Shown one piece after another: positions 1 through 64,000 of a DNA stretch of 64,000 nt. This DNA is from Alphaproteobacteria bacterium (GTDB lineage Bacteria > Pseudomonadota > Alphaproteobacteria > Micropepsales > Micropepsaceae). The notes below the pieces were generated by a model. It had not been told where the DNA came from, did no database searches, and saw nothing but the letters and a program-made list of their open reading frames with translations. Position numbers and translations under genes: made by a program. The DNA lies in NCBI GenBank assembly GCA_947465395.1, contig CANIAL010000002.1:1-64000 (forward strand). Reading direction: 5' to 3'. The number at the start of each line of letters is the position of its first letter. Position 1 is the stretch's first letter.

Positions 1-347
1 AGTAATTAATTTGGTGTTCCATAAAAATGTTGCACTTTGATCACGCCGCATCTTTTAAAACACATCAAGAACTTGATTATAATAGATAATAAATATCCAG
101 AAGGTCTGGTTCTTAGTGCCTGACAACCGCTTATGGAAATAAAATTGTCGCAAATTAAGGGGGGGGGGCGGGATCAAATGTATCATTAAAGTAACAAAAC
201 TATACTATAGATTATGTTAATAACACTTTTATACTATATCCAGTCAAAATCGTAATCCTTAGCTTTGGCAAAAATCAGAATACTTCTGTCCGACACTCGT
301 CGTGTTGGGGTTCAATTTTCTTATGCTATCAAACAAGGGGTCCCTTA
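1..347. other. AT-rich leader upstream of the TonB-dependent receptor
   Basis: No convincing gene is visible in this stretch. It is strikingly AT-rich compared with the rest of the window. It contains a run of ten G at 159-168, about 180 bases before the receptor start. A TATAAT hexamer occurs at 78-83, but no well-spaced -35 element is evident, so I do not call a promoter. The region presumably holds the promoter and control sites of the receptor gene. Confidence 0.6.
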
Positions 348-3131
348 ATGCTTAAGTCCAAATCAAACCTGAAGAATTCATTGTTCCTCGGCGCGTCTGT
401 CTTCTCGGTTAGCCTGATGGCCACCGCTGCTTTTGCGCAGAACAATTCCAAGGCTGACCTCGAAAGCGTGATCGTGACTGGTACGCGCGTGGCTGGCATG
501 ACCGCCGCCGACAGCGCCGCCCCGATTACCGTTCTGGGCGCGAGCGCCCTTACGCAGGCTTCCGGTACAGCCGATCTTCGCCAAGCCCTGGGACAGACAG
601 TTCCCTCTTTCACTGCTGAATCAGTCGGCGGCGACCTTTCCAACTTGGCCCTGACCGCCCAGCTGCGCGGTCTCTCCTCGAACGACACCCTGGTGCTGGT
701 TAACGGCAAGCGTCGCCACGGCGTCGGCCTGCTCAACCTGAATGGCGGCGCAACTGGCGGCGGCGCGGCTGCCGATCTGGCGATGATCCCCACTGCTGCC
801 ATTGAACATGCCGAAGTTTTGTTGGACGGCTCGGCCGCCCAGTACGGCACGGACGCAATTGCCGGCGTTATCAACTTCATCCTCAAGAAGGGCTCTTCGG
901 GCGGCTCATTCTCCGTCAATACCGGCCGGAACTACAGCAAGCAGGGCGCTACGTATGACATGTCCTTGAACATCGGTTTGCCGTTGTTCGACAAGGGCTT
1001 CATCAACGTCACAATGGACAAGAAATTTACCGCTTTCGCATTTACCGGCGGATCTGACGCCCGCCTGATCAGCGGCCCGTCCACTGGTTATGCAGCTGCT
1101 CAAGAAGGAACAATCGCGACGACTGCTGGTGCCTATACTGGAACGATTGCTTGTACAAATGGTGTTTGCATTCCGCTGGCACAGCGCAAGACGGCTGATT
1201 ACTATCCTAAGGCCAACCGCATTGGCGGTAATTCGCAACAGTCCCTGTTCACCACTTTCTATAATGCTGGCTACGACATTAACGACGACATCAGCCTCTA
1301 TTCCTTCGGTAGCTGGGGGCATCGTAACGCCAAGGCCAATGAAAATTACCGCCTGGCCACCCAGGTCATCGCGGCCCCTGGCTCGAACCAGCCCTGCTCT
1401 GCCACCAATCGCCAGGGTTACAACACTGCGGTGACGTCAAACGGCATCACGCCGGCTTGCGCCATCGGCTTGGCAAATAGCGCAACTGGATCGCTTGGCG
1501 TTGCAAACTTGGGTGTCGCGGCTGCTCCGGGCACGAATGCTAGTGGCATGATCCTTTCCACCGGTCAGGCCGGATCGCTTTATACGCCAGGTGAGCTGGT
1601 GATGTATCCCAAGGGCTTTACGCCCCAGGAAGGCATCATGGAAGATGACTATCAATATAACGTCGGTGCGAAATTCAAACTTGGCGGTTGGGATGTGGAT
1701 GCAGGTGTCGGTTATGGTAAGGATATCGACAACATCTATACCTACAATTCCGCCAACCGTTCGCTCTTCATAGACACGCACACCTCCCCTGAGGACTTCT
1801 ATGACGGTGCATTTATCGCTTCCCAGTTGGTGGCGGACGTTAGTGCAACCCATCAGTACAATGTTGGCATGGCTGGACCGCTGAACGTCGCCGTTGGCCT
1901 GGAAGCCCGCGAAGACACTTACCAAATTAAGGCTGGCGACGCGGCCTCGCGGTACAAGGAAGGCCCCCAGTCATTCCCGGGATACTCCTTGTCTGATGCC
2001 AGCAGTCACAGCCGCAAGAACACGGCGGTCTATGTGGACTTCGCAGTTGCCCCAATTGAGGCCCTGCAGCTGGATGTCGCCGGCCGCTACGAACATTACA
2101 GCGACTTTGGCGACGCCACGATCGGCAAGATCACGGCGCGTTATGACTTCAACCCGCAGTGGGCGGTTCGCGGCACCATCTCGACCGGTTTCCGCGCCCC
2201 CACCCTGGCCGAAGAATTCTATTCGGCCACGCAGGTTTCCCCGACCTCTGCCACCGTGCAGCTGCCAGCCAACTCGCCTGCCGCGACGTTGCTTGGTCTG
2301 CCACATGTTGGTCCTGAAATATCCACCCAGTACAGTGCTGGTATTGTTGCGCATCCCTTTGGTGACCTCAGCTTGACTGTCGATGCCTACAGCCTGACCT
2401 TGGGCAACCGCATCGTTCGTTCTGGAACTGTCAACAGTGCGGGCGGTGCCATCAATGTACCGCTGGTCAATACTGCGATTGCCCTTCAAGGCATTTCGCT
2501 GGACCCCACTGCAACCGAGAACGGTGTGTCGGTGTTCCTGAATGGTCTTTCAACCCTGACCCAGGGTGTCGACCTCTCCGTCAACTATCCGGTGGACTTG
2601 GGCAATTATGGTTCGGTGGATTTGACCTTGGCTGGCAACTACAACAACACTTCACTCAGCAAAACTTCGAAACCCCCGGCTGTTATCACGGCTTCAAACC
2701 CGACGGCCACTTTCTTCCCGGATTATACGCTGTATAACTTCGTCCACAGCGCTCCGTCTGAAAAAATTGGCCTGACTGCTAGCTACTCTTACGGAGACTA
2801 TGGCGTGACCCTTCGCGAAACTTATTATGGTCCGCAGCATGGTCAGACAACTCCAAACGGAGGCACTCCCTACTACTCTACCAATCGCCCCGCTGTCGGA
2901 CTGTTTGACGTTGAAGGTCGTTATAACGTGACCGAAAATGTGCAGTTCGCTGTTGGCAGTAACAACTTGTTCAACGTAAAGCCGAAAACAACTGGATATC
3001 TGTCACCGGATACCAACGCCAGTGGCAAGGCTCTGACTTATGGCAACGGCTCCGTTAATAATTCGAATTATAACGGTGCCTACAATCCCAACGGCGGCTT
3101 CTACTACGCCCGCCTGACGCTGAAGTTCTAA
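348..3131 (+). CDS. TonB-dependent outer membrane receptor
   Basis: A 927-residue outer-membrane beta-barrel transporter. Residues 1-30 form a signal peptide ending AFA before QNN. A TonB-box-like segment (SVIVTGTR) follows at about 40-47, then a plug domain to about residue 180 (LVNGKRRHG, DGSAAQYGTDAIAGVINF). The long barrel ends in the aromatic terminus LTLKF expected for BAM-dependent insertion. AAGGGG at 335-340 supports the ATG start. The family takes up siderophores, vitamins, sugars or oligomers using TonB energy. The following PQQ dehydrogenase suggests an organic substrate, but specificity cannot be read from the sequence. It is followed by a strong terminator, so it is probably transcribed separately from the dehydrogenase. 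Confidence 0.93.
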   Translation: MLKSKSNLKNSLFLGASVFSVSLMATAAFAQNNSKADLESVIVTGTRVAGMTAADSAAPITVLGASALTQASGTADLRQALGQTVPSFTAESVGGDLSNLALTAQLRGLSSNDTLVLVNGKRRHGVGLLNLNGGATGGGAAADLAMIPTAAIEHAEVLLDGSAAQYGTDAIAGVINFILKKGSSGGSFSVNTGRNYSKQGATYDMSLNIGLPLFDKGFINVTMDKKFTAFAFTGGSDARLISGPSTGYAAAQEGTIATTAGAYTGTIACTNGVCIPLAQRKTADYYPKANRIGGNSQQSLFTTFYNAGYDINDDISLYSFGSWGHRNAKANENYRLATQVIAAPGSNQPCSATNRQGYNTAVTSNGITPACAIGLANSATGSLGVANLGVAAAPGTNASGMILSTGQAGSLYTPGELVMYPKGFTPQEGIMEDDYQYNVGAKFKLGGWDVDAGVGYGKDIDNIYTYNSANRSLFIDTHTSPEDFYDGAFIASQLVADVSATHQYNVGMAGPLNVAVGLEAREDTYQIKAGDAASRYKEGPQSFPGYSLSDASSHSRKNTAVYVDFAVAPIEALQLDVAGRYEHYSDFGDATIGKITARYDFNPQWAVRGTISTGFRAPTLAEEFYSATQVSPTSATVQLPANSPAATLLGLPHVGPEISTQYSAGIVAHPFGDLSLTVDAYSLTLGNRIVRSGTVNSAGGAINVPLVNTAIALQGISLDPTATENGVSVFLNGLSTLTQGVDLSVNYPVDLGNYGSVDLTLAGNYNNTSLSKTSKPPAVITASNPTATFFPDYTLYNFVHSAPSEKIGLTASYSYGDYGVTLRETYYGPQHGQTTPNGGTPYYSTNRPAVGLFDVEGRYNVTENVQFAVGSNNLFNVKPKTTGYLSPDTNASGKALTYGNGSVNNSNYNGAYNPNGGFYYARLTLKF

Positions 3132-3150
3132 GAAGCGTCTCTCTAAACGG

Positions 3151-3184
3151 AAAACCCGCCCATCGAATGATGGGCGGGTTTTTT
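3151..3184 (+). terminator. Rho-independent terminator after the TonB-dependent receptor
   Basis: An 11-bp perfect stem (AACCCGCCCAT pairing with ATGGGCGGGTT) with a six-base loop is followed by a run of T. It lies 20 bases after the receptor stop codon. Confidence 0.92.
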
Positions 3185-3404
3185 GTTGTCTAATTTTTTG
3201 CTACAGAAAGTCCGCCCCCATAAAAAAACACTTTTTTGATTGCCTGTGAGCTCTCCACCACTCTACTGAATCCCGTGAACGCCACAGCTAGCATCCAGCC
3301 TTGTAGGCGCGCACATGGTTACCTGTTTGGCTATTTTTTTAGACACCCTCCATCAAATTAGTTATTTTGATGCTGTTATTTTTATGAATGGGGACATGAT
3401 TTAA
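3185..3404. other. Intergenic region upstream of the PQQ dehydrogenase
   Basis: An AT-rich stretch of about 220 bases with no supported gene. It contains several A and T tracts and presumably carries the promoter of the dehydrogenase-cytochrome pair. A weak Shine-Dalgarno-like GGGGA precedes the ATG at 3405 by about ten bases. Confidence 0.5.
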
Positions 3405-5489
3405 ATGACCAGCAAATCAAAACTATTCGCGGGCGTGGCTATCTTTGGGTTACTTCTCGCGGGCGGTGCCGCGTTGGCTCAGAGCCAGGGCCAGAATATG
3501 GACTGGCCGCTTTACACCGCAGATGTGATGGGCAGTCGTTTTCGTCCCCTCGATCAGATCAACGCTTCTAACTTTTCCAAGCTCGAAGTTATGTGGCGTT
3601 TCAAGACTGATAACCTTGGTAACCGTCCCGAGTTCAAGCTTGAAGGCACGCCCATTGAGGTGGCCGGGGTGGTCTATGCCACCGCCGGTTCGCGCCGCGC
3701 CGTGATCGCGCTAGACGCGGTGACGGGCGAGCTTCTCTGGGTACATGGTGAAAAGGAAGGCGCGCGCGGTGCTGCTGCTCCTCGTCAATTGTCGGGACGT
3801 GGCCCCGCATATTGGACTGATGGCAAGGATGCGCGCATCGTCTATGTGACGCCGGGCTATCAGCTCATTTGTCTCGACGCCAAGACCGGCCAGCGCGTGG
3901 CTGGCTGGGGCAGCAACAATGGCGCTGTGGATCTAAAAGCTGACGACGACCAGAAAATATTGCCTGACTTTACCACTGGTGAAATCGGCTGGCAGTCTGC
4001 GCCCACGGTGGCAGGCGACATTGTATTGGTTGGCTCCGCCTTCCGCGAGGGCTTCACGCCCACGAGCTTTCGCAACAACAAGGGATCGGCGCGTGCCTTT
4101 GACATGCGCACCGGCAAGAAGTTGTGGCAGTTCCACACCATCCCGCAAAAGGGCGAGCCGGGCTACGAGACCTGGCTAAATGGCTCCGCCGAGTACACCG
4201 GCAATACGGGTGTTTGGACTGAAATCACCGCCGACCCCGAAGCGGGCCTGGCCTATCTTCCCGTCGAACAGCCCACTTCGGACTTCTTCGGCGGCAAGCG
4301 CCCCGGCAATGGCCTGTACGGCACCAGCCTGGTGGCCGTGGACCTCAAGACAGGAAAGCCGAAATGGCATTTTCAGTTCATCCATCACGAGATCTGGGAC
4401 TATGACATGTCCTCGGCGCCTCTGCTGATGGACATCACCGTCAACGGCAAGAACATCAAGGCGGTGGCAGAGCCCAGCAAGATGGGCTTTCTCTATGTCT
4501 TTGACCGCATCACCGGAAAGCCGGTCTGGCCGATCCCAGAAGTAAAAGTTGAGAAGGGCAATGTACCGGGTGAATGGTACGCGCCCACCCAGCCTATCCC
4601 GACCAAGCCGCCAGCTTATGCGCGCACCGCCGTCACAGAGGATATCCTGCTGGATTTTACGCCCGACATGCGCAAGCAGGCCGTTGAGCTGGTGAAAAAT
4701 TACAAGATGGGTCCCATCTACACCCCGCCCGTGGTCAGCAAGGAAGGGCGTCTTGCTACCTTGATGATTGGCGCCGCTAGCGGCGGCACAAACTGGCCGG
4801 GCGGTTCCTTCAACCCGGAGAACCACACCGTCTATACCTATGCCTGCAATTCCTGCCTGTCGGCGACGGGCCTGATGCCGCCGCCTCCGGGATTATCTGA
4901 CCTTCCTTATGTCGTGGGCCAGGTGGGCCAGCGCATTACCATGGTCAACGCCGCCGGTACGGATTCCAGCGCCGATGCGCCGCCGCCGGTGCGTCGTGGG
5001 GCCACGCCGGCACCCGCTGCCGCCGCGGCCGAGGGCGGAAACCGCCGCCGCCTAGCGGTCAATGGTTTGCTGTTGGTGAAGCCGCCATACAGCACCATCA
5101 GCGCCATCAATTTGGATCGCGGCGAAATTGTCTGGCAGGTGCCGCATGGCGATACCCCCGATGCGGTACGCAACAACCCCGCGCTCAAGGGCATCAATGT
5201 GCCCCGCACGGGCCAGACTGGCTTCAACATCGGCACGCTGGTGACAAAGTCTCTGGTGATCGCGGGTGACGCACAGGTTACCACCACTCCGGATCATCCG
5301 CGCGGTGCGCCGCTTCGCGCCTATGACCAGAAGACCGGCAAGGAAGTTGGCAATGTCCTGATGCCCGCCGGACAGTCCGGCTCGCCCATGACCTATATGG
5401 TCAATGGTAAGCAGTACATCATAGTCGCCGTCAGCGGGGGCGACTATTCGGGCGAGTACATCTGCTACGCACTTCCGGATAATGGCTAG
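3405..5489 (+). CDS. PQQ-dependent (quinoprotein) dehydrogenase
   Basis: A 694-residue periplasmic quinoprotein of the eight-bladed PQQ beta-propeller family, which oxidises alcohols, sugars or polyols and passes electrons to a cytochrome or quinone. Signal peptide residues 1-25 end ALA before QSQ. The opening (DWPLYTADVMGSRFRPLDQI) is the family's first blade, and repeated blade motifs such as ALDAVTGELLW, AFDMRTGKKLWQFH and AINLDRGEIVWQVP are visible. A proline/alanine-rich insert lies near residues 522-545. The protein has no internal haem motif and no adjacent Cys-Cys pair of the methanol dehydrogenase type, so its electron acceptor is probably the cytochrome encoded 22 bases downstream. 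No PQQ biosynthesis genes are in the window. The substrate is unknown. Confidence 0.9.
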   Translation: MTSKSKLFAGVAIFGLLLAGGAALAQSQGQNMDWPLYTADVMGSRFRPLDQINASNFSKLEVMWRFKTDNLGNRPEFKLEGTPIEVAGVVYATAGSRRAVIALDAVTGELLWVHGEKEGARGAAAPRQLSGRGPAYWTDGKDARIVYVTPGYQLICLDAKTGQRVAGWGSNNGAVDLKADDDQKILPDFTTGEIGWQSAPTVAGDIVLVGSAFREGFTPTSFRNNKGSARAFDMRTGKKLWQFHTIPQKGEPGYETWLNGSAEYTGNTGVWTEITADPEAGLAYLPVEQPTSDFFGGKRPGNGLYGTSLVAVDLKTGKPKWHFQFIHHEIWDYDMSSAPLLMDITVNGKNIKAVAEPSKMGFLYVFDRITGKPVWPIPEVKVEKGNVPGEWYAPTQPIPTKPPAYARTAVTEDILLDFTPDMRKQAVELVKNYKMGPIYTPPVVSKEGRLATLMIGAASGGTNWPGGSFNPENHTVYTYACNSCLSATGLMPPPPGLSDLPYVVGQVGQRITMVNAAGTDSSADAPPPVRRGATPAPAAAAAEGGNRRRLAVNGLLLVKPPYSTISAINLDRGEIVWQVPHGDTPDAVRNNPALKGINVPRTGQTGFNIGTLVTKSLVIAGDAQVTTTPDHPRGAPLRAYDQKTGKEVGNVLMPAGQSGSPMTYMVNGKQYIIVAVSGGDYSGEYICYALPDNG

Positions 5490-5511
5490 AACACAAACTG
5501 GAACATAAAAC

Positions 5512-7092
5512 ATGAAGCGCAAGAATATCACGGTCTGGATAGGTGCACTCGCTCTTTGCACGGCGGCGGGCGGCGCGGTGGTTGCGCAGAATGCCGCCAC
5601 GGTCAACGACGGCATCTATACCATCGCTCAGGCCGATCGCGGTCATAACTCCTTTAACCAAAACTGCGCGGCATGCCATGGCGCCAACATGGCGGGCACT
5701 GGCGAGGCGCCCGGGCTTGTGGGCGGCGAATTTCTTTCCAATTGGACCGGGCTTTCCGTGGGCCAACTATTCGACCGTATCCGTACCACCATGCCGCAGG
5801 ATACGCCGGGCAAACTCGGCCGCGAAACGTATGCAGAAATTCTGGCCTATATCCTGAAGGAAAATGACTATCCGGTTGGACAGAAAGACCTGGATACCCG
5901 CAGCGAATTCCTCAAAGCCATCAAGATGGATGCGCCGCCGGAAAAAAACGCCCGCGTCATGCCCGCCATCCGCCTGACACCGGTGGTGATGCAGATGGGG
6001 CCTGCTGCGTCACCGGCGGCTGCGCCGGCCGCCGCCCCGCGCCCCGAGCGTTATCCGCCCGCCGATCTGGCGGCTCTGGCCGCGGGTGAAAAAGCCTCGG
6101 GAATATTGTCGGCCTCCGCCAATGATCCACGCAACGCGCCGGGCACCCAGCCCAACTCCTATGCGATGGACGAGCATTTCTTCAAGTTGCCCGAAGGGCG
6201 CAGCTTCGGTTCTACCTCCAGCGTGGGGGTGGACTCAAAGGGTCACATCTGGGTGGCCGAACGTTGCGGCGCCAACAATTGCGCTGGCAGCCCGCTGAAC
6301 CCAGTGGTCGAGTTCGACGCCAAGGGCAATTACATCAAGTCTTTCGGCGCGGGCATGTTTCTGTTCCCGCATGACCTGTTCATAGACAAGAATGATCACC
6401 TCTGGATTGCCGACGGTCACGTGGATGCCGCCGCGAAAAAGGGCAATGTGGTCATGGAATTCGACACCAGCGGCAAGCTGCTGATGACCCTGGGTACGCC
6501 GGGCGCCACGGGCGTGGACGCCAAGACTTTCGACCAGCCCAATGCGGTGCTGGTGACGCCCACGGGCACCATCTTCGTGTCGGACGGGCATGATGCGGGC
6601 CCCGCCCATCCGGCGCGCGTTTCCAAGTTCGACGCCAAGGGCAAGTTCATCAAGTCCTGGGGCGCACGCGGGCTTGGCGCGGACCAGATGGAAGTGCCCC
6701 ATGCCCTGGCCATGGACAGCAAGGGCGATCTTTATGTGGGCGACCGCTGGAACAACCGCGTGGTCAAGACCGACCAGGACGGCAAGCTGCTGGAGATATT
6801 CACCCAGTTCGGCCGCCCCAGCGGCATCTTCATCGACAAGAACGACATCCTGTACTCCACCGATTCTGAATCACGTTCGCCGGTTGGCTATGGCTACAAT
6901 CCCGGCTGGAAGCGCGGCATCCATGTCGGCAGCGTCCGGGACGGCATCGTCACAGCCTTTATTCCCGACACCGATCCCAACCCCGACGCCAGCGCCACCA
7001 GCGGCGGCGAGGGCATCTGGGTTGACCCCAATGGCGTGATTTACAGCGGACAGGTTGGCCAGAAGAATGTGGTCCGCTATGTCAAGCGCTAG
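5512..7092 (+). CDS. c-type cytochrome fused to an NHL beta-propeller
   Basis: A 526-residue secreted two-domain protein. Residues 1-26 form a signal peptide (VVAQ). A class I cytochrome c domain follows with haem motif CAACH at 52-56 and a likely distal methionine in the TTMPQ segment. An alanine/proline linker covers about 164-185. From about residue 205 to the end is an NHL/six-bladed propeller with repeated blades (VGVDSKGHIWVAE, LFIDKNDHLWIADG, ALAMDSKGDLYVGDRWNNRVV), resembling the peptidyl-hydroxyglycine amidating-lyase-like propellers. It starts 22 bases after the PQQ dehydrogenase and is very likely co-transcribed. I infer that the haem domain accepts electrons from that enzyme. Whether the propeller is catalytic (lactonase- or lyase-like) or a docking domain is unknown. 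Confidence 0.88.
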   Translation: MKRKNITVWIGALALCTAAGGAVVAQNAATVNDGIYTIAQADRGHNSFNQNCAACHGANMAGTGEAPGLVGGEFLSNWTGLSVGQLFDRIRTTMPQDTPGKLGRETYAEILAYILKENDYPVGQKDLDTRSEFLKAIKMDAPPEKNARVMPAIRLTPVVMQMGPAASPAAAPAAAPRPERYPPADLAALAAGEKASGILSASANDPRNAPGTQPNSYAMDEHFFKLPEGRSFGSTSSVGVDSKGHIWVAERCGANNCAGSPLNPVVEFDAKGNYIKSFGAGMFLFPHDLFIDKNDHLWIADGHVDAAAKKGNVVMEFDTSGKLLMTLGTPGATGVDAKTFDQPNAVLVTPTGTIFVSDGHDAGPAHPARVSKFDAKGKFIKSWGARGLGADQMEVPHALAMDSKGDLYVGDRWNNRVVKTDQDGKLLEIFTQFGRPSGIFIDKNDILYSTDSESRSPVGYGYNPGWKRGIHVGSVRDGIVTAFIPDTDPNPDASATSGGEGIWVDPNGVIYSGQVGQKNVVRYVKR

Positions 7093-7229
7093 ACCCGTTC
7101 AATAACGGCGTAATAACTCCCTCCGGACCCGTTGCGGCCGGCCCGAATCTCACGATACGATGACAAGGCTTAGGCGCCGCCGGGGTCTGGCGTCATTGTC
7201 TTGTCAGTGGGCATCTTGTCGGGGTTGGC

Positions 7230-7433
7230 ATGGCCGTTACTGCCGCACGCAAATATCCGCACCCGGTCTATCTGTGGATCGCGGTGCCGTTCATTGCCAT
7301 GCTGTGGGTGCCGTTCTTTAATCGCGTCACGCCGGAACTTGCAGGGATACCCTTCTTCTACTGGTACCAGATGCTCTGGACCGTTCTGGGTGCGCTCTGT
7401 GTCGTGCCTGTCTACCGCTATCGCTATCGCTAG
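7230..7433 (+). CDS. DUF3311-family small membrane protein
   Basis: A 67-residue protein with two hydrophobic segments, one around residues 13-28 and one around 42-60, separated by the family-like stretch PFFNRVTPELAGIPFFYWYQ and ending in a basic tail. DUF3311 proteins are usually encoded just before a sodium:solute symporter and are thought to be accessory subunits. Here the next gene, 58 bases on, is an OFA-type MFS carrier, which implies a similar partnership. An in-frame start at 7201 is possible in another frame, but the ATG at 7230 gives the conserved protein. Confidence 0.75.
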   Translation: MAVTAARKYPHPVYLWIAVPFIAMLWVPFFNRVTPELAGIPFFYWYQMLWTVLGALCVVPVYRYRYR

Positions 7434-7491
7434 CCGTAATCCATGACCGCTTTGGCCTTGTGGCCTGCAACGAAACATCTGGGGGGTTTTC

Positions 7492-8781
7492 ATGAGTAGT
7501 TCTGCCGCCGCCGCGCCGCTGCGCAACCGCTGGCTTATCGCCGTCTTCGCGCTTCTGGTGCAGGGATGCCTCGGTTCGGTCTATGCCTGGAGCGTCTTCG
7601 TCAATCCCCTGATCGCCAACAATCCAGACTGGACGCGCCTTCAGGCGAGCTTGGCCTTCACCATTGCCATGTCGTGTCTTGGCATCGGCACTGTCATCGG
7701 CGGCGCCTTACAGGACCGGTTCGGCCCGCGTGTGGTCACCACCTTCGCCGCCGTGATTTATTGCCTGGGTTTTCTGATTGCCGCCTGGTCCGCTTCGCAT
7801 CATTACCTCTGGGGCCTTTATATCGGCTATGGCTTGTTCAGTGGCCTTGGCATGGGCATTGGCTATATCTGCCCGGTGGCCATGATCACCAAATGGTTCC
7901 CGGACAAGCGTGGCCTGATGACCGGCGTCAATGTGATGGGCTTCGGCGTCGCGGCCCTGATCATGGGTCCCATCGCCGCCCGCCTGATCGTGTCGCAGGG
8001 TGTGCCCACAACGCTGGTGATCTTCGGCCTGATTTATGGCGCCATCATTCTCGTCTCGGCGCAGTTTTTCGCGAACCCGGTGCAGAACTGGGTGCCCGAA
8101 GGCTGGACGGCCACGTCAAAGGTCTCCAAGAACGCCTCGCTGGTGCATTTCGAACCCAAGCAGGCGCTTTCTACCCGCCGTTTCTGGTTGCTCTGGGCCA
8201 TGCTGTCGCTGAATACGTCCGCCGGCATCATGATCGTCAGCCAGGCGTCCCCGCTGTCGCAGACCCAGTTGGGCATTACAGCGGTGCAGGCGGCCTCCAT
8301 CGTGGGTATCATCAGCATCTTCAATGGCGGCGGGCGCATCTTCTGGGCCTGGATTTCTGACTTGATCGGCCGCGGCCAGGCCTATTTCCTGATCTTCCTG
8401 ATACAGATACCGCTGTTCTTCCTTCTGCCCCAGATCCACGAAGTTGTCATGTTCACCGTGGTGGTTTGCATCATCCAGCTTTGCTATGGCGGCGGTTTTG
8501 GCGTGATGCCGTCCTTCACTGCGGACTTTTTCGGTTCGAAATATGTGGGCAGCATCTATGGCTGGATCCTGATGGGCTGGGGCCTTGCCGCCGTCCCGGC
8601 GCCGCTGCTGATGGCGTATGTGTTCCAGAAGTACGGCTCCTTTGACGGCGCCATCCTCGCTCTGGGTGTGGTCCTAATCATTTCTCTTATCTTCCCGCTT
8701 CTGGCCATGCGCGAAGTAAAGCTGATGTTTGCGCGGGGCGAAACCAAGTCTGCCACCGGGCCGGTCATCCCGCGCGGCTGA
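7492..8781 (+). CDS. OFA-family MFS transporter (oxalate/formate antiporter type)
   Basis: A 429-residue, 12-helix major facilitator. The first helix carries GCLGSVYAWSVFVNPL and the region after helix 4 carries GIGYICPVAMITKWFPDKRGLMTG, both typical of the oxalate:formate antiporter (OFA) family. OFA members move monocarboxylates and dicarboxylates such as oxalate, formate, lactate and pyruvate. GGGGGG lies shortly before the ATG at 7492. It follows the DUF3311 gene and ends at a terminator shared with ald. I infer that it imports or exchanges an acid produced or used by the upstream oxidation system; the actual substrate is not determinable here. Confidence 0.88.
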   Translation: MSSSAAAAPLRNRWLIAVFALLVQGCLGSVYAWSVFVNPLIANNPDWTRLQASLAFTIAMSCLGIGTVIGGALQDRFGPRVVTTFAAVIYCLGFLIAAWSASHHYLWGLYIGYGLFSGLGMGIGYICPVAMITKWFPDKRGLMTGVNVMGFGVAALIMGPIAARLIVSQGVPTTLVIFGLIYGAIILVSAQFFANPVQNWVPEGWTATSKVSKNASLVHFEPKQALSTRRFWLLWAMLSLNTSAGIMIVSQASPLSQTQLGITAVQAASIVGIISIFNGGGRIFWAWISDLIGRGQAYFLIFLIQIPLFFLLPQIHEVVMFTVVVCIIQLCYGGGFGVMPSFTADFFGSKYVGSIYGWILMGWGLAAVPAPLLMAYVFQKYGSFDGAILALGVVLIISLIFPLLAMREVKLMFARGETKSATGPVIPRG

Positions 8782-8804
8782 TCGTCCGTATAAAGAATGA
8801 AACT

Positions 8805-8834
8805 GGGCGGCAGGGAAACCTGCCGCCCTTTTTC
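8805..8834. terminator. Bidirectional terminator between the OFA transporter and ald
   Basis: A perfect 10-bp stem (GGGCGGCAGG pairing with CCTGCCGCCC) with a GAAA tetraloop is followed by TTTTT on the plus strand. It sits between convergent genes, two bases before the ald stop codon, and may serve both. Confidence 0.9.
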
Positions 8835-8835
8835 T

Positions 8836-9912
8836 TTAGGCAAACGCCGCCTTGACGGCAGGATGCACGATCTGGCCGTCACGGATATTCACGCCTTCGG
8901 CCAGATGCGGATCGGATAGCGCCTCAAGCCCCTTGTCCGCCAGCGCCAGCACGAAGGGCAGGGTGACCGCCGTCAGCGCATAGGTGGAGGTGAGGGGGGC
9001 AGCCCCCGGCATGTTGGCCACGCAATAATGGATGATGCCGTCCACCGTGAAGACCGGGGCATCATGGGTGGTGGGGCGCGAGGTTTCAAAACAGCCGCCC
9101 TGGTCAATCGCCACATCCACCAGCACCGCGCCAGGCTTCATCAGCTTCAGGTCTTCGCGCCGCACCAGCTTGGGCGCGGCTGCGCCAGGGCGCAGCACGC
9201 AGCCGATCATCAAATCCGCGCCGGGCAGGAAATCCAGGATGGCCTTGCGGCTGGAATATTCCGTCTTCACAGCCCCGCCGAACTGGGCGTCCAGCGCCGC
9301 CAGCCTGGGCGCATTGATGTCGAACAGGGTGACATCGGCGCGCATGCCTGCGGCGATCTCGGCGGCATGGACGCCCGAAACGCCGCCGCCCAATATGCCC
9401 ACCCGCGCCGGAAAGACGCCCGGTACCCCGCCCATCAAAAGGCCGCGCCCGCCATTCGGCTTCAGAAGATATTGCGCGCCCATCTGGGCCGCCATGCGGC
9501 CCGCCACCTGGCTCATGGGCGCCAGCAAGGGCAGGCCGCCATCGCGGTCGGTGACGGTTTCATAGGCGATGGCCGTGGCGCCGGATTTGACCAGCCCCAT
9601 GGTCTGGGCCTTGTCAGCGGCCAGGTGCAGATAGGTGAAAAGAATGTGGCGCGGCTCCAGTAGCGCGATCTCGGCCGCCTGCGGCTCCTTCACCTTCACC
9701 ACCATGTCGGTGCCGGCAAAGACGGCGGCGGCATCGGGGGCGATTTTCGCACCCGCCTGTTCATATGCCGCATCGGTGATGCCGATTCCCAGACCCGCGC
9801 CCTTTTGCACCAGCACGGTGTGCCCATGCGCGACCAGCTCATGCGCGCCCGCCGGGGTCAGCCCCACGCGGTATTCCTGCGCCTTGATTTCCTTGACCGT
9901 TCCAACGCGCAT
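8836..9912 (-). CDS. ald: Alanine dehydrogenase
   Basis: A 358-residue NAD-dependent L-alanine dehydrogenase, which interconverts L-alanine with pyruvate and ammonium. The family's substrate and catalytic residues are in place: Arg15 (EYRVGLTP), Lys75 (VVKVKEPQ) and His96 (FTYLHLA). The Rossmann motif GILGGGVSGVHAAEIAAG lies near residues 172-190. Its length is slightly below the usual 370. It is divergent from the SUMF1 gene at 9999 and convergent with the OFA carrier. Its proximity to the carrier could reflect pyruvate metabolism, but that is inference. Confidence 0.95.
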   Translation of the reverse strand: MRVGTVKEIKAQEYRVGLTPAGAHELVAHGHTVLVQKGAGLGIGITDAAYEQAGAKIAPDAAAVFAGTDMVVKVKEPQAAEIALLEPRHILFTYLHLAADKAQTMGLVKSGATAIAYETVTDRDGGLPLLAPMSQVAGRMAAQMGAQYLLKPNGGRGLLMGGVPGVFPARVGILGGGVSGVHAAEIAAGMRADVTLFDINAPRLAALDAQFGGAVKTEYSSRKAILDFLPGADLMIGCVLRPGAAAPKLVRREDLKLMKPGAVLVDVAIDQGGCFETSRPTTHDAPVFTVDGIIHYCVANMPGAAPLTSTYALTAVTLPFVLALADKGLEALSDPHLAEGVNIRDGQIVHPAVKAAFA

Positions 9913-9998
9913 GGTGATCTCCTCAAGCTGGCGCTTGTTGCAAAACCCAGTATAAGCATCTTGTGCGGGGGCGCGAATTCTTCAAACGCGGGACTGCC

Positions 9999-10892
9999 AT
10001 GTTGATGCCCCTTGTGGCCCTGGTCATGGCGCTTGCTGCGCCAAACATTACGGCCACGAACATACAAGAACGCCAATTCGTGGAATGCACAGGCTGCCCC
10101 CAGATGGTGGCGGTGCCGGCTGGCCGCTTCCTGATGGGCAGTCCCAAGACCGAAGCCGGGCGCTTTGATGCCGAAGGCCCGCAGCACGTGGTCAGCATCA
10201 GGGCTTTCGCGCTGGCGCAGACGCCGGTCACCAGCGCGCAGTTTTTGGATTTCCTGCAGGAGACCAATTACCAGCCCAAGCCCTGCAATCCGCTGCTGGG
10301 CCTGACATGGCATGCGCCGGGCCGGGGTCTGGCCTATCCGCCGTCGCAGAACGAGCCGCCGCTGTGGCCCGCCGTGTGCCTCGATCACAAGGATGCGCTT
10401 GCCTACATCGCCTGGCTGAACAGACGCGTGAAAGCGGCGCGCCCGGCGCTGGCGCAGCGCGTGGGACCTTATCGCCTGCCGTCCGAGGCGGAATGGGAAT
10501 ATGCCGCCCGCGCGGGCACGAAAACCGCGCGCTGGTGGGGCGACGATATCGGCAGCGCCAACGCCAACTGCAATGGCTGCGGCAGCGTCTGGGACAATCG
10601 CGTGCTGGCCCCGGTCAATGCCTTTGCGGAAAATCCCTTTGGCCTTCAGGGCATGCTGGGCAACAGCTGGGAATGGACGCAGGATTGCTGGCACGATGAT
10701 TATGTGGGTGCGCCGGTGGATGGCTCCCCCTGGCCCGCACAGGATTGCGCGCGGCACGTGATCCGCGGCGGCTCCTGGGATAACGTGCCCATCTTCATCC
10801 GGTCCGCCGCACGCAGTGCTGCCAGCGCGGACGGTGGCGAATACGATTATTCCAGTTTAACGGGATTTCGCATCGCCCGAGATTTGCCCTGA
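9999..10892 (+). CDS. SUMF1/FGE-fold secreted protein lacking the catalytic cysteines
   Basis: A 297-residue protein of the formylglycine-generating-enzyme (SUMF1) fold, starting at ATG 9999, which yields an N-terminal signal-like helix. An in-frame GTG at 9963 would add 12 residues. Family blocks visible are VAVPAGRFLMGS, YRLPSEAEWEYAARAG, GLQGMLGNSWEWTQD and the C-terminal RGGSWDN. True FGEs place a Cys pair after the RGGSW block for copper-dependent oxidation of sulfatase cysteines; here that region reads NVPIFIRSAARSA with no Cys. It is therefore unlikely to be a sulfatase-activating enzyme. No sulfatase is nearby. The function is unknown. Confidence 0.85.
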   Translation: MLMPLVALVMALAAPNITATNIQERQFVECTGCPQMVAVPAGRFLMGSPKTEAGRFDAEGPQHVVSIRAFALAQTPVTSAQFLDFLQETNYQPKPCNPLLGLTWHAPGRGLAYPPSQNEPPLWPAVCLDHKDALAYIAWLNRRVKAARPALAQRVGPYRLPSEAEWEYAARAGTKTARWWGDDIGSANANCNGCGSVWDNRVLAPVNAFAENPFGLQGMLGNSWEWTQDCWHDDYVGAPVDGSPWPAQDCARHVIRGGSWDNVPIFIRSAARSAASADGGEYDYSSLTGFRIARDLP

Positions 10893-10895
10893 CTA

Positions 10896-10991
10896 TTCCC
10901 CCCTCTGTCACAGCTCGGGTCTGCCAAGAGGCAGACACCGTGGCTAGCGACATCTCCCCCCGCCAGATGCTCCGCATTGCAGGGGGAGAAA
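10896..10991 (-). repeat. Palindromic intergenic repeat, family A, copy 1
   Basis: This fills the gap between two convergent genes and is in reverse orientation to copies at 12408, 26238 and 48866. Read on the minus strand it has a C-rich/G-rich first hairpin (CTCCCCCTGCAATGC...) followed by GGGGGGAGATGTC, a second hairpin with inner TGTCTGCC/GGCAGAC and outer AGC.../GCT, and a final GACAGAGGGGGG. No coding potential is seen. Confidence 0.8.
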
Positions 10992-11008
10992 GCCGGAGCC
11001 AAGGCGCA

Positions 11009-11671
11009 CTATCGTAACGCTGCGTTCGGATCGAGGGTCAGAGAAATTTCCATGCTGGCTGGGTAATGGCCCGGAGGCATATTGATAGGCGATGCCATCA
11101 AGGCTGCGTTGCGGGCGCTGACCGCCATGTTGTGAAAGGCACGGTCATTTTCCATGCGCGCCGCTTCCGCAATCCGCACATTGCTGACGACGCCATCGCG
11201 TGACAGGGTCAATTTTATCGCCACCGGCATGGCGCGCGCCGCGCCGCTTTCCAGCTGCGGCCACCAGCGGCGCAGGATTGCGGCGCGCACATAATCGGCC
11301 AGGGCATAATTGCCGCCGCTGCCGCCGGAACCGCCATCCGGCACGCCGACACCGGCATCGGGCGCACGCAGCAGCGCCAGGGATTTCATGCGCGCCTCCA
11401 TCATGTCCTTGGGTGCATCGGGAATGCCGCGTGGCTTCTCGGCCCTGGCATGTGCGGGTGCCGATTTGCGGGTGGTGACGGCGGCCTTCTCTTGCGGCGG
11501 GGCCAGATTCCACAGCCGCACCATCACCGCATCCCGCGTGGCCGGGGGCAGGACAATGGGTGTCGCCAGCAGCAGCCCGACCAGCATCAGGGCATGCAGC
11601 ACCAGGGTGCCTGTCAGGCCAGCCGTCCGGTTGCCGTTGCCGGTTTGCCGATATGGGGGGATCATCGCCAT
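11009..11671 (-). CDS. TonB/TolA-like envelope protein
   Basis: A 220-residue protein with one N-terminal transmembrane helix (about residues 18-40, GTLVLHALMLVGLLL), an Ala/Lys/Pro-rich periplasmic linker and a C-terminal domain. That domain has DYVRAAILRRWWPQLE and IKLTLSRDGVVSNVRI, the TonB/TolA C-terminal pattern. Such proteins couple an inner-membrane proton channel to outer-membrane receptors or to envelope constriction. No exbB, exbD or tolQR lies in the window. The ATG at 11671 is preceded by GCGGGCAG. It may serve TonB-dependent receptors such as the one at 348, but this is inference. Confidence 0.7.
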   Translation of the reverse strand: MAMIPPYRQTGNGNRTAGLTGTLVLHALMLVGLLLATPIVLPPATRDAVMVRLWNLAPPQEKAAVTTRKSAPAHARAEKPRGIPDAPKDMMEARMKSLALLRAPDAGVGVPDGGSGGSGGNYALADYVRAAILRRWWPQLESGAARAMPVAIKLTLSRDGVVSNVRIAEAARMENDRAFHNMAVSARNAALMASPINMPPGHYPASMEISLTLDPNAALR

Positions 11672-11774
11672 CTGCCCGCAATTTTAACCCGTGGCCGGTT
11701 AGAAAGCATCTGGTCAAATGGCCTCTGGCATTGCCCTGCGGCGGCGTTTATCTTCCCCATTCAAGCGAGGCGAC

Positions 11775-12386
11775 ATGAAAATCAAGCTGCATCAGGGGGA
11801 TTTGCCGGATGGACTCGACTTGGGTCCCCTGGTGGCCATAGACACCGAGACACTGGGCCTCAATCCCTTCCGCGACCGGCTTTGCCTAGCGCAACTGTCA
11901 TCGGGCGACGGCGTCTGCCATGCCGTGCAATTCGCCGCCAATGAATTTGCCGCGCCCAATCTGAAAAGGCTGCTGGCCGATCCCAAGGTGACCAAGCTGT
12001 TTCACTTTGCCCGTTTCGATGTCGCCATGTTCCGCCGTTACCTGAACGTGGATTGCGCGCCCATCTATTGCACCAAGATCGCCTCCAAGCTGGTGCGTAC
12101 CTATACCGACCGCCATGGCTTGAAGGATCTGGTGCGCGAATTGCTGGGCATCGAACTCTCCAAGGAACAGCAAAGCAGCGACTGGGGCGCCAAGGTGCTT
12201 TCCGAAAAGCAGCTCGCCTATGCCGCCGCCGACGTGGCGCATCTTCATGCCCTCAAGACTCAGCTTGATGCCATGCTGGCCCGCGAAGGCCGCACCGAAC
12301 TGGCCAAGGCCTGTTTCGATTTCCTGCCCGCGCGCGCCAATCTGGATCTGGCAGGTTGGGAAGAGGTGGATATCTTCGCCCACTAG
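11775..12386 (+). CDS. rnd: Short ribonuclease D (3'-5' exonuclease)
   Basis: A 203-residue DEDD-type 3'-5' exonuclease. The ATG at 11775 is chosen because it follows AGCGAGG and begins the conserved protein; an upstream in-frame start adds 19 residues. Catalytic-type residues appear as DTET (Asp23, Glu25), HFARFD near residue 75 and YAAADVAHLHAL near 150. It ends soon after the exonuclease domain, so the HRDC domains of E. coli RNase D are missing; this short form is common in alphaproteobacteria. Its role is tRNA and small-RNA 3' maturation. Confidence 0.88.
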   Translation: MKIKLHQGDLPDGLDLGPLVAIDTETLGLNPFRDRLCLAQLSSGDGVCHAVQFAANEFAAPNLKRLLADPKVTKLFHFARFDVAMFRRYLNVDCAPIYCTKIASKLVRTYTDRHGLKDLVRELLGIELSKEQQSSDWGAKVLSEKQLAYAAADVAHLHALKTQLDAMLAREGRTELAKACFDFLPARANLDLAGWEEVDIFAH

Positions 12387-12407
12387 AATGCCGATCCAGA
12401 CACCGGC

Positions 12408-12490
12408 TTTCTTCCCCATCGCGGCGAAGCCGCTGGAGGGGGAAGATGTCCGCTAGCGGGTCTACCCGCGTGGCAGACAGATGGGGGTCT
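12408..12490 (+). repeat. Palindromic intergenic repeat, family A, copy 2
   Basis: It begins CTTTCTTCCCC. The first hairpin has GCGGC-GAA-GCCGC at 12422-12434 inside an outer CTTCCCC/GGGGGAAG stem. A second hairpin runs TGTCCGC...GCAGACA with an inner GCGGGT/ACCCGC, and the element closes with GATGGGGGT. The sequence from AGATGTCCGCTAGCGGG onward matches the copy at 26238 closely. Confidence 0.85.
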
Positions 12491-12593
12491 CGAATAAGGC
12501 GTCCTTGAACCGGGACGGTTCCTGGGCCAGAGTCTTCCCGCGGGTTGCCCGGGCAGGGTAATTCAAATTTCTGTAATGATTTCAAAGGGATTC

Positions 12594-13598
12594 ATGGCCA
12601 CCAGCAAACCCTCCCTCAAGCCCGTCAAGGCGGGTGCAGACGGCGATCTGGCTGCCGCCCGCCGAGTGCTGACCCATGCCGCCGAGGCCCTGGCGGCCCT
12701 GTCTGAGCGGCTGGACGGCAAATTCGCCGCAGCCGTGGAAACCATCCTGGCCGCCCCCGGCCGGGTGATCGTGTCGGGCATGGGCAAGTCCGGCCATATC
12801 GCCCGCAAGATCGCCGCCACCCTGTCCTCCACCGGCACCCCCGCCTTTTTCGTCCATCCCGCCGAAGCCAGCCATGGCGACATGGGCGCGATCACCCCGC
12901 AGGATGTGTTGTTGATGCTGTCCTGGGGCGGTGAGACGGCGGAGCTGACCGACCTCATCACTTATGCAAAGCGTTTCCGCATTCCCCTTATTGGGATCGC
13001 GGGCAATCCCGGCTCCACCCTGATGGAAGCCGCCGACGTGGCGCTGCTGCTGCCGAAGGCGCCCGAGGGCTGCCCGATGGGCCTGGCGCCCACCACCTCC
13101 ACCACCATGATGCTGGCGCTGGGCGATGCGCTGGCCGTGGCGCTGATGGAGCGCAAGGATTTTTCCCGCGACCAGTATCGCGATTATCACCCCGGCGGCA
13201 GCCTGGGCCGCGCCCTGATCCGCGTCTCCGATCTGATGCACACGGGCAATGAAGTGCCGTTGGCCTCCGTCAATGCCAGCATGCGCCAGGTCTTGATCGT
13301 GATGGCCGAACGCCGCTTTGGCTGTGTCGGCATCACGGATGCGGGCGGCGAACTGGTGGGCATCATCACCGATGGCGACTTGTCCCGGCACGTGGACAGC
13401 GCCGATTTCCTGGACCGCAGCGCCAGCGCCGTGATGACCAAATCGCCCAAGATCGCCCAACCCGCGCAGCTGGCGGCCGAGGCACTGGCCCTGATGAATG
13501 AGAAGAAGATCACCCGCCTGTTCGTGCTGGAGCCGGGTGACAAGAAACCTGTCGGCATCCTGCATATCCATGACTGTCTGCGCGCGGGGCTGGAATGA
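12594..13598 (+). CDS. kdsD: D-arabinose 5-phosphate isomerase
   Basis: A 334-residue KdsD/KpsF-type isomerase that turns ribulose 5-phosphate into arabinose 5-phosphate, the first step toward Kdo for lipopolysaccharide. A SIS domain at about 40-190 carries VIVSGMGKSGHIARKIAATLSS and HPAEASHGDMG, and the linker has YHPGGSLGR. Two CBS domains follow at about 215-334. The start at 12594 is favoured by AAAGGGA just upstream; an ATG at 12576 has no such site. The stop overlaps lptC by four bases, so it heads the kdsD-lptC-lptA-lptB operon, linking Kdo supply to LPS export. Confidence 0.94.
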   Translation: MATSKPSLKPVKAGADGDLAAARRVLTHAAEALAALSERLDGKFAAAVETILAAPGRVIVSGMGKSGHIARKIAATLSSTGTPAFFVHPAEASHGDMGAITPQDVLLMLSWGGETAELTDLITYAKRFRIPLIGIAGNPGSTLMEAADVALLLPKAPEGCPMGLAPTTSTTMMLALGDALAVALMERKDFSRDQYRDYHPGGSLGRALIRVSDLMHTGNEVPLASVNASMRQVLIVMAERRFGCVGITDAGGELVGIITDGDLSRHVDSADFLDRSASAVMTKSPKIAQPAQLAAEALALMNEKKITRLFVLEPGDKKPVGILHIHDCLRAGLE

Positions 13599-14251
13599 AC
13601 CCCCGCCTGGATGTCGCCCGGATGCGTCATGACTGGTCGGCCCGGGCGCGCGCCACGGTGCAGGGCGCAATGCGCTATAGCCGTTTCGTGGCGCTGATGA
13701 AGCGGGCGCTGCCCGCCGCCGCCTTTGCCATCATCGTGGCGGTGCTGGGCTTCTTCTTCGTCGCCCGCCAGCCATCCAAGCTGTCCATGACCTATGAAAG
13801 CCTGGGGCATGTGGAAAATGACCTGGCCATGACCAAGCCGCGTTTGTCCGGCACGGATGGCAAGGGCAACCCCTTCGTCATCACCGCCGAAGCCGCGATT
13901 CAGGACGCCCGTAATGCCAAGCGCGCCCGGCTGAAAAAGATCGAGGCGGATTTTTCCGTCGGCAAGGATGACTGGCTCAGCGCCCGCGCCGCGCAAGGCG
14001 TGGTGGACATGACGGCGGGCACGTTGGCGCTGGACGGGGGCCTGCAGATATTCTCCGACCGCGGCTACCAGTTGCAAAGCGCCCGCGCCGCGGTGGACAT
14101 CAACAAGGGCATCGTGGTGGGGCCGCAGGAAGTGACGGGGCAGGGGCCGCTTGGTACCCTGCGCGCCGACCGCTTCCGCTTTGACCGCACCAGCGGCCAG
14201 TTGCTGCTGGATGGACATGTCGAGATGAGCTTGATCAGGACCGCAAAATGA
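13595..14251 (+). CDS. lptC: LPS export protein LptC
   Basis: A 218-residue bitopic inner-membrane protein that hands lipopolysaccharide from the LptBFG extractor to LptA. A cytoplasmic N-terminus of about 35 residues precedes one transmembrane helix (about residues 43-62, FAIIVAVLGFFFVAR). A periplasmic beta-jellyroll domain follows with typical alternating blocks (GTLALDGGLQIFSDRGYQL). ATGA overlaps join it to kdsD before and lptA after, supporting translational coupling. Confidence 0.88.
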   Translation: MNPRLDVARMRHDWSARARATVQGAMRYSRFVALMKRALPAAAFAIIVAVLGFFFVARQPSKLSMTYESLGHVENDLAMTKPRLSGTDGKGNPFVITAEAAIQDARNAKRARLKKIEADFSVGKDDWLSARAAQGVVDMTAGTLALDGGLQIFSDRGYQLQSARAAVDINKGIVVGPQEVTGQGPLGTLRADRFRFDRTSGQLLLDGHVEMSLIRTAK

Positions 14252-14808
14252 AAAAGTTGTTCGCCGTGCTTTTTGTCTTGGCTTTGCCCGTTTCCGCGCA
14301 GGCGCAGATGGCGCCCGCCAAGGCGCCCGTTGCAACAGCCAAGAAACCCGCCGCCGCGCGTCATGACTCCGACGCGCCCATCAATGTCTCGGCCGACCAG
14401 TTCCTGGCCGATCTCAACGCCAAGTCCGGCACCTATTCCGGCAATGTGGTGGTGACCCAAGGCGATATCCGCATGCATGCCGACACGGTGCGGGTGAGTG
14501 TGGTGGACGGAAAGCCCGACAAGATCACGGCCACCGGCGCGGTGGTGGTGGATTCCCCCGCCTCGGGCACCGCCACCGGCGACAGCGGCGTCTACAATGT
14601 CGCCGACCGGGTGGTGGTGCTGTCCGGCAAGGTGGTGCTGACCCAGGGCAAGAGCGTGATGCGCGGCACCCAGCTCAGCGTCAATCTGGTCACCGGCCAG
14701 GCCAAGCTGGGCGCGGCGGGCGCAAAGCCCGGCACGCCCGGCGGCAATACTGGCGGCCGCGTGCAGGGCATTTTCACCCCGCCGCCGCGCAGCAATTCGC
14801 CCAATTAG
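14248..14808 (+). CDS. lptA: LPS transport periplasmic protein LptA
   Basis: A 186-residue periplasmic OstA/LptA-fold protein that bridges LptC and the outer-membrane LptD. The signal peptide ends AQAQ near residue 21. The beta-jellyroll has the family's INVSADQFLADLNAKSGTYSGNVVVTQGDIRMHAD pattern in shorter repeats across residues 47-155. The tail is glycine- and proline-rich. The ATG overlaps the lptC stop, and lptB starts 34 bases later. Confidence 0.9.
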   Translation: MKKLFAVLFVLALPVSAQAQMAPAKAPVATAKKPAAARHDSDAPINVSADQFLADLNAKSGTYSGNVVVTQGDIRMHADTVRVSVVDGKPDKITATGAVVVDSPASGTATGDSGVYNVADRVVVLSGKVVLTQGKSVMRGTQLSVNLVTGQAKLGAAGAKPGTPGGNTGGRVQGIFTPPPRSNSPN

Positions 14809-14842
14809 GGGTTCCTTAAACACAAACAGGCATGATTTTCGC

Positions 14843-15622
14843 ATGAGCCTTGAAGACCAGCAGAATGACGGCGAAACGGCGCTCCAGGTGATCGAGGGCG
14901 GCAAGGGTCTTGTCGTCACGCGCATCGGCAAGAGCTTCAACAAGCGCCCCGTGGTGCGTTCCGTCAGCCTGTCGGTGAAGCGGGGCGAGGTTGTGGGCCT
15001 TCTGGGTCCCAATGGCGCGGGCAAGACCACCTGTTTCTACATGATCTCGGGCCTGTTGCCCGCCGACACCGGCACCATCGAGGTGGACGGCCATGACGTC
15101 ACCGGCCTTCCCATGTACCGCCGCGCCCGGCTGGGCATCGGCTACCTGCCGCAGGAAGCCTCCATCTTTCGCGGCCTCACCGCCGAGCAGAATATCCGCG
15201 CCACCGCCGAACTGATCGAGCCGGACCCCGCACGCCTGGAAGCGGCCGTGGAAGAGTTGCTGGCCGAATTCGGCATCACCCATGTGCGCAACACGCCCGC
15301 TATCGCGCTGTCGGGCGGCGAGCGTCGCCGTGTGGAAATCGCCCGCGCGCTTGCCACGCATCCCTCTTACATTTTGCTGGACGAACCATTGGCCGGCATT
15401 GACCCCATCGCGGTGGGCGAAATCCGCGACCTGGTGCGCCATCTGAAAGACCGCGGCATCGGCGTGCTGATCACCGATCACAATGTGCGCGACGCGCTGG
15501 AAATTATCGACCGTGCTTATATTTTGCATGATGGCCGCGTGCTGAAGGAAGGCACGCCTGCCGATATCGTGGCGGACCGCGATGTCCGCCGCGTCTATCT
15601 GGGCGAGAAATTCTCGCTATGA
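14843..15622 (+). CDS. lptB: LPS export ABC transporter ATPase LptB
   Basis: A 259-residue ABC ATPase powering extraction of lipopolysaccharide from the inner membrane. Walker A is GPNGAGKTT at 54-62, the signature LSGGERRRVEIARAL lies near 153-167, Walker B is YILLDEPLAGID, and the switch histidine is in ITDHNVRD. The N-terminus carries about 25 extra residues before the conserved domain. lptF and lptG are not in the window. It is followed 14 bases later by rpoN, the usual alphaproteobacterial arrangement. Confidence 0.95.
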   Translation: MSLEDQQNDGETALQVIEGGKGLVVTRIGKSFNKRPVVRSVSLSVKRGEVVGLLGPNGAGKTTCFYMISGLLPADTGTIEVDGHDVTGLPMYRRARLGIGYLPQEASIFRGLTAEQNIRATAELIEPDPARLEAAVEELLAEFGITHVRNTPAIALSGGERRRVEIARALATHPSYILLDEPLAGIDPIAVGEIRDLVRHLKDRGIGVLITDHNVRDALEIIDRAYILHDGRVLKEGTPADIVADRDVRRVYLGEKFSL

Positions 15623-15636
15623 GCAGGTAGGGCATC

Positions 15637-17166
15637 ATGGCGGGGCAAAGACTGGAAATTCGGCAGGGCCAGTCCCTGGTGATGACGCCGCAGTTGCAGC
15701 AGGCGATCAAGCTGCTGCAACTGTCCAACATCGAACTGGCCGAATATTGCGAATCCGAACTGGAAAAGAACCCGCTGCTGGAGCGCGACGAGCGCGCGCC
15801 CAAGGAGCCGGAACGCGAGCTGGTGGCGCCGGAAGGCGCGGCCGAGCGCGCGGATGAAAGTCTGGCGCGGGAGGATTTCTCCAAGGTCTCGGACCTGGAT
15901 TCCTCCGCCCATGAGAACATGTATGACAGTGGCGAGGTGGCCACGCCCGCCGCCACCGCTGCCTCCAGCATGCCGGAAGGCCAGCTGACCGACTGGACCC
16001 AGGCCAAATCCGGCGGCAGCTTTGACGGCGATGAAGACTTCCTGGAATCCGTCATCGCGGGCGGCGGCACGCTGAAGGATCATCTGGAAGAACAGGTCAC
16101 CATCGCGGCCCTGACGCCGGATGACCGCATCATCGCCCTGGCGCTGATCGACAGCATTGACGAGACGGGTTACCTGCGCGCCGACCTGAACGACATGGCC
16201 GCGCGGCTTGGCACCGAGATCGAGGACATGGAAGCGGTCCTTGGCGTGGTGCAGGGCTTTGATCCCATCGGCGTGGGCGCGCGCGACCTTAGCGAGTGCC
16301 TGGGCCTGCAACTGGCGGCGCTGGACAGGCTGGACCCGGCCATGAAGACGCTGCTGACACGGCTGGATTTATTGGCGCGCCGCGACATGACGCAGTTGTG
16401 CGCGCTGTGCGGCGTGGACGCCGAAGACATTGCCGACATGATCGCGGAAATCCGCACGCTGAACCCCAAGCCGGGCCTCGCCTTTGGCAGCGAGCCGGTG
16501 CAGCCGGTGGTGCCCGATGTGTTCGTGCGGGTGGGACCGGACGGGTTGTGGCAAGTCTAACTCAACTCCGACACCCTGCCGCGCCTGCTGGTCAATTCGC
16601 GCTATTACACGCAAGTGTCCAAGGGCGCGCGCGACAAGGACGCCAAGACCTATCTGACGGACTGCCTCAACAACGCCAACTGGCTGGTGAAAAGCCTGGA
16701 CCAGCGGGCGCGCACCATCCTGAAAGTGGCCGCCGAAATCGTGCGCCACCAGGACATGTTCCTTGCCCATGGCGTGCGCCATCTCAGGCCGCTCAACCTC
16801 AAGACCATCGCTGACGCGATCCAGATGCATGAATCCACCGTCAGCCGCGTCACTTCCAGCAAATACATCGCCACCCCGCGCGGCGTCTTTGAACTGAAAT
16901 ATTTCTTCACCGCCTCCATCCAGGCCGTGGGCGGCGCCGAATCCCACAGCGCCGAAGCCGTGCGCGACCGCATCCGCGAAATGATCGAGAATGAAGCGGG
17001 CGCCGACATCCTGTCCGATGACCGCATCGTGGCGCTGCTGACCGCCGATGGCGTCAACATCGCCCGCCGCACCGTCGCCAAGTACCGCGAGAGCTTGCGA
17101 ATCCCCTCCTCGGTGGAGCGCCGCCGCCTGAAAAGCGGCGACGGTCCCAGGGCCGCGGCGCGCTGA
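15637..17166 (+). pseudogene. rpoN: RNA polymerase sigma-54 factor, interrupted by an in-frame TAA
   Basis: The reading frame would encode a 509-residue sigma-54, but TAA at 16558-16560 stops it after 307 residues. Both sides are in the same frame and both look functional. Upstream is the glutamine-rich activator region (VMTPQLQQAIKLLQLSN, residues 15-31) and the core-binding region. Downstream are the helix-turn-helix (IADAIQMHESTVSRVTSSKY) and the RpoN box (ARRTVAKYRESL). The family normally reads V-E-L-N at this point, so one GAA-to-TAA change explains the break. A GTG at 16615 could restart translation of the C-terminal part. It may be a recent null, a split gene, a readthrough site or a base-call error. 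Sigma-54 directs nitrogen, motility and stress promoters. Confidence 0.9.
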
Positions 17167-17364
17167 AAAAGCGCCTGTTCCTGCATCGCTTTTTGCAAGA
17201 TTGACATTGCCTAGGCCCCGTCCTATGAACCCGCCGCTTTTGAGCGGGCCCAGTGTTTTTGACGGGCAACAGGCAGCCAGCCTGTTCCTTAAAACGGTTC
17301 AAGAAATCACATCATACTGCCTGCCTTTCGCCACGCACCGCCTTTCTCTATCTATGGACATTTG
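17167..17364. other. Gap between rpoN and ptsN (no hpf)
   Basis: About 200 bases with no supported gene. A weak CCCGC/GCGGG hairpin lies near 17228-17246. In many proteobacteria the ribosome hibernation factor gene hpf sits between rpoN and ptsN; no matching reading frame is present here. Confidence 0.6.
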
Positions 17365-17835
17365 ATGAATATCTCTGATCTGCTTGCTCCCGATGCGGTG
17401 CTTGTCTCCCTCAAGGTCCAGAGCCGCAAGCAGTTGCTGCAGGAACTGAGCGCGCGCGGGCATGCCAAGACCAGCATCGCCGAAAAGAAGATTTTCGAGA
17501 CCCTGAACGAGCGCGAAAAGCTGGGCAGCACCGGCGTGGGCGCAGGCATCGCCATTCCCCATGGCCGCATGGCCGGCGCCACTTCCATCACCGGCATCTT
17601 CGCCCGCCTGGAAACTGCCATTGATTATGAAGCCGTGGACGGCCAGCCGGTGGATTTGGTCTTCATGCTGTTGGCCCCGGAAGATGCGGGCGCCGATCAT
17701 TTGAAGGCGCTGGCCCGCGTCTCGCGCCTTTTGCGCAACCAGGCCACGTGCGAAAAGCTGCGCGCGGCTTCCAGTGCCGAGGCGCTCTACGCCATCCTCA
17801 CCGACAGCAACGGCTCGTCCAGCCAGGCCGCCTAG
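17365..17835 (+). CDS. ptsN: Nitrogen-regulatory PTS component EIIA-Ntr
   Basis: A 156-residue EIIA domain of the fructose/mannitol type. The phospho-acceptor is His66 in GIAIPHGRM, and the early block LAPDAVLVSLKVQSRKQLL is typical. The ATG at 17365 is preferred; a TTG one codon earlier is also in frame. In proteobacteria PtsN is a regulatory endpoint of the nitrogen PTS (EI-Ntr, NPr, EIIA-Ntr), acting on potassium uptake, sigma-54-related and envelope functions. The HPr, EIIA-Man and HprK of the same pathway are encoded at 49932-51126; ptsP is not in the window. Confidence 0.93.
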   Translation: MNISDLLAPDAVLVSLKVQSRKQLLQELSARGHAKTSIAEKKIFETLNEREKLGSTGVGAGIAIPHGRMAGATSITGIFARLETAIDYEAVDGQPVDLVFMLLAPEDAGADHLKALARVSRLLRNQATCEKLRAASSAEALYAILTDSNGSSSQAA

Positions 17836-18582
17836 TTATTTCTTGGCGGGCGCGGCGGCGGGCTTCTTGGCCGCTGCCTTTTTGGGTTCCGGCTTTTCCA
17901 CTTCGCCCACGATCGAAACCTTGTTGATCACCACCGGCGTGATCGGCGCTTCGCCGGGCATCGGGCCTGCGCCGCCCGTCGGCACCTGGGCGATGCGGTC
18001 CACCACATCCATGCCTTCCACGACCTGGCCGAACACGGCATAGCCGCTGCGGTTTTCGGTATCGTCCGTGTTCTGGTTCAAAGGCGGGTTGTCGCCCAGG
18101 CTGATGAAGAAGTCGGCACTGGCGCTGGTGGGCGCGTCGCCGCGCGCCAGGGCTGCTGCGCCGCGATAATTCTTCAGGCCGTTGTTGCCCTCGAACGCGA
18201 CGCCGCCGGGATGGATGAAGCGCGGCTTTCCCTGCGCGTCCCAGCTTCCCATCTGGATCACGAAATTCTTCACCACCCGGTAGAAGATGGTGCCGTTGTA
18301 ATGCTTGTCGCGCACATAGCTCAGCACATTGGCCGTGCTCTTGGGCGCACGCACGGCATCCAGCTGCAGGATGATGTCGCCCATGCTGGTGGCAATGCGG
18401 ATCTGCGGCCCGGTCATGGCGGGATTGGCGGGCGGGGCAGGTGGTGGTGGCGGCGCCGGCGGCGTGGCCGCATCGGCGGGCGCCGCAGTTGCATCAGCCG
18501 GTGCAGCAGGCGCCGCCTGGTCTTGAGCCATCACGGGCGCGGCAGACAACATCAGGACGGCGGCAAGAATAAAAGCGCGCAT
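17836..18582 (-). CDS. Secreted cyclophilin-type peptidyl-prolyl isomerase
   Basis: A 248-residue periplasmic PPIase. The ATG at 18582 begins a signal peptide (MRAFILAAVLMLSA, cleavage near VMAQ). An Ala/Pro-rich linker runs to about residue 58. The cyclophilin domain follows (DIILQLDAVRAPKSTANVLSY, GTIFYRVVKNFVIQMGS, ASADFFISLGDNP, YAVFGQVVEGMDVVDRI), and the tail is a Lys/Ala/Pro stretch. It catalyses cis-trans isomerisation of prolyl bonds during envelope protein folding. The next gene on this strand is separated by a terminator. Confidence 0.92.
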   Translation of the reverse strand: MRAFILAAVLMLSAAPVMAQDQAAPAAPADATAAPADAATPPAPPPPPAPPANPAMTGPQIRIATSMGDIILQLDAVRAPKSTANVLSYVRDKHYNGTIFYRVVKNFVIQMGSWDAQGKPRFIHPGGVAFEGNNGLKNYRGAAALARGDAPTSASADFFISLGDNPPLNQNTDDTENRSGYAVFGQVVEGMDVVDRIAQVPTGGAGPMPGEAPITPVVINKVSIVGEVEKPEPKKAAAKKPAAAPAKK

Positions 18583-18640
18583 GGTGATCCCCGAATTATG
18601 TGCTGCCAGCCTAACGCGGAATCGGGGGCAGCCAAACAAA

Positions 18641-18669
18641 AAAGCCGGAAGCGTTGCTCCCGGCTTTTT
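18641..18669 (-). terminator. Hairpin terminator after the DUF1150 gene
   Basis: A nine-base stem with one mismatch (GCCGGAAGC against GCTCCCGGC) and a GTT loop is flanked by A and T runs on both sides. It lies between the DUF1150 gene and the cyclophilin gene, both on the minus strand. Confidence 0.85.
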
Positions 18670-18691
18670 CCTGTCTCGATCGGCCTTGCGC

Positions 18692-18934
18692 TTAGTGGAG
18701 GCTCACCGGCGTCAGCTCATTCTGCAGCGCCGCGCCATAGGCGCTGTCATAGGCGTCCGTATAGCCCAGCACCGCGCCGTCCTCGGCATGCAGCACATAC
18801 AGCTTCACGCCCTGCGGCAATTCGATATTGGCGGGAATTAAGCCCAACCGGTGCGCTTCGGCGCTGCCCGTGGGCTTGATATAGGCGATCCGATTGGGGA
18901 CAGCCGCCGCCTCATTCTCGAAAAAATCATTCAT
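18692..18934 (-). CDS. DUF1150 family protein
   Basis: An 80-residue alphaproteobacterial protein of unknown function. The ATG at 18934 is chosen because GGAGAG lies seven bases before it and the conserved sequence begins MNDFFENEA. Blocks such as RIAYIKPTGSAE, LYVLHAEDGAVLGYTDAYDSAY and the leucine/proline-rich middle match DUF1150. In other alphaproteobacteria the gene is often beside an Hsp20-type chaperone gene, which is not seen here. No membrane segment or catalytic motif is apparent. Confidence 0.8.
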   Translation of the reverse strand: MNDFFENEAAAVPNRIAYIKPTGSAEAHRLGLIPANIELPQGVKLYVLHAEDGAVLGYTDAYDSAYGAALQNELTPVSLH

Positions 18935-19102
18935 GATGCTCTCCAGTCCCATTTTCCAACGCGGCAACCGATGCTTCGGTGCCGCCAACGCCCTCGAATT
19001 TAATTCCGCCGTGATGCCCCCACGATGGAACCATTGCCCGGTAACCGGTTGGGCCGTCCTATTGTTAAGAGATAATGCGGCTTTTAGGCGGTTCAAGTGG
19101 GC

Positions 19103-19432
19103 CTAAAGGGGGCGGTTGAGGCGGGCCAGGGCGGCATAGTCCGCCACGCTTTTCGGCACCACCCAGCCCGATATTTCCACCGTCCGGCCCGCGCCCGCAT
19201 CCGCTGCCGCCTGCACGGCCAAGGGCTTTGCGGCCCGGAGGCGCGCTGCCAGCCCAGGCGCCGTCTCGCGGGTTGTTTCGCCCAATGTCGCCGCCGCCTC
19301 GCGGTCCTGGACCTGGTCCAGCAGGTCGTCATAGGGCGTATCGGGATAATGCTTCATGCCAAAGCGCCAGACACCTGCGCCCAGCGCCAGCAGCGCCGCG
19401 CCCATGCCCGCCATGACATTGCGCCGGTTCAT
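19103..19432 (-). CDS. Small Tat-signal-like partner of the GMC oxidoreductase
   Basis: A 109-residue protein starting at ATG 19432, overlapping the GMC oxidoreductase stop by four bases. Its N-terminus MNRRNVMAGMGAALLALGAG has a twin arginine and a hydrophobic stretch, suggesting a Tat signal or an anchor. The rest (DLLDQVQDREAAA, VEISGWVVPKSVADYAALA) matches no family I can name. By position it resembles the small subunit that accompanies membrane-bound GMC dehydrogenases (gluconate 2-dehydrogenase subunit 3 type), but it is shorter than those. The role is inferred from coupling only. Confidence 0.65.
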   Translation of the reverse strand: MNRRNVMAGMGAALLALGAGVWRFGMKHYPDTPYDDLLDQVQDREAAATLGETTRETAPGLAARLRAAKPLAVQAAADAGAGRTVEISGWVVPKSVADYAALARLNRPL

Positions 19433-20928
19433 GCCGTCACCTTTTTCAGGTGATCGCCCAACTTCAGGGTCAGCGCCACCAGGTTCAGGGTGGGGTTTGA
19501 AGAGCCATAGGTGGTGAAGACCGAGCTTCCCGCCACGAACAGGTTGCCGATGCCATGCACCATGCTGTTGGCGTCCACCACGCCCGACTTCGGGTCGGCG
19601 CTCATGCGGGTGGTGCCCATGTGATGATTGCCCCAGTCCATCGCCGCCAGCCATTGCGCGCGGCTGTCATAGCTGAGGCGGATCATGCCCGTCTTTGCCG
19701 CCAGCAACTGGCGGCCAAGCTCGGCCAGGGTCAGCCGGAAATGGGCGAAATCGTCATCGCTGATGGTCATGTGCAGTTTGAGTCGCGGCATGCCCAGCGC
19801 ATCGCGCGCATCGCTTAATGTCAGCCGCCGCTCCGGGTCCGGTGTCATTTCCATGCCGCAGCCCAGCGACCAGGCCTTGGCGCGGCTTGCATCCACACCC
19901 AGCGCCTGGGCCGTGGCCACCACCGCGGCGGTGCCCAGTGTATCGAGTGGCGCGCCATTCTCCACCGTGGTCAGCGAACCGGCCACGCCTTGCGCCCGCA
20001 TGAAGCCGGCATCGGGCGACAGGGCGGCGCGCATGATCAAATCGGGATTGCCGGGCTGCGGCGTGGCGTTGGTGTAGATGGGGTCCAGCTTGCCATCGAA
20101 CACGACCATGGTGGCGACATCGCGGGGAATGGGATGGTCGGCGAAAAAACGCCCCACCATGTCATTCCCATTGCCAACGCCCGCCTTCATCACATCGTTG
20201 GACGCCAGCATCAGGCGCGCAATCTCGACCGCGCCCGCCGCCAGCACCACGAAGCGGGGCTTCACCATGAAGCTGTTGCCCGACAGCGTGGCCACCTCCA
20301 GCCGCTCCACTCTTTTGCCGTCCTTCGACAGGCGGATGGCGGTGACATTGGCCTGCATCATGGGCGTGATCTTGGGCGCGGCCTTCAGCGCAGCCGCGTA
20401 ACGGTCACCGAAATGGGTGGGCAGGGGGCTGTCTTTTGTCTTGGAGAACTGGAACCAGGTGGTGGAAACCCCGCCCGGCGCCAGCGGCAAGGGCGCGCCT
20501 TGCGCGCCTTTGGCATAGGCCCAGGACCCGCCCTCGATCAGTTCCTGTGCGCGCGGGAAATAGGGTTCCAGGTCTGACAGCGCAACCGGCCAGCCGGTAT
20601 AAGGCACGCCTTTGCGCGTTTCGAAATCAATCGCGTCCAGCGGGCGGCTCCAACCGCCCCAATGGTTGGTGGCGCCGCCCAGATAGCGCAGCCGCCCCGC
20701 GTCCAGCGGAACATAACGCACGCCCGTTTCCTCGCCCGCATACAGGGCCTGGGTCTTGGGATCGAAGCTGGTGCCGCCGGATTCCAGCAGCAGGATGGAC
20801 AGCCCGCTATCGGCCAGCGCCAGTGCCAGCGATATGCCCGCCGGGCCCCCGCCCACGATCGCCAGGTCGGGCGTCAGGATGGTGGCATTGGGAACGGAGC
20901 GGGCGTCCAAGAAAGCAGTCAAGAACAA
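19429..20928 (-). CDS. GMC-family FAD oxidoreductase
   Basis: A 499-residue flavoprotein. The FAD-binding Rossmann motif AIVGGGPAGISLALALADSG lies at about 24-43. The C-terminal GMC block has WGNHHMGTTRMS, MVHGIGNLFVAGSSVFTTYG and SNPTLNLVALTLKLGDHL, resembling fructose/gluconate/2-ketogluconate dehydrogenase large subunits. The substrate is probably a sugar or polyol. Translation probably starts at TTG 20928, preceded by AAGGACTC; a second in-frame TTG lies two codons on. It has no signal peptide of its own and overlaps the small Tat-like partner gene, which fits co-export, although that is inference. Confidence 0.85.
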   Translation of the reverse strand: MFLTAFLDARSVPNATILTPDLAIVGGGPAGISLALALADSGLSILLLESGGTSFDPKTQALYAGEETGVRYVPLDAGRLRYLGGATNHWGGWSRPLDAIDFETRKGVPYTGWPVALSDLEPYFPRAQELIEGGSWAYAKGAQGAPLPLAPGGVSTTWFQFSKTKDSPLPTHFGDRYAAALKAAPKITPMMQANVTAIRLSKDGKRVERLEVATLSGNSFMVKPRFVVLAAGAVEIARLMLASNDVMKAGVGNGNDMVGRFFADHPIPRDVATMVVFDGKLDPIYTNATPQPGNPDLIMRAALSPDAGFMRAQGVAGSLTTVENGAPLDTLGTAAVVATAQALGVDASRAKAWSLGCGMEMTPDPERRLTLSDARDALGMPRLKLHMTISDDDFAHFRLTLAELGRQLLAAKTGMIRLSYDSRAQWLAAMDWGNHHMGTTRMSADPKSGVVDANSMVHGIGNLFVAGSSVFTTYGSSNPTLNLVALTLKLGDHLKKVTA

Positions 20929-21032
20929 GAGTCCTTGTTTTTCAGACTGAGTTTAGGCGCGCATGGGCGAGGATGTCTTGTTGAAATGTATCGGAGTGCG
21001 CTGCCGCCGCTACGCGCCACGCACGCTGCGGG

Positions 21033-21085
21033 GCGGCCACGACGCTGCCGCTAGGCCGCTGATTCCCGCAGCGCAGCGTGGCCGC
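21033..21085. repeat. Inverted repeat downstream of tRNA-Ala
   Basis: GCGGCCACG at 21033-21041 pairs perfectly with CGTGGCCGC at 21077-21085. The pairing extends imperfectly inward through ACGCTGC and GCAGCG. On the minus strand it would follow the tRNA transcript and the larger inverted repeat at 21084-21162. Confidence 0.6.
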
Positions 21086-21162
21086 TTGGCTCCACCATTT
21101 CCGCCATGGGCGGTGGTGCGTGATGATCGGGGGTCGTGCGGGCGGAAATGGTGGAGCCAAGC
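21084..21162. repeat. 22-bp perfect inverted repeat containing the tRNA-Ala 3' end
   Basis: The arm at 21141-21162 contains the last bases of the tRNA T-stem, the 3' acceptor strand, CCA and eight trailer bases. The arm at 21084-21105 is its exact reverse complement, separated by 35 bases. A transcript reading out of the tRNA would be able to form a 22-bp hairpin that competes with the acceptor stem. Confidence 0.85.
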
Positions 21163-21224
21163 GGGATCGAACCGCTGACCTCCTGCATGCCATGCAGGCG
21201 CTCTCCCAGCTGAGCTATGGCCCC
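21149..21224 (-). tRNA. tRNA-Ala (anticodon GGC)
   Basis: A 76-base cloverleaf on the minus strand, with CCA encoded. The acceptor GGGGCCA pairs with TGGCTCC (one G-U). The D-arm has AGCTCAGCTGGGAGAGC, the anticodon stem CCTGC/GCAGG encloses ATGGCAT with anticodon GGC, and the T-arm is AGCGG-TTCGATC-CCGCT. It lies between the GMC gene and the TIGR02300 gene. Confidence 0.96.
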
Positions 21225-21267
21225 GAACCATGGACGGCCCGCCTGGTACGGGCCGCGAAAAACGTAA

Positions 21268-21774
21268 CTAGCCTTCGTCCTTGGCGATGCCCGGATCAAT
21301 GATCCCGGCGACATCGTCTTCTTCGTCCTCGACTTCGGCCAGAAGGCCGTCATCGGCTTCTTCTTCGTCTTCCTCGACTTCGATGTCCTCGATGGCGACT
21401 TCTTCGTCACCCTCGACAACGCTCATGCCCGATTCCGCTTCGGCTTCTTCTTCCTCGGCGGCTTCGTCTTCGTCTTCGCCCGTGGCGGCAACCACCAGCG
21501 GCGCTTCTTCTATGACTTCTTCTTCCTCTTCCTCGGCATCAGCCTCGGAATCCTCGTCCTCGTCGTCGGAATCCTCGTTCCCGGCTTCGGCGGCAACCAC
21601 CACGCCCGCGGCAGGCGCGGGTTCGGGCTGACGGCCGCGGCGCTGCTTGTAAAGCGCCTCCGGCTCGAAGGAAAAGGCGCATTTGGGGCATTCGATCGGG
21701 CGCTTGCCCAGATCGTAGAAGCGCGTACCGCAACTGGGGCAGCCGCGCTTTGTTCCAAGATCCGCCTTGACCAA
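21268..21774 (-). CDS. TIGR02300 family zinc-ribbon-like protein with acidic tail
   Basis: About 168 residues when started at TTG 21774, which gives the family N-terminus (VKADLGTKRGCPSCG); a GTG at 21822 in the same frame would add 16 residues. The N-terminal 40 residues carry two CxxC knuckles (CPSCG, CPKC) around FYDLGKRPIE, the hallmark of this alphaproteobacterial family. The remainder is a long, highly acidic low-complexity tail rich in Glu and Asp. It is divergent from aroA, with overlapping start regions. The function is unknown; the ribbon suggests nucleic-acid or protein contact. Confidence 0.8.
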   Translation of the reverse strand: MVKADLGTKRGCPSCGTRFYDLGKRPIECPKCAFSFEPEALYKQRRGRQPEPAPAAGVVVAAEAGNEDSDDEDEDSEADAEEEEEEVIEEAPLVVAATGEDEDEAAEEEEAEAESGMSVVEGDEEVAIEDIEVEEDEEEADDGLLAEVEDEEDDVAGIIDPGIAKDEG

Positions 21775-21859
21775 GGTTCTTGTTCCCGTGAAGAAAGGTT
21801 GTCGAAGGGGCGCGTTTGCCACGGTTGGCCCCGCCTGTAAAGGTCCCGCGAAGCCCTAT

Positions 21860-23209
21860 ATGTCCAGCCACGTGATACCTTCTTTGGCCGTCCCCCTCCG
21901 TGCCCGCCGCTCCGGCCCTTTAAAGGGCGTGGGCGCTGTTCCGGGCGACAAATCCATTTCCCAGCGCGCCCTGATCCTGGGGGCGCTGGCGGAAGGGCAA
22001 ACCACGGTTTCGGGCCTCTTGGAATCCCAGGATGTGCTGGATACCGCCCGCTGCCTGGCCGGTTTTGGGGCAGATTTGCGGCGGCAGGATACCGGCGCAT
22101 GGCAGGTCACCGGCACGGGCGTGGGCAAATGGCGCACCCCCGATGCGCCGCTGGATTTCGGCAATTCCGGCACCGGCTCGCGTCTTGTCATGGGGGCCAT
22201 GGCCACCACGCCCATCACGGCAGTGTTCACGGGCGACGCGTCCTTGATGTCACGGCCGATGGGCCGGGTGGTGCAGCCGCTGGTTCAGTTTGGCGCGCGC
22301 TATGAAGGGCAGGGCGAGAAAGTGCTGATGCCGCTGACCGTGCATGGCGCAGCGCATGCCAAAGCCGTAATTGCCGAAATCAAGACCGCTTCCGCCCAAG
22401 TCAAATCGGCGATGCTGTTGGCGGCATTGAACGCGCGCGGGAAGAGCATCATCGGCCAGACCAGCCTTACCCGCGATCACACCGAAAAAATGCTGACAGC
22501 ATTCGGCGCGGAAATATCCGTGACCCCGCAGGGGGCGGGCGAAATCATCACGCTCACCGGCCCCGCGCCGCTGAAAGGCTGCGCCGTGGAGGTGCCGCGC
22601 GATCCGTCCAGCGCCGCGTTCCTGATGGCCGCCGCGTTGATCGTGCCGGGGTCTGAGATCACGCTGCCCGCCATCCTGCTCAATCCCCGCCGCACAGGCC
22701 TGTTGCAGACCCTGATCGAGATGGGCGCTGATATCACCACCGCGAACAAGCGCAGCGGCGGCGGCGAAGAGGTGGGCGATCTCACCATCCGCCACTCCAA
22801 ATTGCGCGGCGTCACAGTGCCTGCCGCGCGCGCCCCATCCATGATTGACGAATATCCCATCCTGGCCGTGCTCGCCGCCTTCGCCGAAGGCGAAACCCGG
22901 ATGCTGGGTCTGGAGGAATTGCGGGTGAAAGAAAGTGACCGGCTTGCCGCCATCGCCGCCGGGCTTGCCGCCAATGGCGTTGCCTGCTCCATCACCGGCG
23001 ATGACCTGATGGTGCGCGGCATGGCTTCTGTCCCGGGCGGCGGCACCGTCATCACCCATATGGATCACCGCATCGCCATGAGCTTCCTCACCATGGGGCT
23101 CGCCTCGCAAAATCCCGTCACCGTGGATGATGTCGCCATGATCGCCACATCCTTCCCCACCTACCGCGATTTGATGCGCGGGCTGGGTGCCGCTATGGAA
23201 GCGGAATGA
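21860..23209 (+). CDS. aroA: 5-enolpyruvylshikimate-3-phosphate synthase
   Basis: A 449-residue EPSP synthase of the shikimate pathway, joining shikimate 3-phosphate and phosphoenolpyruvate. The ATG at 21860 gives the normal N-terminus; a longer in-frame start at 21767 overlaps the divergent gene. Motifs visible are VPGDKSISQRALILGALAEG, LDFGNSGTGSRLVMG, KSAMLLAALNARG and EELRVKESDRLAAIA. The GNSGTG segment (G-to-A site unchanged as Gly) plus ALILGALAEG suggests a class II, glyphosate-tolerant type, though that is a judgement from motif only. The stop overlaps the HNH-like gene by four bases. Confidence 0.95.
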   Translation: MSSHVIPSLAVPLRARRSGPLKGVGAVPGDKSISQRALILGALAEGQTTVSGLLESQDVLDTARCLAGFGADLRRQDTGAWQVTGTGVGKWRTPDAPLDFGNSGTGSRLVMGAMATTPITAVFTGDASLMSRPMGRVVQPLVQFGARYEGQGEKVLMPLTVHGAAHAKAVIAEIKTASAQVKSAMLLAALNARGKSIIGQTSLTRDHTEKMLTAFGAEISVTPQGAGEIITLTGPAPLKGCAVEVPRDPSSAAFLMAAALIVPGSEITLPAILLNPRRTGLLQTLIEMGADITTANKRSGGGEEVGDLTIRHSKLRGVTVPAARAPSMIDEYPILAVLAAFAEGETRMLGLEELRVKESDRLAAIAAGLAANGVACSITGDDLMVRGMASVPGGGTVITHMDHRIAMSFLTMGLASQNPVTVDDVAMIATSFPTYRDLMRGLGAAMEAE

Positions 23210-23640
23210 CTAGTGCTGTTCCCACTCTGCAAGACTATCAGTCGTACGGGGGTGGACACACCCATTTGCTTTGGAAGGCGGCGGGACCTGATTGGATATG
23301 TCCCTCCTGCTCGCGGACAAAATTTGAAATTCTCCGATGGACCAAACGGTTTCCTAAAAGTGAAAACCCTTTCTATGGTTGGATGGCGCCGCTTCATCAA
23401 CACCATGACCATTCCGGTCATCGCTTTCCCACAGCCCTCATTTGTGATCAATGTAATGCTGTCGATGGACAGGCAAAGCGAAGGTTGAATTTGCCGAAGA
23501 ATTTTTCATTTTCGCCTTCCGAAATAGCAAAATTTATTTGCTCAACCCCTCACTCGCCCCACAAAATAGATTTGATCAAGGCAATGGCTATTTATCGGGA
23601 TATAGCTTTAGAAAATCCCGATTTAGGGTATTCGTTATGA
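23206..23640 (+). CDS. HNH/endonuclease-VII-like small protein inserted in the aroA-cmk operon
   Basis: A 144-residue protein with two zinc knuckles (CPSC at 32-35, CDQC at 80-83) around HQHHDHSGH (64-72) and CNAVDGQAKR (83-92). The order CxxC, HxDH-G, LICxxCN-x-x-x-G is that of HNH nucleases of the phage endonuclease VII type. It is joined by ATGA overlaps to aroA before and cmk after, so it is translated within that operon. Its DNA is visibly more AT-rich than both neighbours, with codons such as AAA, TTT and ATA common, which suggests recent acquisition. The C-terminal third is helical-looking and unassigned. Nuclease activity is inferred, not shown. Confidence 0.75.
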   Translation: MTSAVPTLQDYQSYGGGHTHLLWKAAGPDWICPSCSRTKFEILRWTKRFPKSENPFYGWMAPLHQHHDHSGHRFPTALICDQCNAVDGQAKRRLNLPKNFSFSPSEIAKFICSTPHSPHKIDLIKAMAIYRDIALENPDLGYSL

Positions 23641-24305
23641 GCATCGTCATCGCCGTGGACGGCACCGCCGCCTCGGGAAAGGGCACCCTGGCCAAGAAGC
23701 TGGCGGCGCATTTCGGTTTCGCGCACCTGGATTCCGGGGCGCTGTATCGCCTCACCGCATTGGCGGTGATCGAAGCCAATGGCGATCCCAAGGCGGAAGC
23801 CGATGCCCTGCGCGGGGCGCAGACTCTCGATTTCAACCGCGCAGGCGATCCCAAGATCCGCACCGACATCGTGGGGCAGGCCGCGTCTTACGTTGCCGCC
23901 ATCCCGGCGGTGCGGGCGGCGCTCCTGGACTTCCAGCGCAGCTTCCTGGCCCAGCCTCCCGGCGGCAGCCCCGGCGCGGTGATGGACGGGCGCGACATCG
24001 GAACGGTCATTGCCCCCGACGCCACGGCCAAGCTCTACATTGATGCCCGTCCCGAAATCCGCGCCCGCCGCCGCTGGCAGGAGCTGAAAACCATGGGCAT
24101 CCGCCGGGAAGAGGGCGACCTGCTCAGGGAACTCAACGCCCGCGACGCCGCCGACAAATCCCGCCCGGTTTCGCCGCTTGTCCAGGCCCCGGACGCCGGC
24201 TTGCTCGACACCTCCGATTTGGGTATAGACGCCGCGTTCGCGGCAGCTCTGGACTTGGTTTCTCCAAAAATCGAGAGCGCGCTCAAGGACCGCCAAAGGG
24301 GCTAA
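23637..24305 (+). CDS. cmk: Cytidylate kinase
   Basis: A 222-residue kinase phosphorylating CMP and dCMP. The ATG at 23637 begins MSIVIAVDG; a longer frame start at 23538 lies inside the HNH-like gene and is rejected. The P-loop is GTAASGKGTLAKKLA (about 9-23). The CMP-binding region shows HLDSGALYRLTALA and VMDGRDIGTVIAPDA, and the lid has RARRRWQELK. The gene overlaps the preceding gene by four bases and precedes rpsA, an order conserved in proteobacteria. Confidence 0.95.
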   Translation: MSIVIAVDGTAASGKGTLAKKLAAHFGFAHLDSGALYRLTALAVIEANGDPKAEADALRGAQTLDFNRAGDPKIRTDIVGQAASYVAAIPAVRAALLDFQRSFLAQPPGGSPGAVMDGRDIGTVIAPDATAKLYIDARPEIRARRRWQELKTMGIRREEGDLLRELNARDAADKSRPVSPLVQAPDAGLLDTSDLGIDAAFAAALDLVSPKIESALKDRQRG

Positions 24306-24356
24306 AGGAGGCCCGGCGGCTTTCGGGCAGTCCGCTTACCGAACCCATCCACCAAT

Positions 24357-24377
24357 CGCCCGGGCACCCGCCCGGGA
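24357..24377 (+). promoter_or_regulatory. Hairpin in the rpsA leader
   Basis: CCCGGGC pairs with GCCCGGG across an ACCC loop, about 55 bases before the rpsA start. There is no T-run after it. It may be a leader structure for S1 autoregulation or a simple stalling hairpin; no known riboswitch consensus is recognised. Confidence 0.4.
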
Positions 24378-24431
24378 AGTCCACTGTCCCTATGGGGCGG
24401 CTTGGCATTGCATCAACGTCACAGGAAACAC

Positions 24432-26219
24432 ATGGCCCGCGCCGCAACCACCGTTCCGTCTTCCATCCCCTCCATCGCCAGCCCCAGCCGCGACGATTTC
24501 GCCGCCATGCTGGAGCAGAGCTTCGTCACCCAGAGCCCCCAGGAAGGCAATGTCATCAAGGGCAAGATCGTCGCCATTGAGAATGACTTCGCCATGGTGG
24601 ATGTGGGCCTGAAGACCGAAGGCCGCGTGTCGCTGAAGGAATTCTCGATGCCGGGCATCCCCGCCAACATCCAGGTGGGCGATGAAGTGGAAGTTTACCT
24701 GGAGCGTGTTGAAAACGCCTTGGGCGAAGCCGTGCTGTCGCGCGACAAGGCCCGCCGCGAGGAAAGCTGGATCAAGCTGGAACGCGCCTTCAACGACCAG
24801 AGCCGCGTGCAGGGCGTCATCTTCGGCCGCGTCAAGGGCGGCTTCACGGTTGACCTGGACGGCGCCGTCGCCTTCCTGCCCGGTTCGCAGGTCGACGTTC
24901 GCCCCACCCGCGATGTCGGCCCCCTGATGAACCAGGCCCAGCCTTTCCAGATTCTGAAAATGGATCGCCGCCGCGGCAATATCGTGGTTTCGCGCCGCGC
25001 CGTTCTGGAAGAACGCCGCGCCGAGGAACGCACCAGCCTGGTCGCCAGCTTGCAGGAAAAGCAGATCGTCGAAGGCGTGGTCAAGAACATCACAGACTAC
25101 GGCGCCTTCGTGGACCTGGGCGGCGTGGACGGCCTGTTGCATGTCACCGACATCGCCTGGCGCCGCGTTTCGCACCCCACCGAAGTTCTGTCCGTGGGCC
25201 AGACCGTCACCGTGCAGATCATCAAGATCAACCATGAGACCCAGCGCATCTCGCTGGGCATGAAGCAGCTCCAGACCGATCCCTGGGAAGGCGTCGCCGC
25301 CAAGTATCCGGTGGGCGTGCAGTTCAAGGGCAAGGTCTCCAATGTCACCGACTATGGCGCTTTCGTGGAACTCGAACCCGGCGTCGAAGGCCTGGTGCAT
25401 GTCAGCGAAATGAGCTGGGTGAAGAAGAACCTGGCGCCCTCCAAGCTGGTCACCCCCGGCACGGAAGTGGATGTGGCCGTGCTGGAAGTGGATTCCAACA
25501 AGCGCCGCATTTCGCTGGGCCTGAAGCAGACCCAGGAAAATCCCTGGACCGGCTTCACCACCAAGTTCCCGGTCGGCACCGAGATCGAAGGCGAGATCAA
25601 GTCCATCACCGAGTTCGGCCTGTTCGTGGGCCTGGATTCGGATATCGACGGCATGGTCCATCTGTCCGACCTGTCCTGGACGGACGCGGGCGAAGACGCC
25701 ATCAAGACCTATGAAAAGGGCCAGATGGTCAAGGCCAAGGTCCTGGACGTGGACGTGGAAAAGGAGCGCGTCTCGCTGGGCATCAAGCAGCTTTCCGAAG
25801 CCCCGGCTTCCGCCAAGGGCGCTTCGGGCTCGTCTGCCAGTGCTTCGGCCAAGGACGCCGCCCCCGCTTCTGGCGGCGCGCTGCGCAAGAACCAGGTCGT
25901 CACCGGCACCGTCACCGAAGTCAATGACGGCGGCATCGAAGTGGAACTGGCCGATGGCAGCAAGGCCTTTATCCGCCGCGCTGACCTTTCCCGCGACCGC
26001 AACGACCAGCGCCCGGAACGCTTCGGCAAGGGCGACAAGGTGGACGCGCTGGTGACCAGCATCGACAAGGCCAGCCGCAAGGTCGGCCTGTCCATCAAGG
26101 CCCGCGAAATCTCGGAAGAGAAGGAAGCGGTGGCCCAGTTCGGTTCCTCCGACAGCGGCGCATCCCTGGGCGACATCCTGGGCGCGGCGCTCAAGAAGAA
26201 GACCAAGAAGGGCGAATAG
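24432..26219 (+). CDS. rpsA: 30S ribosomal protein S1
   Basis: A 595-residue protein with six S1/OB-fold repeats, which helps the 30S subunit bind and unfold mRNA. The ATG at 24432 follows AGGAAACAC; an in-frame TTG at 24402 has no such site. Repeats are recognisable from NVIKGKIVAIENDFAMVDVGLK near residue 43 onward, with the strong ones VVKNITDYGAFVDLGGVDGLLH, VSNVTDYGAFVELEPGVEGLVH and IKSITEFGLFVGLDSDIDGMVH. A Ser/Ala-rich spacer (about 455-485) precedes the last repeat, and the tail is Lys-rich. Confidence 0.96.
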   Translation: MARAATTVPSSIPSIASPSRDDFAAMLEQSFVTQSPQEGNVIKGKIVAIENDFAMVDVGLKTEGRVSLKEFSMPGIPANIQVGDEVEVYLERVENALGEAVLSRDKARREESWIKLERAFNDQSRVQGVIFGRVKGGFTVDLDGAVAFLPGSQVDVRPTRDVGPLMNQAQPFQILKMDRRRGNIVVSRRAVLEERRAEERTSLVASLQEKQIVEGVVKNITDYGAFVDLGGVDGLLHVTDIAWRRVSHPTEVLSVGQTVTVQIIKINHETQRISLGMKQLQTDPWEGVAAKYPVGVQFKGKVSNVTDYGAFVELEPGVEGLVHVSEMSWVKKNLAPSKLVTPGTEVDVAVLEVDSNKRRISLGLKQTQENPWTGFTTKFPVGTEIEGEIKSITEFGLFVGLDSDIDGMVHLSDLSWTDAGEDAIKTYEKGQMVKAKVLDVDVEKERVSLGIKQLSEAPASAKGASGSSASASAKDAAPASGGALRKNQVVTGTVTEVNDGGIEVELADGSKAFIRRADLSRDRNDQRPERFGKGDKVDALVTSIDKASRKVGLSIKAREISEEKEAVAQFGSSDSGASLGDILGAALKKKTKKGE

Positions 26220-26237
26220 AAAAACGCACCCTGAATT

Positions 26238-26316
26238 TCTCCCCCTGCAATGCGAAGCATTTTGCAGGGGGAGATGTCCGCTAGCGGGCTTGCCCGCGTG
26301 GCGGACAGAGGGGGTA
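26238..26316 (+). repeat. Palindromic intergenic repeat, family A, copy 3
   Basis: This is the cleanest copy. The first hairpin is CTCCCCCTGCAA (26239-26250) against TTGCAGGGGGAG (26262-26273) with nested TGC/GCA. The second hairpin is TGTCCGC (26275-26281) against GCGGACA (26301-26307), with inner GCGGGC-TT-GCCCGC. The element ends GAGGGGGT. It lies between the rpsA stop and the next terminator. Confidence 0.88.
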
Positions 26317-26330
26317 AGAAAACAAGAACA

Positions 26331-26359
26331 GCGCGCGGGTGTTCCCCGCGCGCTTTTTT
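26331..26359 (+). terminator. Rho-independent terminator after rpsA
   Basis: A nine-base perfect stem (GCGCGCGGG against CCCGCGCGC) with a short loop is followed by TTTTTT. It is just after repeat copy 3. Confidence 0.92.
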
Positions 26360-26415
26360 GTTTGTGGGCGAATCACATTAGGAAAAGCCCCATCAACCCG
26401 AGGGAGTTTTTTCCA

Positions 26416-26652
26416 ATGGCCAAGAAGAAGAAAAAGAGCGCTCTGACGACGCGCGCTCTGGAACTTGAAGATGCAATGGTCCGCCTGTTCACCGGCAAGG
26501 GCCCTGCCAAGAAAAAGAAGCGCCGCAAGGCCAAGAAGGGCGCCAAGAGCGCCGTCAAGGCCGTGGTCAAGAAGGTCAAGAAGAGCGCCAAGAAGGCCGT
26601 CAAGAAGGCCAAGAAGGCAACCAAGAAGCGCCGCAAGGCCAAGAAGAAGTAA
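26416..26652 (+). CDS. Lysine-rich histone H1-like protein
   Basis: A 78-residue, extremely basic protein. Residues 1-30 hold a short ordered-looking segment (ALTTRALELEDAMVRLF). The rest is nearly all Lys, Ala and Arg in KKAKKA-type repeats, like the C-terminal tail of eukaryotic H1 and bacterial H1-like proteins. It very probably binds DNA or RNA non-specifically. The ATG at 26416 is preceded by GGGAG about ten bases upstream, and flanking terminators make it a single-gene unit. It lies near ihfB, another nucleoid-protein gene. Confidence 0.8.
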   Translation: MAKKKKKSALTTRALELEDAMVRLFTGKGPAKKKKRRKAKKGAKSAVKAVVKKVKKSAKKAVKKAKKATKKRRKAKKK

Positions 26653-26677
26653 GACCGCCAAGGTCTCATTTCGCACA

Positions 26678-26715
26678 AACGCCCGTCCCCTTCACTGGGG
26701 GCGGGCGTTTTGTTT
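26678..26715 (+). terminator. Rho-independent terminator after the histone-like gene
   Basis: An 11-base stem with one G-T pair (CGCCCGTCCCC against GGGGGCGGGCG), loop TTCACT, then TTTTGTTTT. It may also serve the convergent EamA gene. Confidence 0.9.
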
Positions 26716-26743
26716 TACGGCTGTTGCTTATGGCTGTTCGCCA

Positions 26744-27661
26744 TTACGGCTGTTCCAAAGGCGGCGTCACCGCCAGCTTGCGGCGGCCCCAGAGCAAATT
26801 CAGCCCCAGCCCGCCCAGCACCAGCAGCGCCGCGACGATCTTCCATGCCTCAAGGCTCTCGCCCAGGAACAGGCTGGCCGCGCCCATGCCGAATACCGGC
26901 ACCAGCAGGGACATGGGCGAAACGGTGGCGGCGGGATAGCGCGACAGCAGCCAGGCCCACACGGCATAGCCGAACATGGTGTTGCCGACACTCTGCCAGA
27001 TCACGGCGGCCCAGGTGCCCCAGCCGGCATGGGTGATGCCCGAACTGATGGCGGGCCAGCCTTCGCGGATGAAGGACAGCGCGAACAAGGGCGGCACCGA
27101 AAACAGGCTGGCCCAGATCACATAGGACAGCATGTTCACCGGACCCGCCTCGCGGCTGACTTGATTGGCCACGGCCCAGCAAAAGGACGCGATGATGGCC
27201 AGCGCCAGTCCCAGCACGGTGGTGGTGTGCCCGCCGCTTCCGCCCGTGTGCGCCATGATCACGCCAATGCCCGCAATGGCCATGGCCAGCGCCAGCATCT
27301 GGTGCACCGCCAGCTTTTCCTTCTGGCGGTGCATGGAAAGGCCGATGGTGAAAAAGACCTGCATCTGCACCACCAGCGACGCCAGGCCGGGCGAGATCAT
27401 GCCGTTCATGGCGATGAACAGGATGCCGAACTGGCCGACCCCGATGAAGACGCCATAGGCCGCCAGGTTTCCCCAGCTTGTGGCGGGGCGGGGCAGGAAG
27501 AAGACGGCGGGCAGCAGCACAAAGGTAAAGCGCAAGGCCGCCAGCAGCAGCGGCGGCAGCGCATCCAGCGCCACGCGGATGACCACGAAATTGACGCCCC
27601 AGACGGCCACCACCGCCAGCGCCAGCGCCGCATCGCGCAAGGATAGAGTCTTGGCCGTCAT
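26744..27661 (-). CDS. EamA-family (DMT) transporter
   Basis: A 305-residue protein with ten predicted transmembrane helices in two EamA repeats. The first contains VVAVWGVNFVVIRVALDALPP and the second LVPVFGMGAASLFLGESL, both family signatures. It is most like the RhtA/YedA-type amino-acid or metabolite exporters, but the substrate cannot be read from the sequence. The gene is convergent with the histone-like gene and interrupts the rpsA-ihfB neighbourhood common in alphaproteobacteria. Confidence 0.87.
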   Translation of the reverse strand: MTAKTLSLRDAALALAVVAVWGVNFVVIRVALDALPPLLLAALRFTFVLLPAVFFLPRPATSWGNLAAYGVFIGVGQFGILFIAMNGMISPGLASLVVQMQVFFTIGLSMHRQKEKLAVHQMLALAMAIAGIGVIMAHTGGSGGHTTTVLGLALAIIASFCWAVANQVSREAGPVNMLSYVIWASLFSVPPLFALSFIREGWPAISSGITHAGWGTWAAVIWQSVGNTMFGYAVWAWLLSRYPAATVSPMSLLVPVFGMGAASLFLGESLEAWKIVAALLVLGGLGLNLLWGRRKLAVTPPLEQP

Positions 27662-27929
27662 GGCGCCCCCCGGATTCGCCCCGCCACTCTAAGGGGGCAG
27701 GCCCGGGCAGGCCCCCGCAAGCTTTGCATGGCGGCCCCGACAGCCGCTTTGGCCCATTCCCGGCCTCAAAAAGCCGCCCCAAAGCACATCAGAAGCGTGC
27801 TTTTGGAGTTCCAGAGGTGGAAAAAGGCTGCGTTTTCAGATGCTTCCACATTGACGGGGTCATGGCCCTCTGACAACGTACCCGTGCCGGGCGGCGTTAC
27901 ACGCCGGGTAATGTCCCTTAGGGGCTGGG

Positions 27930-28223
27930 ATGATTAAATCTGAACTGGTTGCGCGGCTGACCGCGCGCTATCCGCATCTGTACCACCGTGATGTGGAACG
28001 CATCGTCACGACGGTGCTGGACAGCATCACCAAGGCGCTGGCCGAAGGTCACCGGGTGGAACTGCGCGGCTTTGGCGCTTTCTCGGTCAAGGTGCGGCCG
28101 TCGCGCATGGGCCGCAATCCCCGCACGGGCGAACCGGTCTCGGTGGGCGAAAAACGCGCGCCCTTTTTCCGCACCGGCAAGGAATTGCGCGAACGCCTGA
28201 ATGGCGGCACGCCCGAAACGTGA
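27930..28223 (+). CDS. ihfB: Integration host factor beta subunit
   Basis: A 97-residue HU/IHF-fold DNA-bending protein. [23 protein letters not shown] opens it, and the DNA-inserting arm carries [10 protein letters not shown] followed by the [13 protein letters not shown] end typical of IHF beta. IHF bends DNA at sigma-54 promoters, recombination sites and many regulatory regions. The stop overlaps the pyrF GTG by four bases. Confidence 0.94.
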
Positions 28224-28912
28224 CGAATCCGGTTTTTGTTGCCCTCGACACCCCCGACCTTGCCGCCGCCAAGGCGCTGGCGCGCGAACTGAGGCCCTAT
28301 GTGGGCGGGCTGAAGCTGGGTCTGGAGTTTTTCAGCGCCCATGGCCCGGACGGCGTGCGCGAATTTTCCGGCATGGGATTTCCCGTCTTCCTGGACCTGA
28401 AATTCCACGACATTCCCAACACGGTGGCGGGCGCGGTGCGATCCGCCATGGCGCTGGATGTGGCGATCGTGAATGTCCATGCCGCGGGCGGGCCCGCCAT
28501 GCTGGCGGCAGCGAAGGAAGCCGCTGGTGGCAAAGCTAGGATCATCGCCGTCACCGTTCTCACCAGCCTCAGCGATGGCGATTTGGCCGCGGTGGGTCAG
28601 ACGCCGCCCGCTGCCGACCAGGTCTTGCGCCTGGCCAAGCTGGTGAAAGCCTGCGGCCTGGATGGCGTGGTCTGCTCGGCGCATGAGATCGCGCCGCTGC
28701 GCGCCGCCTTGGGCAAGGATTTTCTCCTGGTGGTGCCGGGCATCCGGCCGCAGGGCGCGGCGCTGGGCGACCAGACCCGCGTCATGGGCCCCCTTGAAGC
28801 CCACCGCGCGGGCGCCGACATATTGGTGATCGGCCGGCCCATCACGGCCGCCCCCGATCCCGTCCAGGCGGCGCGGGATATCGCCGAAAGCCTAGGTTTC
28901 TCCTTCACTTAA
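28220..28912 (+). CDS. pyrF: Orotidine 5'-phosphate decarboxylase
   Basis: A 230-residue TIM-barrel enzyme making UMP from OMP. The start is GTG 28220, overlapping the ihfB stop. The active-site block [16 protein letters not shown] (about 56-71) carries the D-K-x-x-D catalytic array, and the phosphate-binding end shows VVPGIRP and [12 protein letters not shown]. carB of the same pyrimidine pathway is at 55959. Confidence 0.95.
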
Positions 28913-28969
28913 GCATTGTTCCCGGGGTTGCTTGATTTCCCCTTTTGCCCGGCTCATAAGCACCATCCC

Positions 28970-29608
28970 ATGCCCGATATTCAGGTCAAGATCTGCGGCA
29001 TCAACAGCATGACCGCCGCCGACGCCGTTTTGCAGGCTGGCGCGGACTATGGCGGGCTGGTGTTCTTTGAACGCTCGCCGCGCCATCTGGCGCTGGAGGC
29101 TGGCGCGAAGCTGGCCGATCACATGCGCGGCAGGCTGAAGCTGGCGGCGCTGGTGGTGGATGCGGGGGACGAGGAACTGGCTGCCATTGCGCAAAACGTG
29201 AAGCCAGATTTCTTCCAGCTGCATGGAAAGGAAACACCGGCGCGCGCGTCAGAGATCAGGAACCGTTTCGGCGCCAGGGTGATCAAGGCGCTGACCCCGG
29301 ACACCATGGATGCCGCCGCCAGCTATGACGTGGACCTTCTGATGTTCGACACGCCAGCGCCCCGGAATGCGGTACGTCCCGGCGGCCATGGCGCGGCCTT
29401 TGACTGGGCCATGCTGAATGGCAAGCGTTTCGCGCTGCCCTGGTTCCTGGCGGGCGGCCTCAATCCCGAAAATGTGGCGCGGGCCATTGCTGCCAGCGGC
29501 GCGATGATGGTGGATGTGTCGTCCGGCGTGGAAAGCGCGCCCGGCGTCAAAAGCCCCGCCCGCATCGCCGCATTCGTGGCGGCAGCCCGGCAAAAGGTGA
29601 GCGCGTGA
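28970..29608 (+). CDS. trpF: Phosphoribosylanthranilate isomerase
   Basis: A 212-residue TIM-barrel enzyme of tryptophan synthesis. The ATG at 28970 gives the standard start [12 protein letters not shown]; an upstream in-frame start adds 18 unlikely residues. Motifs are [35 protein letters not shown] and [16 protein letters not shown]. The gene overlaps trpB by four bases and heads trpF-trpB-trpA-accD-folC. Confidence 0.95.
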
Positions 29609-30819
29609 GCAAGATTCCAAACTCCCTGCGGACCGGTCCCGATGCGCGGGGCCATTTCGGCGAATTCGGCGGGCGCTATGTCGCCGAAACCCTGATGCCG
29701 CTGCTGCTGCAGCTTGAAACGGCTTACCAGGACGCCAGGAAAGACCCGGAATTCGCGCGCGAGCTGGGCGACCTGCTCACCCATTATGTGGGCCGGGAAA
29801 GCCCGCTCTATTTCGCGCCGCGTCTCACGGCGCATTTCGGCGGCGCGAAAATCTACCTCAAGCGCGAAGACCTCAACCATACCGGCGCGCACAAGATCAA
29901 CAACTGCCTGGGCCAGATTTTGCTGGCCCGGCGCATGGGCAAGACCCGCATCATCGCCGAAACCGGCGCGGGCCAGCATGGGGTCGCCACCGCCACCGTG
30001 GCGGCGCGCTTCGGTCTTCCGTGTACGGTCTATATGGGCGAGGTGGATATCGCCCGCCAGAAGCCCAATGTCTTCCGCATGAATTTGCTGGGCGCGGAAG
30101 TGCGCTCCGTCACCTCCGGCTCGCGCACCCTGAAAGACGCCACCAATGAGGCGCTGCGCGACTGGGTCGCCAATGTGGACGACACGTTCTACATCATCGG
30201 CTCGGTGGTCGGCCCGCATCCCTATCCCATGCTGGTGCGCGATTTCCAGGCCGTGATCGGCGAGGAAGCCCGGGCGCAGATGCTGGCGCAGGAAAAGAAG
30301 CTGCCCGATCTCGTGGTGGCGTGCGTGGGCGGCGGCTCCAATGCCATCGGCATGTTCCACCCGTTCCTGGACGACGCCAGTGTGGAAATCCACGGGGTGG
30401 AAGCGTCGGGCGAAGGCGTGGACACAGATCGCCATGCCGCCACCATCTCGCGCGGCTCGCCCGGGGTGCTGCACGGCACGCGCTCTTACCTGTTGCAGGA
30501 CAAGGACGGGCAGGTGATCGAAGCCCATTCCATTTCGGCCGGACTGGATTATCCCGGCATCGGGCCGGAACATTCCTGGCTGAAGGACATGGGCCGGGTG
30601 CAGTATTTCTCCGCCACGGATAAAGAGGCGCTGGACGCCTTCATGCTGCTGTCGAAACTGGAAGGCATCATTCCGGCACTGGAGTCTGCACACGCCCTGG
30701 CGCATTTGGCGCGCATCGCCCCGAAAATGGGCAAGGACAAGGCCATCGCGGTCTGTCTCTCGGGACGCGGCGACAAGGACATCTTCTCCGTCGCGGAAAA
30801 ACTGGGGCGGACAATATGA
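29605..30819 (+). CDS. trpB: Tryptophan synthase beta chain
   Basis: A 404-residue PLP enzyme joining indole and serine. The start is GTG 29605. The PLP lysine is in [12 protein letters not shown], the phosphate loop is [12 protein letters not shown], and [16 protein letters not shown] matches the catalytic-Glu region. It overlaps trpF and trpA by four bases each, allowing balanced synthesis of the alpha2beta2 complex. Confidence 0.97.
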
Positions 30820-31637
30820 GCCGCATCAAGGCCCGCTTCGATGCGCTGAAGGCCGCCAACCGGGCCGCCTTCATTCCCTTCATTTCGGCGGGCGATCCCG
30901 ACGCCGCCACATCGGCGGCATTGCTGGAAAGCCTGCCGGGCGCGGGCGCGGACCTGATCGAATTGGGCATGCCCTTCACCGATCCCATGGCCGATGGCCC
31001 GGCGGTACAGGCATCATCCCTGCGTGCGCTCAAATCCGGTGCGACCATGGCATCCACCTTCGACATGGTGCGCGGCTTCCGAAGCAAGGACATCGCCACG
31101 CCCGTCATCCTGATGGGCTATTTCAATCCCGTGCATGCCTGGGGCGCGGCGAAATTTGCCGCCGATGCCGCGGCCGCCGGCGTGGACGGACTGATCATCG
31201 TGGACCTGCCGCCGGAGGAAGACGAAACACTCCGCACCGCCGCCAACAAGGCCGGCATCGACATGATCCGGCTGGTGACGCCCACCACCGATGCGGCGCG
31301 GCTTGGCAAGGTCCTGAACGGCGCGTCTGGCTTTCTCTATTATGTCTCCGTCGCCGGGGTCACCGGCACCAAGAGCTTCACCGAATCCGATGTGCGGGAC
31401 GCACTCACCCGCATCCGCGCCGCCAGCAGCCTGCCGGTGGCGGTGGGGTTCGGCATCCGCACGCCGGAGCAGGCCGGTTCAATCGCCAAATTCGCCGACG
31501 CCGTGGTGGTGGGGTCCGCCATCGTGGCCCTGGCCGAAGCCGTGGGCCCAGCCCAGCTGGTGGCGAAAACCGGGGAACTCTGCCGCGCTTTGGCAGGTTC
31601 CACACATGATGCCAGGAATGATAAGGTGCGGGCATGA
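30816..31637 (+). CDS. trpA: Tryptophan synthase alpha chain
   Basis: A 273-residue TIM-barrel subunit that splits indole-3-glycerol phosphate to indole for TrpB. Catalytic Glu is in [15 protein letters not shown] and catalytic Asp in [10 protein letters not shown]; the phosphate site shows [10 protein letters not shown]. It is coupled by ATGA to trpB and accD. Confidence 0.96.
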
Positions 31638-32560
31638 ACTGGATCACCAATTTCGTGCGGCCCAAGATCAAGGGCCTGATGGCCAAGTCGGCGGGGTCCG
31701 GCACGCCGGAAAATCTGTGGCGCAAATGCTCGGCCTGCGGCGAGATGGTGTTCCACCGCGACCTTACCGCCAACATGTTCGTCTGCCCCAACTGCGGCCA
31801 TCACATGCGCATCGGCCCGGCGGAACGGTTCGCCTTTACCTTTGACGCCAACAGTTTCTCCGAACTGAAGCCGCCTTCGGTGGGCGCGGACCCGCTGCAT
31901 TTCCGCGGCGACAAGAAATACATTGATGAGCTGAAAGCGGCGCGCGGCAAAACCTCGCGTCCCGAAGCCTTCAGCGCTGCGCGCGGCACCATTGATGGCT
32001 TGCCGGTGATGGTGGCGGTGCAGCCGTTCGATTTCCTGGGCGGTTCGCTGGGCATGGGCGTGGGCGAGGGGCTGGTGGAAGCCATGGAAGCCGCCATTTC
32101 CGAAAAGCGCCCCTTCATCCTTTATGTCTCGTCCGGCGGCGCGCGCATGCAGGAAGGCATTTTGTCCCTGATGCAGATGCCCCGCGCCACCATCCTGGTG
32201 GACATGCTGCGCGAGGCGGGGCTGCCTTATATCGTGGTGCTCACCGATCCCACTTTTGGCGGCGTCAGCGCCTCCTACGCCATGCTGGGCGACATCCAGA
32301 TCGCCGAACCGGGCGCGCAGATCGGCTTCACGGGCGCGCGCGTCATCGCCCAGACCATCCGCGAGAAACTGCCCGAAGGCTTCCAGCGCGCGGAATATCT
32401 GCTGGCCCATGGCATGCTGGACATGGTGACACCGCGCAAGGAGATGCGCGCCACGCTTTCCCGCGTGCTGCATTTGCTGGCGGGCAAGACGCGTCCCCGC
32501 GCCAGCCGACCTGTGCCGCTGGCGGCAAACGGTAATGGGCACGCTGCGATAGCGCCGTGA
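31634..32560 (+). CDS. accD: Acetyl-CoA carboxylase carboxyltransferase beta subunit
   Basis: A 308-residue subunit that works with AccA to carboxylate acetyl-CoA for fatty-acid synthesis. The N-terminal four-Cys zinc ribbon is CSACGE...CPNCGHH (about residues 33-57). The carboxyltransferase core carries [17 protein letters not shown] and GFTGARVI. It overlaps trpA before and folC after by four bases; this trp-accD-folC order is a known proteobacterial arrangement. Confidence 0.96.
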
Positions 32561-33885
32561 CCGCATCCGTCACGGCGGCGCCCCGCAGCGACGCCATCCT
32601 GGCGCGGCTGCTGGCGCTGCATCCCAAAAAGATAGACCTGGTGCTGGACCGCATGCTGCGGCTGCTGTCGGCGCTGGGCGATCCGCAACTATCACTGCCC
32701 CCTGTGATCCATGTTGCGGGCACCAATGGCAAAGGCTCTGCCTGCGCTTTTTCCCGCGCCATGCTTGAGGCGCAGGGCCTGAAGGTCCACACCCATATCT
32801 CGCCCCACCTGGTGCGCTTCCATGAACGCATCCGCATCGCGGGTGAATTGATCAGCGAGGAGGCGCTCTGCGACCTGCTGGAGGAAGTGGAGCGGGTCAA
32901 TGACGGCGCCCCCATCACCTTCTTCGAAATCACGGGCGCGGCCATGTTCCTGGCCTTTGCCCGCCATCCCGCCGATGCCGTGGTGCTGGAAGTGGGGCTG
33001 GGCGGCAAATATGACGCCACCAACGTGGTGCCGAACCCGGCCATGACCATCATCCAGCCGGTGGGGCTGGACCATGTTGAATTCCTGGGCAACGACATTG
33101 CCGGCATCGCCGCCGAAAAGGCGGGCATCATCAAGGCCCGCGTGCCGCTGGTGGTGGGACCGCAGGATGATATCCCGCTGGACGTGATCCTGCGCCGTGC
33201 CGACCAGCTGGGCGCGCCCGCTTTCGTCTTTGGCCAGGATTTCCAGACGCGGCAGGAACATGGCCGCATGGTCTATGAAGACGGCATGGGCCTTCTGGAT
33301 CTGCCGCTGCCAAAACTGATCGGCCGCCACCAGATCGAGAATGCCGGTGTCGCCATCGCTGGCCTGCGCCATGCCAAGATGGGGTGGGGCGCAGACGCGG
33401 CAGTGGAGAAGGGGCTCAGCACCGTGGACTGGCCGGCGCGGCTGCAGCGCCTGTCCCATGGCCCGCTGATGGATGATGCGCCGCCGGGGGCAGAGATATG
33501 GCTGGATGGCGGGCACAATCCGCATTGCGCCGCGGCCGTCTCCCGCGCCATCGCGGACCTGGACGACAAGACGGAACGGCCGCTGTACCTGATCTGCGGC
33601 ATGCTGAACACGAAAGACGCGCTGGGCTTCCTCTCTGCTTTCCAGGGTCTGGCGCGGCATGTGGTGACGGTGCCGATACCGGGCGAGGCGGCGGGCATGG
33701 GCGCGGGCGCGCTGTATGACGCCGCGCGGCGGGCAGGGCTGGATGCGGCCCCCGCCGAGGACATGGACGACGCCATGGCGCAGATTGATGCCTGGTCACG
33801 GGCAAGGGAAAATGATCCGCCGCCCCGCATCCTGATTTGCGGCTCGCTATATCTGGCGGGTCATGTGTTGAAGCAGAACGGCTAG
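32557..33885 (+). CDS. folC: Folylpolyglutamate synthase / dihydrofolate synthase
   Basis: A 442-residue Mur-ligase-fold enzyme that adds glutamate to dihydropteroate and folates. GTG 32557 overlaps the accD stop. The ATP loop is [18 protein letters not shown] (about 50-67), followed by TSPHLVRF-like [14 protein letters not shown] and [13 protein letters not shown]. Its stop TAG shares bases with the trxA stop on the other strand (CTAG at 33882-33885), so the two operons collide exactly end to end. Confidence 0.95.
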
Positions 33886-34199
33886 ATCGCCGATTCAATC
33901 CATTCCTTGATCTTGGACTTGGGCAGGGCGCCGACCTTGGTGGCGGCAACCTGGCCCTTGTGGAAGATCATCATGGTGGGAATGCCGCGCACGCCATACT
34001 TGGTGGGCACATGCGGGTTTTCATCAATGTTGATCTTGGCGATGGTCAGCTTGTCGCCCATCTCGGCGGACAATTCCTCCAGCGCGGGGGCGATCATGCG
34101 GCAGGGGCCGCACCATTCGGCCCAGAAATCCACCAGCACCGGCTTTGCGGCATCCAGGACATCGGCCTGGAAAGAGGCGTCGGAGACTTTGAGCGACAT
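33882..34199 (-). CDS. trxA: Thioredoxin
   Basis: A 105-residue cytosolic thioredoxin. The redox site WCGPC lies at 29-33 within FWAEWCGPCRM, and the cis-proline segment is YGVRGIPTMMIF. It keeps cytosolic disulfides reduced. It lies downstream of addA on the same strand. Confidence 0.97.
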   Translation of the reverse strand: MSLKVSDASFQADVLDAAKPVLVDFWAEWCGPCRMIAPALEELSAEMGDKLTIAKINIDENPHVPTKYGVRGIPTMMIFHKGQVAATKVGALPKSKIKEWIESAI

Positions 34200-34255
34200 G
34201 GGCTTGTTCCTTGGGTATTGGGACGCTTCTTATCTAGGAACGCGCTCCCCTCCGG

Positions 34256-37200
34256 TCAAGACGCCCCGTCAGGCCCATATTTTTGGGCGATCCGGGCCAA
34301 TTGGACGTCCATCAGGGCGTCGGGCAGGCGCATCAGCAGCGGCCCCTCGGTCCAGACCAGGCCGCAGGCGATTCGCCGCCCCGGGAAGATGCGCGCCGCC
34401 CCTTCGCGGTACAGCGCCATCTGGGCCAGATATTGCGGGCTGGCGGCGTCCACAGTGGCAGGCGGGCGCCCCGTCTTGAAATCCAGGATCAGCACCTCGT
34501 CGTCGGTGACGGAAAGCCGGTCCACCCGGCCCAGCACCAGCGCACCGGGGCCGAACCGGGCCAGCTCGGCCTGGAAAGCGACTTCGGCGCGTGACTCAAT
34601 CGAAAATGCGGCGGCGAAATCGGGATGCTCCAGCACGCCCAATGTCTCATCCACCAATTTCTCGTCAAAGCCTTCCGACAATGCCAGCTTCAGCGCGATG
34701 TCGCGCCGTTGCTCGCGCGCAATCTCCGGCAACCGCGCCAGCAGGGCATGGATGATCTCGCCGCGCCGCACATAGTTGGCGTTCCCACGCGCGGGCGATG
34801 AAAACTGCAGATCCTCCACCGCGTCCGACGGGCGGATCAGGCGCGGGGTGACGGTTTCGCGGGGCGCGGGGCGGCGTATCCATGCGGGCAGGGCGGTGGC
34901 GGTTTGCGCTTGGTCTGTTCCGGGCGGGGCCGGCGCGTCATCCACATCGCCCACGCCGCGCAAATCTTCTTCCCCGCGGGTGATGGGTCGGCCAATCTTG
35001 TCCGCCGCCGCGCTGACCATGCTGTACCAGGAACCGTCGCCCACGCCGCGCGTGTTTTCAAATCCCGCAATCACCAGCCGGTCGCGGGCGCGGGTCAGCG
35101 CCACGTACAAAAGACGGCGATGCTCGGCCATGGTCTGCTCATTCTCCGCCAGCTTGGCGGCGGCCACGACTTCGGGCATGCGCTCGGTGCTGGCGGGGTA
35201 CAGAACCCCATCGCCGGTATAGAGCATATGGAATTTGCGCGACGGCGGCTGCGGCAAGGTGGTGGTGTCGGGCAGGATTACGATATCCGCCTCCAGCCCC
35301 TTGGCGCCATGCACGGTCATGACCCGCACTTCGTTGCGGCCGCGTTCCATGTCGCGCTTGATCTCGGCCCCGCCCTGTTCGATCCAGTCCAGGAAGCCTT
35401 CCAGCGACGGCGTGAAGCCGCGCTCGTACGACAGCGACAAGGACAGGAACTCGGCAATGGCGTCGGCCGACTCCGGCCCCAGCCGCGCCAGCAATTTCTG
35501 CCGCCCTTCCAGCTCGGTCAGGGCATGGGTGTAGAATTCAAACGGCGGCGCGTAATCGGCCCGCGCCAGCATGGCGGACAGGAACGCATGCGCGGGCGCG
35601 AACTTGCCGCTTTGCGCCGCCAGCGCCTGCCACAGCGATCCGGCGCGCCTGTGCGCCAGCGTGTACAGTTCTTCCTCGCTGATCCCGCACAAGGGCGAAC
35701 GCAACAGCGCCGCCAGATTCAAATCATCGTCCCGCTGCAGGGCAAAGCGGCCCAGCGCCACAAGGTCCATCACCGCCATCTGTTCCATCAGGATGATGCG
35801 GTCGGCCCCCGCCACGGCGATGCCGCGCCGTTTCAGGGCGCGGATGACTTCGCCGCCGAACGGCTCGCGCCGCCCCAGCAAAATCATGATGTCGCCCGGC
35901 TTGATGGGCGCGTCATGGCCGGGCAGGGCCAGGCGATCTGCGATCCAGCCCCTGATCTGCTCCGCCACCTTATCCGCCAGCCGCACCACGGGGCTGGCAA
36001 GCTGGTTGGCATCCACCGGCAAATACGGATCAATCTCCGCCGTTTTTTCCGGCACAAGGGTGGCGCTGACGGTGATGCCGCCCCGGGCGTCCTTGCGGTG
36101 GGCGCTGTGCTGGATGACAAGCCCGCGCGAAGTCAGGCCCGCCCGCGCCGCTGGTTCCGCGAAAACCTGGTCCACGAAATGCAATATGTCGGGGGCGGAG
36201 CGGCGCGATGTCACCAGCGGCGGTTCGGCAAAGCCCAGGCCCGCATTTTCCACCAGCGCCTTGAAATGGCTGCGGTTGATGTCGAACTGGGCGGGGTCCG
36301 CGCCCTGGAAGCTGAAAATGGATTGCTTCTCGTCGCCCACGGCAAAAATGGTGCGGGGATTTTTACGCTCCCGCCCTTCACCGGCAAAGAACTCCTCCGT
36401 CAGTTTTTTCACGATCGCCCATTGCGCGGGACTGGTGTCCTGGGCCTCGTCAATCAATATGTGGTCCATGCCGCCATCCAGCTTGAACAGCACCCATTGC
36501 GCCGCCTGGCGCCGGTCCAGCAGGTCCAGCGTGCGAATGATCAGGTCGTCGTAATCCAGCACGCCCATGCGCGCCTTGGCGTTCGCGTAAGTTTCGCGCA
36601 CCGCCGCGATGATGGTCAGGGCCGCATGGGTCAGCTCGGCATTGGCGGCGGCGCGCTGCACATCATCGGCGGCGCAGAAGCGGGCTTGCAGCTGCGCCAG
36701 CCACGCCGCCAAATCCGGCTGGGCGGCAATCTGGTCCTTGGTCGCCAGCTTCTTGCGGGCCGCGCCCGCCTGGGTGTGCAGAAGCGCCCGCAGCGCCTCG
36801 AAGCCGGGGGCGGCGAACTCGCCAGTGATCAGCGCCGCCAATTCGCTGCTGCCCAGCCAGGCTTGGGTTTTTTTGACAATCGCGATTTCGGATTTCAGCT
36901 CGGCGCAGAAGGACGTGGCGATGTCATGGGCGCGCTTTCCCGCGGGCGCGCCATGCGCCTGCCAGATGGCGGCTTCCAGGGCTGCCGCGTCGCCGCCAAT
37001 TCCGGCAAAGAAACGGTCCATCTTGCGCCGGTCATTGCCCAGCGCCGCATCCAGCACCTGGCCCAGCGTATGCTCGCTGATGCGGTCCATCAGGAAGGAG
37101 ACGGCGGCGGCCAGCCGCGCATCGCCGGAACCGGCCCGCTCCAGTATCTGCTGCCGCGCCTCGCCGATCAGGGCGCGGGCGGAACTGTCGTCCAGCACCT

Positions 37201-37618
37201 CGAAACCCGGCGCCACGCCCGCTTCCAGCGGAAAACGCGTCAGCACGATCTGGCAGAAGGCATGGATGGTGAGAACCTTCAGCCCGCCCGGCGTTTCCAG
37301 CGCCATGGCGAACAGCCGCCGCGCGCGGGGCAGGTCACCCATTGAAGCATCATTGGGCGCGCCGATGCCCGCGATTTTCTCCGTCAGCGCCGCGTCGGGC
37401 AGCATGGCCCATTCGCCAAGCTGCCTGAACAGGCGGTGCTGCATTTCCGCCGCCGCCGCCTTGGTAAAAGTCAGGCACAATATGTGCTGCGGCTTGGCCC
37501 CCGCCAGCAGCAGCCGTGTCACCCGGTTGGCCAAAGTGTGCGTCTTGCCCGACCCGGCATTGGCCGAGACAAAGGCGGAGATTTCGGGGTCTGACGCCAA
37601 TATGGAGGGATCGGTCAT
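34256..37618 (-). CDS. addA: Double-strand break repair helicase-nuclease AddA
   Basis: A 1120-residue UvrD/SF1 helicase with a C-terminal RecB-type nuclease, partner of AddB in processing DNA double-strand ends for RecA. Walker A is ANAGSGKT (about 19-26), Walker B LIDEAQDTSP, motif III-type EKQSIFSFQGADP, motif V VMTVHGAKGLEADIVILPD and motif VI YVALTRARDRLVIAG. The nuclease motif is LILDFKTG near residue 1063. ATG 37618 overlaps the addB stop by four bases; an in-frame start at 37642 is less likely. Confidence 0.95.
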   Translation of the reverse strand: MTDPSILASDPEISAFVSANAGSGKTHTLANRVTRLLLAGAKPQHILCLTFTKAAAAEMQHRLFRQLGEWAMLPDAALTEKIAGIGAPNDASMGDLPRARRLFAMALETPGGLKVLTIHAFCQIVLTRFPLEAGVAPGFEVLDDSSARALIGEARQQILERAGSGDARLAAAVSFLMDRISEHTLGQVLDAALGNDRRKMDRFFAGIGGDAAALEAAIWQAHGAPAGKRAHDIATSFCAELKSEIAIVKKTQAWLGSSELAALITGEFAAPGFEALRALLHTQAGAARKKLATKDQIAAQPDLAAWLAQLQARFCAADDVQRAAANAELTHAALTIIAAVRETYANAKARMGVLDYDDLIIRTLDLLDRRQAAQWVLFKLDGGMDHILIDEAQDTSPAQWAIVKKLTEEFFAGEGRERKNPRTIFAVGDEKQSIFSFQGADPAQFDINRSHFKALVENAGLGFAEPPLVTSRRSAPDILHFVDQVFAEPAARAGLTSRGLVIQHSAHRKDARGGITVSATLVPEKTAEIDPYLPVDANQLASPVVRLADKVAEQIRGWIADRLALPGHDAPIKPGDIMILLGRREPFGGEVIRALKRRGIAVAGADRIILMEQMAVMDLVALGRFALQRDDDLNLAALLRSPLCGISEEELYTLAHRRAGSLWQALAAQSGKFAPAHAFLSAMLARADYAPPFEFYTHALTELEGRQKLLARLGPESADAIAEFLSLSLSYERGFTPSLEGFLDWIEQGGAEIKRDMERGRNEVRVMTVHGAKGLEADIVILPDTTTLPQPPSRKFHMLYTGDGVLYPASTERMPEVVAAAKLAENEQTMAEHRRLLYVALTRARDRLVIAGFENTRGVGDGSWYSMVSAAADKIGRPITRGEEDLRGVGDVDDAPAPPGTDQAQTATALPAWIRRPAPRETVTPRLIRPSDAVEDLQFSSPARGNANYVRRGEIIHALLARLPEIAREQRRDIALKLALSEGFDEKLVDETLGVLEHPDFAAAFSIESRAEVAFQAELARFGPGALVLGRVDRLSVTDDEVLILDFKTGRPPATVDAASPQYLAQMALYREGAARIFPGRRIACGLVWTEGPLLMRLPDALMDVQLARIAQKYGPDGAS

Positions 37619-40557
37619 TCCGCCTCCCCACTGGCCGACCATTCGCGCACCCGCGCCAGATGATCGTAATCGCCGTCCGGTTCGGCATGGAAGGGCATCA
37701 CGCGGGAGACATAGGCGCTGGCGTCATCGTCATAGCGCGCCACCAGCGTCTTCAGCGCCGCCAACGCCCGCGTCACCAGATCATCCACATCGGGCAGGGG
37801 CACGGCCTTGCCCGCTTCTCGTCCGCCTGCCAGTTTCAAATAGATCAGTTCTTCCGCCGCCTGCTTGCCGATTTCGGTGAAGCCGCCGGATGCCAGCATG
37901 GCAGCCTCCAGCGGCAGTTGTGGCGCGATCATGCGCTCTACCTGTTTCCGGGTCGGCACGGCGCCGGTCTTGTAATCGATGATCGCGGCCTTGCCGCCGG
38001 GAAGAACGTCAATACGGTCGGCGCGACCGCTCAAGACAAAGTCGCCGCCCTTTGATCCGGTGATGGTGAGCGTGCCTTTCACTTCCAGCCAGGGGCGCGG
38101 ATTGGCCAGGCGGCGCTCGCGCTCATAGGAAATGAACCATTGCGCCGCGCTGAGGAAACGCGGCCGCCAGACCGCCAGCGCCGCCCTGGGAATGCCCTCA
38201 TCCTCGAAGATCTCGTCGGCCATCGCGGCAAGCTGCAACGGTGCGTCATCGGGCAATGTCACGGGGTATTTGGCGATGAACAGCTCCAGCGCCTTGTGCA
38301 GGGCGGTGCCGCGCTCCAGCGGGCCGATCTCTTCGCTCAGCGCCTTCCATTTGCGCAATTTCAGGACATGGCGCGCATAGATGGCATAGGGATCGCGCAG
38401 CCAGGTTTCGATCTCGGTGACGGACAAGGCGCGGGGCCGCGCACCCAGCGGCGGCGTCGGCGCGGGCCGGGCGGCGGGCGGCACGGCTTTCACCTCGCTC
38501 AAACCCCGCGTCCAGCCGATCTGCGGCGCAGCTGCAACCTTCAACCCCAGCCCCTTCGTCAACTGCTCCAGCCTTTGCAGCCAGCGCGAGGCGATGGTGG
38601 GTGCGCCATCGGCTTTCAAGGCGCGGGTCAGCAGCACGCGTGGTCCCGCCGCCAGCATGGCAAAGTCATGCGCCGCCAGGCCGATGAAACGCTCGGGCTG
38701 TTCCAGGCCCAATGTCTGGCGCATGGGGCGCGAGAACCAGGGATCGGCGGGCGGGGCAGCGGGCCAGGTGCCTTCGTTCAACCCGCCCAGGATGGTGAGA
38801 TCGAAATGCTGCAGCCGCGCTTCCAGCGGGCCCAGTATGGCGATGGCCCGTGACGCGGGCTGCGACAGGCGCACGGCGGCCTTCATCGCCAGGCCATGGA
38901 AGAAGGCGGGATAGTCGCCCGGATGAATGGGCAGCAGGTCGTGCGCACTTTCCAGCAACTGCGACATCAGGCGCGTGGCGGCTTCGCCATCCGGCCCGCG
39001 CCACAATGGGCAATCGGTGATGACCGCGCCACACGCCATGTGCTCGGCCACGGTGATGTGGATATTGACCAGCACATCCAGCGCGATTTCATTTTTTGCA
39101 AAACCGGCTTCCAGCGGCGCCAGCGCCGCCGCCACCTGCGCCCACCATGCGATCAGGGTGCCGTCTTTTTCCGTGCCGCGCTCGCTGCCGGCAAGCTTGG
39201 CAAGATGCCGCGTGATGCCATCAAGGCCCGCATCGGGTCGCGGCCCGCGCAAGGCGCGGTCCAGCCTGCGCGCCATGGCGCGGAATGCCGCCGCATCGCC
39301 GCCCAACGTGGCGAAGGGATGTTTCAGCAGCGCCAGCAGCGGCACCGGCGCGAAACCGGCTTGCGCCGCTTCCGCCACCAGGCACAGGAACGCGCCCGCG
39401 CTCATATGCGCCAGCGGGCGTCCGGCGGAATCATCCACCGTAATGTCCCAGCGCCGCAATTCACCCGCCACGCGCCGCGCCAAAGACCGGTCCGGCGTCA
39501 CCAGCGCGGCGCGGGCATTTTCCGTCTCCAGGCTTTCGCGCAAGGCCAGCGCGATCACCAGCGCCTCTTCGGCGGGGTCGGCGGCTTCGGCCAATGTCAG
39601 GCCATCAAGGCCGCGTTCCATTCCGCTGCCGCCTTTCCTGTCCGCCAGCGCCCGCCAGGCATCGGTGGTGGGCGCGGGGCGCAAGACTTCGCTCAGCAAG
39701 GGCTGGCGTGGGGAAGGGACGGTGTCATGCCAGTCGGCAACGTCCGCGCGGTCCGCGCCGATCTCGTCCAGCAGCTTCTTCAGGCCGAATTGCGGATGGC
39801 CGGGATCGTCGTCCAATCCCGCCCAGCTTTTTTCATCCAAGTGCCGGTCCAGCCCCGGCAGGATCACCGCGCCGTTGGGAAGGCCCGCGATGGTTTTCAA
39901 CAGCGCCGCCGTGGCCGGCACCGAACCGGTGGAACCCGCCGCAATCACCATGCCGGGTGGCGGGTTGCTTTTCAGGCGTTCACACAGCCGCGTCAGCGCC
40001 TGGTTGCGCCGCGCTGCCGGGTCGCTGCGCTTTTCCTTTTCCAGCAGTTTGGGCCATTCCAGCTTTATCAGAAGCAGGAATTGCGAAATCTCGTCCCAAT
40101 GCCTGGCCAGCGCCGGTGTCGCCAGTTTCTCCAGCGCCCCCCAATCCGCATTCTGGGTTTCGATTTCGTCCATCAGCAGCGCCAGGCTTTCCGCCAGCCC
40201 CGCCGCGCCCGCAAAGGAGAGTCCGCCGCCGCGCGTGTGATCCCACTTGGCGATCAAGGTGGCCAGCAGCAACTGGCGACGGATGGGCGCGATGACAGGG
40301 GCCAGGTCCAGTTCGTCGAACAGGCGGTCATCTTCCTCCGTCTCGCCCAGGGCGCGGAATTGCGGCAACAGCGCCGCACCGCCCAGCACGCGGGCGAAAG
40401 CGTCGCCGAATGTGCGCGCCGCGCGCCGGGTGGGCAGGAAGATGGTGGTGGAGGACAGCGCAAAGGTGCCGGGGCCTACCCGCGTGCTCAAACCTTTGGC
40501 CAGCGCCTCGGCGAAATTGGCGCCCGCCGGAATGGTGAAGAGCTTTGGCGCCGTCAT
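37615..40557 (-). CDS. addB: Double-strand break repair protein AddB
   Basis: A 980-residue partner of AddA. ATG 40557 begins MTAPKLFTIPAG and overlaps the murU stop; a longer frame at 40671 is rejected. The N-terminal half is an inactive-looking helicase (SSTTIFLPTRRAARTFGDAFA, no Walker A), as in alphaproteobacterial AddB. The C-terminal nuclease has LSGRADRIDVLPGG and AIIDYKTG. No cysteines occur in the C-terminal nuclease domain, so the iron-sulfur staple described for Firmicute AddB is absent. Confidence 0.93.
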   Translation of the reverse strand: MTAPKLFTIPAGANFAEALAKGLSTRVGPGTFALSSTTIFLPTRRAARTFGDAFARVLGGAALLPQFRALGETEEDDRLFDELDLAPVIAPIRRQLLLATLIAKWDHTRGGGLSFAGAAGLAESLALLMDEIETQNADWGALEKLATPALARHWDEISQFLLLIKLEWPKLLEKEKRSDPAARRNQALTRLCERLKSNPPPGMVIAAGSTGSVPATAALLKTIAGLPNGAVILPGLDRHLDEKSWAGLDDDPGHPQFGLKKLLDEIGADRADVADWHDTVPSPRQPLLSEVLRPAPTTDAWRALADRKGGSGMERGLDGLTLAEAADPAEEALVIALALRESLETENARAALVTPDRSLARRVAGELRRWDITVDDSAGRPLAHMSAGAFLCLVAEAAQAGFAPVPLLALLKHPFATLGGDAAAFRAMARRLDRALRGPRPDAGLDGITRHLAKLAGSERGTEKDGTLIAWWAQVAAALAPLEAGFAKNEIALDVLVNIHITVAEHMACGAVITDCPLWRGPDGEAATRLMSQLLESAHDLLPIHPGDYPAFFHGLAMKAAVRLSQPASRAIAILGPLEARLQHFDLTILGGLNEGTWPAAPPADPWFSRPMRQTLGLEQPERFIGLAAHDFAMLAAGPRVLLTRALKADGAPTIASRWLQRLEQLTKGLGLKVAAAPQIGWTRGLSEVKAVPPAARPAPTPPLGARPRALSVTEIETWLRDPYAIYARHVLKLRKWKALSEEIGPLERGTALHKALELFIAKYPVTLPDDAPLQLAAMADEIFEDEGIPRAALAVWRPRFLSAAQWFISYERERRLANPRPWLEVKGTLTITGSKGGDFVLSGRADRIDVLPGGKAAIIDYKTGAVPTRKQVERMIAPQLPLEAAMLASGGFTEIGKQAAEELIYLKLAGGREAGKAVPLPDVDDLVTRALAALKTLVARYDDDASAYVSRVMPFHAEPDGDYDHLARVREWSASGEAE

Positions 40558-41261
40558 GCCTGCGCCAGAAGCGCGTCGGCTTCGGCGCGGGCGGCCGGAT
40601 CGCCCACATGGATCCATTGGCCGTCCAGCACCGTGCCGTAGAGGCGGCCTGCGGCGATGGCGCGGTCCCACATCAGGTTGGTGGAAAACTCGCCTTCCGG
40701 CGAATCCGCGAACAGGCGCGGATGGATGATCTGCACGCCGGGATAGGCAAAGGGCGATGTCGCGCCGGAAGGCACGCGGCCCAGATGGCCGCCTGCATCC
40801 TTCACGAAATCGCCGCGCCCGTCATAGCCCAGCGCCGTGGCGCGGTCCGCCAGCAGCAGCAACCCGTCCATGCGGGTCGCGTCCCACTCCTTGATCATGC
40901 GCGGCAGCGCGGGCGCGCCATGCTCCATCCAGATGGAATCGGAATTCAACACAAAGAACGCTTCGCCGCCAAATCGCGGCAGCGCCCGCGCCACGCCGCC
41001 GCCCGTTCCCAGCAGCGCGTCGCTTTCCAGGGAATAGTGAATCTCGATGTCGCGGCGCCTGTCCAGGTGATCGCGCAGCATCTGCGCCTTGTAGTGCAGG
41101 TTGATCACCGCCTTGCCCACGCCTGCATCCACCAGCCGGTCCAGGGCATGGTCGATCAGCGCACGGCCGCCCACCGTCACCAGCGGCTTGGGCCGGTCAT
41201 CGGTGAGGGGGCGCATGCGCGTGCCCAGCCCCGCCGCCATGATCATGGCGCTGTTGATCAC
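40554..41261 (-). CDS. murU: MurNAc-1-phosphate uridylyltransferase-like nucleotidyltransferase
   Basis: A 235-residue NTP-transferase with the loop MAAGLGTRMRPLTDDRPKPLV (first 30 residues), DRLVDAGVGKAVINLHYKA and LNSDSIW. It is encoded right after the AmgK-like kinase, a pairing that in Pseudomonas recycles MurNAc to UDP-MurNAc and so bypasses the early steps of peptidoglycan synthesis. GTG 41261 overlaps the amgK stop by four bases. The assignment rests on the family plus this pairing. Confidence 0.85.
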   Translation of the reverse strand: MINSAMIMAAGLGTRMRPLTDDRPKPLVTVGGRALIDHALDRLVDAGVGKAVINLHYKAQMLRDHLDRRRDIEIHYSLESDALLGTGGGVARALPRFGGEAFFVLNSDSIWMEHGAPALPRMIKEWDATRMDGLLLLADRATALGYDGRGDFVKDAGGHLGRVPSGATSPFAYPGVQIIHPRLFADSPEGEFSTNLMWDRAIAAGRLYGTVLDGQWIHVGDPAARAEADALLAQA

Positions 41262-42349
41262 GCAGGTTCCTTTTCCAGATGCGGCACGCTGCGCTTGTCC
41301 TTTGGAATTAAACGCTCATAGAAACCGCGCAAATCGGCCAGCGCCGGATGCGCCAGGTCGCGGTCCAGATAGCTCCAGACCAGCGGCAGCAGGGACAGAT
41401 AACGCCGCTTGCCATCGCGCTGGAACAGGCGTGCGAAGATGCCCACGATCTTGATGTTGCGCTGGGCCGCCATCAGCGCCATGTCGCGGCGAAACTGTTC
41501 TTCATTCATGCGGGCGCCGTCTTCGGCCAGCGCGGACAGATAATGCTGCAGCGTGTGCTCACCCAGTTCCGGCGAAACGGCGCGGCGGGCATCTTCGGTG
41601 AGAGAGATCAGATCATAGGCGGGTGATCCCGCCACCGCATCCTGGAAGTCAATCATCCCCACCCGTGCCACGCCGTCCCGCTCCGGCAGCCAGAGCAGAT
41701 TCTGCGCATGGTAATCGCGGTGCACGAAGACGGGCCTGGCGGTGGAAAGATCATCCAGCGCGGCCGTCCATAATTTGCGATGCTGTTCCACTTCCGAATC
41801 CGTGAGGCCACGTTGCAGCGCCAGCGGCAGGAACCATTCCATGATCAGGTTGGTTTCCGCCAGCATGGCGATGATGTCATAGGCATGCAGGGGCATGTCG
41901 CCCGGCAGCATTTTCGGCGCGGGCTGGCGGTGCAGCCGCGCCAGCGCCCGCGCCGCGCCCGCATACAGGTCATGTTCGTCTGCGCCCGCCGCCAATGCGT
42001 CGGTGAAAAGCCGGTCGCCGAAATCCTCGATCAGCAGCAGGCCCGCTTTATGGTCAGCCGCATATATCTCCGGCGCGGCCAGGCCCTGCGCCCGCAGATG
42101 ATCGGCGGCGGCGGCAAAGCGTTTGCAATCCGCGCCCGCCAGCCGCGCCACGGCGTTATAACCTTGCCGTGTTTCGGTATCTCCCGCTGGCGCCGCATCC
42201 GGATCGGGTGGCTGGATCATCAGAAGCGCGCTTTTTCCGTCCATCGCCAGCCGCGCATAGCGCCGTGCGGACGCATCGCCGGGCAGCGGCGTCATGGTGG
42301 CCGCACCCCAACCGGCGGCGCGCAGAAATTCAGGTATCACGTCAGACAT
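41258..42349 (-). CDS. amgK: Anomeric MurNAc/GlcNAc kinase-like phosphotransferase
   Basis: A 363-residue aminoglycoside-phosphotransferase-fold kinase. Catalytic HRDYHAQNLL lies near residues 212-221 and the metal-binding DFQDAVAGSPAYDL follows. With the downstream MurU-like enzyme it would phosphorylate MurNAc at C1 and feed UDP-MurNAc synthesis. Aminoglycoside resistance is not implied. It overlaps tsaE by eight bases and murU by four, forming tsaE-amgK-murU-addB-addA-trxA. Confidence 0.85.
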   Translation of the reverse strand: MSDVIPEFLRAAGWGAATMTPLPGDASARRYARLAMDGKSALLMIQPPDPDAAPAGDTETRQGYNAVARLAGADCKRFAAAADHLRAQGLAAPEIYAADHKAGLLLIEDFGDRLFTDALAAGADEHDLYAGAARALARLHRQPAPKMLPGDMPLHAYDIIAMLAETNLIMEWFLPLALQRGLTDSEVEQHRKLWTAALDDLSTARPVFVHRDYHAQNLLWLPERDGVARVGMIDFQDAVAGSPAYDLISLTEDARRAVSPELGEHTLQHYLSALAEDGARMNEEQFRRDMALMAAQRNIKIVGIFARLFQRDGKRRYLSLLPLVWSYLDRDLAHPALADLRGFYERLIPKDKRSVPHLEKEPA

Positions 42350-42791
42350 GGGCGCGCTCCAGCACCGCCCAGCGGGCGGGACCTTCCAGCATTGCCTTGC
42401 GGCCCGCCGTCCCGTCCGACAGCCGCACCATCAGCATCTCGCCCGGCAATGATGCCCGCTCCGGCCATTCCACCAGCGCCGCGCCGTCATCCAGCGCGTC
42501 CTCAAGCCCCATCTCGGCCAGTTCGGCGGCATGCTTCAACCGGTACAGGTCATAATGATGGATGGTCAGCCCCGGCGTCTCATAGGGTTGCACCAGCGTG
42601 AAGGTGGGGCTTGGCACATCGCCCATGACCCCGCGCGCGCGCAGGATGGCGCGGGCCAGTTCGGTCTTGCCGGCGCCCAGCGGCCCGGACAGCGCCACCA
42701 GGTCGCCGGGCTTTAGCGCGCCGCCGATCCGCGCGCCCAAGGCCATGGTCGCGGCCAGGTCCGGCAACGCAATCTCCATATGGAAAATCAT
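42342..42791 (-). CDS. tsaE: tRNA t6A synthesis ATPase TsaE
   Basis: A 149-residue P-loop protein needed with TsaB, TsaC and TsaD for threonylcarbamoyladenosine at A37 of ANN-decoding tRNAs. Walker A is SGPLGAGKTELARA near 34-47, and SPTFTLVQPYE and HHYDLYRL are family motifs. The start is ATG 42791; a second ATG at 42779 is also possible. It heads the operon running to trxA. Confidence 0.93.
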   Translation of the reverse strand: MIFHMEIALPDLAATMALGARIGGALKPGDLVALSGPLGAGKTELARAILRARGVMGDVPSPTFTLVQPYETPGLTIHHYDLYRLKHAAELAEMGLEDALDDGAALVEWPERASLPGEMLMVRLSDGTAGRKAMLEGPARWAVLERAHV

Positions 42792-42866
42792 GGCCTGTTC
42801 TAGCCCGCGTTTGGCCTATCCTCAACGCACATTGCGTGGGCCTTCATCCCCATGTTAGCCCGGCCT

Positions 42867-42966
42867 GCCTCCCCTGCGCGGCAAAGCCGCTGGCGGGGGA
42901 GGTGGCCGCAGCAACGCGAAGGATGTCCAGCGGACATACGAGCAAAGTTGCGAAGGCCGGAGGGGG
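42867..42966 (+). repeat. Palindromic intergenic repeat, family B, copy 1
   Basis: It begins GCCTCCCCTGCGCGGC, with GCGGC-AAA-GCCGC in the first hairpin, then GCGGGGGAGGTGGCCGCAGCAA. A variable middle contains TGTCC-AGC-GGACA. It closes TTGCGAAGGCCGGAGGGGGT, whose TTGC...GGCC pairs with GGCC...GCAA. It lies 15 bases before the ferredoxin reductase start. Confidence 0.82.
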
Positions 42967-42980
42967 TAAAAAGGAAAGAA

Positions 42981-44186
42981 ATGACGCAAATTCTCATCAT
43001 CGGTGCGGGCCAGGCGGGCCTGACGGCGGTCCAGACCCTGCGCGGCGAAGGCTTTGACGGGGCCATCACCATGCTGGGCGACGAATCCTTCGCGCCCTAC
43101 CAGCGGCCGCCTCTGTCCAAGGCCTATCTGCTGGGCGCCTTCGCCCGCGAGCGGCTGTTTCTCAAGCCCGATGCCTTCTATGCGCAGGCCGGGTGCGAAC
43201 TGCTTCTCAACGCCCGGGCCGAGGCGATTGACCGCGCCGCGCACACCGTGCGCCTGGCCGATGGCAGGGTGCTGGCTTACGACAAGCTGATGCTGGCCAC
43301 CGGCACGCGGGTACGCAAACTCACATGCCCCGGCGCGGATTTGCCCGGCGTCTTTTACCTGCGCGACATTGCCGATGTGGATGCAATTCAGCCTGTCTTC
43401 ACGGCGGGCGCGAAGCTGGCGGTGGTGGGCGGCGGCTATATCGGGCTGGAAGTGGCGGCGGTGGGCGCCAAGCGCGGGCTTGATGTGACGGTGTTCGAGG
43501 CCATGGACCGGCTGATGGCCCGCGCCGTCAGTCCGGCAGTGTCGGCTTTCTACAAAACCGAACATGAAAAGGCGGGTGTGAAGCTGCTGCTGAACACCGG
43601 CGTGGAAGCGTTTGAGGGCGCGGGGAAAATCGAGGTGGTGCGCGCGGGCGGCGTGCGCCATCCCGCCGACATGGTGCTGGTGGGCATCGGCGTCTTGCCC
43701 AACGACACGTTGGCACGCGATGCGGGCCTGGCTTGCGATGACGGCATCGTGGTGGACCGCAGCGCCATGACATCCGATCCCGACATCTTCGCGGCCGGCG
43801 ACTGCACCCGCCATCATGGCCGCGAAGGCGTCGCCATCCGCCTGGAATGCGTGCAGAACGCCATTGACCAGGCCAAGCATGCCGCGCTGGCCATGCTGGG
43901 GCGGCCCCAGACCTATTCCGAAGTGCCGTGGTTCTGGTCGGACCAGTATGATTTGAAGCTGCAGATGGCGGGGCTGGCGCGCCCGGATGATACAATAATC
44001 CTTCGCGGCGATCCCGTATCCCGCAAATTCGCCGTCTTTCATCTGCGCGATGGCAAGGTTGCGGCGGTGGAAGCGGTCAATGCCGGGCCGGAATATCTGA
44101 TGGGACGCAAATTGATCGCGGCCAACGCGGCGGTGCCGCCGGAAAAGCTGGCCGACATGTCCATCGCCATGAAAGACATGCTCTGA
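42981..44186 (+). CDS. FAD/NAD(P)-dependent ferredoxin reductase
   Basis: A 401-residue reductase of the putidaredoxin/rhodocoxin reductase family. The FAD motif GAGQAG lies at 8-13 (start ATG 42981, preceded by AAGGAAAG), the NAD motif [19 protein letters not shown] near 144-162, and the second FAD motif [11 protein letters not shown] near 264-274. It overlaps the ferredoxin gene by one base, so the two form one electron-transfer chain. Such pairs usually feed cytochromes P450 or Rieske oxygenases; neither lies directly beside it, though a Rieske oxygenase is at 59444. Confidence 0.92.
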
Positions 44187-44506
44187 TGCCACGCATCACT
44201 TTCATCGACCCGGACGAGGGCGAGCATGTGGTGGACATCCCGCTGGGCTGGTCGCTGATGGAAGGGGCGGTGCGCAATCTTGTCCCCGGCATTGACGCGG
44301 ATTGCGGCGGCGCCTGCGCCTGCGCCACCTGTCACGTTTACGTGGACCCCAAATGGATCGCCGCCTTGCCGCCCAAGGGCGAGATGGAAGAGACCATGCT
44401 GGATTTCGCGCTCGCCACGGCGCCAAACTCGCGCCTGTCGTGCCAGATACGGGTCACGTCCGACATGGAGGGGTTGGTTCTGCGCATTCCTGTAGACCAG
44501 CACTGA
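44186..44506 (+). CDS. Adrenodoxin-type [2Fe-2S] ferredoxin
   Basis: A 106-residue ferredoxin. Cluster ligands are Cys40, Cys46, Cys49 and Cys86, with the family block [15 protein letters not shown] and a second block SRLSCQIRV. It is the redox partner of the preceding reductase. An HscA/IscX-linked housekeeping ferredoxin is an alternative, but no isc genes are nearby, and the pairing with a reductase favours an oxygenase role. It is convergent with divL. Confidence 0.93.
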
Positions 44507-46951
44507 TTACAGGTACGCGATCCGGTCGCCATTCTCGTCGCGGTCACCATCCTGGATGCGGCGGGGAATATGGCAGCGCACCAGGGTCCCGGTGCCGCTC
44601 TCGATTTCTACCCAGCCGTCATGCAGTTCCAGGAAGCGGTTGACCAGCGCCAGCCCCAGCCCCGCGCCGGCGCGCTGGCCGGAATGGCTGCGGGCCGAGA
44701 AACGTTCAAAGACATTGGCCTTCACATCCGGCGCCAGGCCGGGGCCATTGTCGGCCACGGAAATCTGAACGTCTTCGCCCACGATGCGGCCGGTGAGCGT
44801 AATGACGCCGCCGCGCGGCGTGAACTTGAAGGCGTTGGACAGAAGGTTGAACACCACCTGGCGCATGCGGCGCTGGTCGGCCAGGAAGATGCCCGCGCCC
44901 GGCAGGCAATCCAGCCGCAAGGTCAAATCCATCTTCTCGGCCCATTCGCCGGCATGGTTGGCGACATCGGCCAGCAAGCCGTAAAGATCAATCCGCTCCA
45001 GCTCCAGTCGCAGCGCGCCGGATTCCACCAGCGCCAGGTCGAGGATATCGTTGACCAGGTCTTTCAGGCTGTGCGAGCCGGAAACGATGGCCTGCACATA
45101 TTCTTCCTGGCGGGTGTTGAGCGCGCCCGGCACGCCCGACGCCAGATGCTCGGAAAAGCCCAGGATGGTGTTCAGGGGCGTACGCAGTTCGTAGCTGACA
45201 TGCTTGATGAAATCCGATTTCAGCCGGTCCGCGGCTTCCAGCGCATCGTTGCTGTCGCGCAGCGCCGTCTCGATGCGGAAACGGTCGGTGACGTCCGCGA
45301 ATGTCACCAAAATGGCGCCATCGGGCAAAGGCGACAGGCCCAGGGAGAGAATGCTGCGGTCATTGCGCTCCACATCGCCCAGATCGCGCTTGATGGCCGC
45401 GCCGGAAACAATGTCATGGACCAGCCGCTCCCACATGGGCGCATCGCCGAACTTTGGCGTGCAGAGGGCGGCAATGGCGCGCACATGCGGCTCGCCCGCC
45501 AGGTCAGCCTCGTTCAAATCCCAGATGCGGGCGAAGGCGGCATTGTGCAGTTTCAGTTTTCCGTCGGGGCCGAACACCGCCACGCCTTCGACCAGCGTAT
45601 CCAGCGTGGCGGATTGCACCTTGATCAGCGTGTTGTAGCGCGATTCCAGCGCCAGTCTTTCGGTGACGTCTTCATACAGGAATGTCAGCCCGCCGAACGG
45701 ATGCGGCTGGGTGACCACGCGCATTGTCTGCCCGCCGGGGATATGCCACAGCTCTTCGGTGGTGCCTTCGCGGGAAGAGCCGCCGCGATACATGTCCATC
45801 CGCGCCCGTTTCCAGGCCTGGTAGTCGCGCTGTTCCGGCAGCCGCCGCGCTTCGCGCAGCCGGTCCAGGATTTCGCCGTCGGATGGATGCTTGTCCAGCC
45901 AGGTTTCGGGCAGGCTCCATAGGCGGGCAAAGGCGCGGTTGTAGAAAGACAGTTTCTGGTCGCGGTCGAAGATCGCCACCGCCGTGGCCAGCTTGTCCAG
46001 CGTGTCGGCATGGGCGTCCACATGCTGCTGCAGCCGCGCCTCGGCGGCGGCGACTTCGGTGACATCGGCGGCGGTGCCGATGATGCCGGCATCGCCCAGC
46101 GGAATCTCGGTGAAGGTGATGGCGCGGCGCTGCCCGCCCACAACGGCAAAGCGTTTCGCCTCCAGCATCACATTCTGGGCGCGGGCGCTGGCGGCCAGGT
46201 CGCGCTCGGTCTTGTCCAGCGACACTTGCGCGGCGCGGGCTGCATCAAGATTTTCGGCGCCCGTGCTGGCCAGGAAGGCGTGGTTGCCCCAGGTCAGCGC
46301 CAGCCCCTTGTCGCGCAGCCAGACCGGAATGGGCAGCGCGTCCAGTATGGCGCGGAAATCGGCGGAGGCGGCTTCCACCACCGGCTCGTCCAGCCACACT
46401 GCCGCCATGCCGCCCACGGCGCGGCCGCGCGCCACCAGCTTGCGGCCATGATGATCGGAAACGGGAATCTTGAAGGCGATGCCGCGGTCGGAAAGATCAT
46501 CAAGCGCCTTGGACAAAGCCAGCGCGTCCGCGCCCTTCAGGCAGGCGTTCAGCATTTCCTCGCCGCCGCCATACGAGAAGGGGCCTGAGCCGTCGCGGCC
46601 CCATACCACCAGCGCCTCGCGCCCCGCGCCCAGCAGCGCGTCGCGTTCGCCCACCGCGCTCTTGCTGCGCGCGCCGGTCAGGCGCAGCGAACGGCGAAGC
46701 CGCATGGCGGTGCGCTGTTCGGCCAGCGCCCACAGCGATGCGGCGATGGCCAGCGCCACAGCGCCTGCCGCAAGCGCACTGAGCGCGATCAGGCGCCCGG
46801 CATCCATGCTCATGGCCAGCGAGACCATGGCGGGCGGCGTGGGCAGGACGGTCTGGGCAAAGGCTGGGAGCGGCAGAGACGAGAAAGCAGCGGTCAGGGC
46901 CATTGCCCAGCCCGAACCCGCTCTGTTCCCGTGTCCCAAAATGGGACTCAT
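44507..46951 (-). CDS. divL: DivL-type PAS sensor kinase homologue with Tyr in place of the phospho-His
   Basis: An 814-residue membrane-associated protein. The N-terminal hydrophobic segment (about 52-76) is followed by PAS regions around 195-300, 315-435 and 440-555. In the dimerisation helix the normal SHELRTPL reads SYELRTPL, with Tyr587 encoded at 45191-45193, the hallmark of Caulobacter DivL. The ATPase domain has VVFNLLSNAFKFTPRGG, VADNGPGLAP and GAGLGLALVNRF. DivL controls CckA and hence CtrA and the cell cycle. By family it is a signalling pseudokinase rather than an ordinary histidine kinase. Confidence 0.88.
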   Translation of the reverse strand: MSPILGHGNRAGSGWAMALTAAFSSLPLPAFAQTVLPTPPAMVSLAMSMDAGRLIALSALAAGAVALAIAASLWALAEQRTAMRLRRSLRLTGARSKSAVGERDALLGAGREALVVWGRDGSGPFSYGGGEEMLNACLKGADALALSKALDDLSDRGIAFKIPVSDHHGRKLVARGRAVGGMAAVWLDEPVVEAASADFRAILDALPIPVWLRDKGLALTWGNHAFLASTGAENLDAARAAQVSLDKTERDLAASARAQNVMLEAKRFAVVGGQRRAITFTEIPLGDAGIIGTAADVTEVAAAEARLQQHVDAHADTLDKLATAVAIFDRDQKLSFYNRAFARLWSLPETWLDKHPSDGEILDRLREARRLPEQRDYQAWKRARMDMYRGGSSREGTTEELWHIPGGQTMRVVTQPHPFGGLTFLYEDVTERLALESRYNTLIKVQSATLDTLVEGVAVFGPDGKLKLHNAAFARIWDLNEADLAGEPHVRAIAALCTPKFGDAPMWERLVHDIVSGAAIKRDLGDVERNDRSILSLGLSPLPDGAILVTFADVTDRFRIETALRDSNDALEAADRLKSDFIKHVSYELRTPLNTILGFSEHLASGVPGALNTRQEEYVQAIVSGSHSLKDLVNDILDLALVESGALRLELERIDLYGLLADVANHAGEWAEKMDLTLRLDCLPGAGIFLADQRRMRQVVFNLLSNAFKFTPRGGVITLTGRIVGEDVQISVADNGPGLAPDVKANVFERFSARSHSGQRAGAGLGLALVNRFLELHDGWVEIESGTGTLVRCHIPRRIQDGDRDENGDRIAYL

Positions 46952-47072
46952 GCCGATAGCCCCCGTTAACCCGCCGCGAATCGGCGAATCACTTTAGAAT
47001 CAACAAGATAACTCTGGGGGGCGAGTCCGCATAGGGATTGTGGTTAAGAAAGTATGAAAAACCATATGCGGC

Positions 47073-47093
47073 AAAAACCGCTGGATTTAGCGG
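47073..47093 (-). terminator. Terminator after the ahcY-lipoprotein pair
   Basis: On the minus strand CCGCT-AAATCC-AGCGG is followed by TTTTT. It is about 55 bases past the lipoprotein stop codon. The stem is short, so confidence is moderate. Confidence 0.6.
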
Positions 47094-47147
47094 ATTTATG
47101 AGTCGGTTCAGACCGTTAAGGAATCTGCGCCCCGCACCAGGCCGTCG

Positions 47148-47435
47148 TCAGCCTGGCAGCAGGTTCTGGATATAGGACCGGGGGCGATAGCCGCGGGCGC
47201 GCATGCAGCGGCCATAGGTCCGGTTGAAGAGCCGGTTCTGGTCATAGCGGGTGCCGCCCTGGGCCTTGAGATCATAGGCCAGATAGTCATCCGCCTGCAC
47301 CTGGCAGGCGGCAGTATCGGCGCCGAACCGCTCCGCCGTCACCCCGCCCGGGTAAAAGCCGTCGCTGCCCGGCCGCTCGATGCTGGTGCAGCCCGCAAGG
47401 ACTGCCAACGCCAGAGCGGCCAGGAGCGCGCGCAT
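47148..47435 (-). CDS. Small lipoprotein of unknown function
   Basis: A 95-residue protein with a lipobox, LAGC, at about residues 14-17 after a hydrophobic signal, so the mature protein starts at Cys17. The mature part has three further cysteines (AACQ, GRCM region) and basic ends (RPRSYIQNLLPG). ATG 47435 overlaps the ahcY stop (TGATG), implying coupled translation. No family is recognised; an outer- or inner-membrane-anchored periplasmic role is inferred from the signal. Confidence 0.75.
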   Translation of the reverse strand: MRALLAALALAVLAGCTSIERPGSDGFYPGGVTAERFGADTAACQVQADDYLAYDLKAQGGTRYDQNRLFNRTYGRCMRARGYRPRSYIQNLLPG

Positions 47436-48841
47436 CAATACCGATAGGTTTCGGGCTTGTAGGGACCGACCTTGGGGATGGAGATGTAATCGGACTGCTT
47501 GGTGCTGAGTTCCGTCAGCTGCACGCCGATCTTGTCCAGGTGCAGGCGCGCCACCTTTTCGTCCAGCACCTTGGGCAGCACATAGACCTTTTTCTGGTAC
47601 TTGCCCGTGTTCTGCCACAGCTCGATCTGGGCCAGGGTCTGGTTGGTGAAACTGGCGCTCATCACGAAGCTGGGATGGCCCATGGCATTGCCCAGGTTCA
47701 CCAGGCGGCCTTCAGACAGCATGATGATGCGCTTGCCGTCGGCGAACTCGATCTCGTCCACCTGCGGCTTGACGTTGTGCCACTTCAGGTTCTTGGTCGC
47801 GGCAATCTGGATCTCGCTGTCGAAATGGCCAATGTTGCAGACAATGGCGCGGTCCTTCATGGCCCGCATATGCTCGATGGTAATGACATCCACATTGCCG
47901 GTGGCGGTGACGAAAATGTCGGCGCGGGGCGCGGCATTTTCCATGGTCACGACTTCATAGCCTTCCATGGCGGCCTGCAGCGCGCAGATGGGATCGATTT
48001 CCGACACCATCACGCGGCAGCCGGCCTGGCGCAGCGACGCGGCCGAGCCTTTGCCCACATCGCCGAAACCGGCGACCATGGCGACCTTGCCGGCCATCAT
48101 CACGTCGGTGCCGCGGCGGATGCCGTCCACCAGCGATTCCCGGCAGCCATACAGATTGTCGAATTTCGACTTGGTGACGCTATCATTCACATTGATGGCG
48201 GGGAACAGCAGCTTGCCTTCCTTTTCCATCATGTACAGGCGATGCACGCCCGTGGTGGTTTCTTCCGACACGCCCTTGATGCTGGCGGCGACTTGCGCGA
48301 ACCAGCCCTTGGGCTTGTCCTTGAGCAGGCGCTTGATCAGCGCATAGAAAACTTCTTCTTCCTCATTTTCCGGCTTGTCCAAAAAGGCCACATCGCCCTT
48401 TTCGGCGCGCAGGCCGTGATGCACCAGCATGGTGGCGTCGCCGCCATCATCCAGGATCATGTTGGGGAAGCCGCCGCCATGCCAGTCGAACAGGCGGGCG
48501 GTGTAGTCCCAGTAATCCGTCAGGCTCTCGCCCTTGACGGCGAAGACCGGAATGCCGGCGGCCGCGATGGCGGCGGCGGCATGGTCCTGCGTCGAATAGA
48601 TGTTGCACGACACCCAGCGGATATCGGCGCCCAGCGCCTTCAGCGTTTCGATCAGCACGCCGGTCTGGATGGTCATGTGCAGGGAACCGGCGATGCGCGC
48701 GCCCTTCAGCGGCTGCGCCTTGCCATATTCGGCGCGGGTGGCCATCAGGCCGGGCATTTCGATTTCCGCGATGGTCAGTTCCTTGCGGCCCCAATCGGCC
48801 AGGGTGATGTCCTTGACGACATAATCGGTGAAGGCGGCCAT
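47435..48841 (-). CDS. ahcY: Adenosylhomocysteinase
   Basis: A 468-residue NAD-dependent enzyme splitting S-adenosylhomocysteine to adenosine and homocysteine, relieving methyltransferase inhibition. ATG 48841 gives [11 protein letters not shown] and is preceded by AAAGGAAA. Motifs are [46 protein letters not shown] and [10 protein letters not shown]. It has the roughly 40-residue insert of the longer proteobacterial type. It is transcribed with the small lipoprotein. I saw no match to an SAH riboswitch upstream; that space is a family A repeat. Confidence 0.97.
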
Positions 48842-48865
48842 GAAATTTCCTTTTGCTGGCACTGG

Positions 48866-48965
48866 CTTTCTTCCCCCGCATTGCAAAGCAATCGGGGGGG
48901 GGGGGGGAAGATGTCACAGCGAGGTGTTTGCCCTTTTGGCAAACCCGAGCTGCGACAGATGGGGG
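48866..48965 (+). repeat. Palindromic intergenic repeat, family A, copy 4, with a 14-G run
   Basis: It begins CTTTCTTCCCCCGCATTGC-AAA-GCAAT, then runs into fourteen G at 48894-48907, then GAAGATGTCACAGC. The second hairpin has inner TGTTTGCC/GGCAAAC and outer TGTCACAGC/GCTGCGACA, closing GATGGGGG. The inner arms resemble copy 1 rather than copies 2 and 3. Confidence 0.82.
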
Positions 48966-49058
48966 CGATATAGCAGCGGGCACCGCAACGGGCAAGAAGG
49001 ATATAAAGAAATTCGCATATGATTTGGACGGGCGGATTTCTCGAGCAAAAACAGGGTG

Positions 49059-49925
49059 CTATGGCCCGGTCACGGTGTACCCGGCCTTGCGCAGCAGGGC
49101 CGGAACGCCAGTGGGGCCGGACAGGTGCCCCGCGCCCACGGTGATGAAAAAGCGCCGCTTCTCGCGCAGCATGGTCTGGATCTGCGCCGCCCAGCGGCGG
49201 TTGCGCGCATCCAGCAATTCCTCGCGCACGTCGGGATGGGCCTCCAGCCCTTCATTCATCAGGCGGCCAAGCTGGGCGGCATCGCCGCTGGCCCAGGCGC
49301 GGTACAATTTGTCCAGGTCTTCATCGCCCTTGTTGAAATCCTCAAGGTCGCTTTCAAAGGAATGGATCTGCAATTCCTCGTCCGCCGGGGCCAGCAGCGC
49401 GAATTGCTGCTCCACCGTTTCCAGGTACCGCATGGATTTGTGCGCGGCGCTAGCCTCTGCCATCACGGCGCGGTCAACACCGGCTTCGGGTGAATAATTG
49501 GCCTGCTTGCCCTCGGCCACCAGCAGCTGCAGCGACACCAGCCAGGGTTTTTCCAGGTCCGTCATCGCCGGGTCCAGGTGCGCCTTTGCCATGGCTGCGT
49601 CGTAATTTTTTCGCGCCTCCTCGGACAGCAATGCGCGCAGCGACTGGCCCGGCTCCAGGAAACCATGCTGCTGGATCAGCGCCCGCATCCTGTCCATGGC
49701 GGGTTCTTCGTTGGAGACTTCAAAGACAAAGACATCGGCGCGGGCGATGGCGGCCTTCACGGGTTTGGTGTGCCAGTCCACGTCCGGCGGCAGCAGATGG
49801 ATGGAACCCAGCAGGGTGACGTCGCCCTGCGGTCCCTTGATGTGCCAAAGCGCAGGCGTGGCATGGGTCGCCGCGGCAGCAGGCGCGAGCCACAATAGCA
49901 AAAAAAGCGCAGCCAGCTTCCGCAT
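49059..49925 (-). CDS. TraB/GumN family protein
   Basis: A 288-residue secreted protein with signal peptide MRKLAALFLLLWLAPAAAA. The fold's motifs are LLGSIHLLP (about 41-49), an EVSNEEPAM segment and the C-terminal VGAGHLSGPTG. The family is related to the metalloprotease-like TIKI/TraB fold, and its bacterial function is not settled. It ends the chvI-chvG-hprK-EIIA-HPr cluster, six bases after the HPr stop. Confidence 0.85.
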   Translation of the reverse strand: MRKLAALFLLLWLAPAAAATHATPALWHIKGPQGDVTLLGSIHLLPPDVDWHTKPVKAAIARADVFVFEVSNEEPAMDRMRALIQQHGFLEPGQSLRALLSEEARKNYDAAMAKAHLDPAMTDLEKPWLVSLQLLVAEGKQANYSPEAGVDRAVMAEASAAHKSMRYLETVEQQFALLAPADEELQIHSFESDLEDFNKGDEDLDKLYRAWASGDAAQLGRLMNEGLEAHPDVREELLDARNRRWAAQIQTMLREKRRFFITVGAGHLSGPTGVPALLRKAGYTVTGP

Positions 49926-49931
49926 CGCGCT

Positions 49932-50207
49932 CTACTCTTCGCCGAATTTGGCTTCGATAAGTGCCAGCATGGCGGTCATGGCGGCATCCGCATCCGGGCC
50001 CACCGCTTCCAGGCCGATCTGGCTGCCCATGCTGGCGGCCAGCATCATCAGGCCCATGATGGAGCGGGCATTCACCCGCTGTTCGTCCTTGATGATGGTG
50101 ATTTCCGATTCAAAGCGGGCGGCGGCTTCAACGACCTTGGCGCTGGCGCGGGCGTGAAGGCCGCGCTTGTTGGTGATCTCCGCCACGGCCTTGAGCGTTT
50201 CGCTCAT
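49932..50207 (-). CDS. ptsH: Phosphocarrier protein HPr (NPr)
   Basis: A 91-residue HPr. The phospho-His is His18 (NKRGLHARAS), and a Ser49 in VNARSIMGLMML matches the HprK target site of HPr. It passes phosphate from EI-Ntr to EIIA proteins. It overlaps EIIA-Man by four bases and is beside hprK, the standard alphaproteobacterial regulatory PTS. Confidence 0.95.
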   Translation of the reverse strand: MSETLKAVAEITNKRGLHARASAKVVEAAARFESEITIIKDEQRVNARSIMGLMMLAASMGSQIGLEAVGPDADAAMTAMLALIEAKFGEE

Positions 50208-50608
50208 ACAGGCGCGCCCAGATCCGCGCTGCCGCAGCGCATGTATTTGCGGCCGGCATCAATGGCCTCTTTCACGGCCTGCTCCAGCGGCAGGCGGCCA
50301 CGCACGTCAATCAGCTTGATCAGGCTGGGCAGGTTCACGCCCGCCAGCACTTCCACCTTGCCGCGATCAAGGACCGTCAGCGCCAGGTTGCAGGGCGTGC
50401 CACCGAACATGTCGGTGGCGATGACCACGCCCTTGCCGGTGTCCACCGCCTTGGCGGCGGCGGCGATCTCGTGCTGGCGGCGTTCGATGTCATCTTCCGG
50501 CCCGATGCAGACGGCGCGCAGCTGGGTTTGCGGCCCCACCATATGCTCCATCGCGGCGATGAATTCCTGGGCCAGGCGGCCATGGGTCACAAGCACAAGT
50601 CCGATCAT
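50204..50608 (-). CDS. PTS EIIA component, mannose family
   Basis: A 134-residue EIIA-Man-like protein. The phospho-His is His9 in LVLVTHGRLAQEF, and later blocks TDMFGGTPCNLAL and GVNLPSLIKL are typical. No EIIB, EIIC or EIID follow, so it is a regulator, not a sugar transporter. It overlaps HPr at its 3' end. Confidence 0.93.
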   Translation of the reverse strand: MIGLVLVTHGRLAQEFIAAMEHMVGPQTQLRAVCIGPEDDIERRQHEIAAAAKAVDTGKGVVIATDMFGGTPCNLALTVLDRGKVEVLAGVNLPSLIKLIDVRGRLPLEQAVKEAIDAGRKYMRCGSADLGAPV

Positions 50609-50673
50609 TTTTGTTCCAGCATGCGTGAAGGCGGGGAAACTAGTGAGGAAGCTTGGGCGGGGAAAGCCTTATT

Positions 50674-51126
50674 TCAAGGCTCGTTAAAACTGTCGCGGAA
50701 AAGGCCTTTGGAAAAAGCCGCCAAAGCCGCCCGTATTTTGGCCGTTGCGGCAGGTGCATGGCCATCCAGCGCGATAATGGGCACGGGTTTGGCGGCAAAA
50801 GGCGCGCTGTAAAAGCGTGGGCGGGGCAGGCGGGGGCCGCGCTTGCCCAGTTGCACCACCAGCGCCAGTTTTGCGCTTTTGGCATAGGGCATGGCGATGA
50901 TGCCCATCTCCCGCACTTCCATCAGCCCGGCGATGGTCGCGGGCGCACGCGCCATCAATGCGCCGCCGCGCAGGAACAGATCGGTGCGGTCATCGGCGAC
51001 AAGCTTGGCGCCTTCGTCCAGCAACCGCAGCGCCAATTCGGATTTGCCCGTGCCGCTCTTGCCCAGCAGCAAGACTCCCCGCTTGCCGATGGCGATACAT
51101 GTCGCGTGGATATTTTTTGTTTTCAT
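50674..51126 (-). CDS. hprK: HPr kinase/phosphorylase, short alphaproteobacterial form
   Basis: A 150-residue protein with Walker A GKSGTGKS at 22-29 and downstream blocks LVADDRTDLFLRG and MEVREMGI, covering only the C-terminal kinase half of Firmicute HprK. ATG 51126 overlaps the chvG stop by four bases. It phosphorylates the HPr serine and links PTS state to the ChvG/ChvI system encoded just upstream. The rapZ gene often found next to hprK is absent; only 65 bases separate it from EIIA-Man. Confidence 0.93.
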   Translation of the reverse strand: MKTKNIHATCIAIGKRGVLLLGKSGTGKSELALRLLDEGAKLVADDRTDLFLRGGALMARAPATIAGLMEVREMGIIAMPYAKSAKLALVVQLGKRGPRLPRPRFYSAPFAAKPVPIIALDGHAPAATAKIRAALAAFSKGLFRDSFNEP

Positions 51127-52673
51127 GAACTCAGCGGCAATTCGACAGTGAAGCGCGCCCCGCCACCCGGAACATTTTCCGCCCACACCCGTCCGCCCGC
51201 ATTCTGGGTGATCTGGCGCACGATGGAGAGGCCCAAGCCAGAATGTTTCCCGAAATTGTCGCTGGGCCGTTCGGTATAGAAACGCTCGAAGATGGATTCC
51301 AGGTTTTCGGCGGGGATGCCGGGACCGCTGTCTTCCACCGTGATGCGGGCCGACACATTCTGCCGCCGCGCCGTCACGCGGATTTCCCCGCCCGCCGGGC
51401 TGAAGGAAATGGCGTTGTCGATCAGGTTGCGGAAAATCTGGCCCAGCCTTTCATCATGGCCGCGCACCCGCGCCCCCGCCGGCAACTGGTCCTGCAAGGT
51501 GACGCGGTACCCTTCCGTCAGGCCCGTGACGCCATAGATTTCCACCAATGTCGCCAGCAGATGCGAGATATCAATCTCGCTGCGCGTCTCGCGGTTCAGC
51601 TCTGCATCCAGGCGCGAGGCATCGGAAATGTCGGTGATCAGCCGGTCAATGCGCTTCACATCCGCGCGCACCATGTCCATCAGCCGGGCGCGGGTTGCCG
51701 CATCGGGCGCGCGCACCAGCATCTCCATGGCGTTGGCCAGCGATGTCAGCGGGTTTTTCAATTCATGCGCCACGTCGGCGGCGAATCGCTCGATGGCGCC
51801 GATGCGGTCATATAGCGCCGCCGTCATTTCCCGCAAGCTGTCGGCCAGATCGCCGATCTCGTCCTGGCGTTCGGGAAAGCCGGGAATGGCGTCACGCCCG
51901 CCCTGGCCCTGGCGCACAAGATCGGCCGCCGCCGCCAGCCGCCGCACCGGCTCGGCGATGGTGTTGGCAAGGTAGAATGACGACAGCAGCATCACCGCGA
52001 ACGCCACCAGCACAACCTCGAACAGGCGCGCGCGTTCCTGGCGCAATATGTCGTCAATGTCGCCGCCTTCGGTGGAGACGAACAGCACGCCATAAATGGC
52101 GCGGAAGCGTTCCACCGGCGTCGCCACCGACAGCACCAGCTTGTTCTGTTCGTTGACGCGCTCGGCGCTGAAGGTGCGCCCCTCCATCGCCTCGTTCACT
52201 TCGCGGTAGATGCGCCCGTCATCGCCGCCTTCATGGTAGGGCGCCAGTTCCGTGAAAGGCCTGACCCCCATGATGCCGTCATAGACGCGCTCCACGCCCT
52301 GGCGCATGCGCGAGAGCCGGTCCATCGGCGGCAGCGCCGCCACCTGCACCAGGTTGCGCGCCAGCAGCATGCGAGTGTCCAGCACCAGCTTGCCATTGGG
52401 AAGATAAAGTCGCGCCCGCAAACGCGTCGGCGTGATCATCTGGCGCAGAAGCGGCTCCGCATCCGCGATCTTCAAGGTGTGGCTGGAGGTATCGGTGGCA
52501 TATTCCGCCAAGGTACCGGCCACGATGGCGGCCTGTTCCTGCACGCCGGTCAGCCGCTCTTCCACCAGCCCGCGGCCCGTCACCTGCACGCCGATCACGC
52601 CGCCCGCCACCACGATAAGGGCAATGGCGTTCAGCGCAATGATGCGCCAGGTCAGCGCCGAGAAATGCGGCAT
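51123..52673 (-). CDS. chvG: Sensor histidine kinase ChvG
   Basis: A 516-residue membrane kinase. Transmembrane helices at about 10-30 and 219-238 enclose a periplasmic sensor domain. A HAMP region follows, then the phospho-His303 in VAHELKNPLTSLANAM. The ATPase domain has FRNLIDNAISFSPAGG, VEDSGPGIP and KHSGLGLSIVRQI. ChvG/ExoS kinases respond to acidity and envelope state through ChvI. It overlaps hprK and starts nine bases after the chvI stop. Confidence 0.93.
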   Translation of the reverse strand: MPHFSALTWRIIALNAIALIVVAGGVIGVQVTGRGLVEERLTGVQEQAAIVAGTLAEYATDTSSHTLKIADAEPLLRQMITPTRLRARLYLPNGKLVLDTRMLLARNLVQVAALPPMDRLSRMRQGVERVYDGIMGVRPFTELAPYHEGGDDGRIYREVNEAMEGRTFSAERVNEQNKLVLSVATPVERFRAIYGVLFVSTEGGDIDDILRQERARLFEVVLVAFAVMLLSSFYLANTIAEPVRRLAAAADLVRQGQGGRDAIPGFPERQDEIGDLADSLREMTAALYDRIGAIERFAADVAHELKNPLTSLANAMEMLVRAPDAATRARLMDMVRADVKRIDRLITDISDASRLDAELNRETRSEIDISHLLATLVEIYGVTGLTEGYRVTLQDQLPAGARVRGHDERLGQIFRNLIDNAISFSPAGGEIRVTARRQNVSARITVEDSGPGIPAENLESIFERFYTERPSDNFGKHSGLGLSIVRQITQNAGGRVWAENVPGGGARFTVELPLSS

Positions 52674-52682
52674 GCCCGGACT

Positions 52683-53384
52683 CTATTCCTTGTAGCGATA
52701 GCCCACGCCGTACAGGGTTTCGATGGCGTCGAAATCGTCGGCCACCACCTTGAATTTTTTTCGCAACCGCTTGATGTGGCTGTCTATGGTGCGGTCATCC
52801 ACATAGACCTGGTCGTCATAGGCCGCATCCATCAGGCTGTCGCGGCTTTTGACAAAGCCGGGGCGCTGCGCCAGCGCCTGCAGGATCAGGAACTCCGTCA
52901 CCGTCAGCCGCACCGGCTTGCCGTCCCATGTGCATTCATGCCGCTGCGGGTCCAGCGCCAGCTTGCCGCGCACCAATGCCTCGGCCTTGATCTCGCCGGG
53001 GGCGGCGGGCGTCGTGCCCTTGCCTTCGGCGCGGCGCAGCACGGCGCGCACGCGTTCCAGCAACAGGCGCTGGGAGAATGGCTTGCGGATATAATCATCG
53101 GCCCCGGCATTCAGGCCCATCAGCTCGTCAATCTCTTCGTCCTTCGACGTCAGGAAGATCACCGGCAGGTCCGCGCCCTGGCGCAGGCGGCGCAGAAGCT
53201 CCAGGCCGTCCATGCGCGGCATTTTGATGTCCAGGATGGCAAGATCGGGCGGCGATGCCAGCAGCGCGGTCAGGGCGGCGGCGGAATCCGAAAAGCCCTG
53301 CACATGATAGCCTTCCTGCTCCAGCAGCATGCTGACGGATTCCAGGATATTCTTGTCGTCATCAACCAGCGCGATATTGGCCAT
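52683..53384 (-). CDS. chvI: Response regulator ChvI
   Basis: A 233-residue OmpR-type regulator. The ATG at 53384 begins [10 protein letters not shown]; the long upstream frame is rejected. Phospho-acceptor Asp52 lies in [13 protein letters not shown], Lys is in DYIRKPF, and the C-terminal winged helix has [17 protein letters not shown] and [11 protein letters not shown]. It heads the chvI-chvG-hprK-EIIA-HPr operon and controls envelope, acid-response and exopolysaccharide genes in relatives. Confidence 0.95.
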
Positions 53385-53480
53385 GGACCCTGTCCCGCGG
53401 CGCGTTTCGCGCCCGATTTTTGCTTTCAACGCGCAGTATAGGGCCTTGTTCGCCAAAGCAAAGCCCGTGACACTGGTGGC

Positions 53481-54266
53481 ATGAACCAGCCCGTATTTCT
53501 GTCCGAAAATGCCGCTGTTCGATACCGGCGGCATCGTCCGGCATATCCCAAACGCCTCACCGACCGGGTGATCGGCCTGGCGGGCCTCAAGTCCGGCGAC
53601 GCGGTGCTGGACCTTGGCGCGGGGCCGGGGTTCCTGGCGCTGGCCTTCGCGCAAGCCGGCATGAACGTCACCGCCGCCGACCCCGATGCGGACATGCTGG
53701 CGGTGGCGGACGCTGCGGCCCGCGCGGCGCATGTGAAACTGGAACCTTGGCGCGGCGGTTCCGCCGATCTCACCCCCGATATGGGGCCGTTCAGGCTGGT
53801 GACAATGGGGCGCTCATTCCACTGGATGGACCGTGCGCCCACCCTTGCGATGCTGGATCGCATCGTGGCGCAGGGCGGCACCATCGCGCTGTTCCATGAT
53901 GCCCATCCGCCGGTGCCGGAAAATGCCTGGTTCAAGGTGATGTGCGATATCGCGGGCAAGTTCGGCAAGATCGGTTCCGGTGGCGGCGGGTATGGTGGCG
54001 GCCATCACCGGTACGAGCCTTATTTGTTCGCCTCCGCCTTCACGCAGCTGGACGGCAGCAGCGTCACGGAGCGGCGCGCCATCACCGCCGATGACATTGT
54101 GGGCCGGGTGACGTCCTTAAGCGCCTGCGGACCGGAAAAATTGGGCGACCAGACACCAAGGATGGAAGCGGCGCTGCGCGAGGGGCTTGCGAAGCTGTCC
54201 CCGGACGGCGAGTTTGTGGAAGTGATCGAGTTTGTGGCGCTTCTGGCGCGGCGGGGAGACGTTTAA
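53481..54266 (+). CDS. Class I SAM-dependent methyltransferase
   Basis: A 261-residue Rossmann methyltransferase. SAM motif I is [16 protein letters not shown] near residues 36-51, followed by [11 protein letters not shown] and [14 protein letters not shown], typical of the small-molecule methyltransferase_11/25 group. The substrate is unknown. It is divergent from chvI and overlaps the next gene by one base, so the two are probably one transcript. Confidence 0.85.
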
Positions 54267-55240
54267 TGCTGGCCAATTATGTGGGCGGGTCCATCAACCT
54301 GGTGGCGCTTTTGCTCTATGCCTATTTCTGCCCCGCCATCATCGCCTTCTGCCGCGGGCATCACCGCTTCTGGCTGATCCTGTTGGCGAATGTGCTGATC
54401 CTGCCGGTGCAGGTGTCGCTGGCCTGGCGCTTCTTTCCGGGCTGGCTGCAGTTTGCGGGCATGGGGCCGCTGAACGCACTGGCCATGGTGGCGGCGATCT
54501 ATCTGGGGCCGGGCTGGCTGGCGGTGATGGCCTGGGCCTCGGCCACGCCGGCGAAACCAAAGGCTTGGATGCTGGCGGCGCATGAAAGCAAATATTTCGA
54601 TCTCTTCATGGCGCTGCCGCTGATCCTGTGGTTCGGCACCGGCGCGCTGGCGCTGCGCCCGACCTTGGTGGAGGAGGGCAACGACATATTGGCGGGCACC
54701 GCCACGGCTTTCATTTACTTGCGCTTCTTCGCGCTGGCGGCGGCGGCGGGGTTCAACCTGCTGCTGGTGTACCTGCTGGTGGTGCGCGACAAGCCGGTGA
54801 AAAGGTCGAACGGGCTCGCGCCGCGTTTCTTCGGTTTTGCCGGGACTTTTTTGGGCGTAGCCATCCTGCATCTGCCGGTGGCTTCGCTGTCATTTCCCAT
54901 GCAGGCGCTGGCGGCGGCGCTGGTCGGCATTGGCAGCCTGGGATCGCTGCTGGTGCTGGCGCGGCTTGGCAAGGCCTTTTCCATCATGCCCGAGGCGCGG
55001 CGGCTGGTGACGGGCGGGCCTTATTCTTACGCCCGCCATCCGCTTTATGCAGTGGAGGCATTCACCCTGATCGGCACCGCCATCCAGTTCGCCCAGCCCT
55101 GGGCGGGCGTGCTGGCGGCGGCGGTGATCGTGCTGCAGGTCACGCGCAGTCTGCATGAAGAGCGGGTGCTGGTGGCGGCCTATCCGGAATATGTGGCGTA
55201 CCGCGCCAGGACGAAGCGGTTCATCCCGGGCATTATCTGA
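54266..55240 (+). CDS. Membrane protein with isoprenylcysteine/phospholipid methyltransferase-like C-terminus
   Basis: A 324-residue protein with about eight hydrophobic helices. The C-terminal part carries VTGGPYSYARHPLYAVE and LHEERVLVAAYPEYVAYRARTKRFIP, the pattern of the ICMT/PEMT family that methylates membrane-bound substrates with SAM. The N-terminal helices are not of a type I recognise. Overlap with the preceding methyltransferase (ATG/TAA share one base) suggests a common lipid or isoprenoid task, but this is inference. Confidence 0.75.
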   Translation: MLANYVGGSINLVALLLYAYFCPAIIAFCRGHHRFWLILLANVLILPVQVSLAWRFFPGWLQFAGMGPLNALAMVAAIYLGPGWLAVMAWASATPAKPKAWMLAAHESKYFDLFMALPLILWFGTGALALRPTLVEEGNDILAGTATAFIYLRFFALAAAAGFNLLLVYLLVVRDKPVKRSNGLAPRFFGFAGTFLGVAILHLPVASLSFPMQALAAALVGIGSLGSLLVLARLGKAFSIMPEARRLVTGGPYSYARHPLYAVEAFTLIGTAIQFAQPWAGVLAAAVIVLQVTRSLHEERVLVAAYPEYVAYRARTKRFIPGII

Positions 55241-55260
55241 ACGTGCAACATCGCAGGTCC

Positions 55261-55366
55261 GCCTCCCGAGCGCGGGCGAAGCCCGCTGGCGGGGGAGGTG
55301 GCCGTAGCATCCCGCCGCCCACTTCTGTTCAAGAGGGCGGCGGAAAGATGCGAAGGCCGGAGGGGG
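55261..55366 (+). repeat. Palindromic intergenic repeat, family B, copy 2
   Basis: It begins GCCTCCCGAGCGCGGGC-GAA-GCCCGCTGGCGGGGGAGGTGGCCGTAGCATC in segments matching copy 1. Its variable middle is a CCGCCGCCC/GGGCGGCGG hairpin. It closes GATGCGAAGGCCGGAGGGGG, where GATGC pairs with GCATC. It lies between convergent genes. Confidence 0.85.
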
Positions 55367-55376
55367 AAATCAAAAA

Positions 55377-55850
55377 CTAAACAAATTCCACTTTCAGGAT
55401 TTCGTACGACTTCGCGCCACCGGGCGCGGCGACTTCCACCGTGTCGCCCTTGGACTTGCCGATCAGGGCGCGCGCGATGGGCGATGACAGCGAAATGCGG
55501 CCCGCCTTGGCGTCCGATTCCACGTCGCCCACGATCTGGTATTTGCGCTTTTCGTCCGTGTCTTCGTCCACCAATGTCACGGTGGCGCCGAACTTGATGC
55601 TGGTGCCTGAAAATTTGGAAATATCAATCACTTCGGCCCGGCCAATCTGGTCTTCCAGTTCCATCAGCCGGCCTTCGATGAAGCTCTGCTTCTCCTTGGC
55701 GGCGTGATATTCGGCGTTTTCCGACAGGTCGCCATGGGCGCGCGCTTCGGCGATGGCCGCGATGATGGCGTGGCGCTCCACATTCTTGAGCTGGTTGAGT
55801 TCGGTCTCCAGGCCCTTGAAGCCCGAAGCGGTCATGGGAATTTTTTCCAT
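55377..55850 (-). CDS. greA: Transcription elongation factor GreA
   Basis: A 157-residue factor that rescues backtracked RNA polymerase. The N-terminal coiled coil has [17 protein letters not shown], the acidic tip follows near residues 38-45 ([10 protein letters not shown]), and the C-terminal globular domain carries [29 protein letters not shown]. Its length is that of the family. It is downstream of carB on the same strand, with 108 bases between. Confidence 0.96.
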
Positions 55851-55878
55851 CGGCCTGATTCCTGCGAAGCAAAAGAAG

Positions 55879-55899
55879 CCAATCCGGCCGGGATTGGGC
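55879..55899 (-). terminator. Possible terminator after carB
   Basis: CCAATCC-GGCCG-GGATTGG on the plus strand forms a seven-bp stem. Read on the minus strand it is followed by CTTCTTTTGC, a partial T-run, 60 bases past the carB stop. It could equally be a leader structure of greA. Confidence 0.45.
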
Positions 55900-55958
55900 C
55901 AGAGGAGCCAGCTTAAAGCATTGATATACCTGGATTTCCCGAAACGCGGGCGCCCAGC

Positions 55959-59303
<3,345 letters not shown>

Positions 59304-59443
59304 CTTGTCTCTTTAATTTCCGGTCCATTCGGCCCGGAGGTCGCGCGCAAATCGGCCACGCTTTTGAGGGCGTTTCGGTCAGGCCAGATTGTAGGTTAAG
59401 GGGACCGTTTAGAGGGGTCTGGCCACGCGCGCAACCCCGTTTT

Positions 59444-60472
59444 TTACGAACGCCAGCGCAGCACGCGTTCCTGCACAGGATTGACGAAAGGCGCGCCTTT
59501 TTCGGCCGATTCCGCCCAGGCTTTCTTGATCCGGTGATACCAGATGGCGGGCATGTCCGAATCCTGGATCAGCATCAGGCTGGGGTTAAATTCCAGGCCC
59601 TGGCGCTGCAACTCCACGATCTTGCGGTCATCGGCGATGAACGTCCGCCCCAGCGCCCAGAAAAAGGGCAGGATGAAGAACAGCCATGCGGGCCAGTAGA
59701 ACACCTGGATGATGTCGGTGTTGTCGGCATCGCGCGGCGTGCAGACCGTGAGACCGATCACCTTGAAGGCCTTGCCCAGCAGCTTGCCCTCGATGGTTTC
59801 AAACCGCGTTGACGGCAGTTCAAACGTGATCTCGGTGGTGACATCGCCCAGCACCCCATAGACCGGCTTGCTGGGCTTGTGCTTGCTCATCACAAAACCG
59901 GTGGGCAGCGGCGCGTAATGTTTTTCCTTCAGCCGCGGCGCTTTCTTCCACCACCAATGGGCGTGGACATACGGGCCATGCGCCGGGTCCATCAAGCCGA
60001 TCACCGCATGGTCAATGTCGCAGAGAAAACGCTGCGTCTCGGTCCAGCGTGGCTTGGCGTTGTCCAGCGCCACCTTGGGCGGCGACGTGGCGGGCGGCGC
60101 GCCGGGATTCTGCGCCACATAGATCCAGATCAACCCGTCCTGTTCGCGCACGGGATAATTCCGTACACGGATTTTCTCGGGGTCCAGATCCTGGCCCGGG
60201 GCCAGCGACGGGATGGCGGCGCAGACGCCGTCGGCGCGGAAGCGCCAGCCATGATAAGGGCACTCCACCGTGCCGTCCTTCATCTTGCCTGCTGACAGCG
60301 GCACGCCGCGATGGGGGCAGATGTCGCGCAGCGCGAACCACGAACCGTCCTTCATGCGGCCCACCACCACCGGCTCGCCCAACAGCATGTGGCGGCGCAT
60401 CTGGCCGGGCGCGAAGTCCCGCGCCAGCCCCGTCGCGTACCACAGATCGCGCAGGTAAAGCGCCTCACTCAT
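59444..60472 (-). CDS. Rieske non-haem iron oxygenase, alpha subunit type
   Basis: A 342-residue ring-hydroxylating or demethylating oxygenase. The Rieske ligands are CPHRG (about 52-56) and CPYHGW (about 72-77). The mononuclear iron site is MDPAHGPYVHAHW near residues 156-168, matching D-x-x-H-x-x-x-x-H. A C-terminal hydrophobic stretch (WPAWLFFILPFFWALG) is unusual and may bind membrane or a hydrophobic substrate. The ferredoxin and reductase at 42981-44506 are plausible electron donors. The gene overlaps the DUF4340 gene by one base. The substrate is unknown. Confidence 0.87.
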   Translation of the reverse strand: MSEALYLRDLWYATGLARDFAPGQMRRHMLLGEPVVVGRMKDGSWFALRDICPHRGVPLSAGKMKDGTVECPYHGWRFRADGVCAAIPSLAPGQDLDPEKIRVRNYPVREQDGLIWIYVAQNPGAPPATSPPKVALDNAKPRWTETQRFLCDIDHAVIGLMDPAHGPYVHAHWWWKKAPRLKEKHYAPLPTGFVMSKHKPSKPVYGVLGDVTTEITFELPSTRFETIEGKLLGKAFKVIGLTVCTPRDADNTDIIQVFYWPAWLFFILPFFWALGRTFIADDRKIVELQRQGLEFNPSLMLIQDSDMPAIWYHRIKKAWAESAEKGAPFVNPVQERVLRWRS

Positions 60473-61479
60473 TACTGACCCCCAGCGGGCGCCAGGAATT
60501 CCTCGCGGCCCGCCATCAATGCCCGTGCCTGTTCGGGGCCAAGCTTATAGGCCCAGGGTGCGGCGCGCGCGGCAATTCCGTCTGCTTCCTGGCGGAAAGC
60601 GGTGACCGCGCCCGGCACGGCGCTGGCGGTAATCCTGGCCCAGACGCCGTCCGGCTTCTGCACCAGCGCCATGGTCAGGATCACGCCGTCAAATGTGCGG
60701 GCGGTGATGGCACGCGCGCCCGCGAAATCCACCGCCGCCACGGGGCGCACATCGGCGATGGCGAAATCCAGTATGGCGGCGGCCAGCCCGTTGACGGCGG
60801 TGGGATTGAACTTGCCCGTCGCGACACCGGTCATGCCGTAATTCTGGTCCGACGTATGTTCGCGCTGCACGGTGACGGCTGGTGTGGCGACATTCATCAA
60901 CCGTGCCGCATTGATGGAATAGACGCCCTGCATCAGCCAGGGGCCAAGCTGCGGCTCCGGCGCATAGGGCGCGCGCGCCAGGAAGCTTTGGGTTTCGCCG
61001 CCGCGCCGCACGAAAATGCCGGTGCCATCGCCCAGCGGCATGGTCTTGCCGGTGATGATATCGGCCAGCGCCACGCCATGGGCGTCACTCACAACAATAT
61101 GCGTGCCGTTGCCGGGTTCATCCAGGCCAATGAATGGGAGCCAGTCGGCCCGCGCTGTCTTGGGTGCGATGGTCTCCAGCGCCGCCAGCCCGATCAGCAA
61201 ATGCCGCACCTGCTCGAAATCGGCGGGATAATTGCCCTTGGCGGGCAGGGTCCAGCCCGCGCCTTCCGAATAGGCCACGTCAAAGCTGCCCGCCTTGCTG
61301 GCGATATGGATGCGCTGGGCGTTCTTCACCTGCGCCGAAAAGCCCGGCAGGAAAGGGGCAGGGGGCATTTGTGTTTGAATTTGCTGCGCCCGCCAGATCA
61401 CCGCGCCCGTGGCAAGGCCAGCGAACACGACGGTGACCACGCCCAGCACGATCAATTTCTTGAGGCGAAAATCTGTCAT
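60472..61479 (-). CDS. DUF4340 domain protein of the Gld-type ABC cluster
   Basis: A 335-residue protein with one N-terminal transmembrane helix (KLIVLGVVTVVFAGLATGAVIW) and a periplasmic domain holding DUF4340 repeats. ATG 61479 overlaps the GldG-like stop by four bases; the longer frame start is rejected. Proteins of this kind accompany GldF/GldG ABC exporters in many non-gliding bacteria, and their substrate is not known. The gene is translationally coupled on both sides. Confidence 0.83.
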   Translation of the reverse strand: MTDFRLKKLIVLGVVTVVFAGLATGAVIWRAQQIQTQMPPAPFLPGFSAQVKNAQRIHIASKAGSFDVAYSEGAGWTLPAKGNYPADFEQVRHLLIGLAALETIAPKTARADWLPFIGLDEPGNGTHIVVSDAHGVALADIITGKTMPLGDGTGIFVRRGGETQSFLARAPYAPEPQLGPWLMQGVYSINAARLMNVATPAVTVQREHTSDQNYGMTGVATGKFNPTAVNGLAAAILDFAIADVRPVAAVDFAGARAITARTFDGVILTMALVQKPDGVWARITASAVPGAVTAFRQEADGIAARAAPWAYKLGPEQARALMAGREEFLAPAGGQ

Positions 61480-63281
61480 GCGCGTGTGCGCTTTGTTTTG
61501 CCTTGGCCGCGCCGGATCAGCGCCGCCACCAGCACAAAGCCGCACAGCAGCAGCGGCACCAGCGCAATATTGATAAAGGCCAGCTTCTTGCCCAGATCAT
61601 CAATATTGGCGCGCAAATTCCGCTGCACATCGCGCAGCTGCGACCGCGTCTGGGCCATGCCCTGGCGGGTGCTTTCGATTTCGCTGCGCTCCTTGGCGGT
61701 CAGGGAAATGCCCGCGCCCTTGCCGCCCTGCTGCAGGCTGGCCAGCGTCTGGGTGGCAGCGTTCAGGCGCGCCCGCAACGATTGTTCCGTCTCGCGGAAA
61801 GTGACTTCGGCGGCGCTGCGAAGCGCCCGCACTTTTGTAAATGGATGGTCGCCCGGCGCGCGGGTGCGCAGCGAAATCAGGTCCTGCGATCCGGTCAAGC
61901 TTTCCACCGCGTTCAGGATGAAGGCGCCATTGTCCGCGAATGGCTGCGCCACCGGCCGTCCCGCCGTGCCGGACATCCGCACCCAGAAACGGTCATCGAA
62001 CAAATCGCTGTCCGCCGTCACCACCACATTGATGTTGCCGGACGCCACGCCCGCACCCGGAAACGCCGTCTTCGCCGTGCCGTAAATGCGCGCGGCGATG
62101 GCGTAACGGTTGCCGCCGGGCTGCACCATGGCGGCCAGCTGTTCGGGATTGCGAACCATGGACACCACATTGCGCGGAACCACACTGGTCTGGCTGGACG
62201 TGCCCAGCAGGGTGTTGAAATGCGTGGTGGCGGTCTTCAGCGGCGCGATGGAGCCCACGCTGGCGACATTGACGGACTGCAACGCGGCGCTGATGGGATC
62301 GGTGCGGTTGAAATCATCCGGCGTCAGATGCAGCCATAGGGGATAGGCGATGGTGGGATTGCGCGGGTCATCGCCCGCCGCCACGCGCTGGGCGGTTCCC
62401 CCATCCAGCACCACGTTCGCCGGATTGTAGCCCACGCCCCAGGCGGTCAGCAGCGGCTCCAGGTTCGAAGACGGTTGCATCCCCGAATTCTGCTGCGCCA
62501 GTTCCGACATGGGGTCCACGAAAACCAGCGCCTTGCCGCCCTTGAGCACGAACTGGTCAATGGCGGTCAGCTGCTGGCGCGACAGTCCCGGCGGATGCGC
62601 CAGCAGCAACAGGTCAATGCCCGGCGGAATGGCGGCGAAATTGGCGCCCAAATCCTGCACATCATATTGCTGCGCCAGCGCCACATAGGCCGCCATGGGT
62701 TGGGGCGACAGCAGCGGCAGGCTGCTCACGACAGCCAGCTTCGGCTTTTTCGGCGTCGCCAGGCGATAGATCAGCGCGCTGAGGTCATATTCCAGATACG
62801 CCTCGCGCGCCGGCACGAAGTACGAAATCGTCTCCTTGCCATCAATGCTGTTGCTGGCGGCCAGCCCGAAATAAACCACTTCGCCCGTGTCGGTGGGGGC
62901 TGGTGTCATGCCGTCGGCATTGGCCTGGTCTTCTTCGGGCGTGAACGGGGCAGGATCAATTTCCGAATAGATGATCTTGCCATGGGCCAGCGCCACATAT
63001 TCGCCCAAGAGGTCGCGCACCCGTTTGGAATAAGACTCAGTGCTGGCGAAACGTGCACCCACTTCGCGTGAATAATAGAACTTAAGCGTCACCGGCTCTT
63101 TCAGATTGGCCAGGATGCGCCGCGTGCCGTCCGACAGGCTGAACTGGCCGTTCTGCGTCAGGTCCAGCCGTGCCGTGGTGACGGTATTGTCCATAAAGAT
63201 GTTGAAGCCGGCGAACAGCAGTACCGCCAGAACCAGCGCAACCCAGGCATATGTGCGGCGGCTGATAATTCCCTTGGGCAT
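61476..63281 (-). CDS. GldG-like ABC transporter auxiliary protein
   Basis: A 601-residue inner-membrane protein. A signal-anchor (about 13-30, VALVLAVLLFAGFNIFMD) precedes a periplasmic domain with RLDLTQNGQFSLSDGTRRIL, the gliding-motility GldG/ABC-2 auxiliary pattern, and a second helix near the C-terminus (LAFINIALVPLLLCGFVLVAALI). A coiled-coil-like stretch lies around 495-560. It overlaps the permease gene by one base (TGATG) and DUF4340 by four. The cargo is unknown. Confidence 0.85.
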   Translation of the reverse strand: MPKGIISRRTYAWVALVLAVLLFAGFNIFMDNTVTTARLDLTQNGQFSLSDGTRRILANLKEPVTLKFYYSREVGARFASTESYSKRVRDLLGEYVALAHGKIIYSEIDPAPFTPEEDQANADGMTPAPTDTGEVVYFGLAASNSIDGKETISYFVPAREAYLEYDLSALIYRLATPKKPKLAVVSSLPLLSPQPMAAYVALAQQYDVQDLGANFAAIPPGIDLLLLAHPPGLSRQQLTAIDQFVLKGGKALVFVDPMSELAQQNSGMQPSSNLEPLLTAWGVGYNPANVVLDGGTAQRVAAGDDPRNPTIAYPLWLHLTPDDFNRTDPISAALQSVNVASVGSIAPLKTATTHFNTLLGTSSQTSVVPRNVVSMVRNPEQLAAMVQPGGNRYAIAARIYGTAKTAFPGAGVASGNINVVVTADSDLFDDRFWVRMSGTAGRPVAQPFADNGAFILNAVESLTGSQDLISLRTRAPGDHPFTKVRALRSAAEVTFRETEQSLRARLNAATQTLASLQQGGKGAGISLTAKERSEIESTRQGMAQTRSQLRDVQRNLRANIDDLGKKLAFINIALVPLLLCGFVLVAALIRRGQGKTKRTRA

Positions 63282-64000
63282 CAGCCGCCCTTCCGCAGGT
63301 CAAGGATAAGCATGTTCGCGCCCAGGAACAGCCCGATCAGCGACAGGAAATAAAAGACATCGCGCAAATCAATCACGCCCCGCGTGATGGCGGCAAAATG
63401 GCTGAGGACGGAGAAGGACGACACCGCCTGCACGACGGCCAGCGGCGCCCAGGCCTGGAACAGGTTGAGCACCAGCGGCGCGCCGGTGATGGTGAACAGG
63501 AAACATATCACCACGGCGACGATGAAGGCGATCACGGGATTGGACGTGGCCGACGACACCGCCGCCCCGATGGCCAGGTATGCGCCCGCCATCAGGAAGC
63601 TGCCCGCGTAACTGGCCAGGATGACGCCATTGTCGGGATCACCCAGATAGTTGACCGTGACCCAGATGGGAAAAGTGAGCGCAAGCGCCAGCCCGGCGAA
63701 CGCCCAGGCGGCGAAAAACTTCCCCGCCACCGACACCCATTGCGGCAACGGCAATGTCATCAGCAATTCCATGGTGCCGCTGCGCGTTTCCTCGGCCCAT
63801 AGCCGCATGGCCAGCGCAGGCAGCAGGAACAGATAAAGCCAGGGGTGGTAGCCGAAGAAGACGGTCAGGTCGGCCTGCTCATTGTCATAGAAATTGCCCA
63901 CGTAAAATGTGAAGGCCCCCATGGCGAAAAGAAAGATCACGATGAAGACGAACGCCAGGGGTGTGGCGAAATAGGCGCGAAATTCGCGGCTGAACACGGC
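63281..64000 (-). CDS. GldF-like ABC permease, truncated by the window end
   Basis: At least 238 residues with about six transmembrane helices. The start lies beyond the window edge or at the GTG 63997; the retained N-terminus REFRAYFATPLAFVFIVIFLF is typical of GldF/NosY-type ABC-2 permeases that begin a few residues earlier. The motif WAEETRSGTMELLMTLPL is characteristic. The ATP-binding subunit is expected just outside the window. Confidence 0.85.
   Translation of the reverse strand, partial: AVFSREFRAYFATPLAFVFIVIFLFAMGAFTFYVGNFYDNEQADLTVFFGYHPWLYLFLLPALAMRLWAEETRSGTMELLMTLPLPQWVSVAGKFFAAWAFAGLALALTFPIWVTVNYLGDPDNGVILASYAGSFLMAGAYLAIGAAVSSATSNPVIAFIVAVVICFLFTITGAPLVLNLFQAWAPLAVVQAVSSFSVLSHFAAITRGVIDLRDVFYFLSLIGLFLGANMLILDLRKGG

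Follow-up and report, generated by a model that had tools for sequence, protein, structure and literature searches.

The four genes at positions 3405 to 8781 of the window (the whole 64,000-nucleotide stretch of DNA analysed here, G000:C2:1-64000, from a 1.77-Mb genome assembly that is 93.5% complete) appear to form a periplasmic oxidation and uptake unit that would deliver a small monocarboxylate to the cell and would use PQQ of external origin, a reading to which we give a probability of roughly one half. The unit is real and partly conserved, and it represents a fresh variation on familiar systems. A preliminary description had listed five genes on one strand, and open reading frames and Pfam matches confirmed all of them as co-directional open frames on the forward strand: a TonB-dependent receptor (348 to 3131; PF00593, 2.5e-31), a Gcd-like PQQ-type dehydrogenase (3405 to 5489; PF01011, 4.2e-163), a mono-heme cytochrome c (about residues 36 to 119) fused to a PAL-like six-bladed propeller (about residues 212 to 526; gene at 5512 to 7092), a DUF3311 small membrane protein (7230 to 7433; PF11755, 5.5e-18) and an OFA/MFS carrier (7492 to 8781; MFS_1, 4.6e-42). 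However, the proposal that all five act as one unit did not hold, because an intrinsic-terminator-like hairpin of 19 pairs with a T tail (3146 to 3187, forward strand) cuts off the receptor, which is a neighbor with its own transcript, and because relatives of this receptor adjoin L-amino-acid oxidase genes. A unit of the last four genes is therefore plausible. The gaps within it are 22 nt between the dehydrogenase and the fusion, 137 nt between the fusion and the DUF3311 gene and 58 nt between the latter and the carrier, and a terminator-like hairpin of 10 pairs (8805 to 8828, assigned to neither strand) follows the carrier and is common to a convergent alanine dehydrogenase gene. The 137-nt gap, together with a weak terminator-like hairpin at 7173 to 7194, could split off the two carrier genes. 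The preliminary description overlooked that the propeller resembles PAL and that PQQ synthesis genes were not found.

The dehydrogenase matches the PQQ eight-bladed propeller model of Pfam with 544.7 bits (cut-off 26.7) and shares 29% identity with Escherichia coli Gcd over 697 aligned columns. Its translation begins with a signal-like stretch in place of the membrane-anchor domain of Gcd, and it falls under the NCBIfam cut-offs of all three best-matching quinoprotein models; for PQQ_membr_DH (TIGR03074) it reaches 336.9 bits, below the cut-off of 832.65, with a match that starts at profile position 149 and misses the anchor domain. We aligned 47 relatives with Gcd and defined as the near group the 31 sequences that are 45% or more identical to the window enzyme. 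In the tree of these 48 rows the 31 form one group (support 94/90), which a Gemmatimonadaceae sequence joins (100/100) on a long branch of the kind that the tree tool warns about. Judged by its sequence, the dehydrogenase is a member of a divergent clade of Gcd-like quinoproteins, which is present in 14 of 37 same-genus genomes. Asp466, Lys493 and Trp404 (E. coli numbering), which we take to be the catalytic residues of Gcd, are kept in 28, 31 and 31 of the 31 near-group sequences, respectively, and R266 in 23; the substitutions are D466N in three sequences and R266H/L in eight. All four residues are found in 16/16 distant sequences, 15 of which also keep N607 and 15 D730. Asn607 and Asp730 presumably have functional roles in Gcd as well; in the near group the D730 column is Gly in 31/31, with an insertion adjoining and gap placement uncertain, and the poorly aligned N607 column is never Asn. 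The window enzyme reads Y and G at the aligned N607 and D730 columns, where the same insertion and uncertain gap placement apply, and it retains R266, Glu at 354, W404, T424, D466, K493 and the NW motif. With the N607 and D730 positions changed across the clade, PQQ binding is open to some doubt. A second PQQ gene of the genome (G000:C4:119667-121736, 88 to 89% identical) lacks a cytochrome or carrier gene and is divergent from a gene for a secreted L-amino-acid oxidase.

If the dehydrogenase uses PQQ, the cofactor must be external, because no synthesis genes (PqqC, PqqE) were found. Our survey covered 61 genomes, 40 of them with a PQQ-protein match and 37 of the same genus, the window's included. 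PqqC was above cut-off in three of the 61 (G003, G051, G058) and PqqE in four (the same three and G005), and a profile search for these two proteins gave no match above cut-off in any of the 14 genomes that carry the clade. These are the window genome and 13 others of the genus, in each of which the quinoprotein matches number 10 to 29 (matches rather than gene counts, as some genes match twice), and all 31 near-group sequences come from them. Only 2 of the 37 same-genus genomes have PqqE, showing that the shortage is genus-wide and not peculiar to quinoprotein-rich genomes. The 13 assemblies are 82 to 100% complete, and a gap common to 14 incomplete assemblies is unlikely to be chance. As for uptake, the PqqU signature consists of three residues (Y/F/W99, R304 and R365 in the available text of PMC12124388). 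Neither the window receptor nor any of 13 PqqU hits tested has all three; each hit comes from a different genome, and 8 of these genomes, G000:C3 included, belong to the 14 that carry the clade. Since the PqqU alignments are remote, a divergent PQQ importer may still exist. The window receptor itself was rejected as PqqU: the E. coli PqqU match covers 75 residues only (E 0.01), and the signature columns read L, E and I in this weak alignment. The 2025 survey that defined the signature, in its accessible part, describes PqqU as largely absent from Alphaproteobacteria, with one alphaproteobacterium only carrying it, and reads the class as mainly PQQ producers (PMC12124388), while the accessible part of another study describes heterotrophic marine Thaumarchaeota with many quinoproteins but an encoded PQQ synthase (PMC7300363).

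The same observations might be explained by an "empty" or re-purposed quinoprotein, which keeps the fold with PQQ replaced by another redox or carbohydrate-like ligand, an idea that echoes the NCBI family name "acido-empty-quinoprotein" (Acidobacteria). The lack of PqqC and PqqE in the 14 clade genomes, the absence of the PqqU signature from the hits tested, the changes at N607, D730, D466 and R266 described above and the long branch that separates the clade are all in line with it. However, the window enzyme retains the set of residues listed above, including an acid at 354, its score against the group A model of that family (TIGR04528, 225.7 bits) is far below the cut-off of 650, and E. coli uses PQQ enzymes with a genome that has no PQQ synthesis genes (PMC12124388, as far as its accessible text goes), so we consider an empty propeller unlikely.

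The fusion gene encodes a Cytochrome_CBB3 match (6.1e-09) and an NHL match (PF01436, 1.2e-14) in a single frame, and its N-terminal part, with the heme motif CAACH in the translation, is a mono-heme cytochrome c domain. In the predicted structure the pLDDT of the propeller is mostly above 85, and the cytochrome part is poorly predicted. By comparing the propeller with solved structures, we found PAL (3fvz) on top in both Foldseek (2.4e-19) and VIA-align (Z 36.4, rmsd 2.4, 286 aligned), with an NHL scaffold next in the latter (Z 33.9); in the model, the "NHL" domain is nearest to the lyase PAL and adopts the PAL propeller fold. The NHL family is strikingly conserved, and His287, His360 and His397 are invariant across 15 of its sequences. 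We take His585, His690 and His786 to be the Zn ligands of PAL and Tyr654 to be its catalytic residue. In the PAL alignment, with residue numbers counted by hand, His585 corresponds to His287, His690 to His397 by eye, and His786 has no placed counterpart; the catalytic Tyr654 is not kept, its place being taken by His360, which is invariant in alignment A1. Because His585 is matched by His287 but Tyr654 by His360, the modeled propeller likely has an enzyme-like site with altered chemistry. It also differs from PAL in having no monooxygenase partner and in its fusion to cytochrome c. Public records name distant relatives "peptidyl-alpha-hydroxyglycine alpha-amidating lyase family protein", an annotation name alone, and PADLOC gave no match for the fusion.

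Among the neighbors of NHL genes in other phyla no common partner was found, and the relatives from Acidobacteria and Gammaproteobacteria (L015 to L019, L021 to L025, L028) have no PQQ gene within the stretch examined. Sigma-54 regulators adjoin the NHL gene in Gammaproteobacteria and an FMN_dh gene adjoins it in L016, while in a Gemmatimonadaceae bin (L020, 6151 to 10768) the genes for a DAO-family flavin oxidoreductase, a PAL-like NHL protein and a DUF885 protein overlap by a few bases and may be an operon pointing to the role of the NHL protein. In Mesorhizobium sp. 131-2-5 (L219, 5989 to 6900), a PAL-like gene adjoins an ectoine uptake and breakdown cluster.

The OFA carrier scores 412.6 bits against the SfMCT-type L-lactate carrier model (NF049980), whose cut-off is 320, and the solved structures nearest to it are those of an L-lactate transporter and of the oxalate:formate antiporter. 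By family, it is a putative carrier of the L-lactate/monocarboxylate kind. Together with the MctP gene that takes the carrier slot in locus L014, this supports the uptake of an acid anticipated by the preliminary description. Among 142 genomes of the class, 5 gave DUF3311 matches (8 in all, 6 over cut-off); in 7 of the 8 matches the adjoining gene encodes an SSS symporter, either MctP-like (51 to 66%) or a distant SSF protein (25 to 29%), and the window is the sole MFS case of the 8. Locus L013 provides a second DUF3311-MFS case, again above the NF049980 cut-off, and the DUF3311 partner in L014 is above the cut-off of NF046076 for MctP, an unrelated monocarboxylate permease. That a DUF3311 gene precedes the carrier gene is shared with rhizobial operons such as NGR_RS10970-mctP of Sinorhizobium fredii, whose partner is an SSS symporter rather than an MFS carrier; there, according to the accessible text of PMC9100948, both genes belong to one operon with the DUF3311 gene first, and growth on pyruvate barely changed when that gene was deleted.

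The full quartet was found in two genomes only, that of the window and G014 (Kiruna2_bin-2274), where L013 holds the end of a PQQ gene (last 51 residues), the fusion, the DUF3311 gene and the OFA gene. In G016, L096 and L097 show a TonB receptor of another type, a DHDPS-like gene, a PQQ gene and the fusion; in L098 (G009) the PQQ gene is followed by a separate cytochrome gene, and in L099 (G014) by a separate NHL gene and a convergent L-amino-acid oxidase gene. Counting loci with readable downstream DNA whose PQQ gene is 67% or more identical (or, where just the last 51 residues are present, 96%), a cytochrome, NHL or fusion gene comes next on the PQQ strand in six of seven (the window, L013, L096, L097, L098 and L099), in four of them in fused form (the window, L013, L096 and L097). 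The exception is L004, the genome's own paralogue (88%); L095 was left out because it stops at a contig end. The recurrence of the PQQ-fusion order in L013, L096 and L097 supports the earlier idea that a cytochrome accepts the electrons of a periplasmic oxidation. Of the five-gene order sought elsewhere, the quartet was recovered in L013 and, separately, a TonB receptor of another type ahead of the PQQ-fusion pair in L096 and L097, but the five genes as a unit were not. Among more distant near-group PQQ genes (L100 to L112), a cytochrome gene comes after that of L100 and the first one of L101, and an NHL gene after that of L110 and the first one of L112; in L104 both lie on the other strand, and the remaining PQQ genes have neither or meet a contig end. 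PQQ paralogues of 45 to 61% mostly lack a cytochrome or NHL gene directly downstream. In a cultured organism, Sphingobium indicum B90A, plasmid pSRL1 carries a PQQ gene (53%) and, after it, a cytochrome c gene whose product is 44% like the window's cytochrome. A literature search, with subscription papers largely outside its scope, found no published account of this gene set.

Joining contigs C20 and C7 of G014 into one locus was rejected: they have no exact overlap and their PQQ ends are 84.6% identical in nucleotides, so they hold two different PQQ genes. On G014:C20, G016:C15 and G016:C1, the gene that separates a TonB receptor gene from a PQQ gene encodes a DHDPS-family protein with a twin-arginine-like signal, possibly an exported aldolase; this gene type, which precedes the PQQ gene in L095 to L097, was rejected as a module part for the window, as the only match in G000 is 32% and dapA-like. 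An FGE-sulfatase-family protein is encoded at 9963 to 10892 of the window, with a 64 to 68% relative near the L013 quartet and a 61% relative near two NHL genes (L026).

These loci bear on the possibility that two unrelated neighbors are involved, a PQQ-cytochrome-lyase pair and a chance pair for lactate or pyruvate transport. The 137-nt gap with its weak hairpin and the lack of DUF3311 and carrier genes at most PQQ loci of the clade would fit such a chance arrangement, but the order is the same in L013, where the DUF3311 and OFA genes overlap by 4 nt, and L014, with NHL, DUF3311 and MctP genes in order, fills the same slot with an unrelated carrier for the same substrate class; we therefore doubt this explanation. 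A five-gene pathway, in which the adjacent, co-directional window receptor imports the substrate of the dehydrogenase, is highly improbable: other-type TonB receptors do lie ahead of PQQ genes in L095 to L097, and L-amino-acid oxidase genes link the two indirectly, adjoining two relatives of the receptor (L209, L216) and two PQQ genes (L004, where the oxidase matches 2jae at 4.2e-87, and L099), but the 19-pair terminator separates receptor and dehydrogenase, and relatives of the receptor above 40% were, by coordinates, never beside a PQQ gene among the matches listed.

The closest relatives of the receptor adjoin L-amino-acid oxidase genes and not the quartet. Amidohydrolase genes adjoin the G016 loci, and these neighbors, with the alanine dehydrogenase gene convergent on the unit, hint weakly at nitrogen-bearing substrates or at 2-oxo acids. 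In L209 (G000:C8:37001-56000, 599 to 5665), a receptor 75% like the window's, an L-amino-acid oxidase and a small cytochrome c are encoded on one strand, perhaps as a TonB receptor-oxidase-cytochrome operon. A run of about ten G at 155 to 175, upstream of the window receptor gene, may reflect phase variation or a trait of the assembly.

In the four-gene oxidation and uptake unit that we prefer, the Gcd-like quinoprotein would work in the periplasm on a small compound with hydroxyl or amino groups, oxidizing it and, as adjacency and fusion suggest, handing the electrons to heme c in the protein encoded next. The PAL-like propeller might then act on the oxidized intermediate, for instance as a lyase releasing a 2-oxo acid, and the carrier, judged by its family, would move the small acid product inward with the assistance of DUF3311. 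PQQ could enter by porin diffusion or through another TonB receptor, as no PqqU was recognized. The enzyme resembles Gcd in its catalytic Asp and Lys and in coming from a genome in which no PQQ synthesis genes were found; in E. coli, however, Gcd is membrane-bound and donates to ubiquinone, whereas the acceptor here is probably the fused cytochrome c, and PQQ there is scavenged by PqqU. Methanol/alcohol dehydrogenase and cytochrome c pairs and the pSRL1 pair share the gene order, but the window cytochrome is fused to a propeller. We offer more tentatively a broader scenario, which is possible but open to considerable doubt: the lineage may have radiated a quinoprotein clade without native PQQ synthesis or PqqU, relying on a second uptake receptor or a different cofactor, and the window member may pass electrons to a cytochrome c-lyase fusion of a new kind, which would act as an oxidase-lyase, trimming a larger substrate, perhaps one that bears nitrogen, and supplying the released 2-oxo acid to a DUF3311-MFS carrier.

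The exchange of OFA and MctP carriers beside DUF3311 suggests that this small protein serves monocarboxylate carriers of two unrelated folds, and the cytochrome-PAL fusion offers a concrete candidate role for bacterial PAL-like propellers. The cofactor puzzle is the most interesting aspect of the unit: because 13 genomes are rich in quinoproteins and none has PqqC or PqqE above cut-off, the genus lends itself to testing whether PQQ can be scavenged along a different path or whether quinoproteins can work with some other cofactor.
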